Source of the DNA: Aurantiacibacter xanthus
GTDB taxonomy: Bacteria; Pseudomonadota; Alphaproteobacteria; Sphingomonadales; Sphingomonadaceae
Direction: 5' to 3'
Assembly: GCF_003584015.1 (NCBI RefSeq)
Contig: NZ_QXFM01000006.1
Span: 1-64,000, forward strand
DNA length: 64,000 nt
A program made the position numbers and the translations under genes. This document shows positions 1 to 64,000 of this stretch, piece after piece (the stretch's first letter is position 1; every line of letters starts with the position of its first letter). The notes under the pieces are model-generated. The model worked only from the letters and a program-made list of their open reading frames with translations. It ran no database searches and was not told the DNA's origin.

Positions 1-1528
1 AGACCAGCACGCCGCCCGCCAGCGCCGCCGCGACATAACCGGGCCACCGGTTGCCACCCTTGCGCGCGCGCCGTTCCCAGATCAGCTCGACATCCGGCAG
101 AGGCGGCTGCTCGGGCGCACCGCCGCGCGGCGGGAAGCGCTCCTCCAGCCGCCGGATCAGCGCGGGCACACGCAGCAGCGTGTCGGTATCCTGCCTGATG
201 CGGTCGGCAATCGCGCTTTCCGGGCCAAGCTCGTCACGGATCCAGTCGCGGACATAGGGCGCGGCCACGTCCCACATGTTGATCTGCGGGTCGAGCTGGG
301 TGGCGATCCCCTCGACCATCACCATGGTCTTTTGCAGCAGCAGCAGGTGCGGCTGGGTCTGCATGTCGAAATCGCGGGTAATCGCGAACAGCCCGTCGAG
401 CATCTGCCCGACGCTGAGTTCGCTCACCGGCTTGCCGCGCATCGGCTCGCCCACGGCGCGCAGCGCGGTCGCGAACTCGTCGACCGAGTGATAGCTCGGC
501 ACATACTGCGCCTCGAAATGGATCTCGGCCACGCGTTTATAATTGCCGGTGGTGAGGCCATAGAGGATCTCGGCCAGCCACTGCCGCGCGCGCCGGTCGA
601 TCCTTCCCATGATCCCGAAGTCGATCGCGACGATGGTGCCATCGGCGCGCACGAACAGGTTGCCCTGATGCATGTCGGCATGGAAATAGCCCGCGCTGAT
701 CGCCTGGGTGAGGAAAGCCAGCACCAGCCGCCGCGCGAGATCGGGCAGGTCGTGCCCGTCCGCAATCAGCCTGTCGGTCTGCGAAATCTTGATCCCGTCG
801 ATCCACTCGATGGTCAGCACCCGGCCATTGGTGCGGTCCCAGTCGATGGCAGGCACTTCATAACGGTCGATGGCGACCATCGCCTCGGCCAGCTCGGAGG
901 CCGAGGCGGCCTCGCGGCGCAGGTCCAGTTCGCGGTTGGTCCAGCGCTTGAAGTTGGCGATGGTGAGCCGCGGACGCAGCCGGTGCGCCTCGCCGCCCAT
1001 CGCTTCAAGGTGCGCAGCGGCCCATTCGTAGGTGGCGATATCGCGCTCGAACTTCTCGCGGATGCCGGGGCGCAACACCTTGATCGCCACAGTGCGCCCG
1101 TCGGTGGTGACGCCCTTGTGAACCTGCGCGATGGAGGCCGCCCCCACCGGCACCGGATCGACCTCGGCGAAGATGTCCTCCAGCCTCCGCTCGAACCCGC
1201 GCTCGATCTGTTCGCGGATCTTTTCGAAGGGGACCGGTGGCAGGCTGTCCTGCAAGCTGAGCAGGTTGCGCGCCGCATCCTCGCCCACGAGATCGGGCCG
1301 GGTGGCAAGCGTCTGCCCGAGCTTGATCGCGGCCGGGCCGATGGCCTGAAAGGCGGCGGCATAGTCGGGCTCGCGCGGTTGCACCGTGCCGAAGCGGGCG
1401 AGGCGGCACAAACGCTTGACCGGCGCAGGCGTGTTGGGATCGGCCTCGATCCCGCGCAGCGCGCCATGCCGCGCGAGCGTGCGGCCCCACTTGAGCAGGC
1501 GCCAGATATGCGTGGCGGGTTTGGTCAT
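1..1528 (-). CDS. ubiB: UbiB-family atypical kinase/ATPase of ubiquinone biosynthesis (partial, runs off left edge)
   Basis: The minus strand is open from an ATG at 1528 to the window edge, about 509 codons, nearly the usual UbiB length. The N-terminal extension holds the family's KxGQ motif (AIKLGQTLATRPD), followed by AIKVLRPG. A kinase-like HADMHQGNL segment and an IDFGIMG metal-binding segment lie further on. The last visible residues begin a hydrophobic stretch, matching the C-terminal membrane anchor of the family. UbiB proteins are ADK/ABC1-type atypical kinases with ATPase activity needed for coenzyme Q synthesis at the inner membrane. The gene follows ubiE on the same strand across a palindromic repeat. 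The C-terminal end lies outside the window, so completeness cannot be judged. Confidence 0.93.
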   Translation of the reverse strand, partial: MTKPATHIWRLLKWGRTLARHGALRGIEADPNTPAPVKRLCRLARFGTVQPREPDYAAAFQAIGPAAIKLGQTLATRPDLVGEDAARNLLSLQDSLPPVPFEKIREQIERGFERRLEDIFAEVDPVPVGAASIAQVHKGVTTDGRTVAIKVLRPGIREKFERDIATYEWAAAHLEAMGGEAHRLRPRLTIANFKRWTNRELDLRREAASASELAEAMVAIDRYEVPAIDWDRTNGRVLTIEWIDGIKISQTDRLIADGHDLPDLARRLVLAFLTQAISAGYFHADMHQGNLFVRADGTIVAIDFGIMGRIDRRARQWLAEILYGLTTGNYKRVAEIHFEAQYVPSYHSVDEFATALRAVGEPMRGKPVSELSVGQMLDGLFAITRDFDMQTQPHLLLLQKTMVMVEGIATQLDPQINMWDVAAPYVRDWIRDELGPESAIADRIRQDTDTLLRVPALIRRLEERFPPRGGAPEQPPLPDVELIWERRARKGGNRWPGYVAAALAGGVLV

Positions 1529-1538
1529 GCCGCGCACT

Positions 1539-1657
1539 CCCCTCCCGCTTGCGGGAGGGGCAGCGAGACTTGGCGAACCGCAGGTGAGCCTGGTCGCAGC
1601 GGGGTGGGCTCTGGCGAGCCCATGCCCACCCCCGGCCCCTCCCGCAGGCGGGAGGGG
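1539..1657. repeat. REP/BIME-like pair of palindromes between ubiE and ubiB
   Basis: Two near-identical palindromes of the form CCCCTCCCGC-loop-GCGGGAGGGG occupy 1539-1560 and 1636-1657. They are separated by about 75 bases that include GGGTGGGCT and GCCCACCCCC. The same architecture, with CCCCTTGGGG-type centres, recurs at 32327-32413. It sits in the ubiE-ubiB intercistronic gap and would fold in mRNA, possibly tuning the downstream gene. Confidence 0.8.
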
Positions 1658-1673
1658 AGAACGGTCTCAACCA

Positions 1674-2405
1674 TCACACCTTCCACCCCGAATGGATGTT
1701 CACCGCCCCGCCGAGAATCGTCTCGACCCGTGTGCGCACGAAGCCTGCCGCCTTGATCATCGCCTCGAACTCGGCCGGACGGGGGAAGCGACGGATCGAT
1801 TCGGCGAGGTAGCGGTAGCTTTCCTCGTCATCGGCGATCAGCTTGCCCATCAGCGGCATCAGCCGGTGCGAATAGAGGTCGTAAACCTCCTTGAAGCCGG
1901 GCCAGTCGGTGCTGGAGAACTCCATGCAATAGAAGCGCCCGCCGTATTTGAGCACGCGGTGCGCCTCGGCCAGCGCCTTGTCGATATGGGTCACGTTACG
2001 AATGCCGAACACGATGGTGTAGGCATCGAACTGACGGTTGGAGAAGGTCAGCTCCTCGGCGTTCTGGCACGACCACACGAGGCCATCGATGCCGCGTTCC
2101 ATCGCCCGTTCCACGCCCACGTCGAGCATGTCCTGGTTGATGTCGGAGACGATCACGTCGGCGCCGCAATCGGCCATGCGGAAGGCGATGTCGCCGGTGC
2201 CGCCGGCCATGTCGAGGATATGCTCGCCCGGCTGCGGCTTCACCCGCTTCACAAAGCGGTCCTTCCACAAACGGTGCATGCCGCCAGACATCGCATCGTT
2301 CATGATGTCGTACTTCTTCGCCACGCTGGAGAAGACCGCGCCGACGCGCTTGGTCTTTTCTGCGGGATCGACGTCTTCGTAGCCGAAGGATACCTGCTCG
2401 CTCAT
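1674..2405 (-). CDS. ubiE: Demethylmenaquinone/2-polyprenyl-6-methoxybenzoquinol C-methyltransferase
   Basis: A 243-residue class I SAM-dependent methyltransferase that catalyses the C-methylation step of ubiquinone (and menaquinone) synthesis. The N-terminus carries the UbiE-typical KTKRVGAVFSSVAKKYDIMND segment in shortened form VGAVFSSVAKKYD. The SAM-binding motif ILDMAGGTGDIAFRM, the FGIRNVTH segment and the C-terminal GGAVNIHSGWK ending are all characteristic. The ATG at 2405 was chosen because it overlaps the stop of the upstream transporter gene (ATGA), implying translational coupling. Reading upstream in this frame would only run back into that gene. It is followed by ubiB, so EamA-ubiE-ubiB form one minus-strand unit. 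Confidence 0.96.
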   Translation of the reverse strand: MSEQVSFGYEDVDPAEKTKRVGAVFSSVAKKYDIMNDAMSGGMHRLWKDRFVKRVKPQPGEHILDMAGGTGDIAFRMADCGADVIVSDINQDMLDVGVERAMERGIDGLVWSCQNAEELTFSNRQFDAYTIVFGIRNVTHIDKALAEAHRVLKYGGRFYCMEFSSTDWPGFKEVYDLYSHRLMPLMGKLIADDEESYRYLAESIRRFPRPAEFEAMIKAAGFVRTRVETILGGAVNIHSGWKV

Positions 2406-3343
2406 GCCTTGCCCTCTAGCGGTGCCGGACGCGGTGCGCCACCGGCTTGTTGCCGCCTCAGCGCCGCAAGGCCCAGCGCGATCCCGAGGCCGATCAGCGC
2501 GATGCCCACTGCATGATACCAGTGCAGCACCTCGCCCAGCAGCAGCGCCGAGAGAAAGGCCCCGAACACCGGCAGCATGGTGATCGACTGCCCGGCCCGC
2601 GCCGCACCGAGATGCGCGGCCGCATAGTTGTAGATGAAGTAGCTCACCAGCGAGGGGAACAGCGCCACATAGACCAGCGCCAGAACGGTGCCGGTGTTCC
2701 AGACGATGCGCAGCCCCTCGTGCCATTCCCATAGCGCCATCGGTGCATTCGCCAGCGCGCCGATGGCAAAAGTTACTGCCACAAAGCTCACCGGGGCGAC
2801 CTGCGGGCGAAGCTTCAGGAACACCGTGTACAGCGACCAGACCAGCACCGAGACGAGCACCAGCGTATCGCCCCTGCCCAGATGCAGCGCCAGCGCACGC
2901 ACCGGATCGCCCTCGAACACGATGAACACAACGCCCACCATCGTGGCCAGCGTGCCGACGATCTGCACCGCCCCGCTGCGCAGGCCGAACAGCAGCCGGT
3001 CAAGCACCAGCACCACGCCGGGCACCGCCGCCTGCAACAGCAGCGCGTTTGTCGCCGTGGTGAACTGAAGCCCGGAATAGAGCAGCGAGTTGAAAACGCC
3101 GATACCGAGCAGGCCCAGCAGCAGCACCGGCTTCCAGGCCCGTTTCAGTTCCGGCCAGTCGCGCCGCAGCGGCTTCACGGCAAACGGCGCGAGCAGCAGC
3201 AGCGCGCCGGTCCAGCGGATGAAGGCCAGGGTCAGCGGCGGGATCTGCCCGGCCACCGCCCGCCCGACAATCGAGTTGCCCGCCCAGAACACCATGACCA
3301 GCGCCAGCAGCGCCATCGCGCGATAGTTCGAATTGGATGCCAT
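2402..3343 (-). CDS. EamA/DMT-superfamily transporter
   Basis: A 313-residue integral membrane protein with about ten hydrophobic helices and two EamA repeats. Typical pieces are MVFWAGNSIVGRAVAG near the N-terminus, PPLTLAFIRW, and the second-repeat ending AVGIALIGLGIALGL. Such proteins are usually exporters of amino acids or other metabolites; the substrate cannot be read from sequence. The ATG at 3343 is preferred to a TTG at 3379. The stop overlaps the ubiE start. It is divergent from mutM, with about 80 bases between the two starts. An association with quinone synthesis is positional only. Confidence 0.9.
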   Translation of the reverse strand: MASNSNYRAMALLALVMVFWAGNSIVGRAVAGQIPPLTLAFIRWTGALLLLAPFAVKPLRRDWPELKRAWKPVLLLGLLGIGVFNSLLYSGLQFTTATNALLLQAAVPGVVLVLDRLLFGLRSGAVQIVGTLATMVGVVFIVFEGDPVRALALHLGRGDTLVLVSVLVWSLYTVFLKLRPQVAPVSFVAVTFAIGALANAPMALWEWHEGLRIVWNTGTVLALVYVALFPSLVSYFIYNYAAAHLGAARAGQSITMLPVFGAFLSALLLGEVLHWYHAVGIALIGLGIALGLAALRRQQAGGAPRPAPLEGKA

Positions 3344-3423
3344 GGCGCTCTGTTTGGGGCTCGCCGGTAACGCTAGCAAGGCTTGGCGATGACAGAATGG
3401 CTTGGCCGCAGTAAATCAATACC

Positions 3424-4239
3424 ATGCCCGAACTGCCCGAAGTCGAAACCACCGTGCGCGGCCTCGCCCGCTTCCTCGAAGGCGCGCGAATCGAGAGCGT
3501 GCGTCTCAACCGCCCCGATATGCGGTTCCCGTTTCCGCCCGATCTGGTGCAGATGCTGACCGGGGCGACCGTCTCATCGCTCGGGCGGCGGGCGAAATAT
3601 GGCCTGCTCCACACCGACCGCGATTCGACCATGGTCTTCCACCTCGGCATGAGCGGGCGTTGGCGAATCGACCCCGAGACCGACGAGAAGCACGATCACC
3701 TCGTGCTCGAAACGCCGGGACACCGCTTTGCCCTCAACGATCCGCGCCGATTCGGCTTCGTCGATCTGGTGCAGACCGACCGGCTCGAAGGCTGGCGCGC
3801 CTTTGCCGCGATGGGACCCGAACCGCTCGGCAGCGAGCTGACCGCTGCCCACCTCAAGGCCGCGCTGGCGGGGCGCAAACAGGCAATCAAGCTGTGCCTG
3901 CTCGATCAGGCGATCGTGGCCGGGCTCGGCAATATCTATGTCTGCGAAGCGCTGTTCCGGGCGCGAATCGATCCGCGCAAAGCCGGCGGCACGGTTGCGA
4001 AGGCGGCGCTCGAACGGCTCGTCCCGGCCATCCGCGAGGTGCTCGAACAGAGCATTGCCGACGGTGGCTCCTCCTTGCGTGACTATGCCGCGCCAAACGG
4101 CGAACTGGGCTATTTCGCCACCCGTTTTGCCGTCTATGGCCGCGAGGGCGAGCCGTGTCTGCGCGAGGACGGCGGCACCATCGTGCGGATCGTCCAGGGC
4201 GGGCGCAGCACATGGTATTGCCCGAGGTGCCAGCGATAG
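3424..4239 (+). CDS. mutM: Formamidopyrimidine-DNA glycosylase (Fpg)
   Basis: A 271-residue bifunctional DNA glycosylase/AP lyase that removes 8-oxoguanine and formamidopyrimidines. It begins with the required MPELPEVE, in which Pro2 is the catalytic nucleophile and Glu3 the acid. The conserved KYGLL lysine, the LGNIYVCEALFRA helix-two-turn-helix and a C-terminal WYCPRCQR zinc-finger end are present. Oddly, the first half of the finger reads GEPCLREDGG, with only one cysteine where Fpg normally has CxxC, so just three of the four zinc ligands are cysteines. It precedes rpsT and dnaA, as in many alphaproteobacteria. Confidence 0.97.
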   Translation: MPELPEVETTVRGLARFLEGARIESVRLNRPDMRFPFPPDLVQMLTGATVSSLGRRAKYGLLHTDRDSTMVFHLGMSGRWRIDPETDEKHDHLVLETPGHRFALNDPRRFGFVDLVQTDRLEGWRAFAAMGPEPLGSELTAAHLKAALAGRKQAIKLCLLDQAIVAGLGNIYVCEALFRARIDPRKAGGTVAKAALERLVPAIREVLEQSIADGGSSLRDYAAPNGELGYFATRFAVYGREGEPCLREDGGTIVRIVQGGRSTWYCPRCQR

Positions 4240-4262
4240 GCGCTCGGGTTAGCGCCTTTGCT
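4239..4262 (+). terminator. Weak intrinsic terminator after mutM
   Basis: A six-base-pair stem GGCGCT/AGCGCC (4239-4244 with 4251-4256) starts at the last base of the mutM stop codon and is followed by TTTGCTT. The T-tract is interrupted, so efficiency is uncertain. Confidence 0.4.
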
Positions 4263-4290
4263 TGACCGAATCTCTCCATAGAGCTATGGG
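4262..4290 (+). promoter_or_regulatory. Candidate sigma-70-type promoter for rpsT
   Basis: TTGACC at 4262-4267 is followed after 17 bases by TATGGG at 4285-4290, about 95 bases before the rpsT start. The -35 match is good and the -10 match is partial. Confidence 0.35.
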
Positions 4291-4383
4291 CCGCGCTTTC
4301 CAGCGGGCAGCCGCCTGCTTCCGCACGTTTACAACAAGAGACATCCGGGCGCGCTCCAGCGTTCGTGGAGACGAAGGACAGAC

Positions 4384-4644
4384 ATGGCCAATTCGCCGCA
4401 AGCCAAAAAGCGCATCCGTCGCAACAACAAGCGCGCCGAGATCAACGGCGCGCGCATGAGCCGCATCCGCAGCTTCGTGAAGAAGGTCGAACTGGCCTGC
4501 ACCGAAGGTGACAAGGAAGCCGCTTCGACCGCCCTCAAGGCCGCCCAGCCCGAGCTGGCGCGCGGCGTTGCTCGCGGCGTGCTGCACAAGAACACTGCCT
4601 CGCGCAAGCTGAGCCGTCTGACCAAGCGCGTCTCGGCACTCTGA
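4384..4644 (+). CDS. rpsT: 30S ribosomal protein S20
   Basis: An 86-residue, strongly basic protein that begins [19 protein letters not shown] and ends [12 protein letters not shown], the S20 family signature over its full length. S20 binds 16S rRNA and assists 30S assembly. The upstream GAAGGACAGAC supplies an AGGA Shine-Dalgarno. It sits between mutM and dnaA and is followed by a strong intrinsic terminator, so it is probably transcribed on its own or with mutM. Confidence 0.98.
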
Positions 4645-5080
4645 TTCGCATTTCCGGCGGCGATGATTCGCTGTCGAAACGCATCAAAATCAGAACAAAT
4701 TTGGAACGGGCCGGTGATCCTTTCACCGGCCTTTTTTTGTGCCTAGGGCTTTGCACTTATTGGCACTCGACAAAAGAGCGCGATTCCAACGATTCGCATT
4801 CCTGTCATATAACTATTGTTTGATATCAATATCTTAGACGGACGCCTGCGGGACCCCAAGGTGTCAAGCCAGTATATTTAGGATTTTTTACAGGCCCGCA
4901 CTTGCCCCTCCCGCCAAGTCGTCCAATAGTCCTTTTGCGGTCAGCGCGGGGTCACCCCGGGCCGCTTACAGATCCAAATGCAACACGACCGGCGGCGCAG
5001 CATACGTCCGCGCCGTGCGGGGAGGTCGTGCCTGCGTATGGGGCAGCATCTGTCGGTTGGGCATTTTGAACAGGAATGAC
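4643..5080. promoter_or_regulatory. dnaA upstream region with GANTC sites and AT-rich tract
   Basis: No gene is visible between the rpsT terminator and dnaA. The region holds four GATTC (GANTC) sites, at 4643-4647, 4665-4669, 4782-4786 and 4791-4795. GANTC is the CcrM methylation target in alphaproteobacteria. A markedly AT-rich stretch lies at about 4798-4885, in contrast to the GC-rich surroundings. The dnaA promoter must lie here but I cannot assign -35 and -10 boxes with confidence. Confidence 0.5.
4709..4738 (+). terminator. Intrinsic terminator after rpsT
   Basis: A perfect nine-base-pair stem GGCCGGTGA/TCACCGGCC (4709-4717 with 4723-4731), five-base loop, followed by seven T residues (4732-4738). 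Confidence 0.9.
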
Positions 5081-6556
5081 ATGACAATGATACGGATGGG
5101 GCCACAGGCAGGACGCGTGCGCAAAGACAAGAACGGGAACAACGTGGAAAATATCGAGGAGAGCGAAGCCCTGGACCTCGCGGCGGACTGGGCTGACATC
5201 AGCCAGGGCCTGCGCAAGGACCTCGGCCACCAGCTCCACCAGCAGTGGATCAAGCCGATCCAGCTCGGCAAGCTCGACAAGGCCACCGGCACACTCGAGC
5301 TGTTCCTGCCGAGCGAATTTCTCGCCAACTGGGTGCGCAAGAACTATCTCGACCGCCTCTCGCTCGCCTGGAAGATCATCCGCGGCGGCGTGCGTCAGGT
5401 CGAGGTGAAGGTGCACCCCGGCCGTCGGCGGATGTCGGACATCAGCCTCAAGAGCCAGGACCACTTCGGCAATGTCGCCGCCAACGATCCGTCGCTGGCG
5501 ATGGAATCGATCGGCGACGATGGCTTCACCTCCAGCGTCGGCCTCGACCCGACCCAGACCTTCGCCGCCTTCGTCACCGGCACCGGCAACGTGCTGGCCA
5601 AGAACGCTGCCGAGCGTATGGCGCAGGCCGAAAAGCCGCAGTTCTCGCCGCTTTACCTCAAGGCCGCCACCGGCCAGGGCAAGACGCATCTGCTGCACGC
5701 CATCGGCCACCAGTATCTGCGCACCTTCCCGCGCGCCCGCATTTTCTACTGCTCGGCCGAGCGCTTCATGGTCGAGTTCGTGCAGGCGCTGAAGTCGAAC
5801 GAGATGATCGAGTTCAAGGGCCGTCTGCGGGGCTTCGACCTGCTGCTGGTCGACGACATCCAGTTCATCATCGGCAAGGCCAGCGCGCAGGAAGAGTTGC
5901 TTTACACCATCGACGCGCTGCTTAACGAGGGCAAGCGGCTGGTCTTCGCCGCCGACCGCGCGCCGCAGGCGCTCGACGGGGTCGAGCCGCGCCTGCTCAG
6001 CCGCCTGTCGATGGGTCTGGTCGCCGATATCCAGCCAGCCGACATCGAACTGCGCCGCTCGATTCTCGAATCGAAGCTGACCAAGTTCGCCCCGCTCGCG
6101 GTGCCCGAGGACGTGATCGACTTCCTTGCCCGCACCGTCAGCCGCAATGTGCGCGAGCTGGTCGGCGGGCTCAACAAGCTGATCGCCTATGCCCAGCTTA
6201 CGGGTCAGGAAGTGTCGCTTCAGCTTGCCGAGGAGCAGCTGACCGACATTCTCTCGGCCAACCGCAAGCGCATCACGATCGACGAGATCCAGCGCACCGT
6301 CTGCCAGTTCTACCGCATCGACCGCGCGGAAATGAGCAGCAAGCGCCGCGCCCGCGCGGTGGTGCGTCCGCGGCAGGTGGCGATGTATCTCTCGAAGGTG
6401 CTGACCCCGCGCAGCTATCCCGAGATCGGACGCAAGTTCGGCGGCCGCGATCACTCGACCGTGATCCACGCCGTGCGCCTGATCGAAGACCTGCGCACCC
6501 GCGACGCCGATATGGACGGCGACGTGCGCAGCCTGCTGCGCCAGCTGGAGAGCTGA
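5081..6556 (+). CDS. dnaA: Chromosomal replication initiator protein DnaA
   Basis: DnaA binds DnaA boxes at oriC, opens the origin and helps load DnaB. The protein shows an N-terminal oligomerisation/DnaB-interaction domain, an AAA+ core and a C-terminal DNA-binding domain. The core has Walker A ATGQGKTHLLHA near residue 197 and Walker B LLLVDDIQF. The C-terminal DnaA signature reads KFGGRDHSTVIHA. The ATG at 5081 (491 residues) has AGGA nine bases upstream; alternatives are ATGs at 5090 and 5096 and a GTG at 5144, from which the conserved region soon begins. An upstream in-frame start at 5015 lacks support. A cluster of DnaA-box-like sites lies directly downstream. Confidence 0.96.
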   Translation: MTMIRMGPQAGRVRKDKNGNNVENIEESEALDLAADWADISQGLRKDLGHQLHQQWIKPIQLGKLDKATGTLELFLPSEFLANWVRKNYLDRLSLAWKIIRGGVRQVEVKVHPGRRRMSDISLKSQDHFGNVAANDPSLAMESIGDDGFTSSVGLDPTQTFAAFVTGTGNVLAKNAAERMAQAEKPQFSPLYLKAATGQGKTHLLHAIGHQYLRTFPRARIFYCSAERFMVEFVQALKSNEMIEFKGRLRGFDLLLVDDIQFIIGKASAQEELLYTIDALLNEGKRLVFAADRAPQALDGVEPRLLSRLSMGLVADIQPADIELRRSILESKLTKFAPLAVPEDVIDFLARTVSRNVRELVGGLNKLIAYAQLTGQEVSLQLAEEQLTDILSANRKRITIDEIQRTVCQFYRIDRAEMSSKRRARAVVRPRQVAMYLSKVLTPRSYPEIGRKFGGRDHSTVIHAVRLIEDLRTRDADMDGDVRSLLRQLES

Positions 6557-6600
6557 TCCAGCCACAAACGCCCGTTCAGGCAGGCTGAGCCCCTCCCCCG

Positions 6601-6693
6601 CTCGTCCTGAGCCTGTCGAAGGACAGCCACCGCATCAGCCCAACTGTGGGGCGAACCTTGGTGCCTAGCCTTCGACAGGCTCAGGCTGAGCGG
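6601..6693. repeat. REP-like inverted repeat (CTTCGACAGGCTCAGG family)
   Basis: The 17-base arms CCTGAGCCTGTCGAAGG (6606-6622) and CCTTCGACAGGCTCAGG (6669-6685) are perfect reverse complements about 45 bases apart. The same family recurs at 14519-14592 and 38435-38505. It directly follows dnaA and precedes the DnaA-box cluster. Confidence 0.85.
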
Positions 6694-6720
6694 AAGGGCG
6701 GTTATTCCACCGCCTTTCCC

Positions 6721-6990
6721 GCGCTTCCCCACAAGCTTGCCCACAGCCGCGCCGCTCCGGTTTTCCCGGCGCGGTGCACAGGTTTGCCCACAAGCCATCC
6801 ACAGAGCTACCCACAGCGCGCAAAGGTGACGGAGTTGACACCCCGTCACCCGCGCCGCGCCCACGCAAACCCCCAGAAATACGCGCCTTTCGAACGCATA
6901 GGCAAAGTTGACAGTGCCGCGCACTGAAACGCAACGCGCACCGTTATCCACACTATCAAAGATCGAGCACGCCTCCTGCCATTATCCACC
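6721..6990 (+). other. Cluster of DnaA-box-like sites; candidate oriC or DnaA-binding region
   Basis: The 486-base gap after dnaA contains seven sites resembling the DnaA box TTATNCACA, all in the same orientation. One is exact: TTATCCACA at 6944-6952. One has a single mismatch: TTATCCACC at 6982-6990. Five have two mismatches: TTCCCCACA 6725-6733, TTGCCCACA 6737-6745, TTGCCCACA 6784-6792, CCATCCACA 6795-6803 and CTACCCACA 6807-6815. No credible gene covers this stretch. A GTG-initiated reading frame from 6908 is just an in-frame extension of the next gene. The oriC assignment is inference. Confidence 0.55.
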
Positions 6991-7042
6991 AGCTGTAGGA
7001 AAGCTCTTCCCCGCCTTCTCCCGGCCACCTAGGGATGCGCCC

Positions 7043-7813
7043 ATGAACTTCGATGCCGCCCGTCTCGACCGGTTTGCCCGCCATATCGTCCTGCCCGAAC
7101 TGGGCGGCACCGGGCAGGTGCTGCTCAATCAGGCCCATGTGCTGGTGATGGGGCTCGGCGGGATCGGCTCGCCCGCGCTGCAATATCTCGCCGGGGCCGG
7201 GATCGGCACGCTGACGCTGGTCGACGACGACGATGTCGACATGTCGAACCTCCAGCGCCAGACCATTTACACCGAGCGCGACGTGGGCCACGGCAAGGCC
7301 GTTTCCGCGCGGCGCTGGGTGGCCAATTTCGACAAGGAGCTGGCGGTCACCATCTCCGACCGCCGGATCACGCCCGAGAATGCCCCCGCCATTCTCGAAG
7401 GGGTCGACCTCGTGCTCGACGGGACCGACAACTTCGCCACCCGCCTTGCCGTGTCCGACGCCTGCGTGGCCGCCGGGGTGCCGCTGCTCGCCGCTGCCGT
7501 GGGCCGGTTTCAGGGGCAGGTCGGGGCCTTTGCCGGGCATTTGGAAGGCGAGGCCTGCTACCGCTGCTTCGTCGGCGATGCCTTCGACGCCGAGGATTGC
7601 GACACCTGCGCCGAGGATGGCATGCTTGGCGCGATGGCGGGCTGGGCCGGCACCTTCGCCGCCATGCAGGCGATCCGCGTGCTGGTCGCGCCGCAGATGG
7701 GCGAACCGCTGTGGAGCAAGCTGCACCTGATGGACGGCCTCGCCCCCTCGCTGCGCACCCTCACCATCGCCAAGGACCCGGCCTGCAAGGGCTGTTCGGC
7801 CACGAGAGACTGA
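7043..7813 (+). CDS. ThiF/MoeB/HesA-family adenylyltransferase (E1-like)
   Basis: A 256-residue E1-like enzyme of the type that adenylates the C-terminal glycine of a ubiquitin-like sulfur carrier (ThiS or MoaD). The nucleotide-binding GLGGIGSPALQYLAGAG, the DDDDVDMSNLQRQ acidic/arginine segment and the FATRLAVSDAC region are typical. Two zinc-binding pairs are visible, CYRC and the C-terminal CKGC, with CDTCAEDGMLG in between. The ATG at 7043 follows an AGGG Shine-Dalgarno. The isoaspartyl peptidase gene begins one base after its stop, suggesting an operon. Whether it is ThiF or MoeB is undecided, since no partner gene lies nearby. Confidence 0.9.
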   Translation: MNFDAARLDRFARHIVLPELGGTGQVLLNQAHVLVMGLGGIGSPALQYLAGAGIGTLTLVDDDDVDMSNLQRQTIYTERDVGHGKAVSARRWVANFDKELAVTISDRRITPENAPAILEGVDLVLDGTDNFATRLAVSDACVAAGVPLLAAAVGRFQGQVGAFAGHLEGEACYRCFVGDAFDAEDCDTCAEDGMLGAMAGWAGTFAAMQAIRVLVAPQMGEPLWSKLHLMDGLAPSLRTLTIAKDPACKGCSATRD

Positions 7814-7814
7814 T

Positions 7815-8774
7815 ATGACCACCCTTCCCGCCAGCCACACCCCGCCTGCCCCCGCATGGACGCTCGTGATCCACGGCGGCGCGGGCACGATTCTGCGCCC
7901 CGACCTCACGCCCGAGCGCGAGGAGCGCACCCGCGCCGCACTCACCCGCGCGCTGGCCGATGGCAGCGCTATTCTCGAACAAGGCGGCAGCGCGCTCGAT
8001 GCGGTGCAGGCCGCGGTGCAGGCGCTGGAGAACGACCCCGCCTTCAATGCGGGCCACGGCGCGGTGTTCACCGCCGAGGGCGAAATCGAACTCGATTCGG
8101 CCATCATGGAGGGCACCCAGCGCCGCGCCGGGGCCGTTTGCGGCGTGACCCGCACGCGCAGTCCGGTGTCGCTTGCGCGCAAGGTGCTCGACGATGGCCG
8201 CTACGTGCTGCTGGCAAGCGCCGGGGCGGACCGGTTCTCGCGCGAACAGGGCCTCGAACAGGCCGAGCCCGCCTATTTCGCCACCGATCGCGCGCGGGCA
8301 CAGCTGGCCCGCTGGCACGAGCGCGAGGCGGCAGGCCTGCCCCATATCAACGACGAGAAGCACGGCACCGTCGGCGCGGTGGCGCGTGACCGGAGCGGCG
8401 CGCTCGCCGCCGCCACCTCGACCGGCGGCCACCCCGGCAAGCGCTTTGGCCGCGTGGGCGACAGCCCGCTGATCGGCGCAGGCACCTATGCCGACGATCG
8501 CGCCTGCGCGGTCTCGGCCACCGGCGCGGGCGAGTTCTATATCCGCGAAGGCCTCGCGCACGAGATCGCCGCGCGGATGCGCTTCCTCGGCGAGAACGCG
8601 CAGGAAGCCGCCGACACGGTGCAGGCCGAAACGCTGGCGCTCGGCGGCACGGGCGGCGTGATCGTGGTCGGGGCCGATGGCACCCCCGCATGGAGCTTCA
8701 ACACCGAGGGCATGTATCGCGGCGTGGCCGCTGCCGGGGCCGAGCCGGTCGTGGCACTTTTTGGCGACGAATAG
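7815..8774 (+). CDS. Isoaspartyl peptidase/L-asparaginase (Ntn-hydrolase)
   Basis: A 319-residue plant-type asparaginase that cleaves isoaspartyl dipeptides and often L-asparagine, after self-cleavage before a catalytic threonine. The start WTLVIHGGAGT and the segment HGTVGAVARD, whose Thr begins the beta subunit, are diagnostic. The substrate-binding GGHPGKRFGRVGDSPLIGAG and GTGAGEFYIR-like region (ATGAGEFYIREG) follow. It begins one base after the ThiF/MoeB-like gene and is probably co-transcribed. The 103-base gap after it shows no clear terminator. Confidence 0.94.
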   Translation: MTTLPASHTPPAPAWTLVIHGGAGTILRPDLTPEREERTRAALTRALADGSAILEQGGSALDAVQAAVQALENDPAFNAGHGAVFTAEGEIELDSAIMEGTQRRAGAVCGVTRTRSPVSLARKVLDDGRYVLLASAGADRFSREQGLEQAEPAYFATDRARAQLARWHEREAAGLPHINDEKHGTVGAVARDRSGALAAATSTGGHPGKRFGRVGDSPLIGAGTYADDRACAVSATGAGEFYIREGLAHEIAARMRFLGENAQEAADTVQAETLALGGTGGVIVVGADGTPAWSFNTEGMYRGVAAAGAEPVVALFGDE

Positions 8775-8877
8775 CAGGTTCCTGTCACCTGCCGGGTGAC
8801 AATGCACGTGGGAGTTCCCAAATAGAGGCGAGCGCCCTCTCGCGCTCCCCTGCCTCTTCGTGCAATAATCGGATCAC

Positions 8878-9960
8878 ATGCCTAACGTCTTGACGCTTCT
8901 CACATGGCTTTCCCCATTGCTCGCCTGGGCGATGCTCGCGCTTGGCGCTCTGTTTCCCGTTCCTGTTACGCTGGTGGTGCTGGTGCTGGGTGCATCGGTG
9001 ATCGCAGCGGTGCACCACGCCGAGGTTATCGCCCACCGCATCGGCGAGCCTTACGGCACCCTCACCCTCGCGCTTGCCGTCACCTTTATCGAAGTCGGCC
9101 TGATCGTCTCGCTGATGGCGGGCGCGGGTGAAGAAGCGGCCACGCTGGCGCGCGATACCGTGATCGCGGCGGTGATGATCATCTTGAACGGTATAGTGGG
9201 CATCTGCCTCCTGATCGGCGGCCTGCGCCATCACGAGCAGACATTCCAGCAATCGGGTGTGAGCGCCGCGCTGGCCACACTGTCGAGCCTGACCGTGCTC
9301 AGCCTCGTGCTCCCCAACTTCACCGTGACCGAGCCGGGCCCGGTCTATTCCTCGGGCCAGCTGGCCTTCGTCGCGATCACCTCGCTGCTGCTTTATGGCA
9401 CCTTCGTCACCGTGCAGACCGTGCGGCACCGCGAATATTTCCTCACGCCGTCGGGCTCGGGGGATAGCGATGGCCCGGCGTCGATCCACGATACGCGGCC
9501 CTCGAAGCGGCAGGCACTGATCTCGGCGGGGCTGTTGGTGGCCTCGCTCGGTGCGGTGGTGCTGCTGGCGAAAGACCTGTCGGAGCCGGTCAGCGAACTG
9601 GTGGCGAGCCTCGGCGCTCCGCGCGCCACGGTCGGCGTGGTGATCGCGGCGCTGGTGCTGCTGCCCGAAAGCGTTGCCGCCGTGCGCGCGGCGCTCGCCA
9701 ACCGGGTGCAGACCAGCCTCAACCTCGCGATGGGCTCGGCGCTGGCGACCATCGGCCTCACCATCCCGACCGTCGCCGCACTGTCGCTGATTGTCGATCT
9801 GCCGATCATGCTCGGCCTGTCGAGCAAGGGCATCGTGTTGCTGCTGCTGAGCCTGCTGGTGGCGACGCAATCGCTCGGCACGGGCCGGACCACGATCCTG
9901 CAGGGGATGGTGCATCTGGTCATCTTCGGCGTCTATCTGTTCACCACGGTTGTTCCCTGA
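8878..9960 (+). CDS. chaA: Calcium/proton antiporter, ChaA family
   Basis: A 360-residue polytopic inner-membrane protein with about eleven hydrophobic segments. The first CaCA-superfamily repeat reads IAHRIGEPYGTLTLALAVTF, with the conserved acidic EVGLIVSLM. The second repeat has VLLPESVAAVRAALANRVQTS followed by LNLAMGSALATIGLTIP. ChaA proteins exchange cytoplasmic Ca2+ or Na+/K+ for protons. Which ion is used here cannot be read from sequence. The gene stands alone on the plus strand; the small HNH gene starts 38 bases downstream. Confidence 0.88.
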   Translation: MPNVLTLLTWLSPLLAWAMLALGALFPVPVTLVVLVLGASVIAAVHHAEVIAHRIGEPYGTLTLALAVTFIEVGLIVSLMAGAGEEAATLARDTVIAAVMIILNGIVGICLLIGGLRHHEQTFQQSGVSAALATLSSLTVLSLVLPNFTVTEPGPVYSSGQLAFVAITSLLLYGTFVTVQTVRHREYFLTPSGSGDSDGPASIHDTRPSKRQALISAGLLVASLGAVVLLAKDLSEPVSELVASLGAPRATVGVVIAALVLLPESVAAVRAALANRVQTSLNLAMGSALATIGLTIPTVAALSLIVDLPIMLGLSSKGIVLLLLSLLVATQSLGTGRTTILQGMVHLVIFGVYLFTTVVP

Positions 9961-9998
9961 GCAATCACCCGCCTGCGAACACCGGAAGGATCTGACAC

Positions 9999-10325
9999 AT
10001 GGCGCGCAAACGCCGCGACGACTGGGACATCGACGAGCCCGAAGAACAGGCCCCGCCGCCGACCTGCTGGCTGTGCGGCCGGCCCACGGGTGCTACGCTG
10101 GTCTGGCACCACCCCGTGCCCAAGAGCCGCGGCGGGCGCGAAACCGTGCCGATGCACGCGATCTGCCAGAACGCGCTGATGACGAACTTCACCAATTCGC
10201 AGCTTGAGCGGATCGGGATGGATGTCGATCAGCTGCTGGCTGAGCCGGTGATCGACAAGTTCGTGAAATGGGTGGCGAAGAAAGACCCCGACTTCCACGC
10301 GGCACCGGCCAAGAAGGGTCGCTAG
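9999..10325 (+). CDS. Small HNH-type nuclease-fold protein
   Basis: A 108-residue protein with a CWLC zinc-knuckle pair near residue 24, then VWHHPVPKSRGGRE, then MHAICQN. This is the order of an HNH/treble-clef endonuclease (His-His, Asn/Lys, His). The charged N-terminus (MARKRRDDWDID) and the Lys-rich tail flank this core. Stand-alone chromosomal HNH proteins of this size are common in alphaproteobacteria and their roles are mostly unknown. The canonical HNH asparagine is not obvious, so activity is uncertain. It lies between an antiporter and catalase without overlapping either. Confidence 0.75.
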   Translation: MARKRRDDWDIDEPEEQAPPPTCWLCGRPTGATLVWHHPVPKSRGGRETVPMHAICQNALMTNFTNSQLERIGMDVDQLLAEPVIDKFVKWVAKKDPDFHAAPAKKGR

Positions 10326-10394
10326 GGCGCAGGGCGGAACGGGCAGCCTTGCGGAGCGTAGGAAGGATAGACCTTTCCAGCGCAGGATGCCCCC

Positions 10395-11939
10395 ATGAGC
10401 AAGAACACCAACCGCCCCACCACCACCGATGCCGGCATTCCGGTGCAGAGCGACGAGCATTCGCTGACGCTCGGCCGCGATGGCCCCATCGTGCTCAACG
10501 ATCATTACCTGATCGAGCAGATGGCCAACTTCAACCGCGAGCGCATTCCCGAGCGCCAGCCCCATGCCAAGGGCTCGGGCGCTTTCGGCCATTTCGAGAC
10601 CACCGCCGATGTCTCGAAATACACGAAGGCCAAGGTTTTCCAGCAGGGCGCGAAGACCGATGTGGCGATGCGCTTTTCCACCGTGGCCGGCGAGCGCGGC
10701 AGCCCCGACACCTGGCGCGATCCGCGCGGCTTCTCGGTCAAGTTCTACACCGAGGATGGCAATTTCGACATGGTCGGCAACAACACGCCGATCTTCTTCA
10801 TCCGCGATCCGCTGAAGTTCCAGCACTTCATCCGCAGCCAGAAGCGCCGCGCCGACAACGGCCTGCGCGATCACGATATGCAGTGGGACTTCTGGACCCT
10901 CTCGCCCGAAAGCGCGCATCAGGTCACCTATCTGATGGGCGACCGCGGCGTGCCGAAAAACTGGCGCGAGATGAACGGATACGGCAGCCACACCTACATG
11001 CTGATCAACGAGGCGGGCGAGAAGTTCTGGGTGAAGTTCCACTTCCACACCGACCTTGGCGACGGCAACGCTCACTTCACGCAGGACGAAGCCGACACCA
11101 TGGCCGGGCAGGACGGCGACTATCACCGCCGCGACCTGTTCGACGCGATCGATCAGGGCAATTTCCCCAGCTGGACACTCAAGTGGCAGATCATGCCTTA
11201 CGAGGATGCCAGGACCTACCGCATCAACCCGTTCGACCTGACCAAGACGTGGCCGCACGCCGATTACCCGCTGATCGAAGTGGGCAAGCTGGTGCTGAAC
11301 GAGAACCCGGTCGACTGGGATACCCAGATCGAGCAGCTCGCTTTCGAGCCCAACAACATGGTGCCCGGCATCGGCCTGTCGCCCGACAAGATGCTGCTGG
11401 CGCGCGGTTTCTCCTATGCCGATGCGCACCGCCACCGGCTTGGCGTCAACTACAAGCAGATCCCGGTCAATTCGGCGCGCAATGCCGAGGTTCACTCCTA
11501 CTCGCGCGCCGGGGCCATGCGCACGGTGAATGCGGTCGACCCGGTCTATGCGCCCAATTCCTACGGCGGGCCCTCGGCCCAGCCGCAGGTCGGCGGCGAG
11601 GCGACATGGTATGCCGATGGCGACATGGTGCGCGAGGCCTATACCCTGCGCGAAGACGATAACGACTGGAGCCAGGCCCGCGCTCTCGTAACCGAGGTGA
11701 TGGACGATGCTGCGCGCGACCGTTTCGTCAGCAACGTCGCTGGCCATCTGTGCGATGGCGTCAGCGAAAAGGTCCTGTTGCGCGCGTTCGTCTACTGGAA
11801 GAACGTGGATACCGAGATCGGCGAGCGGATCGAAAAGGCCGTGCGCGACAAGCTCGGCGGCAAGTCGAAAGCTCCCGGCATGGCCTCGGCCAGGTCGACG
11901 ACGGACGAACAGATCAGCCTGTCCGAAGCCGCCGAATAG
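10395..11939 (+). CDS. Monofunctional haem catalase
   Basis: A 514-residue small-subunit catalase converting hydrogen peroxide to water and oxygen. Catalytic His57 lies in [16 protein letters not shown] and Asn130 in [11 protein letters not shown]. The proximal haem tyrosine is in [14 protein letters not shown], followed by NYKQIPVNS. The length and the absence of the extra C-terminal flavodoxin-like domain fit the small-subunit clades. The start ATG follows AGGATGCCCCC. The immediate upstream gene is an HNH protein and no OxyR gene is nearby. It converges with the Cys-rich protein gene, leaving only ten bases between the stops. Confidence 0.97.
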
Positions 11940-11949
11940 GCGAGCAGGA

Positions 11950-13041
11950 TCAGTTGCACCTGACGATGCGACTGCCCCGCCCGTTCACCCCGCTGCCACC
12001 TCCCGTGTAGCTCTCTGTGCAGGTCTGCTGGCGTGGCGGCGGCGTGTAGGTGCTGCTGCGGCTGCTCGAACTGGTGCTGCTGGGCCAGCTGGAGCTGTTC
12101 GAGCGCGAATTGCCCTGCGCATATTGGCGCGCGCGTCGGTCCATTTCCGAGCGCGCCGCCCGCGCAGCAGATGTGTTGCCCAGCATCCTGACGATCACCG
12201 GCAGGTCCTGCTGGCGGATATCGGCCATCCGCCCGGCGTCGGCTAGTCGGCCAACCGTGTAGTCGACCACGCTGGCAGTGCGTGCGTCTTCCAGCGCGTA
12301 CATCACCGAGCCGCCCCAGTTACCCTCGGCGAGCCCGTTGTCGACCACCAGCATGTGCATGGCGGTGGCGGCACCGAAACGCCCGGCGCGCTCCTGCATG
12401 AGGCGGGCACGCGGCACCTCGCTGCAGGCGCGCGTTTCGCCGAGGCGGCAAGCGCGATCGAACGAAAGCAGATACTCGTCCGCATAGGTGCCAAGGGCAG
12501 GTTCGGGCAGTTCCTGCACGGCCGACATCAGATGAAAACAGGCGTAGATCACATCGCCCTCGCAAGCCGCGCGCGAGAACGGGATCGAGCTGGCGAGATT
12601 CCGATAGGGCGAGGCGGTATTCGCAAGCAACTGCGACATCGAATAGCAGGAGAACAGGTCCCCCTGCGCACAGCCGCGGCGTCCGGGCCCATTCACACTG
12701 CCCCAGTCGGTGTAGTCGGTGGCAAGGTCGGACGAACCGGATGCCACCAGTGCGGCATGCCCGCACATCCTGGCACCATCTGGCTCGACGCAGGCCGCGC
12801 TCATGATGCGGACAAAGCGCGCAGCGTCATAGCCTGGCCGACCCGGTGTCAGGATCGCCTTCTCCACCACGTCGCAGGCCGCCTCGTTGGCGCGCCGGCA
12901 CAGCGGCTCGGCAATCTGCATGGCCCCGGCTGGGTCGTTGCGGTCCAGCAGGGCCTGAGCCTGCGCGACATCCTGCGCTTGTCCCGCCTGAGGCAAGGCC
13001 GTCAGGCCGATGGCAATAACCAGAAGGCGTGCAAATCTCAT
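11950..13041 (-). CDS. Exported Cys-rich Sel1/Hcp-like repeat protein with Ser-rich tail
   Basis: A 363-residue protein with a clear signal peptide (MRFARLLVIAIGLTALPQ, cleavage near AGQA-QD). Pairs of cysteines separated by seven residues recur: CRRANEAAC, CAQGDLFSC, CEGDVIYAC and CRLGETRAC. Each is followed by a short helix. This C-x7-C spacing marks disulfide-stapled Sel1-like/Hcp repeats in exported proteins. The C-terminus is a low-complexity Ser/Pro tail (SNSSSWPSSTSSSSRSS) that ends in a further Cys region. The start ATG at 13041 is preceded by GGGGGA. Function is unknown; a periplasmic scaffold or interaction role is inferred from the fold only. Confidence 0.75.
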   Translation of the reverse strand: MRFARLLVIAIGLTALPQAGQAQDVAQAQALLDRNDPAGAMQIAEPLCRRANEAACDVVEKAILTPGRPGYDAARFVRIMSAACVEPDGARMCGHAALVASGSSDLATDYTDWGSVNGPGRRGCAQGDLFSCYSMSQLLANTASPYRNLASSIPFSRAACEGDVIYACFHLMSAVQELPEPALGTYADEYLLSFDRACRLGETRACSEVPRARLMQERAGRFGAATAMHMLVVDNGLAEGNWGGSVMYALEDARTASVVDYTVGRLADAGRMADIRQQDLPVIVRMLGNTSAARAARSEMDRRARQYAQGNSRSNSSSWPSSTSSSSRSSTYTPPPRQQTCTESYTGGGSGVNGRGSRIVRCN

Positions 13042-13208
13042 CGCGATATCCCCCGAACAGCGGCGTCCCGACACCTCACGCCCCAAATTCGCGCGTCGGC
13101 AGCAGGCTGAAGCATAGGCCTGACGGATAGGTCCAAGCCTGAGGCTCGGGCAAGCTCACGGCTCCGGAAGTCAGATTTCTTCAGGCAGCCAACGCCCGCT
13201 CTGCGCCC

Positions 13209-13910
13209 TTAGGCGCCGAGCACCTCGCCAACCCATTGCGGAACAAGCGTGCTGGCCGTGCCGAGCCGCGTCTCGTCGAACCAGTGTGACCCCGCGCTGC
13301 GCTCCAGATTGAGTTCGAGCGTACGCGCGCCGTGGTCGGCGGCTTGCTGCACGAAGCCCGCCGCCGGATAGACCGCGCCGCTGGTGCCGATGCTCACGAA
13401 CAGGTCCGCCTCGGCCAGCGCTGCGAAGATGCGCTCCATCTGATAGGGCATCTCGCCGAACCACACGATATCGGGCCGCATGGCCGCCTCCCCGCAAGTG
13501 GGGCAGGCAGGCCCGTCGCGCAGCGTGCCCTGCCAGAGGTGCCGCGCGTCGCAGGCCCGGCACCATGCGCTCAGGGCCTCGCCATGCATATGCAACACGC
13601 TTGAGGCCCCGCCGCGTTCGTGCAGGTCGTCGATGTTCTGGGTGACGAGCAGCAGCTCGCCAGTGAACTCCCGCTCCAGCCGCCCGAGCGCCCGATGCGC
13701 GGCGTTGGGCTCGGCCGCCAGCACCTGCGCGCGGCGCTCGTCGTAGAAGCGCTGCACGAGGTCGGGATCACGCGCGAAACCTTCGGGGGTGGCGACCTCC
13801 TCGACCGGGTGGTCTTCCCACAATCCATCGTCGGCGCGAAAGGTGCGCAGGCCCGATTCGGCGCTGATCCCCGCGCCGGTGAGGATCACGATGTTGCGAT
13901 AAACTGCCAT
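13209..13910 (-). CDS. cobB: NAD-dependent protein deacylase, sirtuin (CobB-like)
   Basis: A 233-residue class III sirtuin removing acyl groups from lysines with NAD as cosubstrate. NAD-binding ILTGAGISAESGLRTFR and TQNIDDLHERGG are present, as is the catalytic His in HMHGE. A four-cysteine zinc module (CRAC and CPTC) follows. The FYDERR segment carries the Tyr-x-x-Arg pair that, in SIRT5-like sirtuins, favours succinyl or malonyl lysine. The ATG at 13910 puts the NAD motif close to the N-terminus; an earlier start at 13928 is less likely. It is divergent from a GNAT acetyltransferase 62 bases away. Confidence 0.95.
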   Translation of the reverse strand: MAVYRNIVILTGAGISAESGLRTFRADDGLWEDHPVEEVATPEGFARDPDLVQRFYDERRAQVLAAEPNAAHRALGRLEREFTGELLLVTQNIDDLHERGGASSVLHMHGEALSAWCRACDARHLWQGTLRDGPACPTCGEAAMRPDIVWFGEMPYQMERIFAALAEADLFVSIGTSGAVYPAAGFVQQAADHGARTLELNLERSAGSHWFDETRLGTASTLVPQWVGEVLGA

Positions 13911-13972
13911 CGCGCCACTATGAACCATCGCATCATGCAGGCAAAGGCAGCGCGACAGGAACGGGACGCACG

Positions 13973-14521
13973 ATGACAGATACGCAAACAGCCCGGCTCA
14001 CCACCCGCTGGGCCACAATGGACGACCTGCCCGCGCTCAAGGCGGTGATGCAGCGCGCCATCGACAGCCTTCAATCCGATGTCCTGACGCCCGAACAGGT
14101 TATCGCCAGCCATGCGGTGATGGGCCTAGATACGCAGCTGATCCGCGATGGCACCTACCTGATCGCCGAGCGCAAAGGAGAGATCGCCGGCTGCGGCGGC
14201 TGGAGCAACCGCGCCACGCTGTTCGGCGGCGATCACAGCACCGACCTCCGCAACCCCGAGCTGCTCGATCCCGCGCGCGATCCGGCCAAGATCCGGGCCA
14301 TGTACACCGACCCGGCGCATGTGCGGCAGGGCGTGGGCAAGCTGGTGCTAAAGACCTGCGAAGAGGCCGCTGCCGCCGCCGGGTTCACCAGCGTCGAGAT
14401 GATGGCCACGCTGGCGGGCGAGCGGCTCTATGCGGTGGCGGGCTATCACGCGATCGAGCGGGTCGAGGTGATGGCGGGCGAGGTTGCGCTGCCCTTGGTG
14501 CGGATGCGCAAGGCGTTGTGA
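13973..14521 (+). CDS. GNAT-family N-acetyltransferase
   Basis: A 182-residue GNAT protein. The N-terminal TTRWATMDDLPALKAVM helix, the IAERKGEIAGCGGWSN strand pair and the acetyl-CoA pyrophosphate loop HVRQGVGKLVLKTCE are typical. The substrate is unknown. It is divergent from the sirtuin gene; an acetylase/deacylase pairing is tempting but is only positional. Its TGA stop (14519-14521) is the first trinucleotide of a REP-like repeat, after which dapB starts. Confidence 0.88.
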   Translation: MTDTQTARLTTRWATMDDLPALKAVMQRAIDSLQSDVLTPEQVIASHAVMGLDTQLIRDGTYLIAERKGEIAGCGGWSNRATLFGGDHSTDLRNPELLDPARDPAKIRAMYTDPAHVRQGVGKLVLKTCEEAAAAAGFTSVEMMATLAGERLYAVAGYHAIERVEVMAGEVALPLVRMRKAL

Positions 14522-14592
14522 GCCTTGTCGAAGGGCTGTCCTTCCTTCTAGACGGGCGCTGAAGGAAAAGCAGTCCTTCGACAGGCTCAGGA
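14519..14592. repeat. REP-like inverted repeat joining the GNAT and dapB genes
   Basis: Arms TGAGCCTTGTCGAAGG (14519-14534) and CCTTCGACAGGCTCAGGA (14575-14592) belong to the same family as the repeats at 6606-6685 and 38435-38497. The left arm contains the GNAT stop codon. The right arm contains AGGA, the likely dapB Shine-Dalgarno. Confidence 0.82.
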
Positions 14593-14600
14593 CAATCGGG

Positions 14601-15338
14601 GTGCGTGTGGCAAGAATTGGAATCATCGGCAGCGCCGGACGCATGGGGCAGGCAATCGCTGCCGTGCTTGCGGCAAGCACGGAGCATGAGTGCGCAGGCG
14701 GGGTCGACAGCGGCGGTGATGTCGCCGCGCTGGCCGATGCGAGCGATGCGCTGGTCGACTTCTCGGCCCCCGGCGCGCTGGAGGCCAATCTCCACGCCGC
14801 CATCGGCGCTGGCATTCCGCTGCTGATCGGCACCACGGGCCTTGGCGAGGGCGAGATGACCGCCATCGACAACGCCGCCCGCGCCATCCCCATCCTGCAA
14901 ACGGGCAACACCTCGCTCGGCGTTACGCTGCTCGCGCACCTCGTCGAGGAGGCCGCCAGCAAATTGGGGCCGGACTGGGACATCGAGATTGTCGAGATGC
15001 ACCACCGGATGAAGGTCGATGCGCCCTCGGGCACCGCGCTGTTGCTCGGAGAAGCCGCAGCCAAGGGACGCGGGATCGATCTTGCGAGCAACACGGAGAG
15101 TGGCCGCCACGGCCACACCGGCAAGCGCGCCGAGGGTGCCATCGGCTTTGCCGCACTGCGTGGTGGCACCGTGGCGGGCGAACACATGGTCTATCTCGCG
15201 GGCGAGAAGGAGCGGCTCACCTTCACTCACCTGGCGGAGGACCGCGCGATCTTCGCCCACGGCGCGGTGAAGGGCGCGACATGGCTGATCGGCAAGGCAC
15301 CGGGCCGCTATTCGATGAAGGACGTGCTCGGGATCTGA
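14601..15338 (+). CDS. dapB: 4-Hydroxy-tetrahydrodipicolinate reductase
   Basis: A 245-residue NAD(P)H-dependent enzyme of lysine and meso-diaminopimelate synthesis. The N-terminal Rossmann motif is IGIIGSAGRMGQ, followed by GTTGLGEG. The catalytic EMHHRMKVDAPSGTALLLG segment is diagnostic. The GTG at 14601 was chosen because the conserved strand begins at codon 5 and AGGA lies nine bases upstream; a second GTG at 14607 is possible. Its stop overlaps the nth start (TGATG). dapE lies only 2.3 kb away on the opposite strand, so two diaminopimelate-pathway genes share this neighbourhood. Confidence 0.96.
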   Translation: MRVARIGIIGSAGRMGQAIAAVLAASTEHECAGGVDSGGDVAALADASDALVDFSAPGALEANLHAAIGAGIPLLIGTTGLGEGEMTAIDNAARAIPILQTGNTSLGVTLLAHLVEEAASKLGPDWDIEIVEMHHRMKVDAPSGTALLLGEAAAKGRGIDLASNTESGRHGHTGKRAEGAIGFAALRGGTVAGEHMVYLAGEKERLTFTHLAEDRAIFAHGAVKGATWLIGKAPGRYSMKDVLGI

Positions 15339-15988
15339 TGACCAAAGACCAGATTTTCGAGTTCTTCCGCCGCCTCGCCGAAGACAACCCCGATCCGCAG
15401 ACCGAGCTGGAATATGGCAATGCCTACCAGCTGGTGGTGTCCGTGGCGCTTTCGGCGCAGGCGACCGACGTGGGGGTGAACAAGGCCACCCGCGCGCTGT
15501 TCGCCAAGGTCGAGACGCCGCAGGCCATGCTTGATCTGGGCGAAGAGGGGCTGAAGGAGCACATCAAGACCATCGGCCTGTTCAACTCCAAGGCCAGGAA
15601 CGTCATCCTGCTTTCGCAGCTGCTGGTCGATGAATACGGCGGCGAGGTGCCCGACACGCGCGAGGATCTGGTGCGCCTGCCCGGCGTGGGCCGCAAGACC
15701 GCGAACGTGGTGCTCAACTGCTGGTTCGGGCAGGAGACCTTCGCGGTCGACACGCATATCTTCCGGGTCGGCAACCGGACGGGGCTCGCCAAGGGCAAGA
15801 CGCCCGAGCAGGTCGAGGCGAAGCTGGAGAAGCGCGTGCCGCAGCCGTTTCGCCTGGGCGCGCATCACTGGCTGATTTTGCACGGGCGCTATGTGTGCAA
15901 GGCAAGGACGCCCGAGTGCTGGCGCTGCCAGGTCGAGGACCTGTGCAGTTTCCGGAAGAAGGTGCTGGAGAAGCCGAAGGGGCGGTGA
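15338..15988 (+). CDS. nth: Endonuclease III
   Basis: A 216-residue base-excision-repair glycosylase/AP lyase for oxidised pyrimidines. The helix-hairpin-helix LPGVGRKTANVVLN contains the catalytic lysine; the catalytic aspartate lies in VDTHIFRVGNR. The C-terminal C-x6-C-x2-C-x5-C cluster (CKARTPECWRCQVEDLC) ligates the [4Fe-4S] centre. The ATG at 15338 shares a base with the dapB stop, so the two are probably translationally coupled. An AT-rich orphan gene follows after 24 bases. Confidence 0.97.
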   Translation: MTKDQIFEFFRRLAEDNPDPQTELEYGNAYQLVVSVALSAQATDVGVNKATRALFAKVETPQAMLDLGEEGLKEHIKTIGLFNSKARNVILLSQLLVDEYGGEVPDTREDLVRLPGVGRKTANVVLNCWFGQETFAVDTHIFRVGNRTGLAKGKTPEQVEAKLEKRVPQPFRLGAHHWLILHGRYVCKARTPECWRCQVEDLCSFRKKVLEKPKGR

Positions 15989-16012
15989 GCGCTACTACTT
16001 GGAGAATCCTAT

Positions 16013-16363
16013 ATGTCGATTGGAAGCTTTCCCGGAGATCAAGTACCCGACGTTCGTGAGTACGAAGGGCAAATTCTAATTTGGTCAGGAGACCATAATG
16101 ACGCAAATGGTGTGCTTTTTTCAGCGCGTGCGGGCCTAGATGTTGGACTCAATTGCCTAAATATTGCATCAAAACTGCTCAAAAATCCAATCACACCTTT
16201 AAAAACAGAACTGAGAATCGAAGACGCAAAAAACCCAACAGAAGATATAGCCGGAAGACTCTTAATAAACATCGAGGACGCTCCGTTCGAAGTTGTTCTA
16301 ACGGGCACGCAAATTTGCGAATTCGCAGCAACTTTTAATGCAATGGCTAAAAATTTAGATTGA
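16013..16363 (+). CDS. Hypothetical AT-rich 116-residue protein
   Basis: I do not recognise this protein. It starts MSIGSFPGDQVPDVREYEG, has no signal peptide or membrane helix, and ends ICEFAATFNAMAKNLD. It looks like a small globular cytoplasmic protein with alternating strands and one or two helices. GGAG lies eight bases before the ATG. Codon usage is AT-rich (for example runs of aaa, aat and tta codons), in sharp contrast to nth before it and the symporter after it. This suggests recent horizontal acquisition. No mobility gene is present. It could be an immunity or accessory protein, but nothing in the sequence shows this. Confidence 0.65.
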   Translation: MSIGSFPGDQVPDVREYEGQILIWSGDHNDANGVLFSARAGLDVGLNCLNIASKLLKNPITPLKTELRIEDAKNPTEDIAGRLLINIEDAPFEVVLTGTQICEFAATFNAMAKNLD

Positions 16364-16388
16364 ACCCCTAAGCCGGCACAATGTTCGT

Positions 16389-16432
16389 AATTTTCTAGCG
16401 CACGCTAAACAATTTTCTAGCGCACGCTAAAC
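16389..16432. repeat. Perfect 22-base tandem duplication at the 3' end of the symporter gene
   Basis: Two identical adjacent 22-base units, 16389-16410 and 16411-16432, each contain the near-palindrome TAGCGCACGCTA. The second unit includes the minus-strand TAG stop codon of the symporter (16427-16429). It looks like a recent slippage or duplication event at the boundary of the AT-rich insert. Confidence 0.9.
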
Positions 16433-17662
16433 ATCGTCCGCCGAAATCATCTCTTCGCGATCGATCTCGCCCGTCATCACCGCCACCGTAGTCGCGACAG
16501 CAGCATCGCCGGTGACGTTGGTGGTGGTGCGCATCATGTCCATGATCCGGTCGACGCCCGCCACGAAGGCGATCGTCTCCAGCGGCACGCCCACCGCGCC
16601 GAACACCAGCGCCATCATGATCAGCCCTGCCCCCGGAATCCCCGCCGCGCCCACCGCGCCCAGCGTGGCGAGAATCGAGATCGTGAAATAGTCGCCCCAC
16701 GACAGATCGACCCCGAAAATCTGCGCCCCGAACAGTGTCGCCAGCCCGAGGTACATCGCCGTGCCATTCATATTGATCGTCGCGCCCAGCGAAATGACGA
16801 AACTCGCCACCGAGTTCGAAATGCCGAGGTTACGCTCGGCGCAGCGCAGCGTCACCGGCAGCGTGGCGTTGGAGGAGGCGGTCGAATAGCTCACCGCAAT
16901 GGCATCGACCATGCCGCGGAAAAAATCGCCCACCGGCAGCTTGGCCAGGAACTTGATCATCGCGCCATAGATCAGGCCGATGATGAGGAAGCAGCCGAGG
17001 TAGTTGAGGAATACCAGCTTGCCGAGCGCCTCCAGCGCATCGAACCCCAGGGTGCCCGCCACCCAGGCCATCAGCGCGAAGACGCCGAACGGGGTGAGTT
17101 CCATCACCACCATCGTCACCTTCTGCATCACCACCGCGCCGCTATCGAAAAGTTTCAGGACCGGCACGCCCTCTTCCCTGGCCATCAGGATGCCCGCCCC
17201 GATCAGCACCGAGAAGATGATCAGCGGCAGCACATTGACATCGGCCATCACCTGCACCGGGCTCTGCGGCACCATCGAGAGCACCATCGAACGCCAGTCG
17301 GCCTCGCGCGGTTCGGGCACCGCGCCCATCTCGATCATCGAGGTATCGACGCCCACACCCGGCTGCACGAAGGTGCCCAGCGCCAGCCCCAGCCACACCG
17401 CGATCTGCCCCGTCACCACGAACAGCAGCATCGCCCGCCAGCCGACCGAGCCGAGCTTGCGCAGGTCGCCGATCGAGGCGATCCCGGCCACCAGGCTGAA
17501 GAAGATCAGCGGCACCACCAGCATCTTGATGAAGGCGACGAACACGTCGCCCACGATCTTGATCGCTTCTGCCCCCGGCCCCCACAGGTGCCCGACGAGA
17601 ATGCCGAGCACCAGAGCGGCAATCACGCGCTGCCAGAGCGGGGTGGCAAACCAGAAGCGCAT
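16427..17662 (-). CDS. Dicarboxylate/amino acid:cation symporter (DAACS family)
   Basis: A 411-residue secondary transporter of the GltP/DctA family, importing glutamate, aspartate or C4-dicarboxylates with H+ or Na+. The conserved STASSNATLPVTL hairpin, GATINMNGTAMY in TM7, GAAGIPGAG in the second hairpin and DRIMDMMRTTTNVTGDA in TM8 are intact. The ATG at 17662 is preceded by AGGAG at eight bases spacing. The stop codon lies inside a tandem duplication. The dapE gene ends 12 bases upstream of its start, so the GST, dapE and symporter genes may form one transcript. Substrate choice is unresolved. Confidence 0.95.
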   Translation of the reverse strand: MRFWFATPLWQRVIAALVLGILVGHLWGPGAEAIKIVGDVFVAFIKMLVVPLIFFSLVAGIASIGDLRKLGSVGWRAMLLFVVTGQIAVWLGLALGTFVQPGVGVDTSMIEMGAVPEPREADWRSMVLSMVPQSPVQVMADVNVLPLIIFSVLIGAGILMAREEGVPVLKLFDSGAVVMQKVTMVVMELTPFGVFALMAWVAGTLGFDALEALGKLVFLNYLGCFLIIGLIYGAMIKFLAKLPVGDFFRGMVDAIAVSYSTASSNATLPVTLRCAERNLGISNSVASFVISLGATINMNGTAMYLGLATLFGAQIFGVDLSWGDYFTISILATLGAVGAAGIPGAGLIMMALVFGAVGVPLETIAFVAGVDRIMDMMRTTTNVTGDAAVATTVAVMTGEIDREEMISADDV

Positions 17663-17673
17663 GCACAAATCTC

Positions 17674-18825
17674 CTAGGAATTGAGGGCGGAGGTTAGAAT
17701 CCTTCTGTAGATTGCCGTGAGTTTGTGCAGATCGTCAACCGCTACGGCCTCATCGGTCTTGTGCATCGTCGCGTTGACGAGGCCGAATTCGATCACCGGC
17801 GCGAGATCCTTGAGGAAGCGCGCATCCGAAGTGCCGCCACTGGTGGAAGCCTCGGGCACGATGCCGGTCTCGGCCTCGATCGCCTTGGCCATCATGTCGG
17901 AGAAGCTCCCCGGCGGAGTGAGGAAGCTCTCGCCCGAGATCACGGGCCGCGCCGCTCCGCCATGCCGCTCGGCGATGGCGCTGACCCGTTCACTGAGCGA
18001 GGCGCCCGTGTGCAGGTCGTTGAAGCGTATCGAGATGCGCGCTGAGGCCTTGCCGGGGATCACGTTGTGCGCCTTGTTCGGCACGTTGATCTCGGTGATT
18101 TCGAGGTTGCTGGGCTGGAACCAGTCGGTCCCCTCGTCGAGCACCAGCGCGTCCAGTTCGGCCAGCATCGCGACGAGTTTCGGCAGCGGATTGTCGGCCA
18201 GGTGCGGATAGGCGACGTGCCCCTGCGCGCCCTCCACCTCAAGCCAGATGTTGACCGAGCCGCGCCGCCCGATCTTCATCATGTCGCCGAGCCGGTTCAC
18301 GCTGGTCGGCTCACCGACGAGGATCAGATCGGGAATGGTCTGGCGCGCAACCATAAAATCGATCAGCGCGCGGGTGCCGTGAAGCGCCGGACCTTCCTCG
18401 TCGCCGGTGATGATGAGGCTCACGGTGCCTGCCTCGGCGGGGATGTCGGCCATTGCGGCGATGAAGCAGGCCACCGCCCCCTTCATATCGACCGCGCCGC
18501 GCCCATAAAGCAGTTCGCCGCCCGGCACCTGCCGCAACTCGGGTTCGAACGGATCGCAAGACCAGCCCTCTCCCGGCGGCACCACGTCGACATGCCCGGC
18601 AAAGGCGAAGTGCTTGCTGCCCTCTGGCCCGTGCCGAATGGCGAACAGGTTTTCGACCGGTTCCTCGTCGCTGCCTTCCGCGCCCTCGCCGCGGATGAAC
18701 CGCTCGACCGTGAAGCCAAGAGGCACGAGCATGGCCTCAAGCACGTCGAACACCTGCCCGCGCGCCGGGGTCACACTGGGGGCGGCGAGCAGCGCCCGCG
18801 TCAGGGCAACAGGATCGGCGCTCAT
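17674..18825 (-). CDS. dapE: Succinyl-diaminopimelate desuccinylase
   Basis: A 383-residue M20-family di-zinc amidohydrolase of the lysine/diaminopimelate pathway. Metal and catalytic segments appear in order: FAGHVDVVPPG, YGRGAVDMKGA, ITGDEEGPA (general base and bridging region) and VGEPTS. The dimerisation domain follows and the C-terminal STSGGTSDARF is typical of DapE. The ATG at 18825 overlaps the stop of the GST gene (ATGA). It belongs functionally with dapB at 14601, which is on the other strand. Confidence 0.95.
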   Translation of the reverse strand: MSADPVALTRALLAAPSVTPARGQVFDVLEAMLVPLGFTVERFIRGEGAEGSDEEPVENLFAIRHGPEGSKHFAFAGHVDVVPPGEGWSCDPFEPELRQVPGGELLYGRGAVDMKGAVACFIAAMADIPAEAGTVSLIITGDEEGPALHGTRALIDFMVARQTIPDLILVGEPTSVNRLGDMMKIGRRGSVNIWLEVEGAQGHVAYPHLADNPLPKLVAMLAELDALVLDEGTDWFQPSNLEITEINVPNKAHNVIPGKASARISIRFNDLHTGASLSERVSAIAERHGGAARPVISGESFLTPPGSFSDMMAKAIEAETGIVPEASTSGGTSDARFLKDLAPVIEFGLVNATMHKTDEAVAVDDLHKLTAIYRRILTSALNS

Positions 18826-19487
18826 GCGGTGGCTCCCACGTCGAAGGCGGAAATCGTCCATTCCTCGGCCTCGGCTGCCGCCCGCCATTCCTGCATCCAG
18901 TCGTGCTCCCAGATCGCCTCGATATAGGCCTGCGCGAAGCCGGGAACGGGAATGCCGTAGGTCAGGAAGCGGCTGACCACCGGGGCATAGAAGATGTCGG
19001 CAGCGCTGAAGGTGCCGAACAGAAACGGTCCGCCCGTGCCGAACCGCGCCCGCGCCTCGGCCCAAAGGCCGAGAATCCGCACGATGTCGCCCTTCGCATC
19101 GTTACCCAGCTTGACCTGCCCCCGTGCGCGCAGGTTCATCGGGCACTGATGGCGCAGTGCATGGTAGGAGCTGTGCATCTCGGCCACCATGGCACGGGCC
19201 ATGGCGCGCGGCTCGTCGGCCTTGGGCCAGAACCGGTCGCGTCCGACCTTGTCGGCAAGGTATTCGAGGATGGCGAGGCTGTCCCACACCACTACGTCGC
19301 CGTCCCACAGCAAGGGCACCTTGCCGCCCGAGGGCTGGAACTCGCCTTGCTGGCGTTTGGTCGCCTCCCACTCCTCGCCATAGAGCGCCACGGTCAGCTC
19401 CTCGAAGGCGAGCCCGCTCTGCTTGGCGGCGAGCCAGCCGCGCAGCGACCAGCTCGAATAGTTCTTGTTCCCGATAATGAGCTTCAT
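18822..19487 (-). CDS. Glutathione S-transferase family protein
   Basis: A 221-residue cytosolic GST-like protein. The N-terminal thioredoxin fold begins LIIGNKNYSSWSLRGW, where a Ser rather than Tyr or Cys probably activates glutathione. KVPLLWDGDVVVWDSLAI is the cis-Pro/glutathione-binding segment. The all-helical C-terminal domain ends FLFGTFSAADIFYAPVV. It matches the group annotated as glutathione S-transferases close to the zeta/maleylacetoacetate-isomerase type, but the substrate is unknown. The stop overlaps the dapE start. It is divergent from the CHASE2-EAL gene. Confidence 0.9.
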   Translation of the reverse strand: MKLIIGNKNYSSWSLRGWLAAKQSGLAFEELTVALYGEEWEATKRQQGEFQPSGGKVPLLWDGDVVVWDSLAILEYLADKVGRDRFWPKADEPRAMARAMVAEMHSSYHALRHQCPMNLRARGQVKLGNDAKGDIVRILGLWAEARARFGTGGPFLFGTFSAADIFYAPVVSRFLTYGIPVPGFAQAYIEAIWEHDWMQEWRAAAEAEEWTISAFDVGATA

Positions 19488-19596
19488 CTGTCGCGCCTGG
19501 CCCCCTGTTGCGGCGCAACTAGCTAATCGTTCAGAATCAAACTGTCTAGCATGAACGAGCCCGGCAGAAAGCCGCGTGAATACGGGGTGCTACATA

Positions 19597-19612
19597 GTTA
19601 CGAGAATGTAAC
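19597..19612. promoter_or_regulatory. Inverted repeat upstream of the CHASE2-EAL gene
   Basis: GTTAC-GAGAAT-GTAAC is a perfect five-base inverted repeat with a six-base spacer, 28 bases before the first candidate start at 19641. It is a possible operator or part of the promoter. Confidence 0.35.
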
Positions 19613-19640
19613 CATCAGACATTTTTAACCACAGCCTGTC

Positions 19641-22031
19641 ATGACAGGACCCGCAAAGCCGAAGGTGTGCACGCCAGAAGGTGAACGGGTGGTCAGAACG
19701 AACACGAGAACAAAGCCCAGGAAGGGGTACAGGGAACGGCTGAGACATCTCGTCTGGGCCGGCCTGATCGCACTTATCCTGCAGTTCTCTACCTTGCTCG
19801 TTCCGCTCGACCAGCTTTTCAATCTTGCCCAGTACCGGCAGGGTGGTTTCCAGGCCTCGGGACAGATTGCTTTCATCGGCACTCAGAATGACCTGACAGA
19901 CCCCGCCAATCCTCGCAGACGCGAAGACCTCGCCCGCTTCATAAGCGATCTCGATCGCGCCGGTGCCAAGGAAATCTACGTTGATCTGGTGTTCGACCGC
20001 GCCTCGGCAGCGGGGAGCGATGCGGCCCTGCGCGAAGCCCTGCTCGCCACCAGAGGCCGTGCGGTGCTGGTCGACAAGGGACGGACAACGCTCGACGGCA
20101 CTGCCGAGGTCATGACGAGCATACCAGCCATCAGCAGCGGTGTGGATCAGGTCGGGTCGGTTATATGGACCGATTACATTTACGGTATCGTTTGGATTGC
20201 CTATCCAATGCGCTTCTTCCTTGAAGAAGAACCTGATGCGAACACGACATCGACATCGCAAATCCACGGAGACCTTGCGGCCCGTTTGGCTGGTACGTCG
20301 GACACCATCGAAAAGCCGTTCTGGATCAGCTACTTCTTCGACCTCGAAACAATCCCGATCTACCGCTTGGAGCGTTTGCTCGACCAGCCCGGGAACTTGA
20401 GGCAGTTGGCAGGCAAGAAAGTCATAATTGGAGCCATCGCATCGACCGACGCGATTAAGGCGAATGTACCCGGCCAGCTTGGCGTTCCGCCTTCGATCGT
20501 TGATATCTTTGCCGCCGAAACGCTGATGTCAGGCCACACTGGCGGGTTTGACGGCATGGAAATACTAGTTGTTGCGCTGGTACTGATGATCGCCGCTGCA
20601 CTCGTGCCCAATCGACGCTGGCGCTACGGGGTCTATGCTACGGTCGCACTTTCCTTGCCGCTGGCATATTTCGTGGCAACGCAGTTCGCTATTCGAATGA
20701 ATGGCGCAAGCGTTCTGATCTTGCTGCTTGCCTACTGCGCCTTCCGCGCGCGCTCGACCTGGAAGAGCAGCTTTACACTAATCGATGCTGACACCGATCT
20801 TCCCACCTTCATCGCATTCGAAGGCAATAAGGACATAGCCGAGGCAGTCCCCACGATCATTGTCGCCAAGGTTCATCGGTTCGAAGAGGTGCGCCGCACC
20901 CTCCCGCCCGAGCTGCAGTCGGAGTATATCCTGCGCATCATCGCCCGGCTCAAGGCCGCGACGCAGGACGCCACACTCTATATCGGTCAGGGCAACCTGA
21001 TCGCCTGGACGATGGAGGAGAAAGAGCCGACACTGCTGCGCGACCATCTGGAAGGTCTGCGCGCGCTGTTCGCCTCGCCGCTGATGGTCGGCGACAATGC
21101 CATCGACGTCAGCGTCACCTTCGGTGTCGATGTCACTGCCAGCCCCAACGTGGCACGTCGTCTCGCCTCTGCCATTGCCGCCGCGGAGAAAACCAACGAG
21201 ACTTTCGAGCCCATCGCCATTGCCGATGCCGCCAGCGACGAAGACCTGATCTGGAACATTTCGCTTCAGGCCCGAATCGACGCAGCGCTGGCCAGCGGCG
21301 AGATCTACCTGGTCTTCCAGCCCAAGGTCGATGTCGCCACCGGTGCGCTGATCGGAGTCGAGGCCTTGGTGCGCTGGAACGATCCCGCACGCGGCCATAT
21401 CGCACCGGACCAGTTCATTCGCCAGTGCGAGAATGCCGGTCGCATGAGCCACCTCACGCGTCACGTGCTCACTCACGGCTGTCTCGCGGGACAGGAACTG
21501 CAACGCGCCTGCGGCCCGGTGCCAGTGGCGGTGAACATTTCCGCCACGCTGCTGCACGAGCGATCGATCGTGCGGATGGTGCGCGAAGTTCTCTCCGCAA
21601 CGGGCTACGATCCACGCCTGCTCGTCCTTGAGATCACCGAGACCTACCGCATCGCCGATCTGGACCGCGCGGGGGCAATCCTCGCCGAACTCAAAGCACT
21701 GGGCACCAAGATCTCGATGGACGACTTCGGCGTGGGTGCGGCCAGCCTCGAGGCGCTGATGCACCTGCCGTTCTCCGAACTGAAGATCGACCGTCTGTTC
21801 ATCAGCCGGATGGGCAGCGACCCCAAGGCAATGGGGATTGTGACCAACGTTCTTCACTTGGGCAAAGACCTGGGAATCACCGTCGTTGCAGAGGGGGTGG
21901 AAGACCAGAAAACCCTGCAGATGCTACGCGATTCGCAGTGCCCAGTGGCGCAGGGCTACGGAATCGCCCGCCCATCCAGCCTTGAGGACGTCATTATATT
22001 TCAGGGACTTGCGTCCCAGAGCGCAGCCTGA
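19641..22031 (+). CDS. CHASE2 sensor with degenerate GGDEF and intact EAL domain (c-di-GMP phosphodiesterase)
   Basis: A 796-residue membrane signalling protein. One N-terminal membrane helix (near residues 37-57) is followed by a CHASE2 extracytoplasmic sensor to about residue 300, then three clustered helices (about 303-375). A GGDEF-like region has GQGNL where the active site should be, so cyclase activity is unlikely. The EAL domain keeps its catalytic residues: GVEALVRW, VNIS, LEITE, MDDFG, LKIDR, VAEGVE and QGYGIARP. It should therefore hydrolyse c-di-GMP. A GTG at 19689 preceded by AAGGTG is a better-supported start than 19641. The sensor half is visibly less GC-rich than the EAL half. 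Confidence 0.92.
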   Translation: MTGPAKPKVCTPEGERVVRTNTRTKPRKGYRERLRHLVWAGLIALILQFSTLLVPLDQLFNLAQYRQGGFQASGQIAFIGTQNDLTDPANPRRREDLARFISDLDRAGAKEIYVDLVFDRASAAGSDAALREALLATRGRAVLVDKGRTTLDGTAEVMTSIPAISSGVDQVGSVIWTDYIYGIVWIAYPMRFFLEEEPDANTTSTSQIHGDLAARLAGTSDTIEKPFWISYFFDLETIPIYRLERLLDQPGNLRQLAGKKVIIGAIASTDAIKANVPGQLGVPPSIVDIFAAETLMSGHTGGFDGMEILVVALVLMIAAALVPNRRWRYGVYATVALSLPLAYFVATQFAIRMNGASVLILLLAYCAFRARSTWKSSFTLIDADTDLPTFIAFEGNKDIAEAVPTIIVAKVHRFEEVRRTLPPELQSEYILRIIARLKAATQDATLYIGQGNLIAWTMEEKEPTLLRDHLEGLRALFASPLMVGDNAIDVSVTFGVDVTASPNVARRLASAIAAAEKTNETFEPIAIADAASDEDLIWNISLQARIDAALASGEIYLVFQPKVDVATGALIGVEALVRWNDPARGHIAPDQFIRQCENAGRMSHLTRHVLTHGCLAGQELQRACGPVPVAVNISATLLHERSIVRMVREVLSATGYDPRLLVLEITETYRIADLDRAGAILAELKALGTKISMDDFGVGAASLEALMHLPFSELKIDRLFISRMGSDPKAMGIVTNVLHLGKDLGITVVAEGVEDQKTLQMLRDSQCPVAQGYGIARPSSLEDVIIFQGLASQSAA

Positions 22032-22044
22032 ATATAGTTAAAAC

Positions 22045-22073
22045 TTTACAAAGATCTATGGTTAACGCTACAT
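22045..22073 (+). promoter_or_regulatory. Candidate sigma-70 promoter of the 16-codon mini-gene
   Basis: TTTACA at 22045-22050, a 17-base spacer and CTACAT at 22068-22073 form a good housekeeping-type promoter. Transcription would begin near 22080, just at the hairpin preceding the mini-gene. Confidence 0.5.
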
Positions 22074-22076
22074 AGC

Positions 22077-22095
22077 CCTTCGCTAAACGAAGGAG
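22077..22095 (+). promoter_or_regulatory. Hairpin sequestering the mini-gene Shine-Dalgarno
   Basis: CCTTCG (22077-22082) pairs perfectly with CGAAGG (22088-22093) across a five-base loop. The right arm is part of the Shine-Dalgarno AAGGAG (22090-22095). If the transcript includes the left arm, ribosome access would depend on hairpin opening. Confidence 0.5.
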
Positions 22096-22103
22096 TATTA
22101 ATC

Positions 22104-22154
22104 ATGGGTGCCAGTGTCTGGGACCGCCTTTTCGGTGGCAAAGCAATCGGCTGA
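22104..22154 (+). CDS. Candidate 16-residue miniprotein
   Basis: A 17-codon frame from ATG 22104 to TGA 22154 encodes MGASVWDRLFGGKAIG. Support is unusually complete for such a short frame: a candidate promoter at 22045-22073, a near-perfect AAGGAG Shine-Dalgarno eight bases before the ATG, and a strong terminator 27 bases after the stop. The whole unit is about 130 bases and lies in the gap between convergent genes (CHASE2-EAL and engB). The peptide has a short amphipathic hydrophobic core (VWDRLF) and a Gly-rich end, with net charge near +1. I do not recognise it. Alternatives are a regulatory leader peptide or a small RNA in which the frame is incidental. Confidence 0.5.
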   Translation: MGASVWDRLFGGKAIG

Positions 22155-22180
22155 TTGGCCGACAATCATAAATTTCGAAA

Positions 22181-22208
22181 AGGGGCGCTCCGGCGCCCCT
22201 TTTCTTTT
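22181..22208. terminator. Bidirectional intrinsic terminator
   Basis: AGGGGCGC (22181-22188) pairs with GCGCCCCT (22193-22200) across TCCG, followed by TTTCTTTT on the plus strand and by TTTCG on the minus strand after the A-rich left flank. It can serve the mini-gene and engB. Confidence 0.9.
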
Positions 22209-22243
22209 GCACGCATCCCTGAGAGGAAGCGCCCAGCGCAGCC

Positions 22244-22885
22244 TTAGCTGCGCACGTCCGCCAGCACTGCCGCGCGCAGTTCGTCCAGGCCCAGTCCCTT
22301 CTCCGAACTCGTCAGGTGCAGCTGCGGATGCGCCGCCGGATGGCGCCGCATCTCTTCGGACACTGCCTGCGCCACCGCCTCCAGCTCGCTCGCCTTGATC
22401 TTGTCGGCCTTGGTCAGCACGACGCGATAGCCAACGGCGGTCTCGTCGAGCATCTTCATCATCTCGCGGTCGACATCCTTCAGCCCGTGGCGGCTGTCGA
22501 CGAGCACCAGCGTGCGCTTCAGCACCGCCCGGCCCTTGAGGAAGGTCCGCACCAGCGCGCGCCACTTTTCGACCACCTTCACCGGCGCCTTGGCAAAGCC
22601 ATAGCCCGGCATATCGACGAGGCGGAACTGGGTCGGCTCGCCCACCTCGAAGAAGTTAAGCTCCTGCGTGCGCCCCGGCGTGACCGATGTGCGCGCAATC
22701 GCCCGCCGCCCGGTCAGCGCATTCAGCAGCGACGACTTGCCGACGTTCGAGCGCCCGCAAAAGGCGACCTCGGGAAAGTCGCCAGCGGGCAGGAACTTGA
22801 GCTGCGGCGCGCTGAGCAGAAACTCCACCCGGCCCGAAAACAGCTTCGACGCCTCGCGGGCGAGGTCTTGTTCTTCCGGGGTCAC
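22244..22885 (-). CDS. engB: Ribosome biogenesis GTP-binding protein EngB/YsxC
   Basis: A 213-residue TRAFAC GTPase needed for large ribosomal subunit assembly. The G1 motif is GRSNVGKSSLLNAL, G3 is DMPGYGFAKA and G4 is LTKADKIK; all are intact, and SVTPGRTQ is the switch I/G2 region. The GTG at 22885 overlaps the yidC stop (GTGA) and gives the usual family length. Longer reading into yidC sequence is not credible. It is the last gene of the rpmH-rnpA-yidD-yidC-engB run. Confidence 0.95.
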   Translation of the reverse strand: MTPEEQDLAREASKLFSGRVEFLLSAPQLKFLPAGDFPEVAFCGRSNVGKSSLLNALTGRRAIARTSVTPGRTQELNFFEVGEPTQFRLVDMPGYGFAKAPVKVVEKWRALVRTFLKGRAVLKRTLVLVDSRHGLKDVDREMMKMLDETAVGYRVVLTKADKIKASELEAVAQAVSEEMRRHPAAHPQLHLTSSEKGLGLDELRAAVLADVRS

Positions 22886-24648
22886 CCTTTGGCCTTTTCG
22901 CGTTCGGCCGCCTTGGCTGCCGCTTCCTTCTCCGCCATCTCGCGCATCTGCGGGTTCTTCGCGTAGAGATACTTCTGCTGCGCGATGGTGAGAATGTTCG
23001 AGGTACACCAGTAGATCAGCAAGCCAGCTGCGAACGGCGCCATCACGAACATCATGATCCACGGCATAAAGGCGAATATCTGCTGCTGCGTCGGGTCCAT
23101 CGCACTGGGGTTGAGCTTGAACTGGAAGTACATCGTGCAGCCCAGCAGCAGCGCCAGCGGGCCAATCGCGAGGAAGCCCGGCGGCGTGAAGTCGAGCAGC
23201 CCGAACAGGTTCAGGAAGTGCAGCGGATCGGGCGCCGACAGGTCCTTGATCCAGCCGATGAACGGCTCGTGCCGCATCTCGATGGAAAGAAGCAGCGTCT
23301 TGTAGAGCGCGAAGAAGATCGGGATCTGCAGGAAGATCGGCAGACAGCCCGCGAGCGGATTGACCTTCTCTTCCTTGTAGAGCTTGGCCATCTCCTCCTG
23401 CAGCTTGGCCTTGTCGTCCTTGTAGCGTTCCTGCAGCGCCTTCATCTTGGGCTGCACGACACGCATCTGCGCCATCGACTTGAACTGCTTCTGCGCAATC
23501 GGGAACATGATCCCGCGCACGATCAGCGTCAGCAGGATGATCGCCACGCCGAAGTTCTTGGTCAGATCGAACAGCGCGATCAGCACCTGCCAGATCGGCC
23601 AGGCGATAAAGCGGAACCAGCCCCAGTCGATCGCGAGGCCGAACTTGGTCACGCCCTGGTCCTGATACATGTCGAGCACGGCGCTTTCCTTGGCGCCCGC
23701 AAACAGCCGGGTGGTGCGCGACAGCTGCTGGCCCGCAGGCAGGTTGACCGGCGCATAGAGCAACTCGGCGCGATAGACGCCCCTGTGCTCCTGATATTCG
23801 CCGCGGGTCTGGCTGCGGAAGGTGCTGGTGGCGCTTTCGCCGTCCGTCGGGATCAGCGCGCTCATCCAGTAGATGTCGGTGAAGCCGACCCAGTTCGTGC
23901 GCCCCTCAACGGTGACCGAACCGGCGTTGGCGACGTCCTTGTAGTTGGTCCCGAAGTCGACCGCGTTATCGTGCGCGCTGATCGGGCCGGAGTGGACGTT
24001 GAAGGTGTCCTTGCTGGCATTGGCGTCGGTGCGCACGATCATCGCATAGGGACGCAGCGCGAGGGTGCTGCCGCTGGTGTTGGCGACCGTCTGGGTAACG
24101 TTGATCATGTAGTGATCGTCGATGGTGAACTTCTGGCGGAAGCTGAGCCCCGCGCCGTTGTTCCAGCCGAGCGTGACCGGGGTCTTCTGCGTCAGCTTGT
24201 CGCCTTCGATCACCTGCCAGCGGGTTTCGGCATCGGGCAGGCTCACGCCATCGCCCAGCCAGCGGAACTGCGCATACTGCTGCCCCGGTGTGCCGGCAGG
24301 CGCGAACAGGCGGACGGGGCCCGAATCCTTCTCCACCGCCTGCCGGTGCGTGGTGAGGTCGATATCGTCGATCCGCGCGCCGACCGGATTGATCGAACCG
24401 ACCACCTCGGCTGCCTCGATCGGAATACGGCCCGGCGCGGCAATCGCCTCGTCGAGATCGACCGTCACGGCGATATCGCTCACCGCGTCGCCTGCGATCC
24501 GCTCCTGCGGCACGTCCTCGCGCGAGGCCATGTTGGCGGGCACGTCCTTCTCGGGCTCGGGGAAATAGTGCCGCATGGCAAAGTCCCAGCCGAACAGCAG
24601 GACCGCGCTCAGCACCACGGCGAGAATCAGGTTACGTTGATTGTCCAA
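22882..24648 (-). CDS. yidC: Membrane protein insertase YidC
   Basis: A 588-residue Oxa1/YidC insertase placing proteins in the inner membrane with or without SecYEG. The N-terminal helix (NLILAVVLSAVLLFGWDFA) is followed by a large periplasmic beta domain, as in Gram-negative YidC. The five-helix core contains GVAIILLTLIVRGIMFPIAQKQ and LAGCLPIFLQIPIFFALYK (TM2-TM3), then LIYWCTSNILTIAQQKYL. The C-terminus is Lys/Glu-rich, ending EKEAAAKAAEREKAKG. It lies 30 bases after yidD and overlaps engB by four bases. Confidence 0.97.
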   Translation of the reverse strand: MDNQRNLILAVVLSAVLLFGWDFAMRHYFPEPEKDVPANMASREDVPQERIAGDAVSDIAVTVDLDEAIAAPGRIPIEAAEVVGSINPVGARIDDIDLTTHRQAVEKDSGPVRLFAPAGTPGQQYAQFRWLGDGVSLPDAETRWQVIEGDKLTQKTPVTLGWNNGAGLSFRQKFTIDDHYMINVTQTVANTSGSTLALRPYAMIVRTDANASKDTFNVHSGPISAHDNAVDFGTNYKDVANAGSVTVEGRTNWVGFTDIYWMSALIPTDGESATSTFRSQTRGEYQEHRGVYRAELLYAPVNLPAGQQLSRTTRLFAGAKESAVLDMYQDQGVTKFGLAIDWGWFRFIAWPIWQVLIALFDLTKNFGVAIILLTLIVRGIMFPIAQKQFKSMAQMRVVQPKMKALQERYKDDKAKLQEEMAKLYKEEKVNPLAGCLPIFLQIPIFFALYKTLLLSIEMRHEPFIGWIKDLSAPDPLHFLNLFGLLDFTPPGFLAIGPLALLLGCTMYFQFKLNPSAMDPTQQQIFAFMPWIMMFVMAPFAAGLLIYWCTSNILTIAQQKYLYAKNPQMREMAEKEAAAKAAEREKAKG

Positions 24649-24678
24649 GGTCTCGTCAATTCCGTCGCTATATCTTGG

Positions 24679-24888
24679 TCATGGCACAGGATCGTGCCCA
24701 TGCCCGCCCCAGGGATGGCAGCGCATTAGCCGCGAAATCGTCAGCCATCCACCCCTCAAGGCACCATGCTTCTCCAGCGCCTCGATCGCGTACTGGCTGC
24801 ACGAAGGCTGAAAGCGGCAGGAGGGCGGCAAAATCCGGCTCGGCCCGAGCTGCCAGCCGCGCGCGATAAGGATAAACAGGCGCTTCAC
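24679..24888 (-). CDS. yidD: Membrane protein insertion efficiency factor YidD
   Basis: A 69-residue YidD. The diagnostic RFQPSCSQYAIEALEKHGALRG and RLMRCHPWGGHGHDPVP segments are present in sequence, with their cysteines conserved. YidD sits at the inner membrane face and assists YidC-dependent insertion. Its ATG overlaps the rnpA stop (ATGA), and yidC follows, the standard rpmH-rnpA-yidD-yidC order. Confidence 0.96.
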   Translation of the reverse strand: MKRLFILIARGWQLGPSRILPPSCRFQPSCSQYAIEALEKHGALRGGWLTISRLMRCHPWGGHGHDPVP

Positions 24889-25277
24889 TTGCGCGCGCCC
24901 CGGCCAGTGCTGCGGTTGCCCTGACGCGGCCTGCGCGGCGGATCGCCCTTGCCGGCGGCGGCACGGGCAAGCGCCTCCTCCAGCTCTGCGCCCAGGCGCA
25001 CAAAATCGCGCTCGACCCCGCCGTCGCGGCCGATCAGCACATGATCGTGGTCGGCCAGCCCATGCGCGGGCAGCGCCGCACGCAGCAGCTCGCGGAAGCG
25101 GCGCTTCATGCGGTTGCGCACCACGGCATTGCCAATCTTCTTGGTGACCGTGATGCCATAGCGCTTCCCCTCACCGCCATTGGGCCGCGCAAGCAGCACA
25201 AAGCCGGGCCGCGCCACGCGCAGCCCCTTGTTGGCGGCAAGAAAATCCGCCCGGCGGGTGAGGACCGAAATGGTCAT
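24885..25277 (-). CDS. rnpA: Ribonuclease P protein component
   Basis: A 130-residue basic protein subunit of RNase P, which matures the 5' ends of tRNAs. The N-terminal LTRRADFLAANKG and the signature RNRMKRRFRELLR are diagnostic. The ATG at 25277 gives the standard length; an upstream frame of some 89 codons has no support. The Arg/Gly-rich C-terminus (PPRRPRQGNRSTGRGARK) is an extension beyond the core. It overlaps yidD by four bases. The 166-base gap from rpmH is wider than in most bacteria. Confidence 0.96.
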   Translation of the reverse strand: MTISVLTRRADFLAANKGLRVARPGFVLLARPNGGEGKRYGITVTKKIGNAVVRNRMKRRFRELLRAALPAHGLADHDHVLIGRDGGVERDFVRLGAELEEALARAAAGKGDPPRRPRQGNRSTGRGARK

Positions 25278-25443
25278 GACAGGAAAGATAGGATGCGCCC
25301 GATCAAGAGTCACGAATCGGTAGCGCAAACCAAAACGGGCCCGATGGGGCCCGCAAGGTCGACCGACCGCCCGCAGGCGCCCCGAAGCGGAGCGAAGGGG
25401 GCGGCGCCGAGGATGTGCGCCCGGATGGGCGCACGCAGGAAAA

Positions 25444-25578
25444 TCAGGCCGAAAGCTTGTTGCGACCGCGACGACGGCGGGCGCGCAGGACCTTGCGGCC
25501 ACCGACAGTAGCCTTGCGGGCGAAGAAACCGTGGCGGCGAGCACGCACGAGGTTGCTCGGCTGGAAAGTGCGCTTCAT
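25444..25578 (-). CDS. rpmH: 50S ribosomal protein L34
   Basis: A 44-residue basic protein beginning [18 protein letters not shown] and ending [11 protein letters not shown], the complete L34 family pattern. AGGT lies about seven bases before the ATG. L34 is buried in 23S rRNA. It heads the rpmH-rnpA-yidD-yidC-engB block, which in many bacteria adjoins dnaA; here it is separated from dnaA by about 19 kb. A terminator-like hairpin precedes it. Confidence 0.97.
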
Positions 25579-25599
25579 CGTAACTTACCTCGAAAAACG

Positions 25600-25643
25600 A
25601 AAAGAAAAGGGCCGCCAAGCCCTGATTGCTCCGGGGGCGGCCT
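25600..25643 (-). terminator. Terminator-like hairpin upstream of rpmH
   Basis: On the minus strand AGGCCGCC (25643-25636) pairs with GGCGGCCC (25616-25609) over a long loop, followed by TTTTCTTTT. It lies between the ClpP-like gene stop (25661) and rpmH. It can terminate that gene or act as an attenuator in the rpmH leader. Confidence 0.6.
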
Positions 25644-25660
25644 CTCAATGACAAGGGCGC

Positions 25661-26425
25661 TTACTGAACGGGCACCCCCGAGTCAAGACGGGCAATGTGC
25701 GGAACCGCAGGCAGCGCCAGCATCGGAGCCGGACTATCGGCGACGTCCTGCCCGATCCACTGCGCCATTTCCACCCCGTCGAGCCACAGGGCATCCTCGA
25801 ACGGCACAGAATTGGTCATGGCGTAGAAGCGCGCGGCCTCTTCGCGGGTCATGCCCATTTCGGTGTAGTAGTCGAGGTAGCGCTGGTGCTCGGGCGAACC
25901 GACCGGATAGTCGGCCGCGCCGCGCCCGTTGTAGTCGAGCCAGCCGTGGACGGCGAACTCGGCCCCACGCGCGATGGTGCGGCGGGCACCGGCAAGAAAC
26001 AGCTCCACCGCGCCCGAACGCACCGATCCACCCGCACTCACACTGGTGGAGATACCGCACGCGCGCAGCAGGCGACCCATCTTGAGGTTGGCAAGATCGT
26101 CGAGCGTGCCGGGAGCCTCGACGAAATCGAGCCGCTCGATCTGCGGAAAGGCGGCGAGCATCGCAGCCAGATGCGCGGGCGAGCGGCTGTCGGTGGTGCC
26201 GACCAGCGCGGCGGTGTGCGCATCGATCACACGGAAAGGGCCATAGGAGGCGACCGCCTCGTGCTCGACCTGTGCCTGCAACGGCGAGACGAAGCGCGAG
26301 GCGCTGACGGGCACCTGCTCGACCCATTCCTCTTCATAGACAGTGGCCCAGCTCTCCGCCTGTCCGGGCGTCGCGACCGTCAGGGCGGTCAAACCGAGAA
26401 GTGCGGCAAGAGCGGAGCGGATCAT
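25661..26425 (-). CDS. Exported ClpP/crotonase-fold-like protein (COG3904 type)
   Basis: A 254-residue protein with a signal peptide (MIRSALAALLGLTALTVA, cleavage after PGQA). The mature part resembles predicted periplasmic proteins with a ClpP-like fold. A strand/turn AHLAAMLAAFPQIERLDF is followed by a cysteine-containing helix (RACGISTSVSAGGSVRSG) and ELFLAGARRTIARGAEFAVHGW. In this family a small residue-rich SAG segment precedes the helix carrying the putative nucleophilic serine. Which serine acts, and on what, is not known. The start ATG at 26425 was chosen to place the signal peptide at the N-terminus. It is followed by a terminator-like hairpin and rpmH. Confidence 0.65.
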   Translation of the reverse strand: MIRSALAALLGLTALTVATPGQAESWATVYEEEWVEQVPVSASRFVSPLQAQVEHEAVASYGPFRVIDAHTAALVGTTDSRSPAHLAAMLAAFPQIERLDFVEAPGTLDDLANLKMGRLLRACGISTSVSAGGSVRSGAVELFLAGARRTIARGAEFAVHGWLDYNGRGAADYPVGSPEHQRYLDYYTEMGMTREEAARFYAMTNSVPFEDALWLDGVEMAQWIGQDVADSPAPMLALPAVPHIARLDSGVPVQ

Positions 26426-26547
26426 GGCCGCGATGATCGCGCTTTTTCCCCTTACCCATTGCAAAGGGAGAAGGTTGCCGGGCTTTTAACCACGATCCGC
26501 TCGACACCTGAGAAACGGGCGTTATCACTTTGAGCACTGGGGGTTGC

Positions 26548-28044
26548 ATGGTCGCATTGGTATCGACGGTCGCCTATCTCGGGCTGGAGGCGCGCAGCGT
26601 CGAGGTGCAGTGTCAGCTGGCTGCCGGACTGCCGCGCTTTTCGGTGGTTGGCCTGGCCGACAAGGCCGTGGCCGAAAGCCGCGAGCGGGTGCAGTCGGCC
26701 CTTGCCGCGATGGGTCTGTCGCTGCCGCCCAAGCGGATCACCGTGAACCTCTCGCCCGCCGACCTGCCCAAGGAAGGCAGCCACTACGACTTGCCGATTG
26801 CGCTGGCGCTGCTGGGCGCGATGGGCGTGCTCGATGGCGAGGATCTGGCCGAATGGGTGGCGGTGGGCGAACTCGCGCTCGATGGGCGCATCGTGCCCTC
26901 GCCCGGTGTCTTGCTGGCAGCGCTGCATGCGAGCGAGCAGGATAAAGGCCTGATCTGCCCCGCCGCGCAAGGGGCGGAAGCGCGCTGGGCGAGCGGGATC
27001 GCGGTGTGCGCGGCGCCCGATCTGGTCAGCCTGCTCGCGCATTTCCGGGGCGACAGACAGCTGCCCGAACCCGCGCCCGGCCTCGTGGCAGAGCCCGATC
27101 ACGGCCCCGACCTCAAGCAGGTGAAGGGGCAGGAGAGCGCCAAGCGCGCGCTCGAAATCGCCGCGGCGGGCGGGCACAACCTGCTGATGAACGGCCCTCC
27201 CGGCGCGGGCAAAAGCCTGCTCGCCTCGTGTCTGCCGGGTATCCTCCCCCCGCTCACCCCCGCCGAGGCGCTGGAGGTGAGCATGGTCGCCTCGGTGGCG
27301 GGGCTGCTCGAAGGCGGGCGGATCAGCCGCACCCGACCCTTTCGCGCGCCGCACCACTCGGCCTCGATGGCGGCGCTGACCGGCGGCGGGCTGCGGGTGC
27401 GTCCGGGCGAGGTGAGTCTCGCGCACCTCGGGGTGCTGTTCCTCGACGAATTGCCCGAGTTCCAGCGCGCTGTGCTCGATTCGCTGCGGCAGCCGCTGGA
27501 GACGGGCAAGGTCGATGTGGCGCGGGCCAATGCCCATGTCAGCTATCCGGCGCGGGTGCAGCTGGTGGCGGCGATGAACCCGTGCCGTTGCGGTCATCTC
27601 GGCGACCCGGCGCTGGCCTGCTCGCGCGCGCCGAAATGCGCGGCGGACTATCAGTCGAAGGTGTCCGGCCCGATGCTCGACCGGATCGACCTGCATGTGG
27701 AGGTGCAGCCGGTGAGCGCGATGGACCTCGCCCTGCCCCCGCCCGCCGAGGGCAGCGCCGAGGTCGCCGCACGGGTAGCGCGGGCGCGCGAGGTGCAGGT
27801 GGCGCGCGGGGTGCGCGCCAATGCCGAGCTGGAAGGAGAGATGCTCGAACGTTACGCGACGCCCGACGAGGCCGGGCGGCAATTGCTGATGCAGGCGGCA
27901 GAAGCGATGCGACTATCCGCGCGCGGCTACACCCGGATGCTGCGGGTGGCGCGCACCGTGGCCGATCTGGCCGGAGCCGATGCAGTCGGGCGGGTGCATG
28001 TGGCCGAGGCGCTCAGCTATCGCCGCGCCGCGCCGCGCGCCTGA
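26548..28044 (+). CDS. comM: YifB/ComM-family Mg-chelatase-like AAA+ ATPase
   Basis: A 498-residue AAA+ protein. The N-terminal Lon-protease-like (ChlI) domain includes GLPRFSVVGLADKAV and LSPADLPKEGSHYDLPIAL. The ATPase core has Walker A NGPPGAGKSLLAS, Walker B LGVLFLDELPEF and the sensor region VAAMNPCRCGHLGD. The C-terminal Mg-chelatase helical domain ends the protein. ComM is a hexameric helicase that promotes branch migration of integrating single-stranded DNA during natural transformation. No other competence gene is visible here. The ATG at 26548 follows GGGGG; an in-frame TTG lies at 26530. Confidence 0.93.
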   Translation: MVALVSTVAYLGLEARSVEVQCQLAAGLPRFSVVGLADKAVAESRERVQSALAAMGLSLPPKRITVNLSPADLPKEGSHYDLPIALALLGAMGVLDGEDLAEWVAVGELALDGRIVPSPGVLLAALHASEQDKGLICPAAQGAEARWASGIAVCAAPDLVSLLAHFRGDRQLPEPAPGLVAEPDHGPDLKQVKGQESAKRALEIAAAGGHNLLMNGPPGAGKSLLASCLPGILPPLTPAEALEVSMVASVAGLLEGGRISRTRPFRAPHHSASMAALTGGGLRVRPGEVSLAHLGVLFLDELPEFQRAVLDSLRQPLETGKVDVARANAHVSYPARVQLVAAMNPCRCGHLGDPALACSRAPKCAADYQSKVSGPMLDRIDLHVEVQPVSAMDLALPPPAEGSAEVAARVARAREVQVARGVRANAELEGEMLERYATPDEAGRQLLMQAAEAMRLSARGYTRMLRVARTVADLAGADAVGRVHVAEALSYRRAAPRA

Positions 28045-28051
28045 GAGCCGC

Positions 28052-28543
28052 TCAGGCCTTCGCGCAGCATTCCTCCGCCACCGGCGCACCGACATCCTCT
28101 GGCTCGGCCCAGGCGAGGTCGCCCCATTCGAGCACCCGGTCATCGTGCGCGCGAATCGTGATCGGCGCGATCGGCTGGCGGTCGCGCGCATCGATCAGCA
28201 CCAGATTGGGCGCGGCATTGTCGGTGTAGCGCAGCCCCCAGTCGCGCAGGGCAAGGATCGCCGGCAACAGTTCGCGCCCCTTTGCGGTCATCCGGTATTC
28301 GACCTTGCGCTTGTCGTGCTCGCACCGCTCGCGCGCCAGCACCCCATGGTCGACCAGCCGCGTCAGCCGGTTGGAGAGAATATTGCGGGCAATGCCCAGT
28401 TCGCTCGAAAAGTCCTCGAAATGGACAAAGCCGTTGAAGGCCGCGCGCAGAATCAGGAACGACCAGCGCTCCCCCATCACCTCAAGCGCAGCGGGCAGTC
28501 CGCATTCACCAATCACACTCAAGGGTTCGCGCAGTTGTGTCAT
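28052..28543 (-). CDS. HxlR-family winged-helix transcriptional regulator
   Basis: A 163-residue regulator of the HxlR subgroup of MarR-like proteins. The typical CGLPAALEVMGERWSFLILR and FSSELGIARNILSNRLTRLV (recognition helix) segments are followed by the wing VEYRMTAKGREL. The C-terminal extension ends in a Cys-Cys pair (EECCAKA), which might respond to redox or thiol-reactive compounds as in some HxlR proteins. The ATG at 28543 is preferred over upstream non-ATG starts. It is divergent from a small exported protein gene, with palindromes in between. Confidence 0.9.
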   Translation of the reverse strand: MTQLREPLSVIGECGLPAALEVMGERWSFLILRAAFNGFVHFEDFSSELGIARNILSNRLTRLVDHGVLARERCEHDKRKVEYRMTAKGRELLPAILALRDWGLRYTDNAAPNLVLIDARDRQPIAPITIRAHDDRVLEWGDLAWAEPEDVGAPVAEECCAKA

Positions 28544-28579
28544 GAGGCTCCTATATCTGCCGACACGTTGCAAAATAAG

Positions 28580-28633
28580 CACAATCGTGGCGGAACCCCC
28601 AGATTGTGACATAAGTGCGTTGCCCAATGCAAC
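28580..28633. promoter_or_regulatory. Candidate HxlR operator region
   Basis: The 132-base divergent gap holds CACAAT (28580-28585) paired with ATTGTG (28603-28608), and a separate perfect GTTGC-CCAAT-GCAAC inverted repeat (28619-28633). Either is a plausible dimer site for the adjacent regulator. Confidence 0.35.
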
Positions 28634-28675
28634 CTTTCACAATAAGTAGCGATCCGCAACTTAGTGACTGGAGCC

Positions 28676-28999
28676 ATGATGACACGTCGCCCTCGCCTGA
28701 TCGCCCTTTCCGCTCTCACCCTGACTGTCGCCGCCGCACCGCAGGCCGCGCTGATGGCGCAGCCGCAAGGCTCGGGTGCGTTCTATGTGGCCGAGATCGC
28801 TACGCCTGCAACGGCACCGCGCATGGCCGCAGGCGGCGTGGCCTGGACCTGCGAGGGCACCAGCTGCGTGGCTCCGCGCAGCACTGCTCGCCCCTTGCGC
28901 ATCTGCCGCGAGCTGAAGCGCAAGACCGGCGCAATCACACAGTTCACGGTCGATGGCGCGCCGCTGGCCGCCGAAGAGCTGGCCCGCTGCAACGGCTGA
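28676..28999 (+). CDS. Small exported protein, CC_3452-like
   Basis: A 107-residue protein with an N-terminal signal peptide (RLIALSALTLTVAAAP). It has three to four cysteines: CEGTSC, CRELKRKTGA and a terminal RCNG. The segment RPLRICRELKRKTGAITQF with a C-terminal ELARCNG resembles a small periplasmic family often annotated CC_3452 in sphingomonads and caulobacters; I recall this from family knowledge and could not verify it. Two adjacent ATGs (28676, 28679) follow CTGGAG. Function is unknown. It is divergent from the HxlR regulator, which may control it. Confidence 0.7.
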   Translation: MMTRRPRLIALSALTLTVAAAPQAALMAQPQGSGAFYVAEIATPATAPRMAAGGVAWTCEGTSCVAPRSTARPLRICRELKRKTGAITQFTVDGAPLAAEELARCNG

Positions 29000-29013
29000 G
29001 GCCAGCGCTTTTC

Positions 29014-29637
29014 CTAAAGCAGCCCGTGCGCTGCCAGCTCGGCTTCGAGCGCGGCGGCATTATCGAACTGGTGGGCGTGCCAGCCGCGCGCGCGGGCTCC
29101 GGCCACATTGTCGGCCCGGTCGTCGATGAAGAACAGCTCGTGCGGGTCGTGGCCGCTGCGCCGCTCCAGCAGGGCATAGATCGCCGGATCGGGCTTCACG
29201 CATAGCTCGCGGCCCGAGACGACCACGTCCTGCATCAGGTCGAAGATCGGCGCGGTGGGGCGGAACATGTCCCAGAATTCGGCTCCGAAGTTGGTCAGGC
29301 CATATTGCGGCACTCCGCGCGCGGCCAGCGCCTCGACCAGCTGGTGCGTTCCCGCGACGGGGCCGGGAATCGATTCGACGAACCGCTCGGCATAGGCCGC
29401 GATCAGCGCGGCATGGCGCGGGAACTGCGCCTGCCGTTCGGGCACCATCTCGGCCAGCGGACGGCCCGCATCGTGCTGGAAGTGCCATTCCTCGGTCACG
29501 ACATGGTCGAGGAACCAGTCCAGCTCCGCCGGATCGTCGATCAGGCGCGCGAACAGGTGCCGCAGCTCCCACTCGTAAAGCACGCGGCCCACATCCCAAA
29601 CGACGGCGAGGGGAGCGGCGACAGGAACCTCAGACAT
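29014..29637 (-). CDS. HAD-superfamily hydrolase
   Basis: A 207-residue haloacid-dehalogenase-type hydrolase. Motif I is VVWDVGRVLYEWE with the nucleophilic Asp. Motif II lies in YGLTNFGAEFWD, the Lys of motif III in CVKPDPAIYALL, and motif IV in LFFIDDRADNVAGA. The pattern matches YihX/haloacid-dehalogenase-like sugar phosphatases. The substrate is unknown. Only two bases separate the start ATG from the T-tract of a terminator hairpin that follows rpmJ, and no other Shine-Dalgarno is visible. Its expression may therefore depend on read-through of that hairpin. Confidence 0.9.
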   Translation of the reverse strand: MSEVPVAAPLAVVWDVGRVLYEWELRHLFARLIDDPAELDWFLDHVVTEEWHFQHDAGRPLAEMVPERQAQFPRHAALIAAYAERFVESIPGPVAGTHQLVEALAARGVPQYGLTNFGAEFWDMFRPTAPIFDLMQDVVVSGRELCVKPDPAIYALLERRSGHDPHELFFIDDRADNVAGARARGWHAHQFDNAAALEAELAAHGLL

Positions 29638-29639
29638 AG

Positions 29640-29664
29640 AAAAAGCCCCCGCTCACGCGGAGGC
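29640..29664 (-). terminator. Intrinsic terminator between rpmJ and the HAD gene
   Basis: On the minus strand GCCTCCGC (29664-29657) pairs with GCGGGGGC (29652-29645) around GTGA, followed by five T residues (29644-29640). The right arm also contains the only purine-rich Shine-Dalgarno-like run before the HAD start at 29637. Confidence 0.8.
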
Positions 29665-29724
29665 CATCTCTGTGCGTCCGATCGAAGACCAGCCGACCGC
29701 GAACGAATCGCGGTGCGGCCCGCA

Positions 29725-29850
29725 TCAGCCCTGGCGAGCCTTGAAGCGACGGTTGGTCTTGTTGATCACATAGGTGCGGCCACGACGACGAATCACGCGG
29801 TTATCGCGATGGCGGCCCTTCAGCGACTTGAGGCTGTTACGAATCTTCAT
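29725..29850 (-). CDS. rpmJ: 50S ribosomal protein L36 (C-minus type)
   Basis: A 41-residue protein [18 protein letters not shown]..., ending [11 protein letters not shown]. This is the L36 isoform lacking the zinc-ribbon cysteines, the usual form in alphaproteobacteria. The ATG at 29850 has GGAAAG upstream. A hairpin with four T residues lies in its leader and a terminator follows it. Confidence 0.97.
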
Positions 29851-29866
29851 GGCGATCTTTCCAAAT

Positions 29867-29898
29867 GAAAAGGCACCGGAAACCAGAGATCCGGTGCC
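29867..29898 (-). promoter_or_regulatory. Terminator-like hairpin in the rpmJ leader
   Basis: On the minus strand GGCACCGGA (29898-29890) pairs perfectly with TCCGGTGCC (29880-29872) over a nine-base loop, followed by TTTT (29871-29868) 17 bases before the rpmJ ATG. The short T-tract suggests an attenuator or a weak terminator. Confidence 0.5.
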
Positions 29899-30001
29899 GC
29901 AAAATCTATGGCGGGCGAAATATGGTCGACAGCAGTGAAAGTCAAGCCCAAGCCTGCTAGCGGGTGACGGAACAAGGGCTCGCACGAAAGGTTTGTCTAT
30001 C

Positions 30002-30592
30002 ATGATCCGGAGAAGCTGCACAATCGTTCTCGCCTGCGCCGGGCTCGCGGCCTGCGCGGCGCCTGCCTATGTGTCGCCGGTCGAGGTGACGCGGTTCGTC
30101 GGTGCGGCCCCGGCGCAGCTGGGCACGGGCACCATCTCGGTGGAGTTCGGCCCCGGCCTTCAGCGCTCCCCCAACGAATCGGTCTATCGCACGGCGGTGG
30201 AGCGTGAGCTGGCGAGCCTCGGCTACAGCGTGCGCCCCAGCGGCGGCGCGCAGGTGGCGCAGGTCTCGCTCGAACAGTTCGTCGACGATCCCGATGCGGG
30301 TCGTCGTCCGGTCAGCGTTGGCGGCGGGGCTTCGGTCGGCAGCTATGGCTCTGGCGTCGGCCTTGGCATCGGGCTCGACCTTACCCCGCGCGCGGCCGAA
30401 CGGCTCGACACCCGGCTGGCGGTAGCGATTCGCCCCGGCGCAGGGACTGAGAACCTGTGGGAGGGCCGCGCCCAGATGATCGCCAGCGCCAACAGCAACT
30501 ATGCCGACCAGACCGCCGCCGCCGCGCGGCTGGCCGCTGCCCTGTTCAGCAACTTCCCCGGAATCTCCGGCGAAACCATCCAGGTAGACTAA
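30002..30592 (+). CDS. DUF4136-like lipoprotein
   Basis: A 196-residue lipoprotein with a signal peptide ending in the lipobox LAAC ([10 protein letters not shown]). The mature part has [10 protein letters not shown], then a strand-rich segment and [19 protein letters not shown], a Gly/Ser-rich turn region and [19 protein letters not shown]. This pattern matches the DUF4136 family of small envelope lipoproteins. Function is unknown. The ATG at 30002 places the signal peptide at the N-terminus. The M14 peptidase begins two bases after its stop, so the two are probably co-transcribed with the following lipoprotein. Confidence 0.8.
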
Positions 30593-30594
30593 GC

Positions 30595-31731
30595 ATGACC
30601 GACATTCATATCGACGCCGCCTTCGACAGCGGCAACATCGAAGTGCTCGCCATCGACGGCGCCAAGGCCCGTCTGGCGATCAGGCGCGATCATCAGAGCG
30701 AGTTCGCCCAGTGGTTCCACTTCCGCGTTGCGGGCTGCGCGGGCCGCGAACTGGTGCTGCGGATCGAGAACCTTGCGACCAGCGCCTATCCCGATGGCTG
30801 GCCCGGCTACCGCGCCTGCGTTTCGGAAGACCGCGAATACTGGGGCCGCGCCGATTCGTCCTACGACAAGGCCGATGCCAACGGCACGCTGACCATTCGC
30901 TACACACCCGCCAGCGACCTCGTCTCCTTCGCCTATTTCGCGCCCTATTCGCTTGAGCGCCATTTCGACCTCGTCGCCGAGGCCGCCGCCAGCGAGGGCG
31001 TGAGCCATCGCCGTCTCGGCACCACGCTCGACGGGCGCGCGCTCGATTGCCTCGAAATGGGCGAGGGCGATTGTCAGGTGTGGCTCTATGCCCGCCAGCA
31101 TCCGGGCGAATCGATGGCCGAATGGTGGATGGAAGGCGCGCTCGACCTGCTGACCGACCCGGCCGACCCGGTCGCGCGCAAGCTGCGCCAGCTGTGCCGC
31201 TTGCACGTCGTTCCCAACTGCAACCCGGATGGCAGCACGCGCGGACACCTGCGCACCAATGCGGCGGGCGTGAACCTCAACCGCGAGTGGGACAACCCGA
31301 CCGCCGAGCGCGCGCCCGAGGTGCTGGCGATCCGCAATGCGATGGACGCAAGCGGCGTCGACTTCGCGATGGACGTCCATGGCGACGAGGCTATTCCCGC
31401 CAACTTCATCGCCGGGTTCGAGGGCATTCCCTCGTGGACCGACAAGCTCGGTGCCGACTACGAGCGCTATCGCGAGCTGCTCGACCGGCGCACGCCCGAT
31501 TTCCAGCGCAGGCTCGGCTATGAAACCGCGCGCCCCGGTCGGGCCAACCTGTCGATGAGCACCAATCAGGTCGCCGAGCGCTTCGGTGCGGTGTCGATGA
31601 CGCTCGAAATGCCGTTCAAGGACAACGACGACCTGCCCGACCCCGCCCAAGGCTGGAGCCCCGAGCGCAGCCGCCTGCTGGCGCGCGATTGCCTCGGTAC
31701 GCTGCTACAATGGCTTGAGGAGCGCGCGTGA
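30595..31731 (+). CDS. M14-family zinc carboxypeptidase (AGBL/cytosolic type)
   Basis: A 378-residue peptidase with the N-terminal beta-sandwich typical of cytosolic carboxypeptidase-like M14 proteins (WFHFRVAG..., [10 protein letters not shown]). Zinc ligands appear as RQHPGES (His and Glu) and DVHGDEAIP (His). The substrate-binding [13 protein letters not shown] and the catalytic Glu in TLEMPFKDN follow. No signal peptide is present, so it is probably cytoplasmic. Such enzymes in bacteria may trim peptides or protein C-termini; the substrate here is unknown. It is sandwiched between two lipoprotein genes, and its stop overlaps the GTG start of the next gene. Confidence 0.92.
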
Positions 31732-32252
31732 TTCGATTCGCGCCGCTGGCCGCACTGCTGCTGAGCGCCTGCGCGACCATGCCTGACGCCGCCCCTGCGG
31801 TCGAACAGATCGCCTACGAGACCAACAGCTGGGGCCGCGTGGTCTCCGGCTGGGTGGTCGGGCCGGGGGAACAGGGCACCTGGTACGAACGCGTGAACGA
31901 CAGCGGACAGCCGGGCCCGGTCGGGCCTTACGAGCTGCGCTACCATATGTTCGCCGTCAGCCCGGTGCAGAAGGCCGAGCTGGAGGCTCTGCTGGCGGGC
32001 CTGCCCGATCCGGCTCCGAACCCGCGCGACTGCAAGCAGTTCCGCACCGACGATCTCTACGGCACCCTGCGGCGAACCCGTGGCGCGACCACCGAGGAGA
32101 TCGCCTATAATCAGGGCTGCCGCGACGCTTCGTACCAGCGCTTCATGGCGCAGCTGCTGGCCGCCGATACGCTGGTGGCGAAATGGGGCAAGGCCGCGCC
32201 GGTTGCCCGCACCGAGCACTATGCCAGCGACGGGACGCTGGTCGCGCAATAG
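31728..32252 (+). CDS. Hypothetical lipoprotein
   Basis: A 174-residue lipoprotein: signal peptide [15 protein letters not shown] with the lipobox LSAC, then a soluble domain. The GTG start at 31728 overlaps the M14 gene stop (GTGA) and is preceded by GAGGAG at six bases spacing. I do not recognise the mature domain ([19 protein letters not shown]..., [14 protein letters not shown]). Two cysteines in CKQF and GCRD might pair. It ends before a REP-like repeat. Confidence 0.75.
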
Positions 32253-32326
32253 CCCTCCGCTCCGTTCGCCCTGAAGAGGGCACGAGCGGAAAGCACGCTT
32301 GTCGCTGGAGCGGGATGACATAGAAG

Positions 32327-32413
32327 CCCTTCCCCTTGGGGAAGGGTTGGGATGGGGGTTCCGCCCCAGCCAGCGTCGAACCCCCACCCCCGGCCCCTCC
32401 CCAAGGGGAGGGG
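32327..32413. repeat. REP/BIME-like pair of palindromes
   Basis: A perfect 20-base palindrome CCCTTCCCCTTGGGGAAGGG (32327-32346) and a second CCCCTCCCCAAGGGGAGGGG (32394-32413), separated by a stretch with GGGGGTTCC and GAACCCCC that can itself pair. It is related to the element at 1539-1657 and lies between converging genes. Confidence 0.85.
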
Positions 32414-32434
32414 GGAGCAAAGGGGATCAGAACC

Positions 32435-32836
32435 CTAAAGCTCCGAGAACGCCTCGGGCAGCAGCTGCGACAGCCGAAATTCGCGCACGCCGCCCGGCCC
32501 ATCGCACCACACCAGCGGATCGCTGCCATCGAGCATGGCCAGTTCGACCAGCACCTGACGGCAGCGTCCGCACGGAGTGATCGCGTGGGCTTTCGGCCCG
32601 CTCACCGCCACGGCAACCAGCCCGCCACGCCGCCCCTCGGACATCGCCTTGCCCGCCGCCACCGTCTCGGCGCAGAGCGACAGGCCGTAGCTCACATTCT
32701 CGACATTGGCCCCGCTCACCACGCTGCCATCGGCAAAGGCCAGCGCTGCGCCAACGAGAAACTTCGAATAGGGCGCATAGGCCCCCTCCGCCGCCGCCCG
32801 CGCCGCTGCCATCAGGTCATCGCGCGAGACGCTCAT
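32435..32836 (-). CDS. cdd: Cytidine deaminase
   Basis: A 133-residue homotetrameric-type cytidine deaminase of pyrimidine salvage. APYSKFLVGAAL and the zinc sites LCAETVAAG (Cys-Ala-Glu, with the catalytic Glu) and TPCGRCRQVL (two Cys ligands) are intact. The ATG at 32836 overlaps the stop of the GH25 gene. Pairing with a lysozyme gene has no obvious metabolic logic. Confidence 0.95.
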   Translation of the reverse strand: MSVSRDDLMAAARAAAEGAYAPYSKFLVGAALAFADGSVVSGANVENVSYGLSLCAETVAAGKAMSEGRRGGLVAVAVSGPKAHAITPCGRCRQVLVELAMLDGSDPLVWCDGPGGVREFRLSQLLPEAFSEL

Positions 32837-33531
32837 GGCTGCACCACCACCCAGCGCAGCGGCTCGGCGGCAAGCGCGCTGTGGAGATGCGCATTGGCGG
32901 TCCACAAGGTCCACGGCCTCCCGGCGTAGTCGGGCTGGAACCAGTCGCGCGTCAGCCACAGGTTGCGCTCGATCCGCCTGGATATGCCGTATTTCGCCTC
33001 GAAGGCAGACGGCACCAGCAGCACCACCGGCTGGCCGGTATGGTTCTCGACCTGATTGATGAAGGTGGTCAGCTCGCTTTCGAGCCCCGCCTCGATGGCC
33101 GGATTGCCGCAAGCACTGGGCAGCTTGCCCAGCGCGATCACCGGCGGCAGCATCCGCGCATCGCGCGGCACGATGGTGACGAAATTGGCCGATTGCCGCT
33201 CGGCCGGAACGCAGGGGTCGTACTCGTGGACCGCGCCATAGGGCATGTCCTTGCCCGCCAGCGCCTCAAGATTGCGGCTGAACTGCGCGTCGCGCCCGTT
33301 GTCGCCCGCGCTCGCTTCGAGATAGACGAAATCCGCCCCCGCCGCATCGAGCGCGCCGAAATCGACCACCCCGTCACGCTCGCCGATCAATGCGCCCTGC
33401 ACCGGATAGTCGGTGCGTTCGGGCCGCCAGGTGCGCGACTGCCACCAGAGCCAGCCGCCCGCCGCCAGCGCGACCAGCAACAGCGCCGCCAATGCGCGCA
33501 GGCGCCAGGGTCTCTTCCGCTTTCTGGCCAA
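32833..33531 (-). CDS. Membrane-anchored GH25-family lysozyme-like protein
   Basis: A 232-residue protein with a basic N-terminus and a single membrane helix (RALAALLLVALAAGGWLWW) followed by a domain resembling glycosyl hydrolase family 25 (Chalaropsis-type lysozyme). The order YPVQGALIGERDGVVDFGAL, ADFVYLEASAG and VVLLVPSAFEAKYG, ending WTLWTANAH, follows that fold. The usual DxSxxQ start of GH25 is altered to QGALIGE, so activity is uncertain. Translation starts at a TTG (33531) preceded by a GAGGGGG run; no ATG fits. It overlaps cdd by four bases. Confidence 0.75.
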   Translation of the reverse strand: MARKRKRPWRLRALAALLLVALAAGGWLWWQSRTWRPERTDYPVQGALIGERDGVVDFGALDAAGADFVYLEASAGDNGRDAQFSRNLEALAGKDMPYGAVHEYDPCVPAERQSANFVTIVPRDARMLPPVIALGKLPSACGNPAIEAGLESELTTFINQVENHTGQPVVLLVPSAFEAKYGISRRIERNLWLTRDWFQPDYAGRPWTLWTANAHLHSALAAEPLRWVVVQP

Positions 33532-33552
33532 GTCGGCCCCCTCTTGCTCGTC

Positions 33553-34044
33553 TCAGGCCCTGATATGCAGCACGCAGATCAGCGTGAACAGGCGGCGCGC
33601 GGTGGTGAAGTCGGTCTCGACCTTGCCTTCGAGCGATTCGAGCAACTGGCGTGTGCCGCGGTCGTGAATCGCCCGGCGCGCCATGTCGATGGTCTCGATC
33701 TCCTGCGCCGAGTTGCGGCGCAGCGCCTTGTAGTAGCTGTCGCAGATGGCGAAGTAGTCGCGCACATGGCGCTTCATCCGCGCGAGGCCCAGCCCGATGG
33801 TGCCCGCCGATTCGTTCGCCCCGTCGGTGAGGTTCCAGGCCAGCATCCCGTCGACCACCGACAGATGCACCTGCCACGGCCCCTGCTGCCCGTTCTCGCT
33901 GGCCCGCAAGGGGCGGAACAGGTTGTCCTCCACCAGATCGCGCAGGGCCACCTGCCGCTCACGTTCGACATCCTCGCTGCGCGCGATCACCGAGGCCTCG
34001 TCGAGCGAGATGCTGGCAATACGGTTGATGGCAGGGTCGTTCAT
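33553..34044 (-). CDS. UPF0262 family protein
   Basis: A 163-residue protein matching UPF0262 along its length: MNDPAINRIASISLDE, RERQVALRDLVEDNLF, HLSVVDGMLAWNL, LGLARMKRHVRDYFAICDSYY and RAIHDRGTRQLLE. The family is essentially alphaproteobacterial and of unknown function. There is no signal peptide. It is divergent from dnaB across 126 bases and precedes the GH25 gene by 21 bases on the same strand. Confidence 0.9.
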   Translation of the reverse strand: MNDPAINRIASISLDEASVIARSEDVERERQVALRDLVEDNLFRPLRASENGQQGPWQVHLSVVDGMLAWNLTDGANESAGTIGLGLARMKRHVRDYFAICDSYYKALRRNSAQEIETIDMARRAIHDRGTRQLLESLEGKVETDFTTARRLFTLICVLHIRA

Positions 34045-34170
34045 GGTCGCGCCTCTGTGCCTCTCTCAAGGCTTTATGGCAATTGCGAAAGGGCGCGGGA
34101 GCGATTCATCCCCGCTATCCACAAGGGGGCACCTCTTGCCGCAGCGGTCATCAGGCCGCATGAGGAGGCC

Positions 34171-35697
34171 ATGTCCGACGAAGATCTGCTCATCCGCTCC
34201 GCCGGCCCTGCCGCCGCCAGCGCCCAGACGCCCGCGGGGCGCGCGCTGCCGGCCAACCCCGAGGCGGAGGCCGCCTTCCTCGGCGCGCTGCTGATCGACA
34301 ACCGTCTGCTCGAAGAAATGACCGTGCCGATCCGGCCCGATCATTTCTTCATCCCGGTCCATGGCAAGATCATGGACCGCATCCAGAACCAGCTCGACCG
34401 CCAGATGGTGGTGACGCCGGTGACGCTGAAGCCCTTGTTCGAAAACGACGAGGCGCTGGCCGAACTGGGCGGCACCGCCTACCTCGCGCAGCTGACCGCC
34501 GACGGGCAAGGCCTGCTCGCCCCGCGCGAACTGGCCCAGCAGATTTACGACCTCGCCCTGCTGCGCGAACTGGTCAGCGTAGGGCGCGATCTGGTGGAGG
34601 GCGCGCTCGACACCAGCGAGGAAGTCGAGCCGCTGAACCAGATCTCGCGGGCCGAGGCACGCCTGTTCGAGGTGGCCGAAGGCGCGTCCACCGGCTCGGA
34701 GGCGACCAGCTTCAAGGAAGCCGCGCTCACCGCGATCAAGATGGCCGAGGCCGCGATGAACTCGGGCGGCGGGCTCTCGGGCAAGACCACCGGCCTCGAT
34801 TCGGTCGACCGCAAGACTGCGGGCCTGCACAATTCCGACCTTATCATCCTCGCCGGACGCCCCGGCATGGGCAAGACCTCACTCGCCACCAACATCGCCT
34901 TCAACTGCGCGGAAGAGCACCTGCGCTGGCAGGCCGAGGGCGGCGAGCACAATTTCGGCGGCCCGGTCGCCTTCTTCAGCCTCGAAATGAGCGCCGACCA
35001 GCTGGCCACGCGTATTCTCGCCGAACAGGCGGAGATTTCGTCCGAAGCGCTGCGCTCGGGTAAGCTCAACCGCGACGACTTCCAGCGGCTTGCCAATGCC
35101 AGCCGCCGGCTTTCGGAGCTGCCGCTCTATATCGACGATACCCCCGGCCTCACCATCGGCGCGCTGCGCACCCGCGCGCGGCGCTTGAAGCGGCGGCACG
35201 ATATCGGGCTGATCGTGGTCGATTACCTGCAACTGCTGCAAGGCTCGGGCCGCGCCAGCGACAACCGCGTGAACGAGATTTCGGAGATTTCGCGCGGGCT
35301 GAAGACGCTGGCCAAGGAGCTGAGCGTGCCGGTGATCGCGCTGTCGCAGCTCAGCCGTGCGGTCGAACAGCGCGAGGACAAGAAGCCGATGCTGTCGGAC
35401 CTGCGCGAATCGGGCTCGATCGAGCAGGACGCCGACATGGTCTGGTTCATCTTCCGCGGCGACTACTATCATGAGGCGGTGCGCCCCGAGGTGCCGACCG
35501 AGACCAGCTCGGCCGACATTCAGGAGAAGTATCGTCTGTGGGAGGAGCGCTATCTGGAACTGCGCAACAAGGCGACGCTGATCGTGGCCAAGCAGCGCCA
35601 CGGCTCGACCGGCAACGTGCCGCTGCACTTCCAGGCCGAGATCACCAAGTTCACCTCGCCCAATATGAAGGACTATTCGGACTACGGGTACGAATAG
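34171..35697 (+). CDS. dnaB: Replicative DNA helicase DnaB
   Basis: A 508-residue hexameric replicative helicase. The N-terminal domain includes PANPEAEAAFLGALLIDN. The RecA-like ATPase has Walker A AGRPGMGKTSLATN, FFSLEMSADQLATR, Walker B IGLIVVDYLQLLQG and ALSQLSRAVEQR. GSIEQDADMVWFIFR and IVAKQRHGSTG close the motor domain. There is no intein. The ATG at 34171 has a perfect GAGGAGG Shine-Dalgarno two bases upstream. Long in-frame readings further upstream are antisense to other genes. Together with dnaA it places replication initiation genes within 30 kb. Confidence 0.97.
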   Translation: MSDEDLLIRSAGPAAASAQTPAGRALPANPEAEAAFLGALLIDNRLLEEMTVPIRPDHFFIPVHGKIMDRIQNQLDRQMVVTPVTLKPLFENDEALAELGGTAYLAQLTADGQGLLAPRELAQQIYDLALLRELVSVGRDLVEGALDTSEEVEPLNQISRAEARLFEVAEGASTGSEATSFKEAALTAIKMAEAAMNSGGGLSGKTTGLDSVDRKTAGLHNSDLIILAGRPGMGKTSLATNIAFNCAEEHLRWQAEGGEHNFGGPVAFFSLEMSADQLATRILAEQAEISSEALRSGKLNRDDFQRLANASRRLSELPLYIDDTPGLTIGALRTRARRLKRRHDIGLIVVDYLQLLQGSGRASDNRVNEISEISRGLKTLAKELSVPVIALSQLSRAVEQREDKKPMLSDLRESGSIEQDADMVWFIFRGDYYHEAVRPEVPTETSSADIQEKYRLWEERYLELRNKATLIVAKQRHGSTGNVPLHFQAEITKFTSPNMKDYSDYGYE

Positions 35698-35721
35698 TTT
35701 CGGCGGGTTCCGCTCGCCTCA

Positions 35722-35806
35722 ATCGTCACCCCGGATTTGATGCGGGGGCCAGCTTATGCGGTGCGAGCGCAGGAAAGCGTCATCCCGGACAAGCCCGGGA
35801 TGACGA
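35722..35806. repeat. REP-like element (GTCATCCCGG family)
   Basis: The left copy, 35722-35750, contains CGTCACCCCGGATTTGATG. The right copy, 35779-35806, is itself a near-perfect palindrome with arms CGTCATCCCGG and CCGGGATGACG. This is a third repeat family, placed after dnaB where a terminator would be expected. Confidence 0.8.
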
Positions 35807-35909
35807 GTGGTGGGGAGAGGATGACTTCTTGGCGCGAGTTGCGTCGAAAAGCGGAAAGGCAGCAGACGAACCCATAGCGGCCACTCGCTTATCGATGTAG
35901 ATCAATTGC

Positions 35910-36386
35910 ATGCGTCCCTTGTTCGCTTCATTTGTCTTGCTCATTGCTACAAGCTGCGCGTCCGACAGCCGCGGCGAGGAAATAGAGCGGCTCGAGATGC
36001 GGCTGTCTGGCTGGTCTTCTCTCGAGGTTGTGATCGATGCAGGAGGTAATGGGACCTACAAGGATAGCGAGCCACATCCTGACGGGACGACGGGCGGTTT
36101 CAAACTCACTCGAGCCGAACTGTTTGAACTGCTTGCAGAACTACAGCCATATCGCAAACAGGCGGTGCCATTCTCTGAAGAGAGCGCGATGAGGTTCATC
36201 GAGCGAGCCTGCCCGAAAGGCGTGCCCGAAGTAACGGACGCAGGCGCATTTTATATACGCTGGCAGTCAGCCAACGACGATGTCCATTATCTTGCCGATT
36301 TTGGCTGCGACTACGAGCGATTGGCAGATAGGAATGGCCAACTGCGCGAAATCGTCAAAGGCCTTCCTATACCCTCAGTTCGGTGA
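35910..36386 (+). CDS. Hypothetical lipoprotein
   Basis: A 158-residue protein with a lipoprotein signal (MRPLFASFVLLIATSC, lipobox ATSC). The mature part has a likely beta-sheet (RLEMRLSGWSSLEVVIDAGG, then GTTGGFKLTRAELFELLAEL) and two cysteines near ACPKG and FGCDY. I do not recognise the family. Codon usage is less GC-biased than in the neighbouring core genes, suggesting an accessory gene. The 212 bases before it hold only the REP-like element. No Shine-Dalgarno stands out upstream. Confidence 0.65.
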   Translation: MRPLFASFVLLIATSCASDSRGEEIERLEMRLSGWSSLEVVIDAGGNGTYKDSEPHPDGTTGGFKLTRAELFELLAELQPYRKQAVPFSEESAMRFIERACPKGVPEVTDAGAFYIRWQSANDDVHYLADFGCDYERLADRNGQLREIVKGLPIPSVR

Positions 36387-36486
36387 TCGACTTATCCGCT
36401 AACCACCCCATCCCCGCCGTTCACTACGCCTTCCGCAGTTCCCGAAAGCAGACGTAGCCTCTAGCCCATAGGCTAGCCCTCGGCGC

Positions 36487-37011
36487 TCACGGCCCGCACG
36501 CGTAAAACCCGTCGATCACGATCTGGCGGGTGCCGCGCGCGATAGTCAACCGCGCGGTCTTGAGCGGACTCTCGCTCGGCGCCGCGCCGGGATCGGCATC
36601 ACCCGTCACCTCGACCCGGGCGCTGACCGCGCCGTTGGTGAACGAGGCACCATCGGGCATGTCGCCAAATCCGCCCTTGCCCTCCTTGGCGAGGCGCATC
36701 ACCGTCCCGTCGATCTTCACCGCGCCCATGGCCTGGCTCTGGCTATCGACCACGCCCTTTGCCACCAGTAGCGGGTCGTCTGTGCGGCTGAAGCTGAACG
36801 CACAGCCCAGCTCGCCCGCCAACGGCTCGGCCGCGAGATCCTCGGGCAGGATCACGTCGAGCATGATCGGCGCGCTCTGGCCCTGGGCCATGTTCGCGCC
36901 GGAGGTAGCAGGCGTGGCAGGCCCGTCGCTGGCGGCTAGTTGCTCGGGCGTGCTCTGGTTGCAGGCTGCGAGCATCAAGGGGGCGAACAGAAGCGGGAGG
37001 GTGCGGATCAT
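36487..37011 (-). CDS. Hypothetical lipoprotein
   Basis: A 174-residue lipoprotein: signal peptide MIRTLPLLFAPLMLAAC with lipobox LAAC. After a Ser/Pro/Thr-rich linker the mature domain begins IMLDVILPEDLAAEPLAGELG and contains CAFSFSRTDDPLLVAKG and a C-terminal YACGP. Two cysteines may form a disulfide. The ATG at 37011 is chosen because it directly starts the signal peptide. I do not recognise a characterised family. It is divergent from rpoZ. Confidence 0.75.
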   Translation of the reverse strand: MIRTLPLLFAPLMLAACNQSTPEQLAASDGPATPATSGANMAQGQSAPIMLDVILPEDLAAEPLAGELGCAFSFSRTDDPLLVAKGVVDSQSQAMGAVKIDGTVMRLAKEGKGGFGDMPDGASFTNGAVSARVEVTGDADPGAAPSESPLKTARLTIARGTRQIVIDGFYACGP

Positions 37012-37145
37012 GGGGTTCCAATGGCTTGGGCGCGGTAGGGTTCCAGCGCTAGCACGCCCGCGCGGCAATGCGAATTCTTGACTCCTGGCGCTTGCGTCCG
37101 TATCTGAACGCACTTTCCGAACAACCCGCTTGATTGGAGTGCCCT

Positions 37146-37490
37146 ATGGCGCGCGTTACCGTCGAAGATTGCGTCGACAAAGTTCCCAACCGTTTCGATC
37201 TCGTCCTGCTTGCCGCCCAGCGTGCGCGGGAGATTTCTGGCGGTGCCGAACTGACCGTCGACCGCGACCGTGACAAGAACCCGGTCGTCGCCCTGCGCGA
37301 GATCGCCGAGCAGACCGTCAAGCCCAAGCACCTGCAGGAATCGCTGACCCAGTCGCTCCAGCGCGTGCTCCCCGACGAGGAAGACGAAGCGGACGATATC
37401 GGTTCGCTGAGCCAGTCGGCCGAAGCCATGCGCCTTTCGGCCGCGGCCCCGGCCCGCTCGACCTCGATCGGCGGCGACTACGAAGGCTGA
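37146..37490 (+). CDS. rpoZ: RNA polymerase omega subunit
   Basis: A 114-residue omega subunit, which helps beta-prime fold into the polymerase. [20 protein letters not shown] and [12 protein letters not shown] are the family signature, and [16 protein letters not shown] completes the core. The C-terminal acidic and Ser/Ala-rich tail is an extension. The ATG at 37146 is preferred to an in-frame TTG at 37134. A strong terminator follows, so it is transcribed alone; no spoT gene is adjacent. Confidence 0.96.
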
Positions 37491-37526
37491 TCGAAAACGA
37501 CAGATTTCTCGTCCCGGCGAGACAGC

Positions 37527-37561
37527 GAAAGGGCTGCGGCGCGAGCTGCGGCCCTTTTCTT
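37527..37561 (+). terminator. Intrinsic terminator after rpoZ
   Basis: AAAGGGC...GCCCTTTT outer stem with an inner TGCGGC/GCTGCG stem that uses two G-T pairs and a GCGA loop, followed by TTTTCTT. Confidence 0.85.
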
Positions 37562-37632
37562 ATGTCCGGCGCTGGGTTGCGATTGATCGCCGGCCGCTTT
37601 GACGCTCTAACCTTTGCACGAAAGGAGCGTCG

Positions 37633-38364
37633 ATGGCGGTCATTGCAGTCTACAGCGTGAAAGGCGGCGTGGGGAAGACCACCATCGCGGCGAACCTCGC
37701 GTGGTACTCGGCCACGGTATCGCGTCGGCGCACGCTGCTGTGGGATCTCGATGCGGCGGGCGGATCGGGTTTTCTGTTCGGGATCGATGCGCAGAAGCGC
37801 GCCGCCGCCGGCGCGATCTTCGACCGCGATACCGAACCCTCCAGCCTGATCTGGCAGAGCGGCTACGACCGCCTCGATGTCCTGCCTGCCGACGAATCGA
37901 TCCGCGATCTCGATGGCCTGTTCGGCCGCATCGGCAAAAAGAAGCGGCTGGCGAAGCTCGCTGAAACGCTCAGCCGCGACTACGAGCGGATCGTGCTCGA
38001 CTGCCCCCCGGTGCTGAACGAGATCAGTGCGCAGGTGGTGCGTGCGGCGACCTGCGTGATCGTGCCGCTGCCGCCCTCGCCGCTATCGGCCCGCGCGCTG
38101 GAGATCGTGGCGAGGGAAATCCGCGCCAACACCAAGAGCCACCCGCCGATCCTCCCCGTGCTGTCGATGGTCGACCGCCGCCGCGCGCTGCATCTTGAGG
38201 CGTTGGAAGCCAATCCGAACTGGCCGGTGATCCCGCAGGCAAGCGCGATCGAGCAATGCGCGGTGCGGCAGCAGCCGGTGGGTGCCTTCGCCCCCAACTC
38301 GCCCGCCGCGCGCGGTTTCGGGCAGCTCTGGACTGCTATCGAGCGGCGGCTGGCGCAGGGTTAG
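37633..38364 (+). CDS. Orphan ParA/MinD-family ATPase
   Basis: A 243-residue deviant-Walker ATPase: YSVKGGVGKTTIAANL with the signature lysine, LLWDLDAAGGSGFLF as motif A-prime and IVLDCPPVLNEIS as Walker B. Such ATPases dimerise on ATP and position cargo or plasmids. No parB gene or parS-like site is seen next to it, and the sequence lacks the N-terminal helix of chromosomal ParA. It may instead position a protein complex, as ParC/PpfA proteins do for chemoreceptors; a che cluster lies about 13 kb away. That link is speculation. Start ATG 37633 follows AAAGGAGCGTCG. Confidence 0.85.
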   Translation: MAVIAVYSVKGGVGKTTIAANLAWYSATVSRRRTLLWDLDAAGGSGFLFGIDAQKRAAAGAIFDRDTEPSSLIWQSGYDRLDVLPADESIRDLDGLFGRIGKKKRLAKLAETLSRDYERIVLDCPPVLNEISAQVVRAATCVIVPLPPSPLSARALEIVAREIRANTKSHPPILPVLSMVDRRRALHLEALEANPNWPVIPQASAIEQCAVRQQPVGAFAPNSPAARGFGQLWTAIERRLAQG

Positions 38365-38434
38365 AGCAGGAGACGCACGCGCGCCTCTGCTTCATGCTGT
38401 TTCTCTTAAGTGCCACTCGTCATCATCCGCTCGC

Positions 38435-38505
38435 CCTGAGCTTGTCGAAGGGCAGGCAAGCGGCCTGACCTGCGCGTGGCCTTCGACAAGCTCAGGCTGA
38501 ACGGA
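38435..38505. repeat. REP-like inverted repeat (CTTCGACAAGCTCAGG family)
   Basis: CCCTGAGCTTGTCGAAGGG (38435-38453) faces CCTTCGACAAGCTCAGG (38481-38497), forming a perfect 17-base inverted repeat between convergent parA-like and ftsH genes. It is a variant of the 6606 and 14519 elements. Confidence 0.85.
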
Positions 38506-38516
38506 TTTGCGCCTGC

Positions 38517-40466
<1,950 letters not shown>

Positions 40467-40550
40467 GTGCTTAGGAGTCCTTTCGGGGGCCAATGTAGGC
40501 GCGCGCGGGGGAATCGCAAGATAACCTGCCGCCACATGCGACAGGCGGGC

Positions 40551-41759
40551 TCAACGCCGCGTGCGGGCGAGGATCAGCCGGTCGGACAGGTCCGCGCCTT
40601 GCTGCCCCGTCACCTGCCACAGCGCCTCGAACGGGGCATCGCCCCCGGCCACCTTCGCCACCTCGTCGGGCAACGTGGCCTTGGCGACAATCGGCCCCAG
40701 CGCACGCAGGCCGGTTTCGCGCTCGCTGGCCACGACCATCACCTTCGCTCCGCCCGGCGCGGTGAAGCGCGCGAGATAGGCATAGTCGCGGTAAAACACC
40801 GGCGCGGCGATACGGCGAGCCTCGTCGGTGGCGTAGATTTGTCGCGAATCGCGGTCGATCAGTTCGTCGTAAGTCTCGCCAAGGCGGAAGCCCGAGCCAG
40901 CGAACACCTGCTGTTCGAGCGACCCCAGCCCGCTCAGCAAACCGACATAGACAATATCGAACCGGCTGAGCATTTCGGGCATCAGTTCGGAGGCGGCGAT
41001 GACATTCGCGCTCTTGCCATTGCCCACCAGCAACGGCGAAACCGAGGTCAGCGCATAAGAGCTGGAGAACGGCAGGTAATTGAGGCCAAAGTCCTCCGCC
41101 ATCGCGTAGCGTTTCGGTTCGGCCTCCTGCAGGCGGAGCAGATCTTCCGAACTGTTGACGCGGAAATCGCGGATCAGGCGGCCCTCTTCGGGCGCGAGCG
41201 GGTCGATTTCACCGAACAGATAATAGTCGCCGAGCACGAGGAGCACCGGTCGCTCCGATTGCAGCAGGGGCTGCCACAAGACATTGGCCGCGCCCGGCCG
41301 CTCCAGCGACCGCCCCAGCCCGAAAGCGCCCGCGCACAGCACCACCAGCGCCACCAGAGCCAGAATCAGCAGTCGACGAGACAGCGGAGGCGCGGCTGTC
41401 TCCTCGGAGGGATTGGCAGCCCCGGCCCGGTGAATCGGACGCAACCCGTAAATGCCGGAGGGAATCTCCAGCCGCATCTCATCGGACGAAGGCTCATGCC
41501 GCGCATAATAATCGTCAATTTTTTTGCGCAGGCGATGGACATAGACGCGCACTGTCGCGTCATCGGCATCGTTCTGGGCCTCGCCGAACACCGCCACGGC
41601 GATATCCGCCTGGCTGGCTGATTCGGCCTCCGGGCCGCGCTCGGCGAGGTAGTCGAACAGGTCGCGCAGGCGTCCGTTACGTCCCGCAACACCTGCTTCA
41701 CGCAGGCGCTCGACCTCCTGCTTGTAACCCCCGTTACAGTCCGACATGGGGTCGGTCAT
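40551..41759 (-). CDS. Membrane-tethered winged-helix regulator (CadC/ToxR-like)
   Basis: A 402-residue one-component regulator. The N-terminal third is an OmpR/PhoB-type winged helix: GRLRDLFDYLAER, ASQADIAVAVFGE and the recognition helix DATVRVYVHRLRKKI. A single membrane helix follows at about residues 126-150 (LLILALVALVVLCAGAFGLG). The remaining 250 residues are a periplasmic domain that I do not recognise (LLVLGDYYLFGEI..., FDIVYVGLLSGLGSLE). Such proteins bind DNA while sensing the periplasm. The ATG at 41759 has GAGG upstream. It is divergent from a TonB-dependent receptor, and GTAAC/GTTAC palindromes fill the shared region. Confidence 0.85.
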   Translation of the reverse strand: MTDPMSDCNGGYKQEVERLREAGVAGRNGRLRDLFDYLAERGPEAESASQADIAVAVFGEAQNDADDATVRVYVHRLRKKIDDYYARHEPSSDEMRLEIPSGIYGLRPIHRAGAANPSEETAAPPLSRRLLILALVALVVLCAGAFGLGRSLERPGAANVLWQPLLQSERPVLLVLGDYYLFGEIDPLAPEEGRLIRDFRVNSSEDLLRLQEAEPKRYAMAEDFGLNYLPFSSSYALTSVSPLLVGNGKSANVIAASELMPEMLSRFDIVYVGLLSGLGSLEQQVFAGSGFRLGETYDELIDRDSRQIYATDEARRIAAPVFYRDYAYLARFTAPGGAKVMVVASERETGLRALGPIVAKATLPDEVAKVAGGDAPFEALWQVTGQQGADLSDRLILARTRR

Positions 41760-41819
41760 AGCCCGTTCCTCGTCCAGATTGGGTGCTGTAACGCACCTGT
41801 TACGAGCCGATTACCGTAA
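41724..41819. promoter_or_regulatory. Cluster of GTAAC/GTTAC inverted repeats (candidate operators)
   Basis: Three palindromic sites: GTAACccccGTTAC at 41724-41737 (inside the regulator's first codons), GTAAC-N6-GTTAC at 41788-41803, and TTACcGTAA at 41811-41819. They span the divergent promoters of the winged-helix regulator and the TonB-dependent receptor. Tandem sites fit the dimeric binding of OmpR-type winged helices. Confidence 0.5.
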
Positions 41820-41861
41820 TAGGGCTGGTGGCAGCAAGAGCCTCACGGCAAGTCATGCTGC

Positions 41862-43952
41862 ATGAGGAGAGAGGGCATTTCCACCAGCATCAAGGCGCTT
41901 GCCGCCAGCGCATCGCTGATCGCACTGGGCGTGCCCGTTGTGGCTTTCGCCAGCGACGACGAGCGACCCACCCGCGACGTCGAGGCCAACGAGGGCAACG
42001 TCGTGCGCGACACCACGACCGGCGACATCATCTATGTCTACGGGCGCGGCGAAAGGCGCATCGGCACGGCAGGCGCGGCCAGCGAAGGCGGGGTGGCCGG
42101 GGCGGACATCGAAGTGCGCCCGTTTCTGCGCCCCGGCGAACTGCTGGAGGCGACCCCGGGCCTGATCGCCACCCAGCACTCGGGCGGGGGCAAGGCCAAC
42201 CAGTTCTTCCTGCGCGGGTTCAACCTCGATCATGGCACCGACCTGTCGGTCTATATCGACGATATGCCGATGAACTTCCGGACCCACGGCCACGGTCAGG
42301 GCTATCTCGACGTCAACGGCCTGATCCCCGAAACCGTCCGGCGGGTCGACTATCGCAAGGGCCCCTACCGCGCCGACACCGGCGACTTCAGCTTCGTCGG
42401 CACGACGATGATCACCACCCACGACCGGTTGCAGCCCTTCGCCACCGCCGAAGTCGGGTCCTACGGATACCGCCGTTTCGTCGCGGGCGGCTCAGTGCCG
42501 CTGGCGGGCGGCGACCTGCTGATGGTCGGACAGGTCAAGCTCAACGACGGGCCATGGGAACTGCCGGAAGACTTCACCGGCGTGTCGGGCCTGATCAAAT
42601 ATTCGCGCCCGCTTGGCGATGGCGAGTTCAAGCTCTCGCTCAACCTCTATGACGCAAGCTGGAACCCGACCGAGCAACTGCCCGAGCGGCTGATTGGCAC
42701 GCCGCTGTGCGAAGACCGTTTCTGCAGCCTCGAAGACAGCCTCACCGGCTTCACCGAGCGGCAGATCCTCACCGCCAACTACCAGTCCGACAGCTGGAAG
42801 ATCACCGGCTATGTCCAGCACTACAACTGGAGCCTGCTGTCGAACTTCACCTATTTCCTCGAAGACCCGGTCAACGGCGACCAGCTGCGCCAGTACGATG
42901 CGCTGTGGACCTATGGCGGGCGGATCGAACACACCGCGCAGCTGTCGGACTGGCTCTCGCTCCGCGTCGGGGCCGAGGGGCGCTACGACGACATCTCGCG
43001 CGTGGGGCTCGACGAGACCATCGCGGGTGAGAAGGAATTCACCGTTGGGGCCTTCGCGGTCGATGAAAAGTCGGCGGGGTTCTACGCCGAAGCCATCGCC
43101 CGCCCCGTCGATGGCCTGATGCTCATCGGCGGCCTGCGGCAGGACTTCTACAACTTTCGCACCAAGGCGCTCGAAGGCGCGGCGAGCTGGAGCGGAGACG
43201 TGTCGGACGAGGCTTTCGGCGTGAAGTTCGGCGCGAACTACGAGGTGGTGCCCGGCATCGCCCTCTTCGCCAACTACGGCGAGGGCTTCCATTCGAACGA
43301 CGCGCGCGGCGTCACCGCTCCGACCGACCCGGCCCCAGGCCTCGTCGAGGGTGATTTCGAGGAGGTGGGCCTGCGCTTCGAACGCGGCGGGCTGATCTTC
43401 TCGGGCGTCTACTGGTGGTCGAGCATCGAGAGCGAGCTGATCTACGTCGGCGATGCGGGTGCGGTCGAACCCTCCGACCCGAGCGAGCGGCGCGGCTATG
43501 AGCTGACCGCTTTCTACAAGCCCGTCAATTGGCTGGCGCTTGATGCGGTGTGGACCGGCAGCCATGCCCGTATCGTCGGCCTGCCCGAGGGCGAGAACTA
43601 TGTGCCCGGCGCGCTCGAAAGCTCGGGCGAACTGGGCGTCTCGGCGATCTTCCCCGAGTTCAACGCCGCCGCGCGGCTGCGCTATCTCGGCCCGCACGCG
43701 CTGATCGAGGACAATAGCCAGCGCGGCGCATCGACGCTGCTGCTGAACCTGCGCACCGCCTGGACCCCGCGCAATCTGGCAGGCTTCGAAGTCTATGCCG
43801 AGCTGCTTAATGCGCTCGATTCAGACGACGACGACATCGACTATTACTACGAGACGCGTTTCCCCGGCGAACCGGCGGAAGGCGTGCTCGGTCGCAACAG
43901 CCGCATCGTGGAGCCGCGCCAGCTGCGCGTGGGTGTTACCAAGCGGTTTTGA
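41862..43952 (+). CDS. TonB-dependent receptor
   Basis: A 696-residue outer-membrane receptor with a signal peptide (IKALAASASLIALGVPVVAFA-SDD). The plug domain includes LEATPGLIATQHSGGGKANQFFLRGFN and DLSVYIDDMPMNF, followed by a His/Gly-rich THGHGQGYLDVN. The beta-barrel ends in the aromatic LRVGVTKRF needed for outer-membrane assembly. The ligand is not evident; the conserved HGHGQGY loop might bind metal. No Shine-Dalgarno precedes the ATG at 41862, whereas GAGGAGAGAGGG lies inside the first codons. A strong terminator follows. It is divergent from the membrane-tethered regulator. Confidence 0.94.
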   Translation: MRREGISTSIKALAASASLIALGVPVVAFASDDERPTRDVEANEGNVVRDTTTGDIIYVYGRGERRIGTAGAASEGGVAGADIEVRPFLRPGELLEATPGLIATQHSGGGKANQFFLRGFNLDHGTDLSVYIDDMPMNFRTHGHGQGYLDVNGLIPETVRRVDYRKGPYRADTGDFSFVGTTMITTHDRLQPFATAEVGSYGYRRFVAGGSVPLAGGDLLMVGQVKLNDGPWELPEDFTGVSGLIKYSRPLGDGEFKLSLNLYDASWNPTEQLPERLIGTPLCEDRFCSLEDSLTGFTERQILTANYQSDSWKITGYVQHYNWSLLSNFTYFLEDPVNGDQLRQYDALWTYGGRIEHTAQLSDWLSLRVGAEGRYDDISRVGLDETIAGEKEFTVGAFAVDEKSAGFYAEAIARPVDGLMLIGGLRQDFYNFRTKALEGAASWSGDVSDEAFGVKFGANYEVVPGIALFANYGEGFHSNDARGVTAPTDPAPGLVEGDFEEVGLRFERGGLIFSGVYWWSSIESELIYVGDAGAVEPSDPSERRGYELTAFYKPVNWLALDAVWTGSHARIVGLPEGENYVPGALESSGELGVSAIFPEFNAAARLRYLGPHALIEDNSQRGASTLLLNLRTAWTPRNLAGFEVYAELLNALDSDDDDIDYYYETRFPGEPAEGVLGRNSRIVEPRQLRVGVTKRF

Positions 43953-44003
43953 TTCAGTCCCCGGGTGAAGCTCCCGATTGCGGTGGGAGCTTCTCCAACC
44001 AAT

Positions 44004-44047
44004 GCCCGCCCGTCCTCATCCCCCCCAGGACGGGCGGGCTTCTTTTT
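44004..44047. terminator. Strong intrinsic terminator after the TonB-dependent receptor
   Basis: GCCCGCCCGTCCT (44004-44016) pairs perfectly with AGGACGGGCGGGC (44027-44039), followed by TTCTTTTT. It lies between convergent genes and may serve both. Confidence 0.93.
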
Positions 44048-44049
44048 CC

Positions 44050-45177
44050 TCACGAGAGGCTGCCGATCACCTCGGGCAAGGCTGCGGCATAGCGCTGCAC
44101 ATCGGGCAGCAACCCGGTGCTGACGCGCGAATATTGCGTCCACTGGCCGTAGGCACCGCGGATCAGGATGCCGCGCGCGGCCATGGCGGCGCGCACCTTT
44201 TCCGCATCGGGCACCTCGACGAAAACGAAGTTGGTCTGGCTTGGCAAGGCGGTCAGCCCCGCCGCGGCGACGGCATCGAGGATCATCTCGCGGCCTTCGA
44301 GGATCATGGCCTTGCTGCGATCGAGGAAGCCCTGATCGTCATAGCTGGCAATGGCGGCGGAAAGCCCCGAGACATTGCCGCCGAAGCTCATCAGATAGCC
44401 GGAAATGCGCTCGGCATTGGCTTCGCTGGTGATGGCATAACCCACGCGCATCCCGGCCATGCCGTAGATCTTCGAGAAGGTGCGGCAGACAATCACGTCA
44501 TGCCCCTCACGCACGAGATCGATCACCGAGTTGCCTGCGGGGTCGTCGGTCAGCTCGTTGTAGGCCTCGTCGATCAGCAGCGTGGCATGGGGCGTGACCT
44601 GCGCCGCCAGCGCGCGCAGCTCGGGTTGCGGCACGACCATGCCGGTGGGGTTGTTGGGGTTGCAGATCTGCACCAGCGATACGCTCTCACCGAAGGCGGC
44701 CCCCATTCCGGCCAGATCGACCTGCATGTCGGGCGTCAGCGCGATGCGGGTTGCCGTGGCCCCCTTCTTCTCGCCATACTGCACCGTCGTATCCCAGAAC
44801 AGGCCGGGGCACAGGATCTTGCCCTCGCCGCCCCATGCCAGTGCAATAGCACAAAGCAGCTCGGTCGAACCACTGCCCAGCACGACCTGCTTCGGGCTCA
44901 CCCCGTGGCGCTCGGCGATCATGGCGGTGAGGTAGGAGACGCCTCCGTCGGCGTAATAACACCCCTTCACCCCGGTCTCGGTGATCGCCGCCAGCGCACT
45001 CGGCGCGGGGCCATAGGGGTTTTCGTTGCGGGCGAGCAGCGCCACCTCGGGCTTGGGTCCGAAATGGCTGACCACTCCGGCCGCGCTCACCGGCAGAACG
45101 GCCTGAGCCGAGGTCGCCCCCGCGAGCCCCGTCAGCGCGGCCGATCCGGCCAGAAATCCTCGGCGTGATGCGTGCAT
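44050..45177 (-). CDS. HisC-like PLP aminotransferase with Tat signal peptide
   Basis: A 375-residue class I/II aminotransferase resembling histidinol-phosphate aminotransferases. ARNENPYGP, the QICNPNNPTG motif, LIDEAYNE and the PLP-lysine segment RTFSKIYGMAGMRVGY (Lys in TFSK) are all present. Unusually, the N-terminus is a twin-arginine signal: SRRGFLAGSAALTGLAGATS, with a cleavage site near SAQA. This predicts export of a folded, cofactor-loaded enzyme to the periplasm. The substrate is unknown. The TauE-type permease gene lies 46 bases upstream on the same strand, so the two may form an operon. Confidence 0.9.
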   Translation of the reverse strand: MHASRRGFLAGSAALTGLAGATSAQAVLPVSAAGVVSHFGPKPEVALLARNENPYGPAPSALAAITETGVKGCYYADGGVSYLTAMIAERHGVSPKQVVLGSGSTELLCAIALAWGGEGKILCPGLFWDTTVQYGEKKGATATRIALTPDMQVDLAGMGAAFGESVSLVQICNPNNPTGMVVPQPELRALAAQVTPHATLLIDEAYNELTDDPAGNSVIDLVREGHDVIVCRTFSKIYGMAGMRVGYAITSEANAERISGYLMSFGGNVSGLSAAIASYDDQGFLDRSKAMILEGREMILDAVAAAGLTALPSQTNFVFVEVPDAEKVRAAMAARGILIRGAYGQWTQYSRVSTGLLPDVQRYAAALPEVIGSLS

Positions 45178-45223
45178 GGTCTGTCTCCTGTTAGCGCGTT
45201 TACTCCTCGCCTCCTGCGGACAT

Positions 45224-46042
45224 TCAGGCGTGTGTTATCATCGTTACGCCCACGAAAATCAGGTAGATGCCGAAGACCCGCCGCAGCAGCCCCTCGCTCA
45301 GCTTGTGCGCCATGGCGACGCCCAGCGGCGCGCACAGCACCGAGGTGACGATCACCACGGCGGCGGCGGCCCAGTTGACATAGCCGACCGAGCCCCACGG
45401 CAGCCCCGGCTCACCCCAGCCGATAATCATGAAGCCGATGGTGCCGGGAATGGCGATGATCGCGCCCATGCCCGAGGCGGTGCCGATGGCGCGGTGAATG
45501 CCGTTGCCGCACACGCTCATCACCACGGTGGTGATCGTGCCCCCGCCGATCCCGAGCAGCGCGGAAACAAGCCCCAGCGACCCGGCGAGCCCCGCCCGCG
45601 CCGCTCCCTGCGGCATCGCGAGCATCATCGCGCTGGCGCGGATCTTCGGCGCGAGGAAATAGATAGCGAAGGAAAACACCCCCACCGCGAAGATCACCGC
45701 CAGCGTTTCCGAAGTAACCCGCCCCGCGATCAGCGCCCCCAGCCCTGTTCCAGCCACGACCCACGGGGCCCAGGTCCTGAGCACCTCGACATCGACTGCA
45801 CCGCGTGCGGCATGGCTCTTCACAGCGCGCAGTGAGGTGAAGATGATGGTCGCCAGCGAGGTGCCCACCGCGACATGGGTCATCTGGTCGGGCCGTCCGC
45901 CAAGCAGAGGGAGGATCAGCACCAGCGCCGGGACCACGACGAAGCCCCCGCCGATCCCGAACAACCCACCGGCGAAGCCCGCTCCCGCTCCCGCTGCGAG
46001 CAGGGCGAGAACTGGCAGAAGGAGGTCGGCGGAGAGGATCAC
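45224..46042 (-). CDS. TauE/SafE-family permease
   Basis: A 272-residue membrane protein with about eight helices and two copies of the TauE/SafE pattern: GFAGGLFGIGGGFVVVPAL and SALLGIGGGTITTVVMS. The family exports sulfite, sulfoacetate or other small anions. The substrate is unknown. Translation starts at GTG 46042. It lies upstream of the exported aminotransferase, suggesting co-transcription; a link to an amino-acid-derived organic acid is a guess. Confidence 0.88.
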   Translation of the reverse strand: MILSADLLLPVLALLAAGAGAGFAGGLFGIGGGFVVVPALVLILPLLGGRPDQMTHVAVGTSLATIIFTSLRAVKSHAARGAVDVEVLRTWAPWVVAGTGLGALIAGRVTSETLAVIFAVGVFSFAIYFLAPKIRASAMMLAMPQGAARAGLAGSLGLVSALLGIGGGTITTVVMSVCGNGIHRAIGTASGMGAIIAIPGTIGFMIIGWGEPGLPWGSVGYVNWAAAAVVIVTSVLCAPLGVAMAHKLSEGLLRRVFGIYLIFVGVTMITHA

Positions 46043-46315
46043 GGATGCGACTATATCATTCCAATCACAAAACCGGAAAAGAAAGTGAATAATTCAATGT
46101 TATTCGAATCATTTTGCCGTATTTACATCTTAGATAGAAGGATATCATGAATTTCCACCGGAACGAGACGTTAGAGTCGCCGCCAGACGGGCGATTTCAA
46201 ACCTCGCTCGTGACCGGACCATTGCATCGCTTGCGCTTTCTTGCGCATAGCAGCACCGAAGCGGGCCAGCCGGCCCGGTCCGCGCCGCCGGGGCAACCGA
46301 AGGAGAAACACCCCA
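46043..46315 (+). promoter_or_regulatory. AT-rich gap upstream of manA
   Basis: The first 100 bases (46070-46150) are strongly AT-rich and probably carry divergent promoters for the TauE-type gene and manA. A frame from ATG 46147 has a good AAGGA Shine-Dalgarno but encodes an unrecognised, Pro/Arg-rich product that overlaps manA out of frame. Confidence 0.4.
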
Positions 46316-47125
46316 ATGATCCTCCCAATCCGCATGATCGAGAAAGTCTGGGGCCGCGAACATTTACCCGCGCCGTTCTCGGCGCCGGATGGGCAGCGGA
46401 TCGGTGAGGTCTGGTTCGAGCCGCCCGCCGCGCTCGATCAGCTGCTGGTGAAATATATCTTCACTTCGGAAAAGCTCTCGGTGCAGTGCCATCCGTCCGA
46501 TGAGCAGACGCAGGCCATGGGGCTCGGCAAGCAGGGCAAGGAAGAGTGCTGGCTGGTGGTCGATGCCGAACCGGGGGCGACGCTGGGGATCGGATTCGAT
46601 GCACCGCTCGATAGCGAAGCCATGCGCGCCGCCGCCGAGGATGGCAGTATCGTCGACCTGATGACCTGGTACCAGGTAAAGGCGGGCGACTTCTTCTACA
46701 TCCCCGCCAGCACCGTCCACGCGATCGGGCCGGGCTGCACGATCATCGAGATTCAGCGGAATTCGGACATCACCTATCGCCTTTACGACTATGACCGGCC
46801 GCGCGCACTGCATCTGGAAGAGGCCGCGCAGGTGGCCTGCGGCGAGCCCTACGATCTTGCTGCAAACAGCACCTATGTCGGGCACGATTCGGATGTGAAC
46901 CTCGTCGACGGTCCGCTCTTCCGGCTTGACCAGCTCGCTGGCGGACCCGATGCGGCGATTTCCGCGCGCTATCGCGGGCCGCTGCTGGTGATCCCGCGCG
47001 AAGGTTCGGTGGTGGTCGACGGCGAGACGGTCAGCCCCGGCCAGTGCGCGCTGGCCGAAGAAATCGACGCGGTGCAGTTTGCCGAGGCAGGCACCTGCCT
47101 GATCGCACAGCCGATGCCGGGCTGA
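46316..47125 (+). CDS. manA: Class I mannose-6-phosphate isomerase
   Basis: A 269-residue cupin-type isomerase interconverting mannose-6-phosphate and fructose-6-phosphate. Zinc and active-site residues lie in LSVQCHPSDEQ and IPASTVHAIGPG, with IIEIQRNSDITYRLYDYDR in the second barrel. It is shorter than the roughly 390-residue enteric ManA, as in many alphaproteobacteria. The ATG at 46316 has AAGGAG about ten bases upstream. The downstream acyltransferase could share a polysaccharide or surface-glycan role, but that is inference. Confidence 0.93.
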   Translation: MILPIRMIEKVWGREHLPAPFSAPDGQRIGEVWFEPPAALDQLLVKYIFTSEKLSVQCHPSDEQTQAMGLGKQGKEECWLVVDAEPGATLGIGFDAPLDSEAMRAAAEDGSIVDLMTWYQVKAGDFFYIPASTVHAIGPGCTIIEIQRNSDITYRLYDYDRPRALHLEEAAQVACGEPYDLAANSTYVGHDSDVNLVDGPLFRLDQLAGGPDAAISARYRGPLLVIPREGSVVVDGETVSPGQCALAEEIDAVQFAEAGTCLIAQPMPG

Positions 47126-47160
47126 CGCTGCGCGGCAAGCGAGGTCACCAGAACCAACCG

Positions 47161-48405
47161 ATGCCCATGCAACATGCTTCGCCTTCTTCGCCCCGCGAGC
47201 GTTTCCACGGGCTCGATAGCGCGCGTGCGATCATGCTGCTGCTCGGGATTCCGTTCCACACCGCCGCCATGTACAGCATGAAAGGCGGCTGGCTGGTCGA
47301 CGCGCATCAGCCCTCGTTCCTCGCCAGCCTGATTTCGGCGCTGGTCCATTCGTTTCGGATGCCCGGCTTCTTCATACTCGCGGGGTTCTTTGCCGCCATG
47401 CTGCTGGCGCGGCGGCCTGCCGGACAATGGCTGTCGAGCCGGGTCAAACGCCTGCTCGTGCCCTTTGCCACCTCGCTGCTGCTGCTCGGCGGCTGGGAGG
47501 TCTTCTGGATGGGCGCAAGCGCGGGCCTCGAACCGGCGGCGGCGCTCCGCTGGACGCTCGACCAGTTTCCGGGGCGCTGGGTCAACCATCGCTGGTTCCT
47601 GATCGTGCTTTTCGCCTTTTGCGTGATGAGCGCGGCCCTGCACGCGGCTCCTGCCGTTGCCTCGCGGTTGCGCGCGGCGTGGCGCTGGCTCGGTCCTGCG
47701 CAGCTGCCGTTGCTGCTGGTGGTGGTGCCAATCGCCTCCCAGTTTCTCACCGCCGAGCTGGCGGCACTGCTTCCGCGCGGAGAGACGCGAGTGAACCTCC
47801 AGCGGATCGTGATGTTCGCGCCCTATTTCCTGATCGGCGCGCTCGCCTTTGGGGACCGCCGCCTCGCGCAGATCGTGTTCCGCCCCGGCCTTCTCGTCAG
47901 GATCGTGGGAGCCTTGCTGCTGCTGACCTATTGCATCTTCGCGCTGACCCTGCGCGACTTCCTCTCCTTTACCGAGATCCCGCACACGGTCATGCGGCCG
48001 CTGGCCTTTTCAGTTACGGCGCTGTCGGGCGTATTCGTCTCGGCCCTGTTCTACTATTATGTCGGCAAGGTCTTCGCGCAGGGGCACGCGGTGGTGCGCT
48101 ATTTCGTCGCCGCCTCGCTGGTGATCTACCTGTTCCACGAGGTGTTCCTGCTCCCGCTCGGCGTCGCCTTCCGTCAGGTGCACTGGCCGGCAGAACTCGA
48201 AATGCTGGCCATCGCTGGCGCGACTCTGGCTGGTGCTGTACTGATGTTCGAGGCAGTACGACGTTCGGCATGGCTGAGCCTGCTGTTCAACGGCGGCCCC
48301 GCGAGCCCCGCACAGCCTCGCGCCTTCGTGCTCTCCCGCCGGTTCCGCAGCGAGCTGGAGAGCGAGGATTGCGTGGCTCCGGCAACGCCGCCGCGCCTAG
48401 GCTGA
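47161..48405 (+). CDS. Acyltransferase-3 family membrane protein (MdoC/OpgC-like)
   Basis: A 414-residue polytopic membrane protein with about ten helices. It begins ERFHGLDSARAIMLLLGIPFHTA, the acyltransferase-3 start with the catalytic-type His. SFRMPGFFILAGFFAAMLL and VNHRWFLIVLFAF follow. These proteins transfer acetyl or succinyl groups to glucans, lipids or other surface sugars. This type resembles the glucan-succinylating MdoC. Start ATGs at 47161 and 47167 are both possible and no good Shine-Dalgarno is seen. The 35-base gap after manA permits co-transcription. Confidence 0.88.
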   Translation: MPMQHASPSSPRERFHGLDSARAIMLLLGIPFHTAAMYSMKGGWLVDAHQPSFLASLISALVHSFRMPGFFILAGFFAAMLLARRPAGQWLSSRVKRLLVPFATSLLLLGGWEVFWMGASAGLEPAAALRWTLDQFPGRWVNHRWFLIVLFAFCVMSAALHAAPAVASRLRAAWRWLGPAQLPLLLVVVPIASQFLTAELAALLPRGETRVNLQRIVMFAPYFLIGALAFGDRRLAQIVFRPGLLVRIVGALLLLTYCIFALTLRDFLSFTEIPHTVMRPLAFSVTALSGVFVSALFYYYVGKVFAQGHAVVRYFVAASLVIYLFHEVFLLPLGVAFRQVHWPAELEMLAIAGATLAGAVLMFEAVRRSAWLSLLFNGGPASPAQPRAFVLSRRFRSELESEDCVAPATPPRLG

Positions 48406-48493
48406 AACCACCTGCTCCCATTATTGTTAATTTCACTAGTTGCAAAATACATTTCGCCGTGGAACGGTTGGTTCATGTCAGGAGTCAAACGGA

Positions 48494-48937
48494 GTGAGTG
48501 ATCTGGACTGGGGACTACTCTCGAACTCGGTCGGCCCACGGGTCCGGCTGCTGCGCAACAATCTGAACGCGCGATCCATCGCCGCTTCGGACCCTTTCGG
48601 GCTGCCGACGGGGTCGCTCACGATCATGTCGCTGATCGCCCAGAATCCGGGCAGCTCGCAGAAAGAGCTGGCGGACAAGGCGGGCATCACCGGGCCCGGC
48701 CTCGTCAGTCTGGTTGACGATCTCGAGCGGCACGGGCTGGTCCGGCGCGATCGCTCGACCACCGACCGCCGCCGCAACATGCTCGTCCTCACCGACAAGG
48801 GCGAAAAGACCGTGGCGGAGATGTTCAAGGTGGTATCGCAGATCGAGGCACCGATCCGCGAAGAGCTGAGCGCGAAAGAGCTGGACCAGCTGATCGGCCT
48901 GATCGACCGCGTGCTCAAGGCGCTCGGCGAAAGCTGA
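48494..48937 (+). CDS. MarR-family transcriptional regulator
   Basis: A 147-residue winged-helix regulator. LIAQNPGSSQKELADKAGI is the first helix of the motif, TGPGLVSLVDDLERHGLVRR the recognition helix, and STTDRRRNMLVLTDKGEK the wing. The GTG at 48494 has AGGAG nine bases upstream and starts the conserved region; an upstream start at 48440 is less likely. The AT-rich run at 48417-48460 probably carries its promoter. A second MarR-type gene follows 262 bases later on the same strand. Its target is unknown. Confidence 0.9.
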   Translation: MSDLDWGLLSNSVGPRVRLLRNNLNARSIAASDPFGLPTGSLTIMSLIAQNPGSSQKELADKAGITGPGLVSLVDDLERHGLVRRDRSTTDRRRNMLVLTDKGEKTVAEMFKVVSQIEAPIREELSAKELDQLIGLIDRVLKALGES

Positions 48938-49199
48938 CCGAATCGGTGCAGCAATGGCCGCAGACGACAGCCGGACGAGCTATGCTCAGCCGATCGGGCC
49001 TGGCCCGACCAGCCAGCGCTTCCTGTCATATGACTATTCCAAATAACTATTAGCATTTCATCTATCTGACGGTTATTGCTACCAGACCCGTCAAGGCCTG
49101 CTCTTGCGGGGACGCCGGGTGGCGGGTAAGCGCCTGGGCTCGGCAGCCCGCGCTAACGGCAGCCCGTTCCAGCCTTGCCGGTCAGTTCGAGGATTATCA
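48938..49199 (+). promoter_or_regulatory. Gap between the two MarR genes
   Basis: It holds an AT-rich stretch (about 49020-49085) with CCTGTCATATGACTATT at 49022, nearly identical to a 17-base sequence at 4801 upstream of dnaA. No gene is seen. The promoter of the second MarR gene is presumably here. Confidence 0.4.
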
Positions 49200-49718
49200 G
49201 TGCCGCATCGCCAATCCAGCACATCGTTCGAGGTCTACAAGCAGGGGGGCACCACCCGCGAGATCCGCATGATGATCGATTTCGTCCTGCTGGTGCGCGG
49301 CTTCCGCAACAAGCTCGACGAGGAACTGCGCAAGATCGGCCAGAGCGCGGCGCGGATGGAAACGCTCGCCGCGATCCTCAACATGCAGGGCGACAAGTCG
49401 CAGAGCGACGTCGCCCGGCGGCTGCGAATCGAGGGGGCCACGGTCACGCGCATGGTCGATATCCTGAGCAAGGAAGGGCTGGTCGAACGCACCCCCGACG
49501 CGCGCGACCGCCGCGTCAACCTGTTGTCGCTGACGCCGGCAGGCGTGGACACGGTGGAGCGGATCTTCACCATCTACGACCGCGTGCGCGGGCATATGCT
49601 CGAAGGCATGGACGCCGACCAGATCGACGAGATGACGCTCGTGCTCGAAAGCATGATCGGGCGGCTCGATATGCCCTACAGCGACGAACCCGCAGACGAG
49701 CCCGTCAGCCCGCAATAA
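49200..49718 (+). CDS. MarR-family transcriptional regulator
   Basis: A 172-residue MarR-type regulator with an N-terminal extension (HRQSSTSFEVYKQGG). The DNA-binding part is ETLAAILNMQGDKSQSDVARRL, IEGATVTRMVDILSKEGLVER and the wing DARDRRVNLLSLTPAG. The acidic C-terminus ends DEPADEPVSPQ. The GTG at 49200 follows GAGGA at seven bases spacing; an in-frame GTG at 49104 has no support. Its last 14 bases overlap the convergent GMC oxidoreductase gene, which may be a target. Confidence 0.9.
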   Translation: MPHRQSSTSFEVYKQGGTTREIRMMIDFVLLVRGFRNKLDEELRKIGQSAARMETLAAILNMQGDKSQSDVARRLRIEGATVTRMVDILSKEGLVERTPDARDRRVNLLSLTPAGVDTVERIFTIYDRVRGHMLEGMDADQIDEMTLVLESMIGRLDMPYSDEPADEPVSPQ

Positions 49719-51288
49719 GCTCGGCCGCTTTCTCCGCGATCACCACGGCGGGGGCATGGGTGTTGCCGCGAATGATGGTGGGCATGATCGAGGCATCGGC
49801 CACGCGCAGGCCCGAAACGCCCTTCACCCGCAATTCGCTGTCGACCACCGAGCCCATCGCGCAGGTGCCGACCGGATGGCCCGCGCTGATCAGCGAGCTT
49901 TTGAGCCAGCCTGCAATCGCCTCGTCGCTTTCGGCATCGGGGCCCGGCGCCAGTTCGAACGCCGCGACCTTGCGCGCCGCCTCGGTGGCGAAGAAGCGGC
50001 GGATAAAGCGGAAGCCGCGCAGCAGCCGCTCGCGGTCGCCCTCGGCGGTCATGAAATTGAACTGCACTTTAGGCAGCGCCGCCGGATCACCGCTCGCCAG
50101 CGTAACCTCGCCCCGGCTCTCAGGGTCAAGCAGGATCGCGCCGCAGCTGAACATCGGTGTCGGAGCCTTGCGCCACAGCGGGAACCATGGCCGCGCATCA
50201 TAACCCGAATGGACGATCTGGAACTGGATATCGGGCCGCGCCTGATCCGCGCCCGAGCGCACGAACCCCTGCACCGACATCGGGCTCTGGCTGAGCTGGC
50301 CACTGCCGCCGAGTTCCCACTTCAGGTAGTTGAGCACCAGCCGGTCGAGCCGGATCTGGCGGTTGAAGTCGATATCGACCGAGGCCTTGTACAGCGCCAT
50401 CGCAATCGGGTGATCCTGCAGGTTCTGCCCCACCCCCGGCAGATCCAGCGCCACGGCAATGCCCTGCGCCTGCAAGGCAGCCGCTGGACCGATCCCTGAC
50501 AGCATCAGCAATTGCGGACTGCCGAAAGCCCCCGCGCTGAGGATCACCTCGCGCCGCGCACCGATGCGGACGGCCTCCCCGCCGCGCATGACCTCCAGCC
50601 CGGTCACGCGGCCTTGTTCGATCACCACCCGCTGCGCCGGACAGCCCGAGATCACACTAAGGTTCGCACGTCCCGCCACCGGGTCGATAAAGGCGCGCAC
50701 CGTACTCGCGCGGCGGCCCTTGCGGATCGTGCAATCGGGCATGCCGAAGCCCTCGGGCGCGGGCACGTTGAAATCGGGGCACTCACCCAATCCCAACTCA
50801 CGCGCCGCGCCGAGGAAGGCGGGTGTCAGCGTGGGATCGGGCCGCATCGGCGAGACCGCCATCTGGCCCTCGTCGCCGTGGATCGCGCTCGCCCCGCGCC
50901 AGTTCGCCTCCGAGCGTTTGAACAGCGGCAAAAGCTCGTCATAGCCCCAACCGGGATTGCCCGCATCGCGCCACTGGTCGTAGTCGGCGGCGGCGCCGCG
51001 GATATACATCGTGCCGTTGATCGAAGAGCAGCCCCCCATCACTCGCCCGCGCGGGATCGGTTGGGTGCGGCCATCGAGACCGGGATCGGGCTCGGCCTCG
51101 AAACCCCAGCCAAAACGCGGATCAGCCGCCGCCTGCATCCAGGTGAGCGGGCTTTCGATGAGCAGGTCGCGCGTGTCGCCGCCCGCTTCGATCAGCGCCA
51201 CCCGGCAGGCCGGATCGGCGCTCAGCCGGTTGGCCAGCACACAGCCCGCACTGCCCGCGCCCACGATGATATAGTCGAACTGTTCCAC
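49705..51288 (-). CDS. GMC-family FAD-dependent alcohol/choline-type oxidoreductase
   Basis: A 527-residue flavoprotein of the glucose-methanol-choline family. FAD-binding FDYIIVGAGSAGCVLANRLS is at the N-terminus; the first GMC signature is GRVMGGCSSINGTMYIRG and the second is GAFGSPQLLMLSGIGP. The C-terminal catalytic His-Asn pair lies in SAGHPVGTCAMG and GNTHAPAVVIAEK. Members oxidise choline, polyethylene glycol or other alcohols; the substrate is unknown. Translation starts with GTG 51288, preceded by AGGA. It is tail-to-tail with the second MarR gene, and no betaine-aldehyde dehydrogenase is adjacent. Confidence 0.92.
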   Translation of the reverse strand: MEQFDYIIVGAGSAGCVLANRLSADPACRVALIEAGGDTRDLLIESPLTWMQAAADPRFGWGFEAEPDPGLDGRTQPIPRGRVMGGCSSINGTMYIRGAAADYDQWRDAGNPGWGYDELLPLFKRSEANWRGASAIHGDEGQMAVSPMRPDPTLTPAFLGAARELGLGECPDFNVPAPEGFGMPDCTIRKGRRASTVRAFIDPVAGRANLSVISGCPAQRVVIEQGRVTGLEVMRGGEAVRIGARREVILSAGAFGSPQLLMLSGIGPAAALQAQGIAVALDLPGVGQNLQDHPIAMALYKASVDIDFNRQIRLDRLVLNYLKWELGGSGQLSQSPMSVQGFVRSGADQARPDIQFQIVHSGYDARPWFPLWRKAPTPMFSCGAILLDPESRGEVTLASGDPAALPKVQFNFMTAEGDRERLLRGFRFIRRFFATEAARKVAAFELAPGPDAESDEAIAGWLKSSLISAGHPVGTCAMGSVVDSELRVKGVSGLRVADASIMPTIIRGNTHAPAVVIAEKAAELIAG

Positions 51289-51367
51289 CTGTCCTGCCGC
51301 CCGTTCAGCCTCTCACACCGGCAGACCTAGCGCATTGTAACGATCGTGAGAATAGGGTGCCGCGACC

Positions 51368-51676
51368 TCAGCCTTCGAGCGCGACCATTTCCCCGCTGTT
51401 GCCCGGCAGCACCAGATCGTGGAGCCGGCGGCGCAGCGCCTCAAGCCGCACATCGCCCAGCGCGGCAGCAGGATTGTCCGACCCTACCAGCATCGCCAGC
51501 TGGCGGGCGGTCTGGGCGATAAGGTCGATCCCCTGCAACTGGTCCATATGCCGCACGATAACATCGGGGTCGGCGCAGAGGCTCTCGCCGAGGCATTCGA
51601 CTTCACCCGCCAGTTCCTCAAGTATCTCCGCCACCCCGCCGAGCAGACGCAGGGAGGCTTGCGAGGTTTGGCTCAT
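51368..51676 (-). CDS. Small helical chemotaxis-operon protein, possible CheZ-like phosphatase
   Basis: A 102-residue, mostly helical protein with no signal peptide. I do not recognise a named family. Residues 9-34 and 38-62 look like two long amphipathic helices. The second carries MDQLQGIDLIAQTARQL, with Asp51 and Gln55 spaced D-x3-Q, as in the catalytic D/Q pair of CheZ (DLTGQ). The operon has no other phosphatase gene. The ATG at 51676 overlaps the cheW stop (ATGA), so it is translated with the chemotaxis genes. Other possibilities are a CheW/CheA adaptor or a receptor-array structural protein. Confidence 0.7.
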   Translation of the reverse strand: MSQTSQASLRLLGGVAEILEELAGEVECLGESLCADPDVIVRHMDQLQGIDLIAQTARQLAMLVGSDNPAAALGDVRLEALRRRLHDLVLPGNSGEMVALEG

Positions 51677-52113
51677 GCGGCCATTTCCAGCCGGTCGTCG
51701 GCCATCAGGCTCTTGAGGTCGAGCACCATGACCATCTCCTCGCCCATCGGCGCGAGGCCGGCGATGAAGCTGGTGATGCCATCGTTCGCAGCCGCTTCGG
51801 GCTGCTGGATGGTGTCGGTGTCGATCGAGACGATGTCGTTCACCGCATGGACGATCAGTCCGCGCGACTGGCCCTCGTGCTCGACCACGATGATCGGGTT
51901 GCGCGGGGTCGCATCGGTGCTCTGCCAGCCGAGGCGGACCGACAGATCGAGCACCGGTAGCACCGCTCCACGCAGGTTCACCACCCCCGAGACATAGCGC
52001 GGCACCCCCGGCAGAACGGTCACGGGCGACCAGGCGCGGATCTCGCGGATCGACATGATGTCGATGCCGAACAGCTGACCCGAAATCTCGAAGGTGATCA
52101 TTTCAGCAAGCAT
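51673..52113 (-). CDS. cheW: Chemotaxis coupling protein CheW
   Basis: A 146-residue CheW that links receptors to the CheA kinase. FEISGQLFGIDIMSIREIR, PGVPRYVSGVVNLRGAVLPVLDL (split across the conserved NLRG turn) and EEMVMVLDLKSLM are typical. The ATG at 52113 is 23 bases after cheY. The stop overlaps the small helical protein gene. No receptor (MCP) gene lies in the window, so receptors must be encoded elsewhere. Confidence 0.94.
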   Translation of the reverse strand: MLAEMITFEISGQLFGIDIMSIREIRAWSPVTVLPGVPRYVSGVVNLRGAVLPVLDLSVRLGWQSTDATPRNPIIVVEHEGQSRGLIVHAVNDIVSIDTDTIQQPEAAANDGITSFIAGLAPMGEEMVMVLDLKSLMADDRLEMAA

Positions 52114-52136
52114 GGTGCTTCCCTTTCCCTGTTCGC

Positions 52137-52505
52137 TCAGTGCGCCACGCGGCGCACGGCGGTGGCGAGCTTTTCCGCGTCGAACGGCTTGACGATCCAG
52201 CCCGTCGCCCCGGCGTCGCGCGCGCGGCGCTTCTTCTCGTCGGAGCTTTCGGTGGTGAGGACGAGGATCGGACGATCCGCGTGGCGGGCCGTTTCACGCA
52301 GCTGTTCGATCAGGCCGAACCCATCGAGACGCGGCATGTTGATATCGGTGATGACCACGTCGACCTCGTTGGTGGCCAGCCATTCGAAGGCTTGCTGGCC
52401 ATCTTCGGCCTGCTCCACCTCGAAGCCCTGTGTGGTCAGCGCGTGCAGCAGCAGCGCGCGCATGCTGGCGCTGTCGTCTACGGTCAGGATGCGTGTCGGT
52501 CTCAT
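52137..52505 (-). CDS. cheY: Single-domain response regulator CheY
   Basis: A 122-residue receiver. Acidic Asp10-Asp11, phosphoacceptor Asp54 (VITDINMPRLDG), Thr84 (LVLTT) and Lys106 (IVKPFD) are conserved. There is no output domain, so the protein should diffuse to the flagellar motor switch or act as a phosphate sink. It lies between cheD and cheW in the operon. Confidence 0.95.
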   Translation of the reverse strand: MRPTRILTVDDSASMRALLLHALTTQGFEVEQAEDGQQAFEWLATNEVDVVITDINMPRLDGFGLIEQLRETARHADRPILVLTTESSDEKKRRARDAGATGWIVKPFDAEKLATAVRRVAH

Positions 52506-52519
52506 GTCGTTCCTCGGCT

Positions 52520-53077
52520 TTAGAATAGTTCAACATCACCACTGGCCGATTGCGGTCGGACTAGCGGTTTATCCATAGGTGCAGATTCAATCGGTGCGGT
52601 GCGGCAGCGGACCATCCCGCTGGCAGGCATGAAGTGGATGCGCCGCGCCGCGCGCCCCCCCAGATCCTCGAAAGCGACGGGAATACCCTCGTTTTGCAGG
52701 AACTTGTGGGCAAAGGCCCCATTGGCGGTGCCGATCGGGCTCATCGCCGGGTTCAGATTTGCCCCACCATAGATCCGCGCTTTCAGCCGCGACTTGAACG
52801 CCCCGAGGCCGAGCATCTTGTTTACGAGCAATTCCATAAGAAACAGGCCATAGTGCTCGTCGAAGGTCTCGCGCGACCGGGTGCTGGGCGGCTCGGCCAG
52901 CAGAAAGTGGTTCATCCCCCCGATCCGCGCCACCGGATCGTAGAGGCAGGTCGCCACACAGCTGCCGAGCACGGTGGACAGCTCCACCTTCGGATCGGCG
53001 CTGGCATGGGCCTCGCCCTGCATGACGGTCACGCGCTCCAGCCCTGCACTGGCGACACTGGCTGACAGCATGCTCAC
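52520..53077 (-). CDS. cheD: Chemoreceptor glutamine deamidase CheD
   Basis: A 185-residue CheD that deamidates receptor glutamines and, in some bacteria, interacts with CheC. The catalytic Cys is in LSTVLGSCVATCLYDP, the His in IGGMNHFLL and the Thr/Ser region in ARIYGGANL. The GTG at 53077 overlaps the cheB stop (GTGA); an ATG two codons later (53071) is an alternative. The C-terminal 25 residues (PMDKPLVRPQSASGDVELF) form a tail. Confidence 0.94.
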   Translation of the reverse strand: MSMLSASVASAGLERVTVMQGEAHASADPKVELSTVLGSCVATCLYDPVARIGGMNHFLLAEPPSTRSRETFDEHYGLFLMELLVNKMLGLGAFKSRLKARIYGGANLNPAMSPIGTANGAFAHKFLQNEGIPVAFEDLGGRAARRIHFMPASGMVRCRTAPIESAPMDKPLVRPQSASGDVELF

Positions 53078-54147
53078 GATGCCATGGCCTCGCGCGCCAG
53101 TTCACCGGGCGCGAAGATGTTGCCGGTGATATGTTCCAGCGGGAGTACCTTGCTCACCGCGCCCAGCTCGACCGCCGCGCGCGGCATCCCGTAGACGACG
53201 CAGCTTTCGGCATCCTGCGCGATGGTGTGGGCACCCTTCCGGTGCATCTTCAGCAGGCCGCGCGCACCGTCCTGCCCCATGCCGGTGAGCAGCGCGCCCA
53301 CCGCCTCGGCTCCGAACACCTCGGCGACCGAGCCGAACAGCACATCGACGCTGGGCCTGTGCCCCGACACCTCGGGCCCCTGCCGCAGCACCACCCGATG
53401 GCCGAGCGTGCCCGCCGTCGCCACCAGCATATGGCGGTCGCCGCCGGGGGCGAGATAGACCGTGCCCTGCTCCAGCCGCATATCGGTTTCAGCGAGCACC
53501 ACGCGCGCCGGGCACGCCGCGTCGAGCGACTGCGCGATGGCGGGAGCAAAGCGGGCGTTGACGTGCTGCACGATCACCGTCGGCGGACAATTGCGCGGGA
53601 ATTGCGCCAGCAGCTTGCACAGCGCCTCGACCCCGCCAGTCGAGGCACCGAGCGCGACCAGCCGAGGCGGTTCGCGGCGCGCCGCAGCGGGCGTGACAGA
53701 CGGGGCATTGGACGGGGCAGTGGACGGGGCAATCGCAGCGGGTTTGCGGAACGACACCTGCGCGGCCTCGCGCACGAGGTCGGCCAGTTGCCCGCCGTCG
53801 TCGCCCGGCCCGCCGCTATGGTGATCGGCCTTGGCATAGCAGCTGATCGCGCCCAGTTGCAGCGCCCGCACGGTGTTGCGATCGCCTTCGCGGGTAGTGC
53901 CCGACACGATGATCACCGGGGTCGGGCGCAGCTGCATGATCTTTTCGAGGAACGACAGCCCGTCCATCCCCGGCATCTCGATATCGAGCGTCACCACATC
54001 GGGATTGAGCGCCTTGATCAGACTGCGCGCTTCCTGCGCATCGCAGGCAAGGCCAACCACCTCGATATCTTCTTCACGGCCCAGCCGGGCCTGCAACAAC
54101 TTGCGCATCAGCGCGGAATCGTCGACGATCAGAACCCTGATAGCCAT
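53074..54147 (-). CDS. cheB: Chemotaxis response regulator protein-glutamate methylesterase CheB
   Basis: A 357-residue two-domain enzyme. The receiver has the phosphoacceptor Asp55 (TLDIEMPG). The methylesterase domain keeps the catalytic triad: Ser169 in LGASTGGVEA, His195 in VIVQHVN and Asp293 in GMGQDGARGL. An Ala/Pro/Ser-rich linker joins the domains. It removes methyl groups from receptors in opposition to CheR. The ATG at 54147 shares a base with the cheR stop (TGATG). A divergent paralogue at 57783 lacks two of the three triad residues. Confidence 0.97.
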   Translation of the reverse strand: MAIRVLIVDDSALMRKLLQARLGREEDIEVVGLACDAQEARSLIKALNPDVVTLDIEMPGMDGLSFLEKIMQLRPTPVIIVSGTTREGDRNTVRALQLGAISCYAKADHHSGGPGDDGGQLADLVREAAQVSFRKPAAIAPSTAPSNAPSVTPAAARREPPRLVALGASTGGVEALCKLLAQFPRNCPPTVIVQHVNARFAPAIAQSLDAACPARVVLAETDMRLEQGTVYLAPGGDRHMLVATAGTLGHRVVLRQGPEVSGHRPSVDVLFGSVAEVFGAEAVGALLTGMGQDGARGLLKMHRKGAHTIAQDAESCVVYGMPRAAVELGAVSKVLPLEHITGNIFAPGELAREAMAS

Positions 54148-55022
54148 CAGGCCCTCCTGCGATAGACTGTGGGTCCGACCAGTTCGAGCAGCTCTTCAGC
54201 CTGCCCCGATACGCGTTCGGAATGCCCGATGTAGAGATAGCCGCCCGGCCTGAGCTGCTCGGCAAAGCGCCAGACCAGCTTTTCCTTCGTCGGGGTGTCG
54301 AAATAGATCATCACGTTGCGGCAGAAGATCACGTCGAAAGCGCCCTTGATGGGCCAGGGCCCCAAGAGGTTGAGCTGGCGGAACCGCACCAGACTGCGCG
54401 GTTCCGGGCCGATTGTGACCTTCCCGCCCTCGGTGGTGGTCCAGGCCTTGCGCAAGGCTTCGGGCACGGCTTCGAGCGCAGCGGCCTCGTAAGTCGCTGC
54501 CATTCCGGCGTTGACCGCGTGGCTGGCAAGGTCGCTCGCCAGCGCGACGATGTCCTGCCTGGCGATCCGCTTGCCTTCCTGCTGCGACGGCCCGAGCAGC
54601 ACCATCATCAGCGTCCAGATTTCCTCACCGCTCGAACAGCCTGCCGACCAGATCCGCACCGGCTCGCTCTGGTTCAGCCGATGCAGCAGTTCGGGCCGCA
54701 AGGTGTGGGCAAAGTGATCGTAGTGATGCGATTCGCGGTTGAAATAGGTGTGGTTGGTGGTCAGCGCCTCAATCATCCGCGTCGCCAGCGCCGGATCGTG
54801 TTCGACCTGATCGAGAAACTCGCCGAAGCTCTGGCTGTTGGTCCGTCGCAGCAGCGGAGCGAGCCGCGAATAGACCAGCATCCGCTTCTTGTCCGACAGC
54901 ACGATCCCGGCCTGCGCGTGGACCTGAGCCGAAATCCGCTGGAAATCGGCCAGCCCATAGACCTGCGGACTGATGCCCGGCACCAGTGCCTCGCCGGTTC
55001 TGACAGGGGCAGTAACGGTCAC
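54147..55022 (-). CDS. cheR: Chemotaxis protein methyltransferase CheR
   Basis: A 291-residue SAM-dependent receptor glutamate methyltransferase. The N-terminal helical domain includes MIEALTTNHTYFNRESHHYDHF. The SAM site is IWSAGCSSGEEIWTL, with DVIFCRNVMIYFD and GGYLYIGHSERVSG closing the fold. It starts with GTG 55022, two bases after the cheA stop. Only the catalytic core is present, with no TPR extension. Confidence 0.96.
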   Translation of the reverse strand: MTVTAPVRTGEALVPGISPQVYGLADFQRISAQVHAQAGIVLSDKKRMLVYSRLAPLLRRTNSQSFGEFLDQVEHDPALATRMIEALTTNHTYFNRESHHYDHFAHTLRPELLHRLNQSEPVRIWSAGCSSGEEIWTLMMVLLGPSQQEGKRIARQDIVALASDLASHAVNAGMAATYEAAALEAVPEALRKAWTTTEGGKVTIGPEPRSLVRFRQLNLLGPWPIKGAFDVIFCRNVMIYFDTPTKEKLVWRFAEQLRPGGYLYIGHSERVSGQAEELLELVGPTVYRRRA

Positions 55023-55024
55023 GC

Positions 55025-57148
55025 TCAGGCCGCCTCTGCCGCGGCGTGGGGGCGCTTCGACAGGTCGAGCACCAGCCGGTCAACATCGACGATCAGCGCC
55101 ACCCGGCCGTTGCCGAGAATGGTGGCCCCGGCCACGCCGTCGACCGAACGATAGTGCGTGTCGAGGCTCTTGATGACGAACTGGCGCTGATCGATGATCG
55201 CATCGACCAGCAGCGCGGCCTGACCGCAGCGCTCGGTCTCCACCACCACCAGCACGCCCTGCTCCAGGCCCTCTTCGGGGCTGGTTCCGCCGGTAAGCTG
55301 GCGCAGCGGCACAATCGGCAGGAACTGCCCGCGCACGTTGAGCATACGGATGTTGCGGCCCATGCCCTTGATCTCGGTTTCGGTCGGGCTGAGGCTTTCC
55401 ACCACGTGGGTGAGCGGGATCACCAGCGACTGGTCGCCGACCTGCACGATCATGCCGTCGGAGATGGCCAGCGTCAGCGGCAGGGCGAGGACGAAGTCGG
55501 TGCCCTGTCCGGGCCGCGATTCGATGGTGATGCGGCCGCCCAGTTCCTTCACATTCTGGCGCACCACGTCCATGCCGACACCGCGCCCGGAAATGCTCGA
55601 AACCTGCGCTGCGGTCGAGAAGCCGGGGGCGAAGATGAGGTTGTCGATTTCCTCGTCGCTGAGGTTGTGCAGTTCGGGGTCGACGATGCCCTTTTCGATT
55701 GCCTTGGCCAGCACCTTCTCGCGGTTGATGCCGGCGCCGTCGTCGCCGATGCGGATCACGATGCGCCCGGCCCTCTGCTCGGCCGAGAGGGTGAGCGTGC
55801 CTTCGGCATCCTTCCCCGCAGCCCGCCGGTCCTCAGGCGATTCGATGCCATGGTCGACCGCATTGCGGATGAGGTGAGTGAGCGGCTCGCTCAGGCGCTC
55901 GATCACGGTCTTGTCGAGTTCGGTCGTCTCCCCCGCGACCACGAGCTTCACGTGCTTGCCAGTGGAAGTCGCCAGTTCGCGCAGCAGGCGCGGCACACGG
56001 CTGAACACCGAGCTGATCGGCTGGGCGCGGAAGGCCATCGCGCGTTCCTGAATGTCGCGCACCAGCCCTTCGAGCATGGCCAGCTCCTCGAAATGGGCGA
56101 GGCCTTCGTTGCTGAGACGCTGTGCCAGCATCGCCTGCGCAATCACCAGTTCGCCCACGCCGTCGATCAGCTGGTCGAGCTTGCCCAAATCGATACGAAT
56201 CGACTGCGCGGCAGGTGCAGCAGGCGCCGGCGTCGGAGCGGCGGCAGCGGGTTTTGTGCTGACCGTGGCCGTGGCGGCAGTGGCGGCGGGCGGAGCCTTC
56301 GCCTCCGGGGCCGCAACCCTGCGCGCGCGGGCGGGTGGGTTCAGCGCCTCCGCACCGTAGAGCACGAGGCACTGCTCGCCCACGAAATCGAAGATATCGG
56401 CAACCTTCTCGCGCTCGACCGAGCCGGGCATGGTGAAGGTCCAGGCAAGATAGCCTTCGTTCGGGTCCAGCTCGTCGATCTGCGGCAGCACCGATTCGTC
56501 GCACTTGACGCAGGCGCCGCCCAGTTCGACCAGCTCGCGCAGCCACAGCAGCGGCTCGGAACCATTGTCCATCGCCCCCGCCTGCGGGCAGACGTAAAGC
56601 GCCCAGTCTTCGGCCTGCCCGGCGCTGTCCTCGGCGCGAGCTTCGCTCGCGGCAGGAGCGGGATCGGGGCCGAGCAGATCGTCGAGCAGTGCATCGAGAT
56701 CGTCCATATCCACCGCAGCAGGGGCCGCAGCGGGCGCAGGCGCTGCGGCAACCGTATCGCCGCCCTTGCCCACGTTCTCGTGCGCTTCGGCCAGCCGCGC
56801 CTTGATCGCCGCATCGTCGGGCGCAGCAGTGCCGCCGCGAACCGCCTCGACATGATCGCGCAGGCTATCGAGCGCCAGCAGCAGCATGTCGACCAGATCG
56901 CTCGTTACCGGCACCGTGCCTTCGCGCACATCGCCCAGCAGGTTCTCGAACACATGGGTATAGGAGGCCAGCGCCTCGTAGCCGAACGCCCCGGCCCCGC
57001 CCTTGATCGAGTGGACCGCGCGGAAAATCGCGTTGATCGTCTCGCTGTCCTGGGTGCCGGCCTTGCACGCATCGAGCCCGGCCTCGGCGGCCTGCAGCGA
57101 TTCCTCGCACTCGTCGAAGAAGATGGCCTGAATGTCGATGCCGTTCAT
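55025..57148 (-). CDS. cheA: Chemotaxis histidine kinase CheA
   Basis: A 707-residue kinase. The Hpt domain has the phosphorylated His46 in AVHSIKGGAGAFGYEAL. A linker and a P2-like response-regulator-docking domain (about residues 185-280, with ALYVCPQAG and GYLAWTFTMPG) follow. After an Ala/Pro-rich hinge come the dimerisation domain, the ATPase (LIRNAVDHGIESPEDR, IGDDGAGIN, SGRGVGMDVV) and a C-terminal CheW-like domain. It phosphorylates CheY and CheB. The ATG overlaps the upstream STAS gene stop by four bases. Confidence 0.97.
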   Translation of the reverse strand: MNGIDIQAIFFDECEESLQAAEAGLDACKAGTQDSETINAIFRAVHSIKGGAGAFGYEALASYTHVFENLLGDVREGTVPVTSDLVDMLLLALDSLRDHVEAVRGGTAAPDDAAIKARLAEAHENVGKGGDTVAAAPAPAAAPAAVDMDDLDALLDDLLGPDPAPAASEARAEDSAGQAEDWALYVCPQAGAMDNGSEPLLWLRELVELGGACVKCDESVLPQIDELDPNEGYLAWTFTMPGSVEREKVADIFDFVGEQCLVLYGAEALNPPARARRVAAPEAKAPPAATAATATVSTKPAAAAPTPAPAAPAAQSIRIDLGKLDQLIDGVGELVIAQAMLAQRLSNEGLAHFEELAMLEGLVRDIQERAMAFRAQPISSVFSRVPRLLRELATSTGKHVKLVVAGETTELDKTVIERLSEPLTHLIRNAVDHGIESPEDRRAAGKDAEGTLTLSAEQRAGRIVIRIGDDGAGINREKVLAKAIEKGIVDPELHNLSDEEIDNLIFAPGFSTAAQVSSISGRGVGMDVVRQNVKELGGRITIESRPGQGTDFVLALPLTLAISDGMIVQVGDQSLVIPLTHVVESLSPTETEIKGMGRNIRMLNVRGQFLPIVPLRQLTGGTSPEEGLEQGVLVVVETERCGQAALLVDAIIDQRQFVIKSLDTHYRSVDGVAGATILGNGRVALIVDVDRLVLDLSKRPHAAAEAA

Positions 57149-57408
57149 GCGGCGGCTCCGGTGTTGAAGGTTTCGGTAAGGCCCGAGATCGCCAGTGCGC
57201 GGTCGAATTCGGGCGAGCGCGCGGTGAGCACGATACCGGGTTCGTTACGATGGGCCGCCAGCAGCACCTGCAACATCGCCATGCTCATGCGCTCGACGCT
57301 GCCCGCATCGACCGGCAGGGCCTCGCTGCCGGTGGTGTCGGCCAGATCGCCTTTCAGGGCGAGAGCGGCGGCGCGATCGCACAGCCGCGGCAATTCGATG
57401 ACAGCCAC
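57145..57408 (-). CDS. STAS-domain protein heading the chemotaxis operon
   Basis: An 87-residue protein resembling the STAS/anti-sigma-factor-antagonist fold: IELPRLCDRAAALALKGDL, then DAGSVERMSMAMLQVLLAA and GIVLTARSPEFDRALAISGL. The DAGSVER segment replaces the DLSxVxxxDSSG helix start, so the phosphorylatable Ser is not at its normal place but a Ser is close by. The GTG at 57408 has AGGAG nine bases upstream. Its stop overlaps cheA. As first gene of the che operon it probably has a scaffold or switching role, as STAS proteins do in some chemosensory systems. Confidence 0.78.
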   Translation of the reverse strand: MAVIELPRLCDRAAALALKGDLADTTGSEALPVDAGSVERMSMAMLQVLLAAHRNEPGIVLTARSPEFDRALAISGLTETFNTGAAA

Positions 57409-57782
57409 TAAGGTATTCTCCTGTCTATCAGAGCTTGATGCCGGGCGTGGAAAGCCCCGTCGCGGCGCTGCGCGCATGCCGGGTTTCCACTTGGCGAAGG
57501 GGCGCTGCCGGAATCGCGAAACAGCCGGGGGTCGAGGCCCCGGAAACCATGCTTTTCTCTGCAATTGCCATGGCGTCCTGCAATTCCCCCCTCCTGCGGC
57601 AAGTTCCTGATCTGGTGGGAGGGAACTACAGCGAAGGCGCTTATCCCTTCGATCCTGTTTCCTATGGGCGAACACCTAGCCAGCGCTTGGGCTTTGTTCG
57701 CTCGCGCAAACCTAAACGGATGGCACCGGTGTCGCGCCTCGCGCTCGCACGCTTGCAATACACAACGAACAGGATTGAGATC
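57409..57782. promoter_or_regulatory. 374-base divergent region between the che operon and the CheB-like gene
   Basis: No credible gene is visible; an in-frame extension of the CheB-like gene back to 57435 lacks a start signal and family similarity. The region contains a nested structure: GGTTTCC (57482-57488) with GGAAACC (57542-57548), and inside it CCGGGG (57525-57530) with CCCCGG (57538-57543). Divergent promoters for both transcription units must lie here. I could not assign sigma-54 or sigma-28 motifs. Confidence 0.5.
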
Positions 57783-58802
57783 ATGAAGCCAGCCCGAGTA
57801 CTCGTCGTCGATGACTCAGCCGCCATGCGCGCGCTGTTCTGCGACATTCTCGATCAGGCCAAGGGCGTCGAAGTCGTCGGCACCGCATCGAGCGCAGCCG
57901 AAGCGCGTGACAAGATTCCCGATTGTCGCCCCAATGTCCTCACGCTCGACGTGGAGATGCCCGGCATGACCGGGATGGAGTTCCTCGCCGAGCTGATGGA
58001 GGAAAACCCGATCGCGGTGGTCATGCTTTCGAGCGTGGCGCAGGACGGTTCGGGCACCGCGGCGAAGGCGCTCGCACTGGGCGCCGTCGACTGCTTCCCC
58101 AAGCCGCTCCACACCTCGCCCGAAGAGTTCAAGAAGACCGTCGCCAAGCTCGGCACGATCGTCCAGAAGGCCGCCAACACCGACATGGATGCACATAAGG
58201 CCTCGCTCGGCGGTGCCTCCGCCGGGGGTGACTACGACAATGACGGGCGGCTCGTGCTCCTCGCCGCCGGGGCAGAAAGCATCGAAACGGTGCGTTCGGT
58301 AATCGCGGCCATGCCCGCCAACTGCCCGCCCACGCTGATCCTGCTCGATGCCGAGGAAGATGCGGTCGAACGTGCGGTGGACCGGCTGCGCCCCTCGGTC
58401 GCGTGCAAGATCGAAACCGCCGAAGATGGCGCAATGATCATGCCCGGCACGGTCTACCTGGCCTATGACAAGAGCAAGCACGTCGCCGTGGAAGACGACT
58501 TCGCACTGCTGATCAAGCTGGTCGACCGCGATCCGGTTGGCGGCTTCCGCCCTTCGGCGGATCTGATGTTCGCCAGCGCCGCGCGGGCGGGTGTGCCCGT
58601 GCTGGGCGGGATGCTGGAAAAGGAAAGCGACGATGGCGCCAAGGGCCTGATGGCGCTCGGCAAGACCGGCGCACAGGTGTTCCTGCAATCGGGCACCAAC
58701 AGTGCGGCTGCGGGTCTGCTCGACAAGTTCGATGCGGTTTCCGCCAGCGACATTCCGGGCTGGCTGCTGAATGCCACCGCCAAGGGCCGCAAGGCCGCCT
58801 GA
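57783..58802 (+). CDS. CheB paralogue with receiver domain and catalytically dead methylesterase domain
   Basis: A 339-residue protein aligning with CheB without gaps around the active site. The receiver is intact: Asp10-Asp11, Asp56 (TLDVEMPG), Ser/Ser in VVMLSSV and Lys107 (PKP). The second domain keeps the CheB frame (RLVLLAAGAESIETV..., NCPPT, the Asp of DDGAKGL). The catalytic Ser is replaced by Gly163 and the catalytic His by Asp189. Methylesterase activity is therefore not expected. AGGA precedes the ATG at 57783 by eight bases. It is divergent from the che operon, suggesting a regulatory pseudo-enzyme, for example a phosphate sink or CheB/CheR modulator. Confidence 0.88.
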   Translation: MKPARVLVVDDSAAMRALFCDILDQAKGVEVVGTASSAAEARDKIPDCRPNVLTLDVEMPGMTGMEFLAELMEENPIAVVMLSSVAQDGSGTAAKALALGAVDCFPKPLHTSPEEFKKTVAKLGTIVQKAANTDMDAHKASLGGASAGGDYDNDGRLVLLAAGAESIETVRSVIAAMPANCPPTLILLDAEEDAVERAVDRLRPSVACKIETAEDGAMIMPGTVYLAYDKSKHVAVEDDFALLIKLVDRDPVGGFRPSADLMFASAARAGVPVLGGMLEKESDDGAKGLMALGKTGAQVFLQSGTNSAAAGLLDKFDAVSASDIPGWLLNATAKGRKAA

Positions 58803-58816
58803 TGCACAAAGTGCCG

Positions 58817-58843
58817 GCCGCCGGTGGAACCCACCGGCGGCCG
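58817..58843. terminator. GC-rich hairpin between convergent genes
   Basis: A perfect 12-base-pair stem GGCCGCCGGTGG/CCACCGGCGGCC with a three-base AAC loop, lying between the CheB-like and aldehyde dehydrogenase genes. There is no T-tract, so termination may be factor-dependent or the hairpin may protect 3' ends. Confidence 0.6.
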
Positions 58844-58853
58844 GGCATTACGA

Positions 58854-60257
58854 TCAGATCGGGTAGTGGCCGCCCTCGGTCGAGACGGTCACCCAGCGCA
58901 GCTCGGTGAAGCTGTCGATCCCGGCCTTGCCGCCGAACCGGCCATAGCCCGACTGCTTGACCCCGCCGAACGGCATCTGCGCCTCGTCCGACACGGTCGA
59001 GGAGTTGATGTGGCAGATGCCCGCCTGGATCTGCTTGGCCAGACGCAGGCCCTTGGCGACGTCCTGCGTGAAGATCGCCGAGCTGAGGCCATACTGCGTG
59101 TCGTTGGCCAGCTCGATGGCATGCGCCTCGTCACGCGCGCGGATCATGCCGACCACCGGGCCGAAGCTCTCGTCGCGGAACAGCTTCATCTCGGGCGTCA
59201 CCTTGTCGACGAGGTGCGCGGGCATCAGCACATTGTGCGTGGTCTCGCCGCCGGTCAGCAGCTCGGCCCCGTGGGCCAGCGCGTCGTCGATCAGGCTCTC
59301 GCAGTGGTTCACCGTCTTCACATCGACCACCGCGCCGAGCGGCGTGGTGCCCTCGGTCGGGTCGCCGACCGGCATCGATTCCACCTTGGCCTTGAACTTC
59401 GCGGCGAATTCGTCGGCCACGGCCTCTTCGACGATGATCCGCTCGGTGCTCATGCAGATCTGGCCCTGGTTCATGTAGGCCCCGAAGGCCGCGGCCTTCA
59501 CCGCTTCATCGAGATCGGCATCGGCAAGGATCACCATCGGCGCCTTGCCGCCCAGTTCGAGCAGGCAGGGCTTCAGATGCTCGGCGGCGCGCTTGGCGAT
59601 GATCTTGCCGACGGCGGTCGAGCCGGTGAAGTTGATGCGCCGCACTTCGGGCGCGTCGATCAGCGCGCCGACGACCTCGGCGGCATCCTCGGGCGCATTG
59701 GTGACGACATTGACCACGCCCTCGGGGAAGCCGGCCTCGGCAAAGGCCTCGATGATGAGCGCATGGGTGCGCGGGCAGCTTTCGCTGGCCTTGAGGATCA
59801 CCGCATTGCCGCAGGCGAGCGGCACGGCGATGGCGCGCACGCCGAGAATGATCGGCGCGTTCCACGGCGCAATGCCGAGGATCACGCCCACCGGCTCGCG
59901 CAGGGCCATGCACAGCTTGCCCGGATAGTCGGACGGGATGACCTCGCCCGAAATCTGCGTGGTGATGGCGCCTGCCTCGCGGATCATGCTGGCGGCAAGG
60001 CCGAGGTTGAACATGGCCCAGCCGGCGGTCGCGCCGATTTCGCCCATCATCGCGGCGACGAACTCGTCCTTCTTCGCCATCAGCGCATCGGCAGCCTTGT
60101 TGAGCACCGCACGGCGCGCGTTCGGCCCCTGCTGCGACCATTCAACGAACCCGGCCTGCGCCTTGGCGGCAATCGCGGGAATGTCGCCCGCTTTCATGGC
60201 TTCCGCCGAAGAGGCGGCAGCGCCGGTCATGGGGTTGAGGCGTTCGAATTTGGACAT
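58854..60257 (-). CDS. NAD(P)-dependent aldehyde dehydrogenase (vanillin/salicylaldehyde dehydrogenase-like)
   Basis: A 467-residue ALDH. Cofactor binding GIAPWNAPIILGVRAIAVPLA and INFTGSTAVGKIIAK, the general-base Glu in LLELGGKAP and the catalytic Cys in NQGQICMSTERI are intact. GAVVDVKT, ESFGPVVGM and QMPFGGVKQSGYGRFGG follow. The active-site segments resemble aromatic aldehyde dehydrogenases (vanillin, salicylaldehyde), but the substrate is unproven. The ATG at 60257 starts MSKFERLNP; an in-frame start at 60281 is less likely. No aromatic-degradation genes are adjacent. Confidence 0.92.
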   Translation of the reverse strand: MSKFERLNPMTGAAASSAEAMKAGDIPAIAAKAQAGFVEWSQQGPNARRAVLNKAADALMAKKDEFVAAMMGEIGATAGWAMFNLGLAASMIREAGAITTQISGEVIPSDYPGKLCMALREPVGVILGIAPWNAPIILGVRAIAVPLACGNAVILKASESCPRTHALIIEAFAEAGFPEGVVNVVTNAPEDAAEVVGALIDAPEVRRINFTGSTAVGKIIAKRAAEHLKPCLLELGGKAPMVILADADLDEAVKAAAFGAYMNQGQICMSTERIIVEEAVADEFAAKFKAKVESMPVGDPTEGTTPLGAVVDVKTVNHCESLIDDALAHGAELLTGGETTHNVLMPAHLVDKVTPEMKLFRDESFGPVVGMIRARDEAHAIELANDTQYGLSSAIFTQDVAKGLRLAKQIQAGICHINSSTVSDEAQMPFGGVKQSGYGRFGGKAGIDSFTELRWVTVSTEGGHYPI

Positions 60258-60342
60258 GGCATTCCTCCGGTTTGCGGGCACAATCGCTTGTGTTGCGCCC
60301 GCGGCAGTTTGGTGCGGCGCGCCGTTTTGCGCCCGTCATAAT

Positions 60343-60357
60343 GTTATTAGCTATAAC
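60343..60357 (-). promoter_or_regulatory. Inverted repeat upstream of the aldehyde dehydrogenase
   Basis: GTTAT-N5-ATAAC in an AT-rich island, 86 bases before the ALDH start. It may be part of the promoter or a repressor site. Confidence 0.35.
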
Positions 60358-60434
60358 AACTGCCAGAGCCAAGCCGGATCACACACTTTGCCCGGCGCCA
60401 AAGCGGCCAGGCACCTCTCCCGCAGCATGTGGCC

Positions 60435-61418
60435 CTAGTCGGCGGTCAGATCATCGATCTGCCAAGCCACCACGGCCTCCGCCGCAGCGCTGCCAGCATA
60501 ACCGGCCTGCATCGGGCTGACCGCGATGGCGGTGCGGTAGACATAGGCCTCGTCATTCTCCTGCCCCGGCGCGGGCGCGTCGGCGGTGATGGCGAAGCTC
60601 AGCCCCGGCAAAGCCGGCAGTTGCGCGCCGTGCGCTTCGGCCATGGCGCGCATGGTGGGCGATGCATCTTCGGCCATATTGGCGACAAAACCGATGGCAT
60701 AGGTGTTGTAAGTGCCCATTCGGGTCGCGCGCCAGGCGGCACCTGCGGGCTGGTCGGGGAAGTTCACGTTCAGCGCGATGCCCTGCGGCAGCAGCGGGCC
60801 GTCGCCAGCCTTCTCCTCCAGCGCGGCGATCAGTTCGACCGACAGCTGCGCCACTTCGGGCGAGATCGGGTTGGCGAGGTCGCCGTCCTCGGTGTTGCTC
60901 CCAGCCGACAGCGCAATGGCAGGCAGGCCGCGTAGCGCGGCGAACTGCGCGTTGCTCACCGTGCCCGAGGAAATCGCGATCGAGCCGACGTTCTGCCCCT
61001 CGTTCGGTCCCGACAGCACCAGATCGGGCGCGCCGCCCCAGCGCGCCTTGCCCGCCACGTCGAGACCATAGAGCAGCGCCATGATCGGCGTGCCGTCGAC
61101 ATAGAAGAAATCGCCCGCGGGCAGATCGGCGCGGGCCATCGGCCCGGCGGCAGGGTCGCCCGCCTTGGCCGCATCGTTGAGGCACGGCTCGGCGAGCGGC
61201 GTGAGCGGAGTGCCGATACGCAAGGCCGCACCCTGCCCGCTCTGGTTGCGGCACGGCACCGAGACGATCACGTCGTGCCCGGCCTCTTTCAGCGCATGGT
61301 AGAGAGCCACCACGTTGCTGGTGAGGCCGTCGTCATTCGAGACGACTATGGTGCGTGCCTCGGCGGCAGCGGGTGCCGCGACGAGGGCGGCGGCGGCAAG
61401 AAGCGAAGCAAGGCGCAT
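60435..61418 (-). CDS. Exported SurE-type 5'/3'-nucleotidase
   Basis: A 327-residue protein with a signal peptide (RLASLLAAAALVAAPAAAEA) before a SurE-like phosphatase core. TIVVSNDDGLTSNVVAL carries the metal-binding Asn-Asp-Asp; DVIVSVPCRNQSGQG, DLVLSGPNEGQNVG and GLPAIALSAG follow the SurE pattern. Classical SurE is cytoplasmic and shorter (about 250 residues), so secretion and the C-terminal extension are unusual. The ATG at 61418 follows GGAG. It lies 73 bases downstream of the TonB-dependent receptor gene, with a hairpin between, so both probably share one transcript. Confidence 0.85.
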   Translation of the reverse strand: MRLASLLAAAALVAAPAAAEARTIVVSNDDGLTSNVVALYHALKEAGHDVIVSVPCRNQSGQGAALRIGTPLTPLAEPCLNDAAKAGDPAAGPMARADLPAGDFFYVDGTPIMALLYGLDVAGKARWGGAPDLVLSGPNEGQNVGSIAISSGTVSNAQFAALRGLPAIALSAGSNTEDGDLANPISPEVAQLSVELIAALEEKAGDGPLLPQGIALNVNFPDQPAGAAWRATRMGTYNTYAIGFVANMAEDASPTMRAMAEAHGAQLPALPGLSFAITADAPAPGQENDEAYVYRTAIAVSPMQAGYAGSAAAEAVVAWQIDDLTAD

Positions 61419-61447
61419 AGGAAATCTCCGGATGGAATGGGGCCGAT

Positions 61448-61474
61448 GGCGGCCCCGCACGCAACGGGGCCGCC
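61448..61474 (-). other. Intercistronic hairpin between the receptor and SurE-like genes
   Basis: GGCGGCCCC (61448-61456) pairs perfectly with GGGGCCGCC (61466-61474) across a nine-base loop, with no T-tract. It could stabilise the upstream message or reduce read-through. Confidence 0.6.
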
Positions 61475-61491
61475 AGAACGTGGAAGGCTGC

Positions 61492-64000
61492 TCAGAAGTC
61501 GAAGCGCACGCCGAACAGGTAGCGCGAACCGATCTGTTCGACCTCGCTCGGCTTGTCCTGACCGCCGGTGTAGGCGATGTAATATTCGTCCGTGAGGTTC
61601 GCGAGATCGGCGAACAGCGTCAGATAGTCGTTCACCGAGTAGCGCAGCGAGACGTCGAGGTTCTCGTAGCCCTTACGCGATTCGCCTGCGCCAAGGCCGC
61701 CGAGCGTATCCTCCCAGTCCGAGCGCCACTGATAGCTGACACGCGCCGAGAAGCCGTACTTCTCATAGAACACCGAGGCGTTGGCGATGGTATCCGAAAG
61801 GCCCTGGAACGGCAGGCCGCTCTGCGCCGGCTGCGTGGCGGTGGCCGGTGCATCGAAGGTGCCGCCAAGGAAGGTGACGTTGCCCTGCACACCCAGGCCG
61901 TCGAGCGGCGAGGGCAGGAAGTCGAACTGGTTCTGCGCGTTCAGTTCGACGCCATAGAGCTTGCCGTTCTTGCCGTTGAACGTGCCGGAAAGCAGGTAGC
62001 CAGTGCGGTCGACACCGCCAAAATCGTAGGTGTCGCCGGTCAGGATCTCGGCGCCCGAGAAGAACACGTTGTCGACCCAGCGATAGAACCCGGTAACCGA
62101 CACGATGCCGTTGGTCGGAAGGTAGTATTCGGCGCTGGCATCGACGCCCCAGGTATATTCGGGACGCAGGCCGGGGTTGCCGCCGCTGATCGTCCCCGGA
62201 GAAGCCGTGTCGTTGATCGAAGCGCCAACCCGGATCGCACCGTAGGCCGGGCGCGAGATGCCGCGCTGACCAGCCAGACGCAGCACCAGGTTGTTGGTGG
62301 CTTCATAACGCAGGTTCACCGAAGGGAAGAAGTCGGTGTAGCTCTGATCGACGGTGATCGGGGTCTGAACCGAGGTGATGACCGTGCCCGAGTTTTCCAT
62401 CTTGTAGTGCTCGACGCGCAGGCCGGCGATGATCGTCAGCGCGTCCATCTCGTATTCGCCGGACACATAGCCTGCGTAGATCTTCTCGGCCTGGGCATAA
62501 CGGTCGGAAGCGGGGATGCTCTTGGCCGGGTCGAACAGACCGGCATCCTCAAGCTTGACCAGCAGGCTGTCGATATCGGCGCGCATGGCTTCGTTGTCGA
62601 CGTAGTTGAGTGTGAAGCCGAGCGGGAAGCGCGTGTCCCACGGCACGTTGGTGACATAGGAATTGACGTCGAACGGCTGCCCCACGCGCCCGCCCAGAGC
62701 CCCAAGCGCGGCGATGTTCGCAAACGAGAAGTTATTGCCGTCGATCTGCCGGTCGACATAGTAGAGCCCGCCCTTGAGGGTGAGCCCGCTGTCGAATTCC
62801 TGCGCCAGATCCAGCCGTCCGGTATAGGCATCGACATCGGTCGCCTGCCGGGCGTCGATCATATAGGCACCGGCGACGCTGAGCTGGTTCTGCGGCGAAT
62901 TGAGCAGCTCCGGCCCCCGCACATAGACCGGCGGATTGCCCGGCGTGGCACTGTCAATGGTGCCGTAAAGCGTCACGATCGGGAAGCGCGGATCGCTCGC
63001 ATCGTAGGTGATCGAGGGCGAGGCGAACCCGCTCGTGCTCGACTGGACCAGCGGCAGGTAGGTATCGTTCTTGGTCTTGGTGTAGTTCAGCCGCAGCGAG
63101 GCCGAGAAGCCGCCCAGCGCTTCATAGTCAGCGCCGAAAGTGCCGATGTAGTTTTCATTGCGGTATTCACCGTAGTTGAAGCTGCCGCGCAGCGGCACGC
63201 CGTAAAGCTCGCCTGACGAAAAGCCGCGCGTGCCCGCGGCGGCCCTGTCGAGGCGCAACTCGTACTGGTTGCGCTGCTCGTCGTCGTTGAATTCGGTGTA
63301 GATGCCCTTGACCCAGAGGCGCAGGTCGTCGCTCGGGTCGATCTCGATGCCGCCGAAATAGGAGTTGCTCCAACGCTCCAGCTTGTACTGGCGGATGTCG
63401 AACTCGGTCGGACCGAGGCTGTCATAGAGGCCGACTTCGCGGTTGTCGGTCAGCTGATCGCGGCGATAGTGCGAGGCACCGGCCATCACGCCGATCGTGT
63501 CGTTGGCCCAGCCGGCGCGGATCGAACCCTGGCGCTGTTCGCCGTCGCCCAGACCCATCCAGCCATAGCCGAGATCGCCCGACACCTGGAGCCCCCGACG
63601 ATCCATCGGCGAATAGGTTTGCAGGTCGATGGTGGCGACGATGGCGTCGGCCTGCTGGTCGGCGGTCAGCGACTTGTTGACCACCATCCGCGAGAGCGCC
63701 ACGGCAGGCACGGCGTCGAAGCGGAAGGCCCGGCTGTCACCGCCTTCATCGACGCCGGTAAGGGGGATCCCGTCGATGCTGACCGAGGTCCAGCGGTTGG
63801 GAGCGCCGCGCACCTGAATGTAGCGCTCCTGCCCCTGGTCACGCTGCACCGCAACGGCTGGCAGGCGCGACAGCGCCGCGGCCGAGTTCTGGTCGGGGAA
63901 ACGACCGACAGAATCTGCGGCAGCGATATCGGCGAGGTTCGGCGCCTGACGCTTTTCCGCGATTGAAGCCTGCTGCGACTGGCGGATCGAGCCGGTGACG
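61492..64000 (-). CDS. TonB-dependent receptor (partial, start beyond right edge)
   Basis: The minus strand is open from the stop at 61492 to the window edge, about 836 codons. At the edge the frame reads VTGSIRQSQQASIAEKR, typical of the region just before a plug domain. It continues with ADSVGRFPDQNSAAALSRLPAV, split by the Asp-Gln-Asn signature, and YIQVRGAPNRWTSVSIDGIP. The barrel ends SRYLFGVRFDF with a terminal Phe. This VTGSR-Q/RFPDQN subtype is abundant in sphingomonads and Caulobacter for sugars and other nutrients; the ligand is not evident. The exported SurE-like nucleotidase follows it, which hints at nucleotide or organophosphate uptake. Confidence 0.93.
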   Translation of the reverse strand, partial: VTGSIRQSQQASIAEKRQAPNLADIAAADSVGRFPDQNSAAALSRLPAVAVQRDQGQERYIQVRGAPNRWTSVSIDGIPLTGVDEGGDSRAFRFDAVPAVALSRMVVNKSLTADQQADAIVATIDLQTYSPMDRRGLQVSGDLGYGWMGLGDGEQRQGSIRAGWANDTIGVMAGASHYRRDQLTDNREVGLYDSLGPTEFDIRQYKLERWSNSYFGGIEIDPSDDLRLWVKGIYTEFNDDEQRNQYELRLDRAAAGTRGFSSGELYGVPLRGSFNYGEYRNENYIGTFGADYEALGGFSASLRLNYTKTKNDTYLPLVQSSTSGFASPSITYDASDPRFPIVTLYGTIDSATPGNPPVYVRGPELLNSPQNQLSVAGAYMIDARQATDVDAYTGRLDLAQEFDSGLTLKGGLYYVDRQIDGNNFSFANIAALGALGGRVGQPFDVNSYVTNVPWDTRFPLGFTLNYVDNEAMRADIDSLLVKLEDAGLFDPAKSIPASDRYAQAEKIYAGYVSGEYEMDALTIIAGLRVEHYKMENSGTVITSVQTPITVDQSYTDFFPSVNLRYEATNNLVLRLAGQRGISRPAYGAIRVGASINDTASPGTISGGNPGLRPEYTWGVDASAEYYLPTNGIVSVTGFYRWVDNVFFSGAEILTGDTYDFGGVDRTGYLLSGTFNGKNGKLYGVELNAQNQFDFLPSPLDGLGVQGNVTFLGGTFDAPATATQPAQSGLPFQGLSDTIANASVFYEKYGFSARVSYQWRSDWEDTLGGLGAGESRKGYENLDVSLRYSVNDYLTLFADLANLTDEYYIAYTGGQDKPSEVEQIGSRYLFGVRFDF

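Follow-up and report, generated by a model that had tools for sequence, protein, structure and literature searches.

A conserved micro-gene with a predicted Shine-Dalgarno hairpin downstream of a CHASE2-EAL gene in Aurantiacibacter and related genera

Hiding of a ribosome-binding site on particular transcripts is known from phage T4—according to excerpts of one account (PMC3014915), the Shine-Dalgarno (SD) sequence or start of genes e, soc, 49, and I-TevI is sequestered on long upstream transcripts, and for gene e the long early transcripts are shut, with transcripts from late promoters just upstream lacking the 5′ part. The locus described here lies within 64,000 nucleotides of Aurantiacibacter xanthus DNA (the window, meaning the whole stretch analysed) and resembles gene e, as portrayed in those excerpts, in having its SD inside a helix and a putative promoter near enough that the RNA would lack most of the 5′ part. 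Unlike gene e, it is on a bacterial chromosome, concerns a micro-ORF instead of a full gene, and has an assumed start; the logic is alike, with no homology between the two. Among small proteins, excerpts of PMC4325964 present CydX (37 aa) as a very small bacterial protein serving a larger membrane protein. The window peptide is likewise short and connected, here by linkage, with a larger membrane protein, but its family runs to 10–17 aa in many genera, and we claim no relation to CydX and treat the partner as putative. DUF1127 proteins, in the sections of PMC12501420 that describe them, are small, often under 50 aa, and one set acts on a signalling protein; the window family also consists of small proteins, but six of its long forms gave no match in Pfam or NCBIfam at E ≤ 1 (forms under 20 aa are below the scannable length).

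A further parallel concerns CtrA. Excerpts of PMC6180460 give TTAACCAT as an ungapped variant of the CtrA motif, and the CckA-ChpT-CtrA relay is retained in Sphingomonadales according to part of PMC2877005. Like CtrA-controlled promoters as outlined in the former source, the window carries ATGGTTAA (22058-22065), the reverse complement of TTAACCAT, and its TGGTTAA portion is near-invariant in the genus. Unlike them, its conservation in the genus does not extend to the first A of ATGGTTAA, and no full CtrA site (TTAA-N7-TTAA) was seen in the block. CtrA may possibly control the micro-gene, which we offer as a lead and not as a result. Literature searches with five peptide strings of the micro-ORF family returned no match in a collection of 5.39 million papers, nor did a search for CHASE2, EAL domain, and Sphingomonas together, and broader literature searches yielded nothing on the micro-gene among the papers listed. 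We class the type of gene as familiar and the family as new, with a mode of control that has a precedent in phage.

The features of the window locus, in order, are these:

19641..22031, + strand: gene for a CHASE2-EAL protein of 796 aa, the constant upstream neighbour of the micro-ORF
22045..22066, + strand: conserved block TTTACAAA-N6-TGGTTAAC, containing a putative -35 element TTTACA at 22045-22050
22068..22073, + strand: putative, weak -10 element CTACAT, 17 nt after TTTACA, read from the sequence only
about 22080, + strand: assumed transcription start of the micro-gene, placed by the putative -35/-10 spacing
22077..22093, + strand: predicted hairpin CCTTCG-CTAAA-CGAAGG (arms 22077-22082 and 22088-22093), its 3′ arm overlapping the SD; based on folds and covariation
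22090..22095, + strand: SD AAGGAG, based on the sequence and on genus-wide GGAG spacing
22104..22154, + strand: micro-ORF MGASVWDRLFGGKAIG, 16 codons plus TGA (ATG at 22104, stop at 22152-22154); based on core conservation and a codon test
22177..22204, + strand: predicted terminator hairpin GAAAAGGGGCGC-TCCG-GCGCCCCTTTTC with a 12-bp stem (22177-22188/22193-22204), T-rich to 22208; based on the fold
22244..22966, − strand: engB, ribosome-binding GTPase, convergent neighbour (Pfam MMR_HSR1, 9.3e-22)

The initial annotation had described promoter-like boxes, a hairpin, an SD, an ATG, a stop, and a terminator between convergent genes; each part was found where it had been placed, and the flanking genes do converge, with the CHASE2-EAL gene on the forward strand and the gene that we take to be engB on the reverse. 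The upstream protein matches Pfam EAL (1.9e-62) and CHASE2 (1.4e-7) and contains all seven of the EAL signature strings sought (EALVRW, NIS, EITE, DDFG, LKID, AEGVE, and QGYGIARP), which have a catalytic role. RNA from the gap is predicted to be more stable than its own dinucleotide shuffles (z −4.45), most of the excess coming, by eye, from the terminator. Consensus scans of the gap call neither a sigma-70 promoter nor a terminator, so both labels rest on conservation and folding; since the terminator is nearly symmetric, it may also serve engB. The combination had further been judged hard to explain by chance, which agrees with a single match to TTTACAAAN6TGGTTAAC in 64 kb with up to 3 mismatches allowed (0.02 expected) and with recurrence of the layout across the genus.

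That recurrence was seen in 40 genomes of the window's genus, each with a match to the C-terminal portion of the EAL protein (E ≤ 1e-60). Without exception, the parts following the CHASE2-EAL gene stand in the same order—a TTTACAAA-N6-TGGTTAA block, an SD hairpin, an ATG, a short ORF, and a T-run, the last no more than 95 nt past the ORF. Both TTTACAAA and TGGTTAA are at least 90% conserved over the 40 sequences, and the distance from GGAG to ATG is 7 nt in 38 gaps and 8 nt in the other two (G000 and G027). The ORFs are 13–17 aa long, and 39 of the 40 encode the core [IFV][WY][DA][WR][LI][FLIW]G followed by G, R, or T; the exception, G027, from a genome listed as 70% complete, keeps the layout with an ORF lacking the core, MRDILNTIIGGSR. 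An exact-pattern scan over contigs of 84,980 species matched 19 contigs, of which 18 carry the micro-gene and one (L046) is a chance match; because the pattern requires ATGGG, it misses micro-ORFs that begin otherwise. The 18 contigs, which in part belong to the same assemblies as the genus sample, come from Aurantiacibacter, Alteraurantiacibacter, Erythrobacter, Altererythrobacter, uncultured Sphingomonadaceae, and Alphaproteobacteria MAGs, and 17 show both EAL and EngB neighbours, the remaining one (L040) ending before the EAL gene. A sequence model of the element (R1) found one copy in G000, the window's own genome, at E ≤ 0.1. A candidate paralog there was rejected: the second DNA match (L002, 1501-1544, 83% over 44 nt) covers the terminator region only and probably reflects similarity of terminators and nothing more.

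We assessed coding potential over the 8 core codons in 38 distinct sequences from 39 genomes, against 200 column shuffles. Of 2901 codon pairs that differ, 1654 (57%) are synonymous, whereas shuffles average 23% and never exceed 46%. Read in frame, the sequences have a BLOSUM score of 8694; shuffles average −259 (sd 2638) and peak at 5740. A high score, though one below that of the sense frame, was also obtained for a single antisense frame (6351). Codon-level conservation in relatives, which the initial annotation had named as a check on its proposed microprotein, is therefore present, and the microprotein claim emerges strongly supported by this pattern together with the core and frame in 39 of 40 genomes, the SD spacing in all 40, and recurrence in other genera. 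By this comparison, the micro-ORF is under selection as a peptide, and on the same grounds we regard it as a micro-gene that encodes protein and belongs to a family of small proteins. Net charge ranges from 0 to +2 among 40 distinct genus peptides, and amphipathicity of the core as a helix barely exceeds that of shuffles (z 0.62). A PDB search gave only an antibody match (E 0.72).

Outside the genus, the micro-gene recurs in one particular place. We ran R1 on 298 family genomes, and all 27 of the best matches outside the genus (L098-L124) adjoin a CHASE2-EAL-type gene with 36–51% identity over the aligned part. Every one of them has an SD-led micro-ORF whose aromatic core includes one W or more, the ORF rule for L098-L140 itself requiring a W in the peptide; examples are MWSFWDWLLGGDK, MLRSIWDWIFN, MWNFWRWMFG, and MWDIWEWIFGR. 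The weaker matches include chance ones: of 16 low-scoring matches that we examined (L125-L140), four (L128, L129, L131, and L133) lie beside no EAL gene. Starting instead from the EAL protein, we obtained matches in 69 of 159 family genomes at E ≤ 1e-55; in the order-level EAL search, part of the rows from other families was read. Downstream of the EAL gene, an SD-led ORF with the core is present at 49 of 58 other-genus loci by a fixed rule and at 52 by eye (adding L157, L194, and L177, the last past an inserted element); the reverse strand of the 58 loci has none, and none appeared in 20 rounds of shuffles. At the same place, L143, L152, and L203 have an SD-led ORF without the core, and L183, L184, and L195 have no ORF. 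These counts concern orthologs defined by best EAL match and not by a tree, and the 58 loci were separated from 29 weaker ones (core in one, L212) after initial results had been seen; L206 was dropped as it had no EAL alignment, and L141, from the same genus, was left out.

Other-genus ORFs with the aromatic core are 10–38 aa long, the longer forms being found in part of the family and often joining a basic N-terminus to the same core (MAKRTKQPVRGFWDWLLGGGWSN, MKKRTQHQGRGFWEWLLGSGWK, and MSNRKIIQTVQAPRPTTTLEKRNVRGGIWDWVFGGYYR). On this comparative evidence, the family core is [FIV]W[DE]W[LIV][FL], often followed by GG, and the proteins are encoded directly 3′ of one CHASE2-EAL gene in the window's taxonomic family. 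The tie to engB drawn in the initial annotation holds in the genus, where engB lies across the gap in 39 of 40 loci, and goes no further: engB gave no match, within the flank examined, at 39 EAL-adjoining other-genus loci among L098-L140. The lasting neighbour of the micro-gene is the upstream CHASE2-EAL gene, not engB, and the comparison across genera shows that this link is old. A peptide HMM run on 289 class genomes was underpowered, as the window's own genome scored nothing at E ≤ 0.5; of its outside matches, the two that we examined (L233 and L235) look unrelated, L233 lying in what we take to be a YajC-like frame and L235 having other neighbours. In a plasmid collection, the best 15 of the 148 matches listed were EAL relatives at 33% identity or less.

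The hairpin over the SD, also part of the initial proposal, draws its support from co-variation of its arms across relatives. Mean folding energy is −10.2 kcal/mol for cognate arms and −7.4 after exchange of arms from one genome to another (z −10.8; none of 5000 permutations as good), though a genome's own partner ranks first, alone or tied, in only 11 of 40. In predicted folds, 38 of 40 sequences beat shuffles of their 5′ part by more than 1 sd, and at least three of the five AGGAG nucleotides are paired in 37 of 40. We measured covariation without gaps in 14 of the 16 genomes with a block-to-ATG distance of 57 (G027 and G007 left out). The score was 0.324, compared with 0.162 in shuffles (0 of 500), and fell when the arms were slid; in the named stem, 70.8% of cells pair and double changes number 18, whereas shuffles give 60.5% and 7.7 (none of 500 as high in either), and a one-column slide lowers pairing to 42–48%. 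Two of the five covariation measures on these 14 sequences, pairs with a double change and further pair types, were not above shuffles. RNAalifold predicted no pairs in the full 40-row MAFFT alignment, in our opinion because the stem register shifts between species. Accessibility is the weaker test: median predicted SD accessibility is only moderately low (0.25, against 0.47 in dinucleotide shuffles of the upstream part), and 19 of 40 SDs fall in the least accessible tenth relative to dinucleotide shuffles. The window SD is not among these (0.67) and is predicted to be no less accessible than its shuffles (0.42 against a mean of 0.31), and 14 of the 40 relatives are predicted fully closed (0.00) in the shuffle test. 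By comparison of the arms, the SD hairpin is under selection as a structure.

How such a hairpin would be used depends on where the micro-gene's transcript begins. From TTTACA and the weak -10, we infer that the micro-gene has its own promoter; -10 hexamers vary widely across sequences. Twenty-four other-genus sequences, namely the loci where a fixed block pattern was found (later-read loci left out), carry a block similar to the genus TTTACAAA-N6-TGGTTAA. We analysed these together with the 40 genus sequences, counting positions from the first T of TTTACA and folding from position 23, so that earlier arm starts are invisible. With TTTACA taken as the -35, the -10 would occupy 24–29 and transcription would start close to position 36. 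Median limits for the 5′ arm of the SD-covering hairpin are 28–37 in the genus and 27–37 elsewhere. In all 64 sequences, the arm starts ahead of the assumed transcription start, in or just past the putative -10, and for this reason we favour an arrangement like that of T4 gene e. In 49 of 64 (31/40 genus, 18/24 others), the arm stops by position 38, at most 2 nt beyond the assumed start; in the other 15, it extends further. In the window, the arm lies at 33–38 with the start at 36, and about half of it would remain. For RNA begun at the assumed site, the mean predicted probability that the SD is unpaired changes from 0.20 to 0.44 in the genus and from 0.11 to 0.39 in the others; the opposite trend, a drop in access exceeding 0.1, is seen in 5 of the 40 genus sequences and 2 of the 24 others.

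The reading that we prefer is that the 5′ arm straddles the -10 and start site of the micro-gene's own promoter. The complete hairpin would then be present on mRNA that reads through from the EAL gene, with the SD shut and poor translation, and an mRNA from the own promoter would be missing most of the 5′ arm, leaving the SD open and the ORF translated. As the start site is assumed, the read-through step is one that we infer. In the last and weakest step, the aromatic peptide would act on or with the membrane-type phosphodiesterase, which is the simplest reading because of the linkage. Against this step, the EAL match of G007 is split between frames although the micro-ORF beside it is intact. 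Taken jointly—coding micro-gene, selected SD hairpin, old EAL link, own promoter, read-through occlusion, and peptide-phosphodiesterase action—we consider this account about evenly balanced between right and wrong. Its most specific form, in which micropeptides of a new family, of as little as 10–13 aa, are separately controlled cofactors or inhibitors of the CHASE2-EAL phosphodiesterase, translated only from their own, possibly CtrA-driven, promoter while read-through RNA from the enzyme gene keeps the ribosome site locked, is a good deal more doubtful.

The best-surviving alternative, which we hold possible and appreciably less probable than the joint account, keeps the conserved micro-gene and places the hairpin inside its own transcript, as a switch that responds to temperature, a ligand, a protein, or a small RNA, or as an element that simply damps expression. 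The preserved hairpin with co-varying arms suits it, as does the start site being an assumed one, and predicted access of the window SD alone does rise with temperature (0.05 at 20 °C, 0.18 at 45 °C). Over the 40 sequences, mean predicted access is instead flat (0.19, 0.20, 0.20, and 0.20 from 20 to 45 °C), so that the temperature response suggested in the initial annotation finds no backing beyond the window and a conserved RNA thermometer is not supported by these predictions. Loop and stem sequences differ between species, which disfavours a sequence-specific ligand pocket, and the position of the 5′ arm, in or just past the putative -10, also counts against a hairpin carried whole on the micro-gene's own RNA.

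A slightly less probable alternative makes the micro-ORF the second cistron of an EAL operon with no promoter of its own, the block being an operator and the hairpin limiting translation. In 36 of the 40 genus genomes, the EAL stop codon directly precedes the block, which would fit this alternative, as would the lack of a consensus promoter. It fits less well with a block that is better conserved than the stretch between block and SD, and with G063 (L065), where the entire unit is tandemly duplicated in the gap: past the terminator-like end of the first copy come a second block, a hairpin (−10.6 kcal/mol with flanks), an ORF MRIWDWLFHRGTR, and another terminator-like end.

We think it very improbable that the product is a small regulatory RNA with its 3′ end at the terminator and an incidental or dual-function ORF. 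The unit is compact and ends in a terminator, giving a predicted transcript of about 130 nt, but changes in the ORF obey codon logic, and genus ORFs of 13–17 codons differ in length by whole codons, so the frame is kept; this pattern disfavours a small RNA without a coding role, an option left by the initial annotation, and ten Rfam matches at E ≤ 10 (best 0.0028) include none at gathering score. A leader peptide or attenuator acting on a downstream gene, suggested by a short ORF followed by a terminator hairpin, has a negligible probability, as the next gene in the window, engB, is convergent and so does not lie on the same strand, and the downstream gene was not engB, within the flank examined, at the 39 EAL-adjoining other-genus loci.

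Peptides of 10–17 residues fall below the range of ordinary gene finders, and here one of that size is kept beside a second-messenger enzyme gene in many genera. The related ORFs, from 38-aa down to 10-aa forms, provide a defined set for asking how short a functional product can be. The locus also offers a testable chromosomal case of promoter-dependent translation through an SD hairpin with co-evolving arms; if the most specific form of the preferred reading is true, this locus would produce phosphodiesterase and peptide at separate times.

Several individual loci depart from the common form. In L143 (MIDLIAIALGSRRGS, GTG start assumed), L152 (MWIIEALFGTGRR), and the genus exception G027 (L089), a similar block and SD are present and most aromatics are lost, reflecting either drift or a different target. 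In L177 (G183), an ORF that is presumably transposase-like is inserted after the EAL gene, with the micro-ORF MGWFWRFLGGGGTDSAGGQA on its far side, at 3749. In G007 (L090; G007:C3:115144-116303), the EAL match consists of two overlapping pieces in different frames, from a frameshift or an assembly error, and the micro-ORF MGGSIYDWLFGGRAG and its hairpin are intact despite the split.
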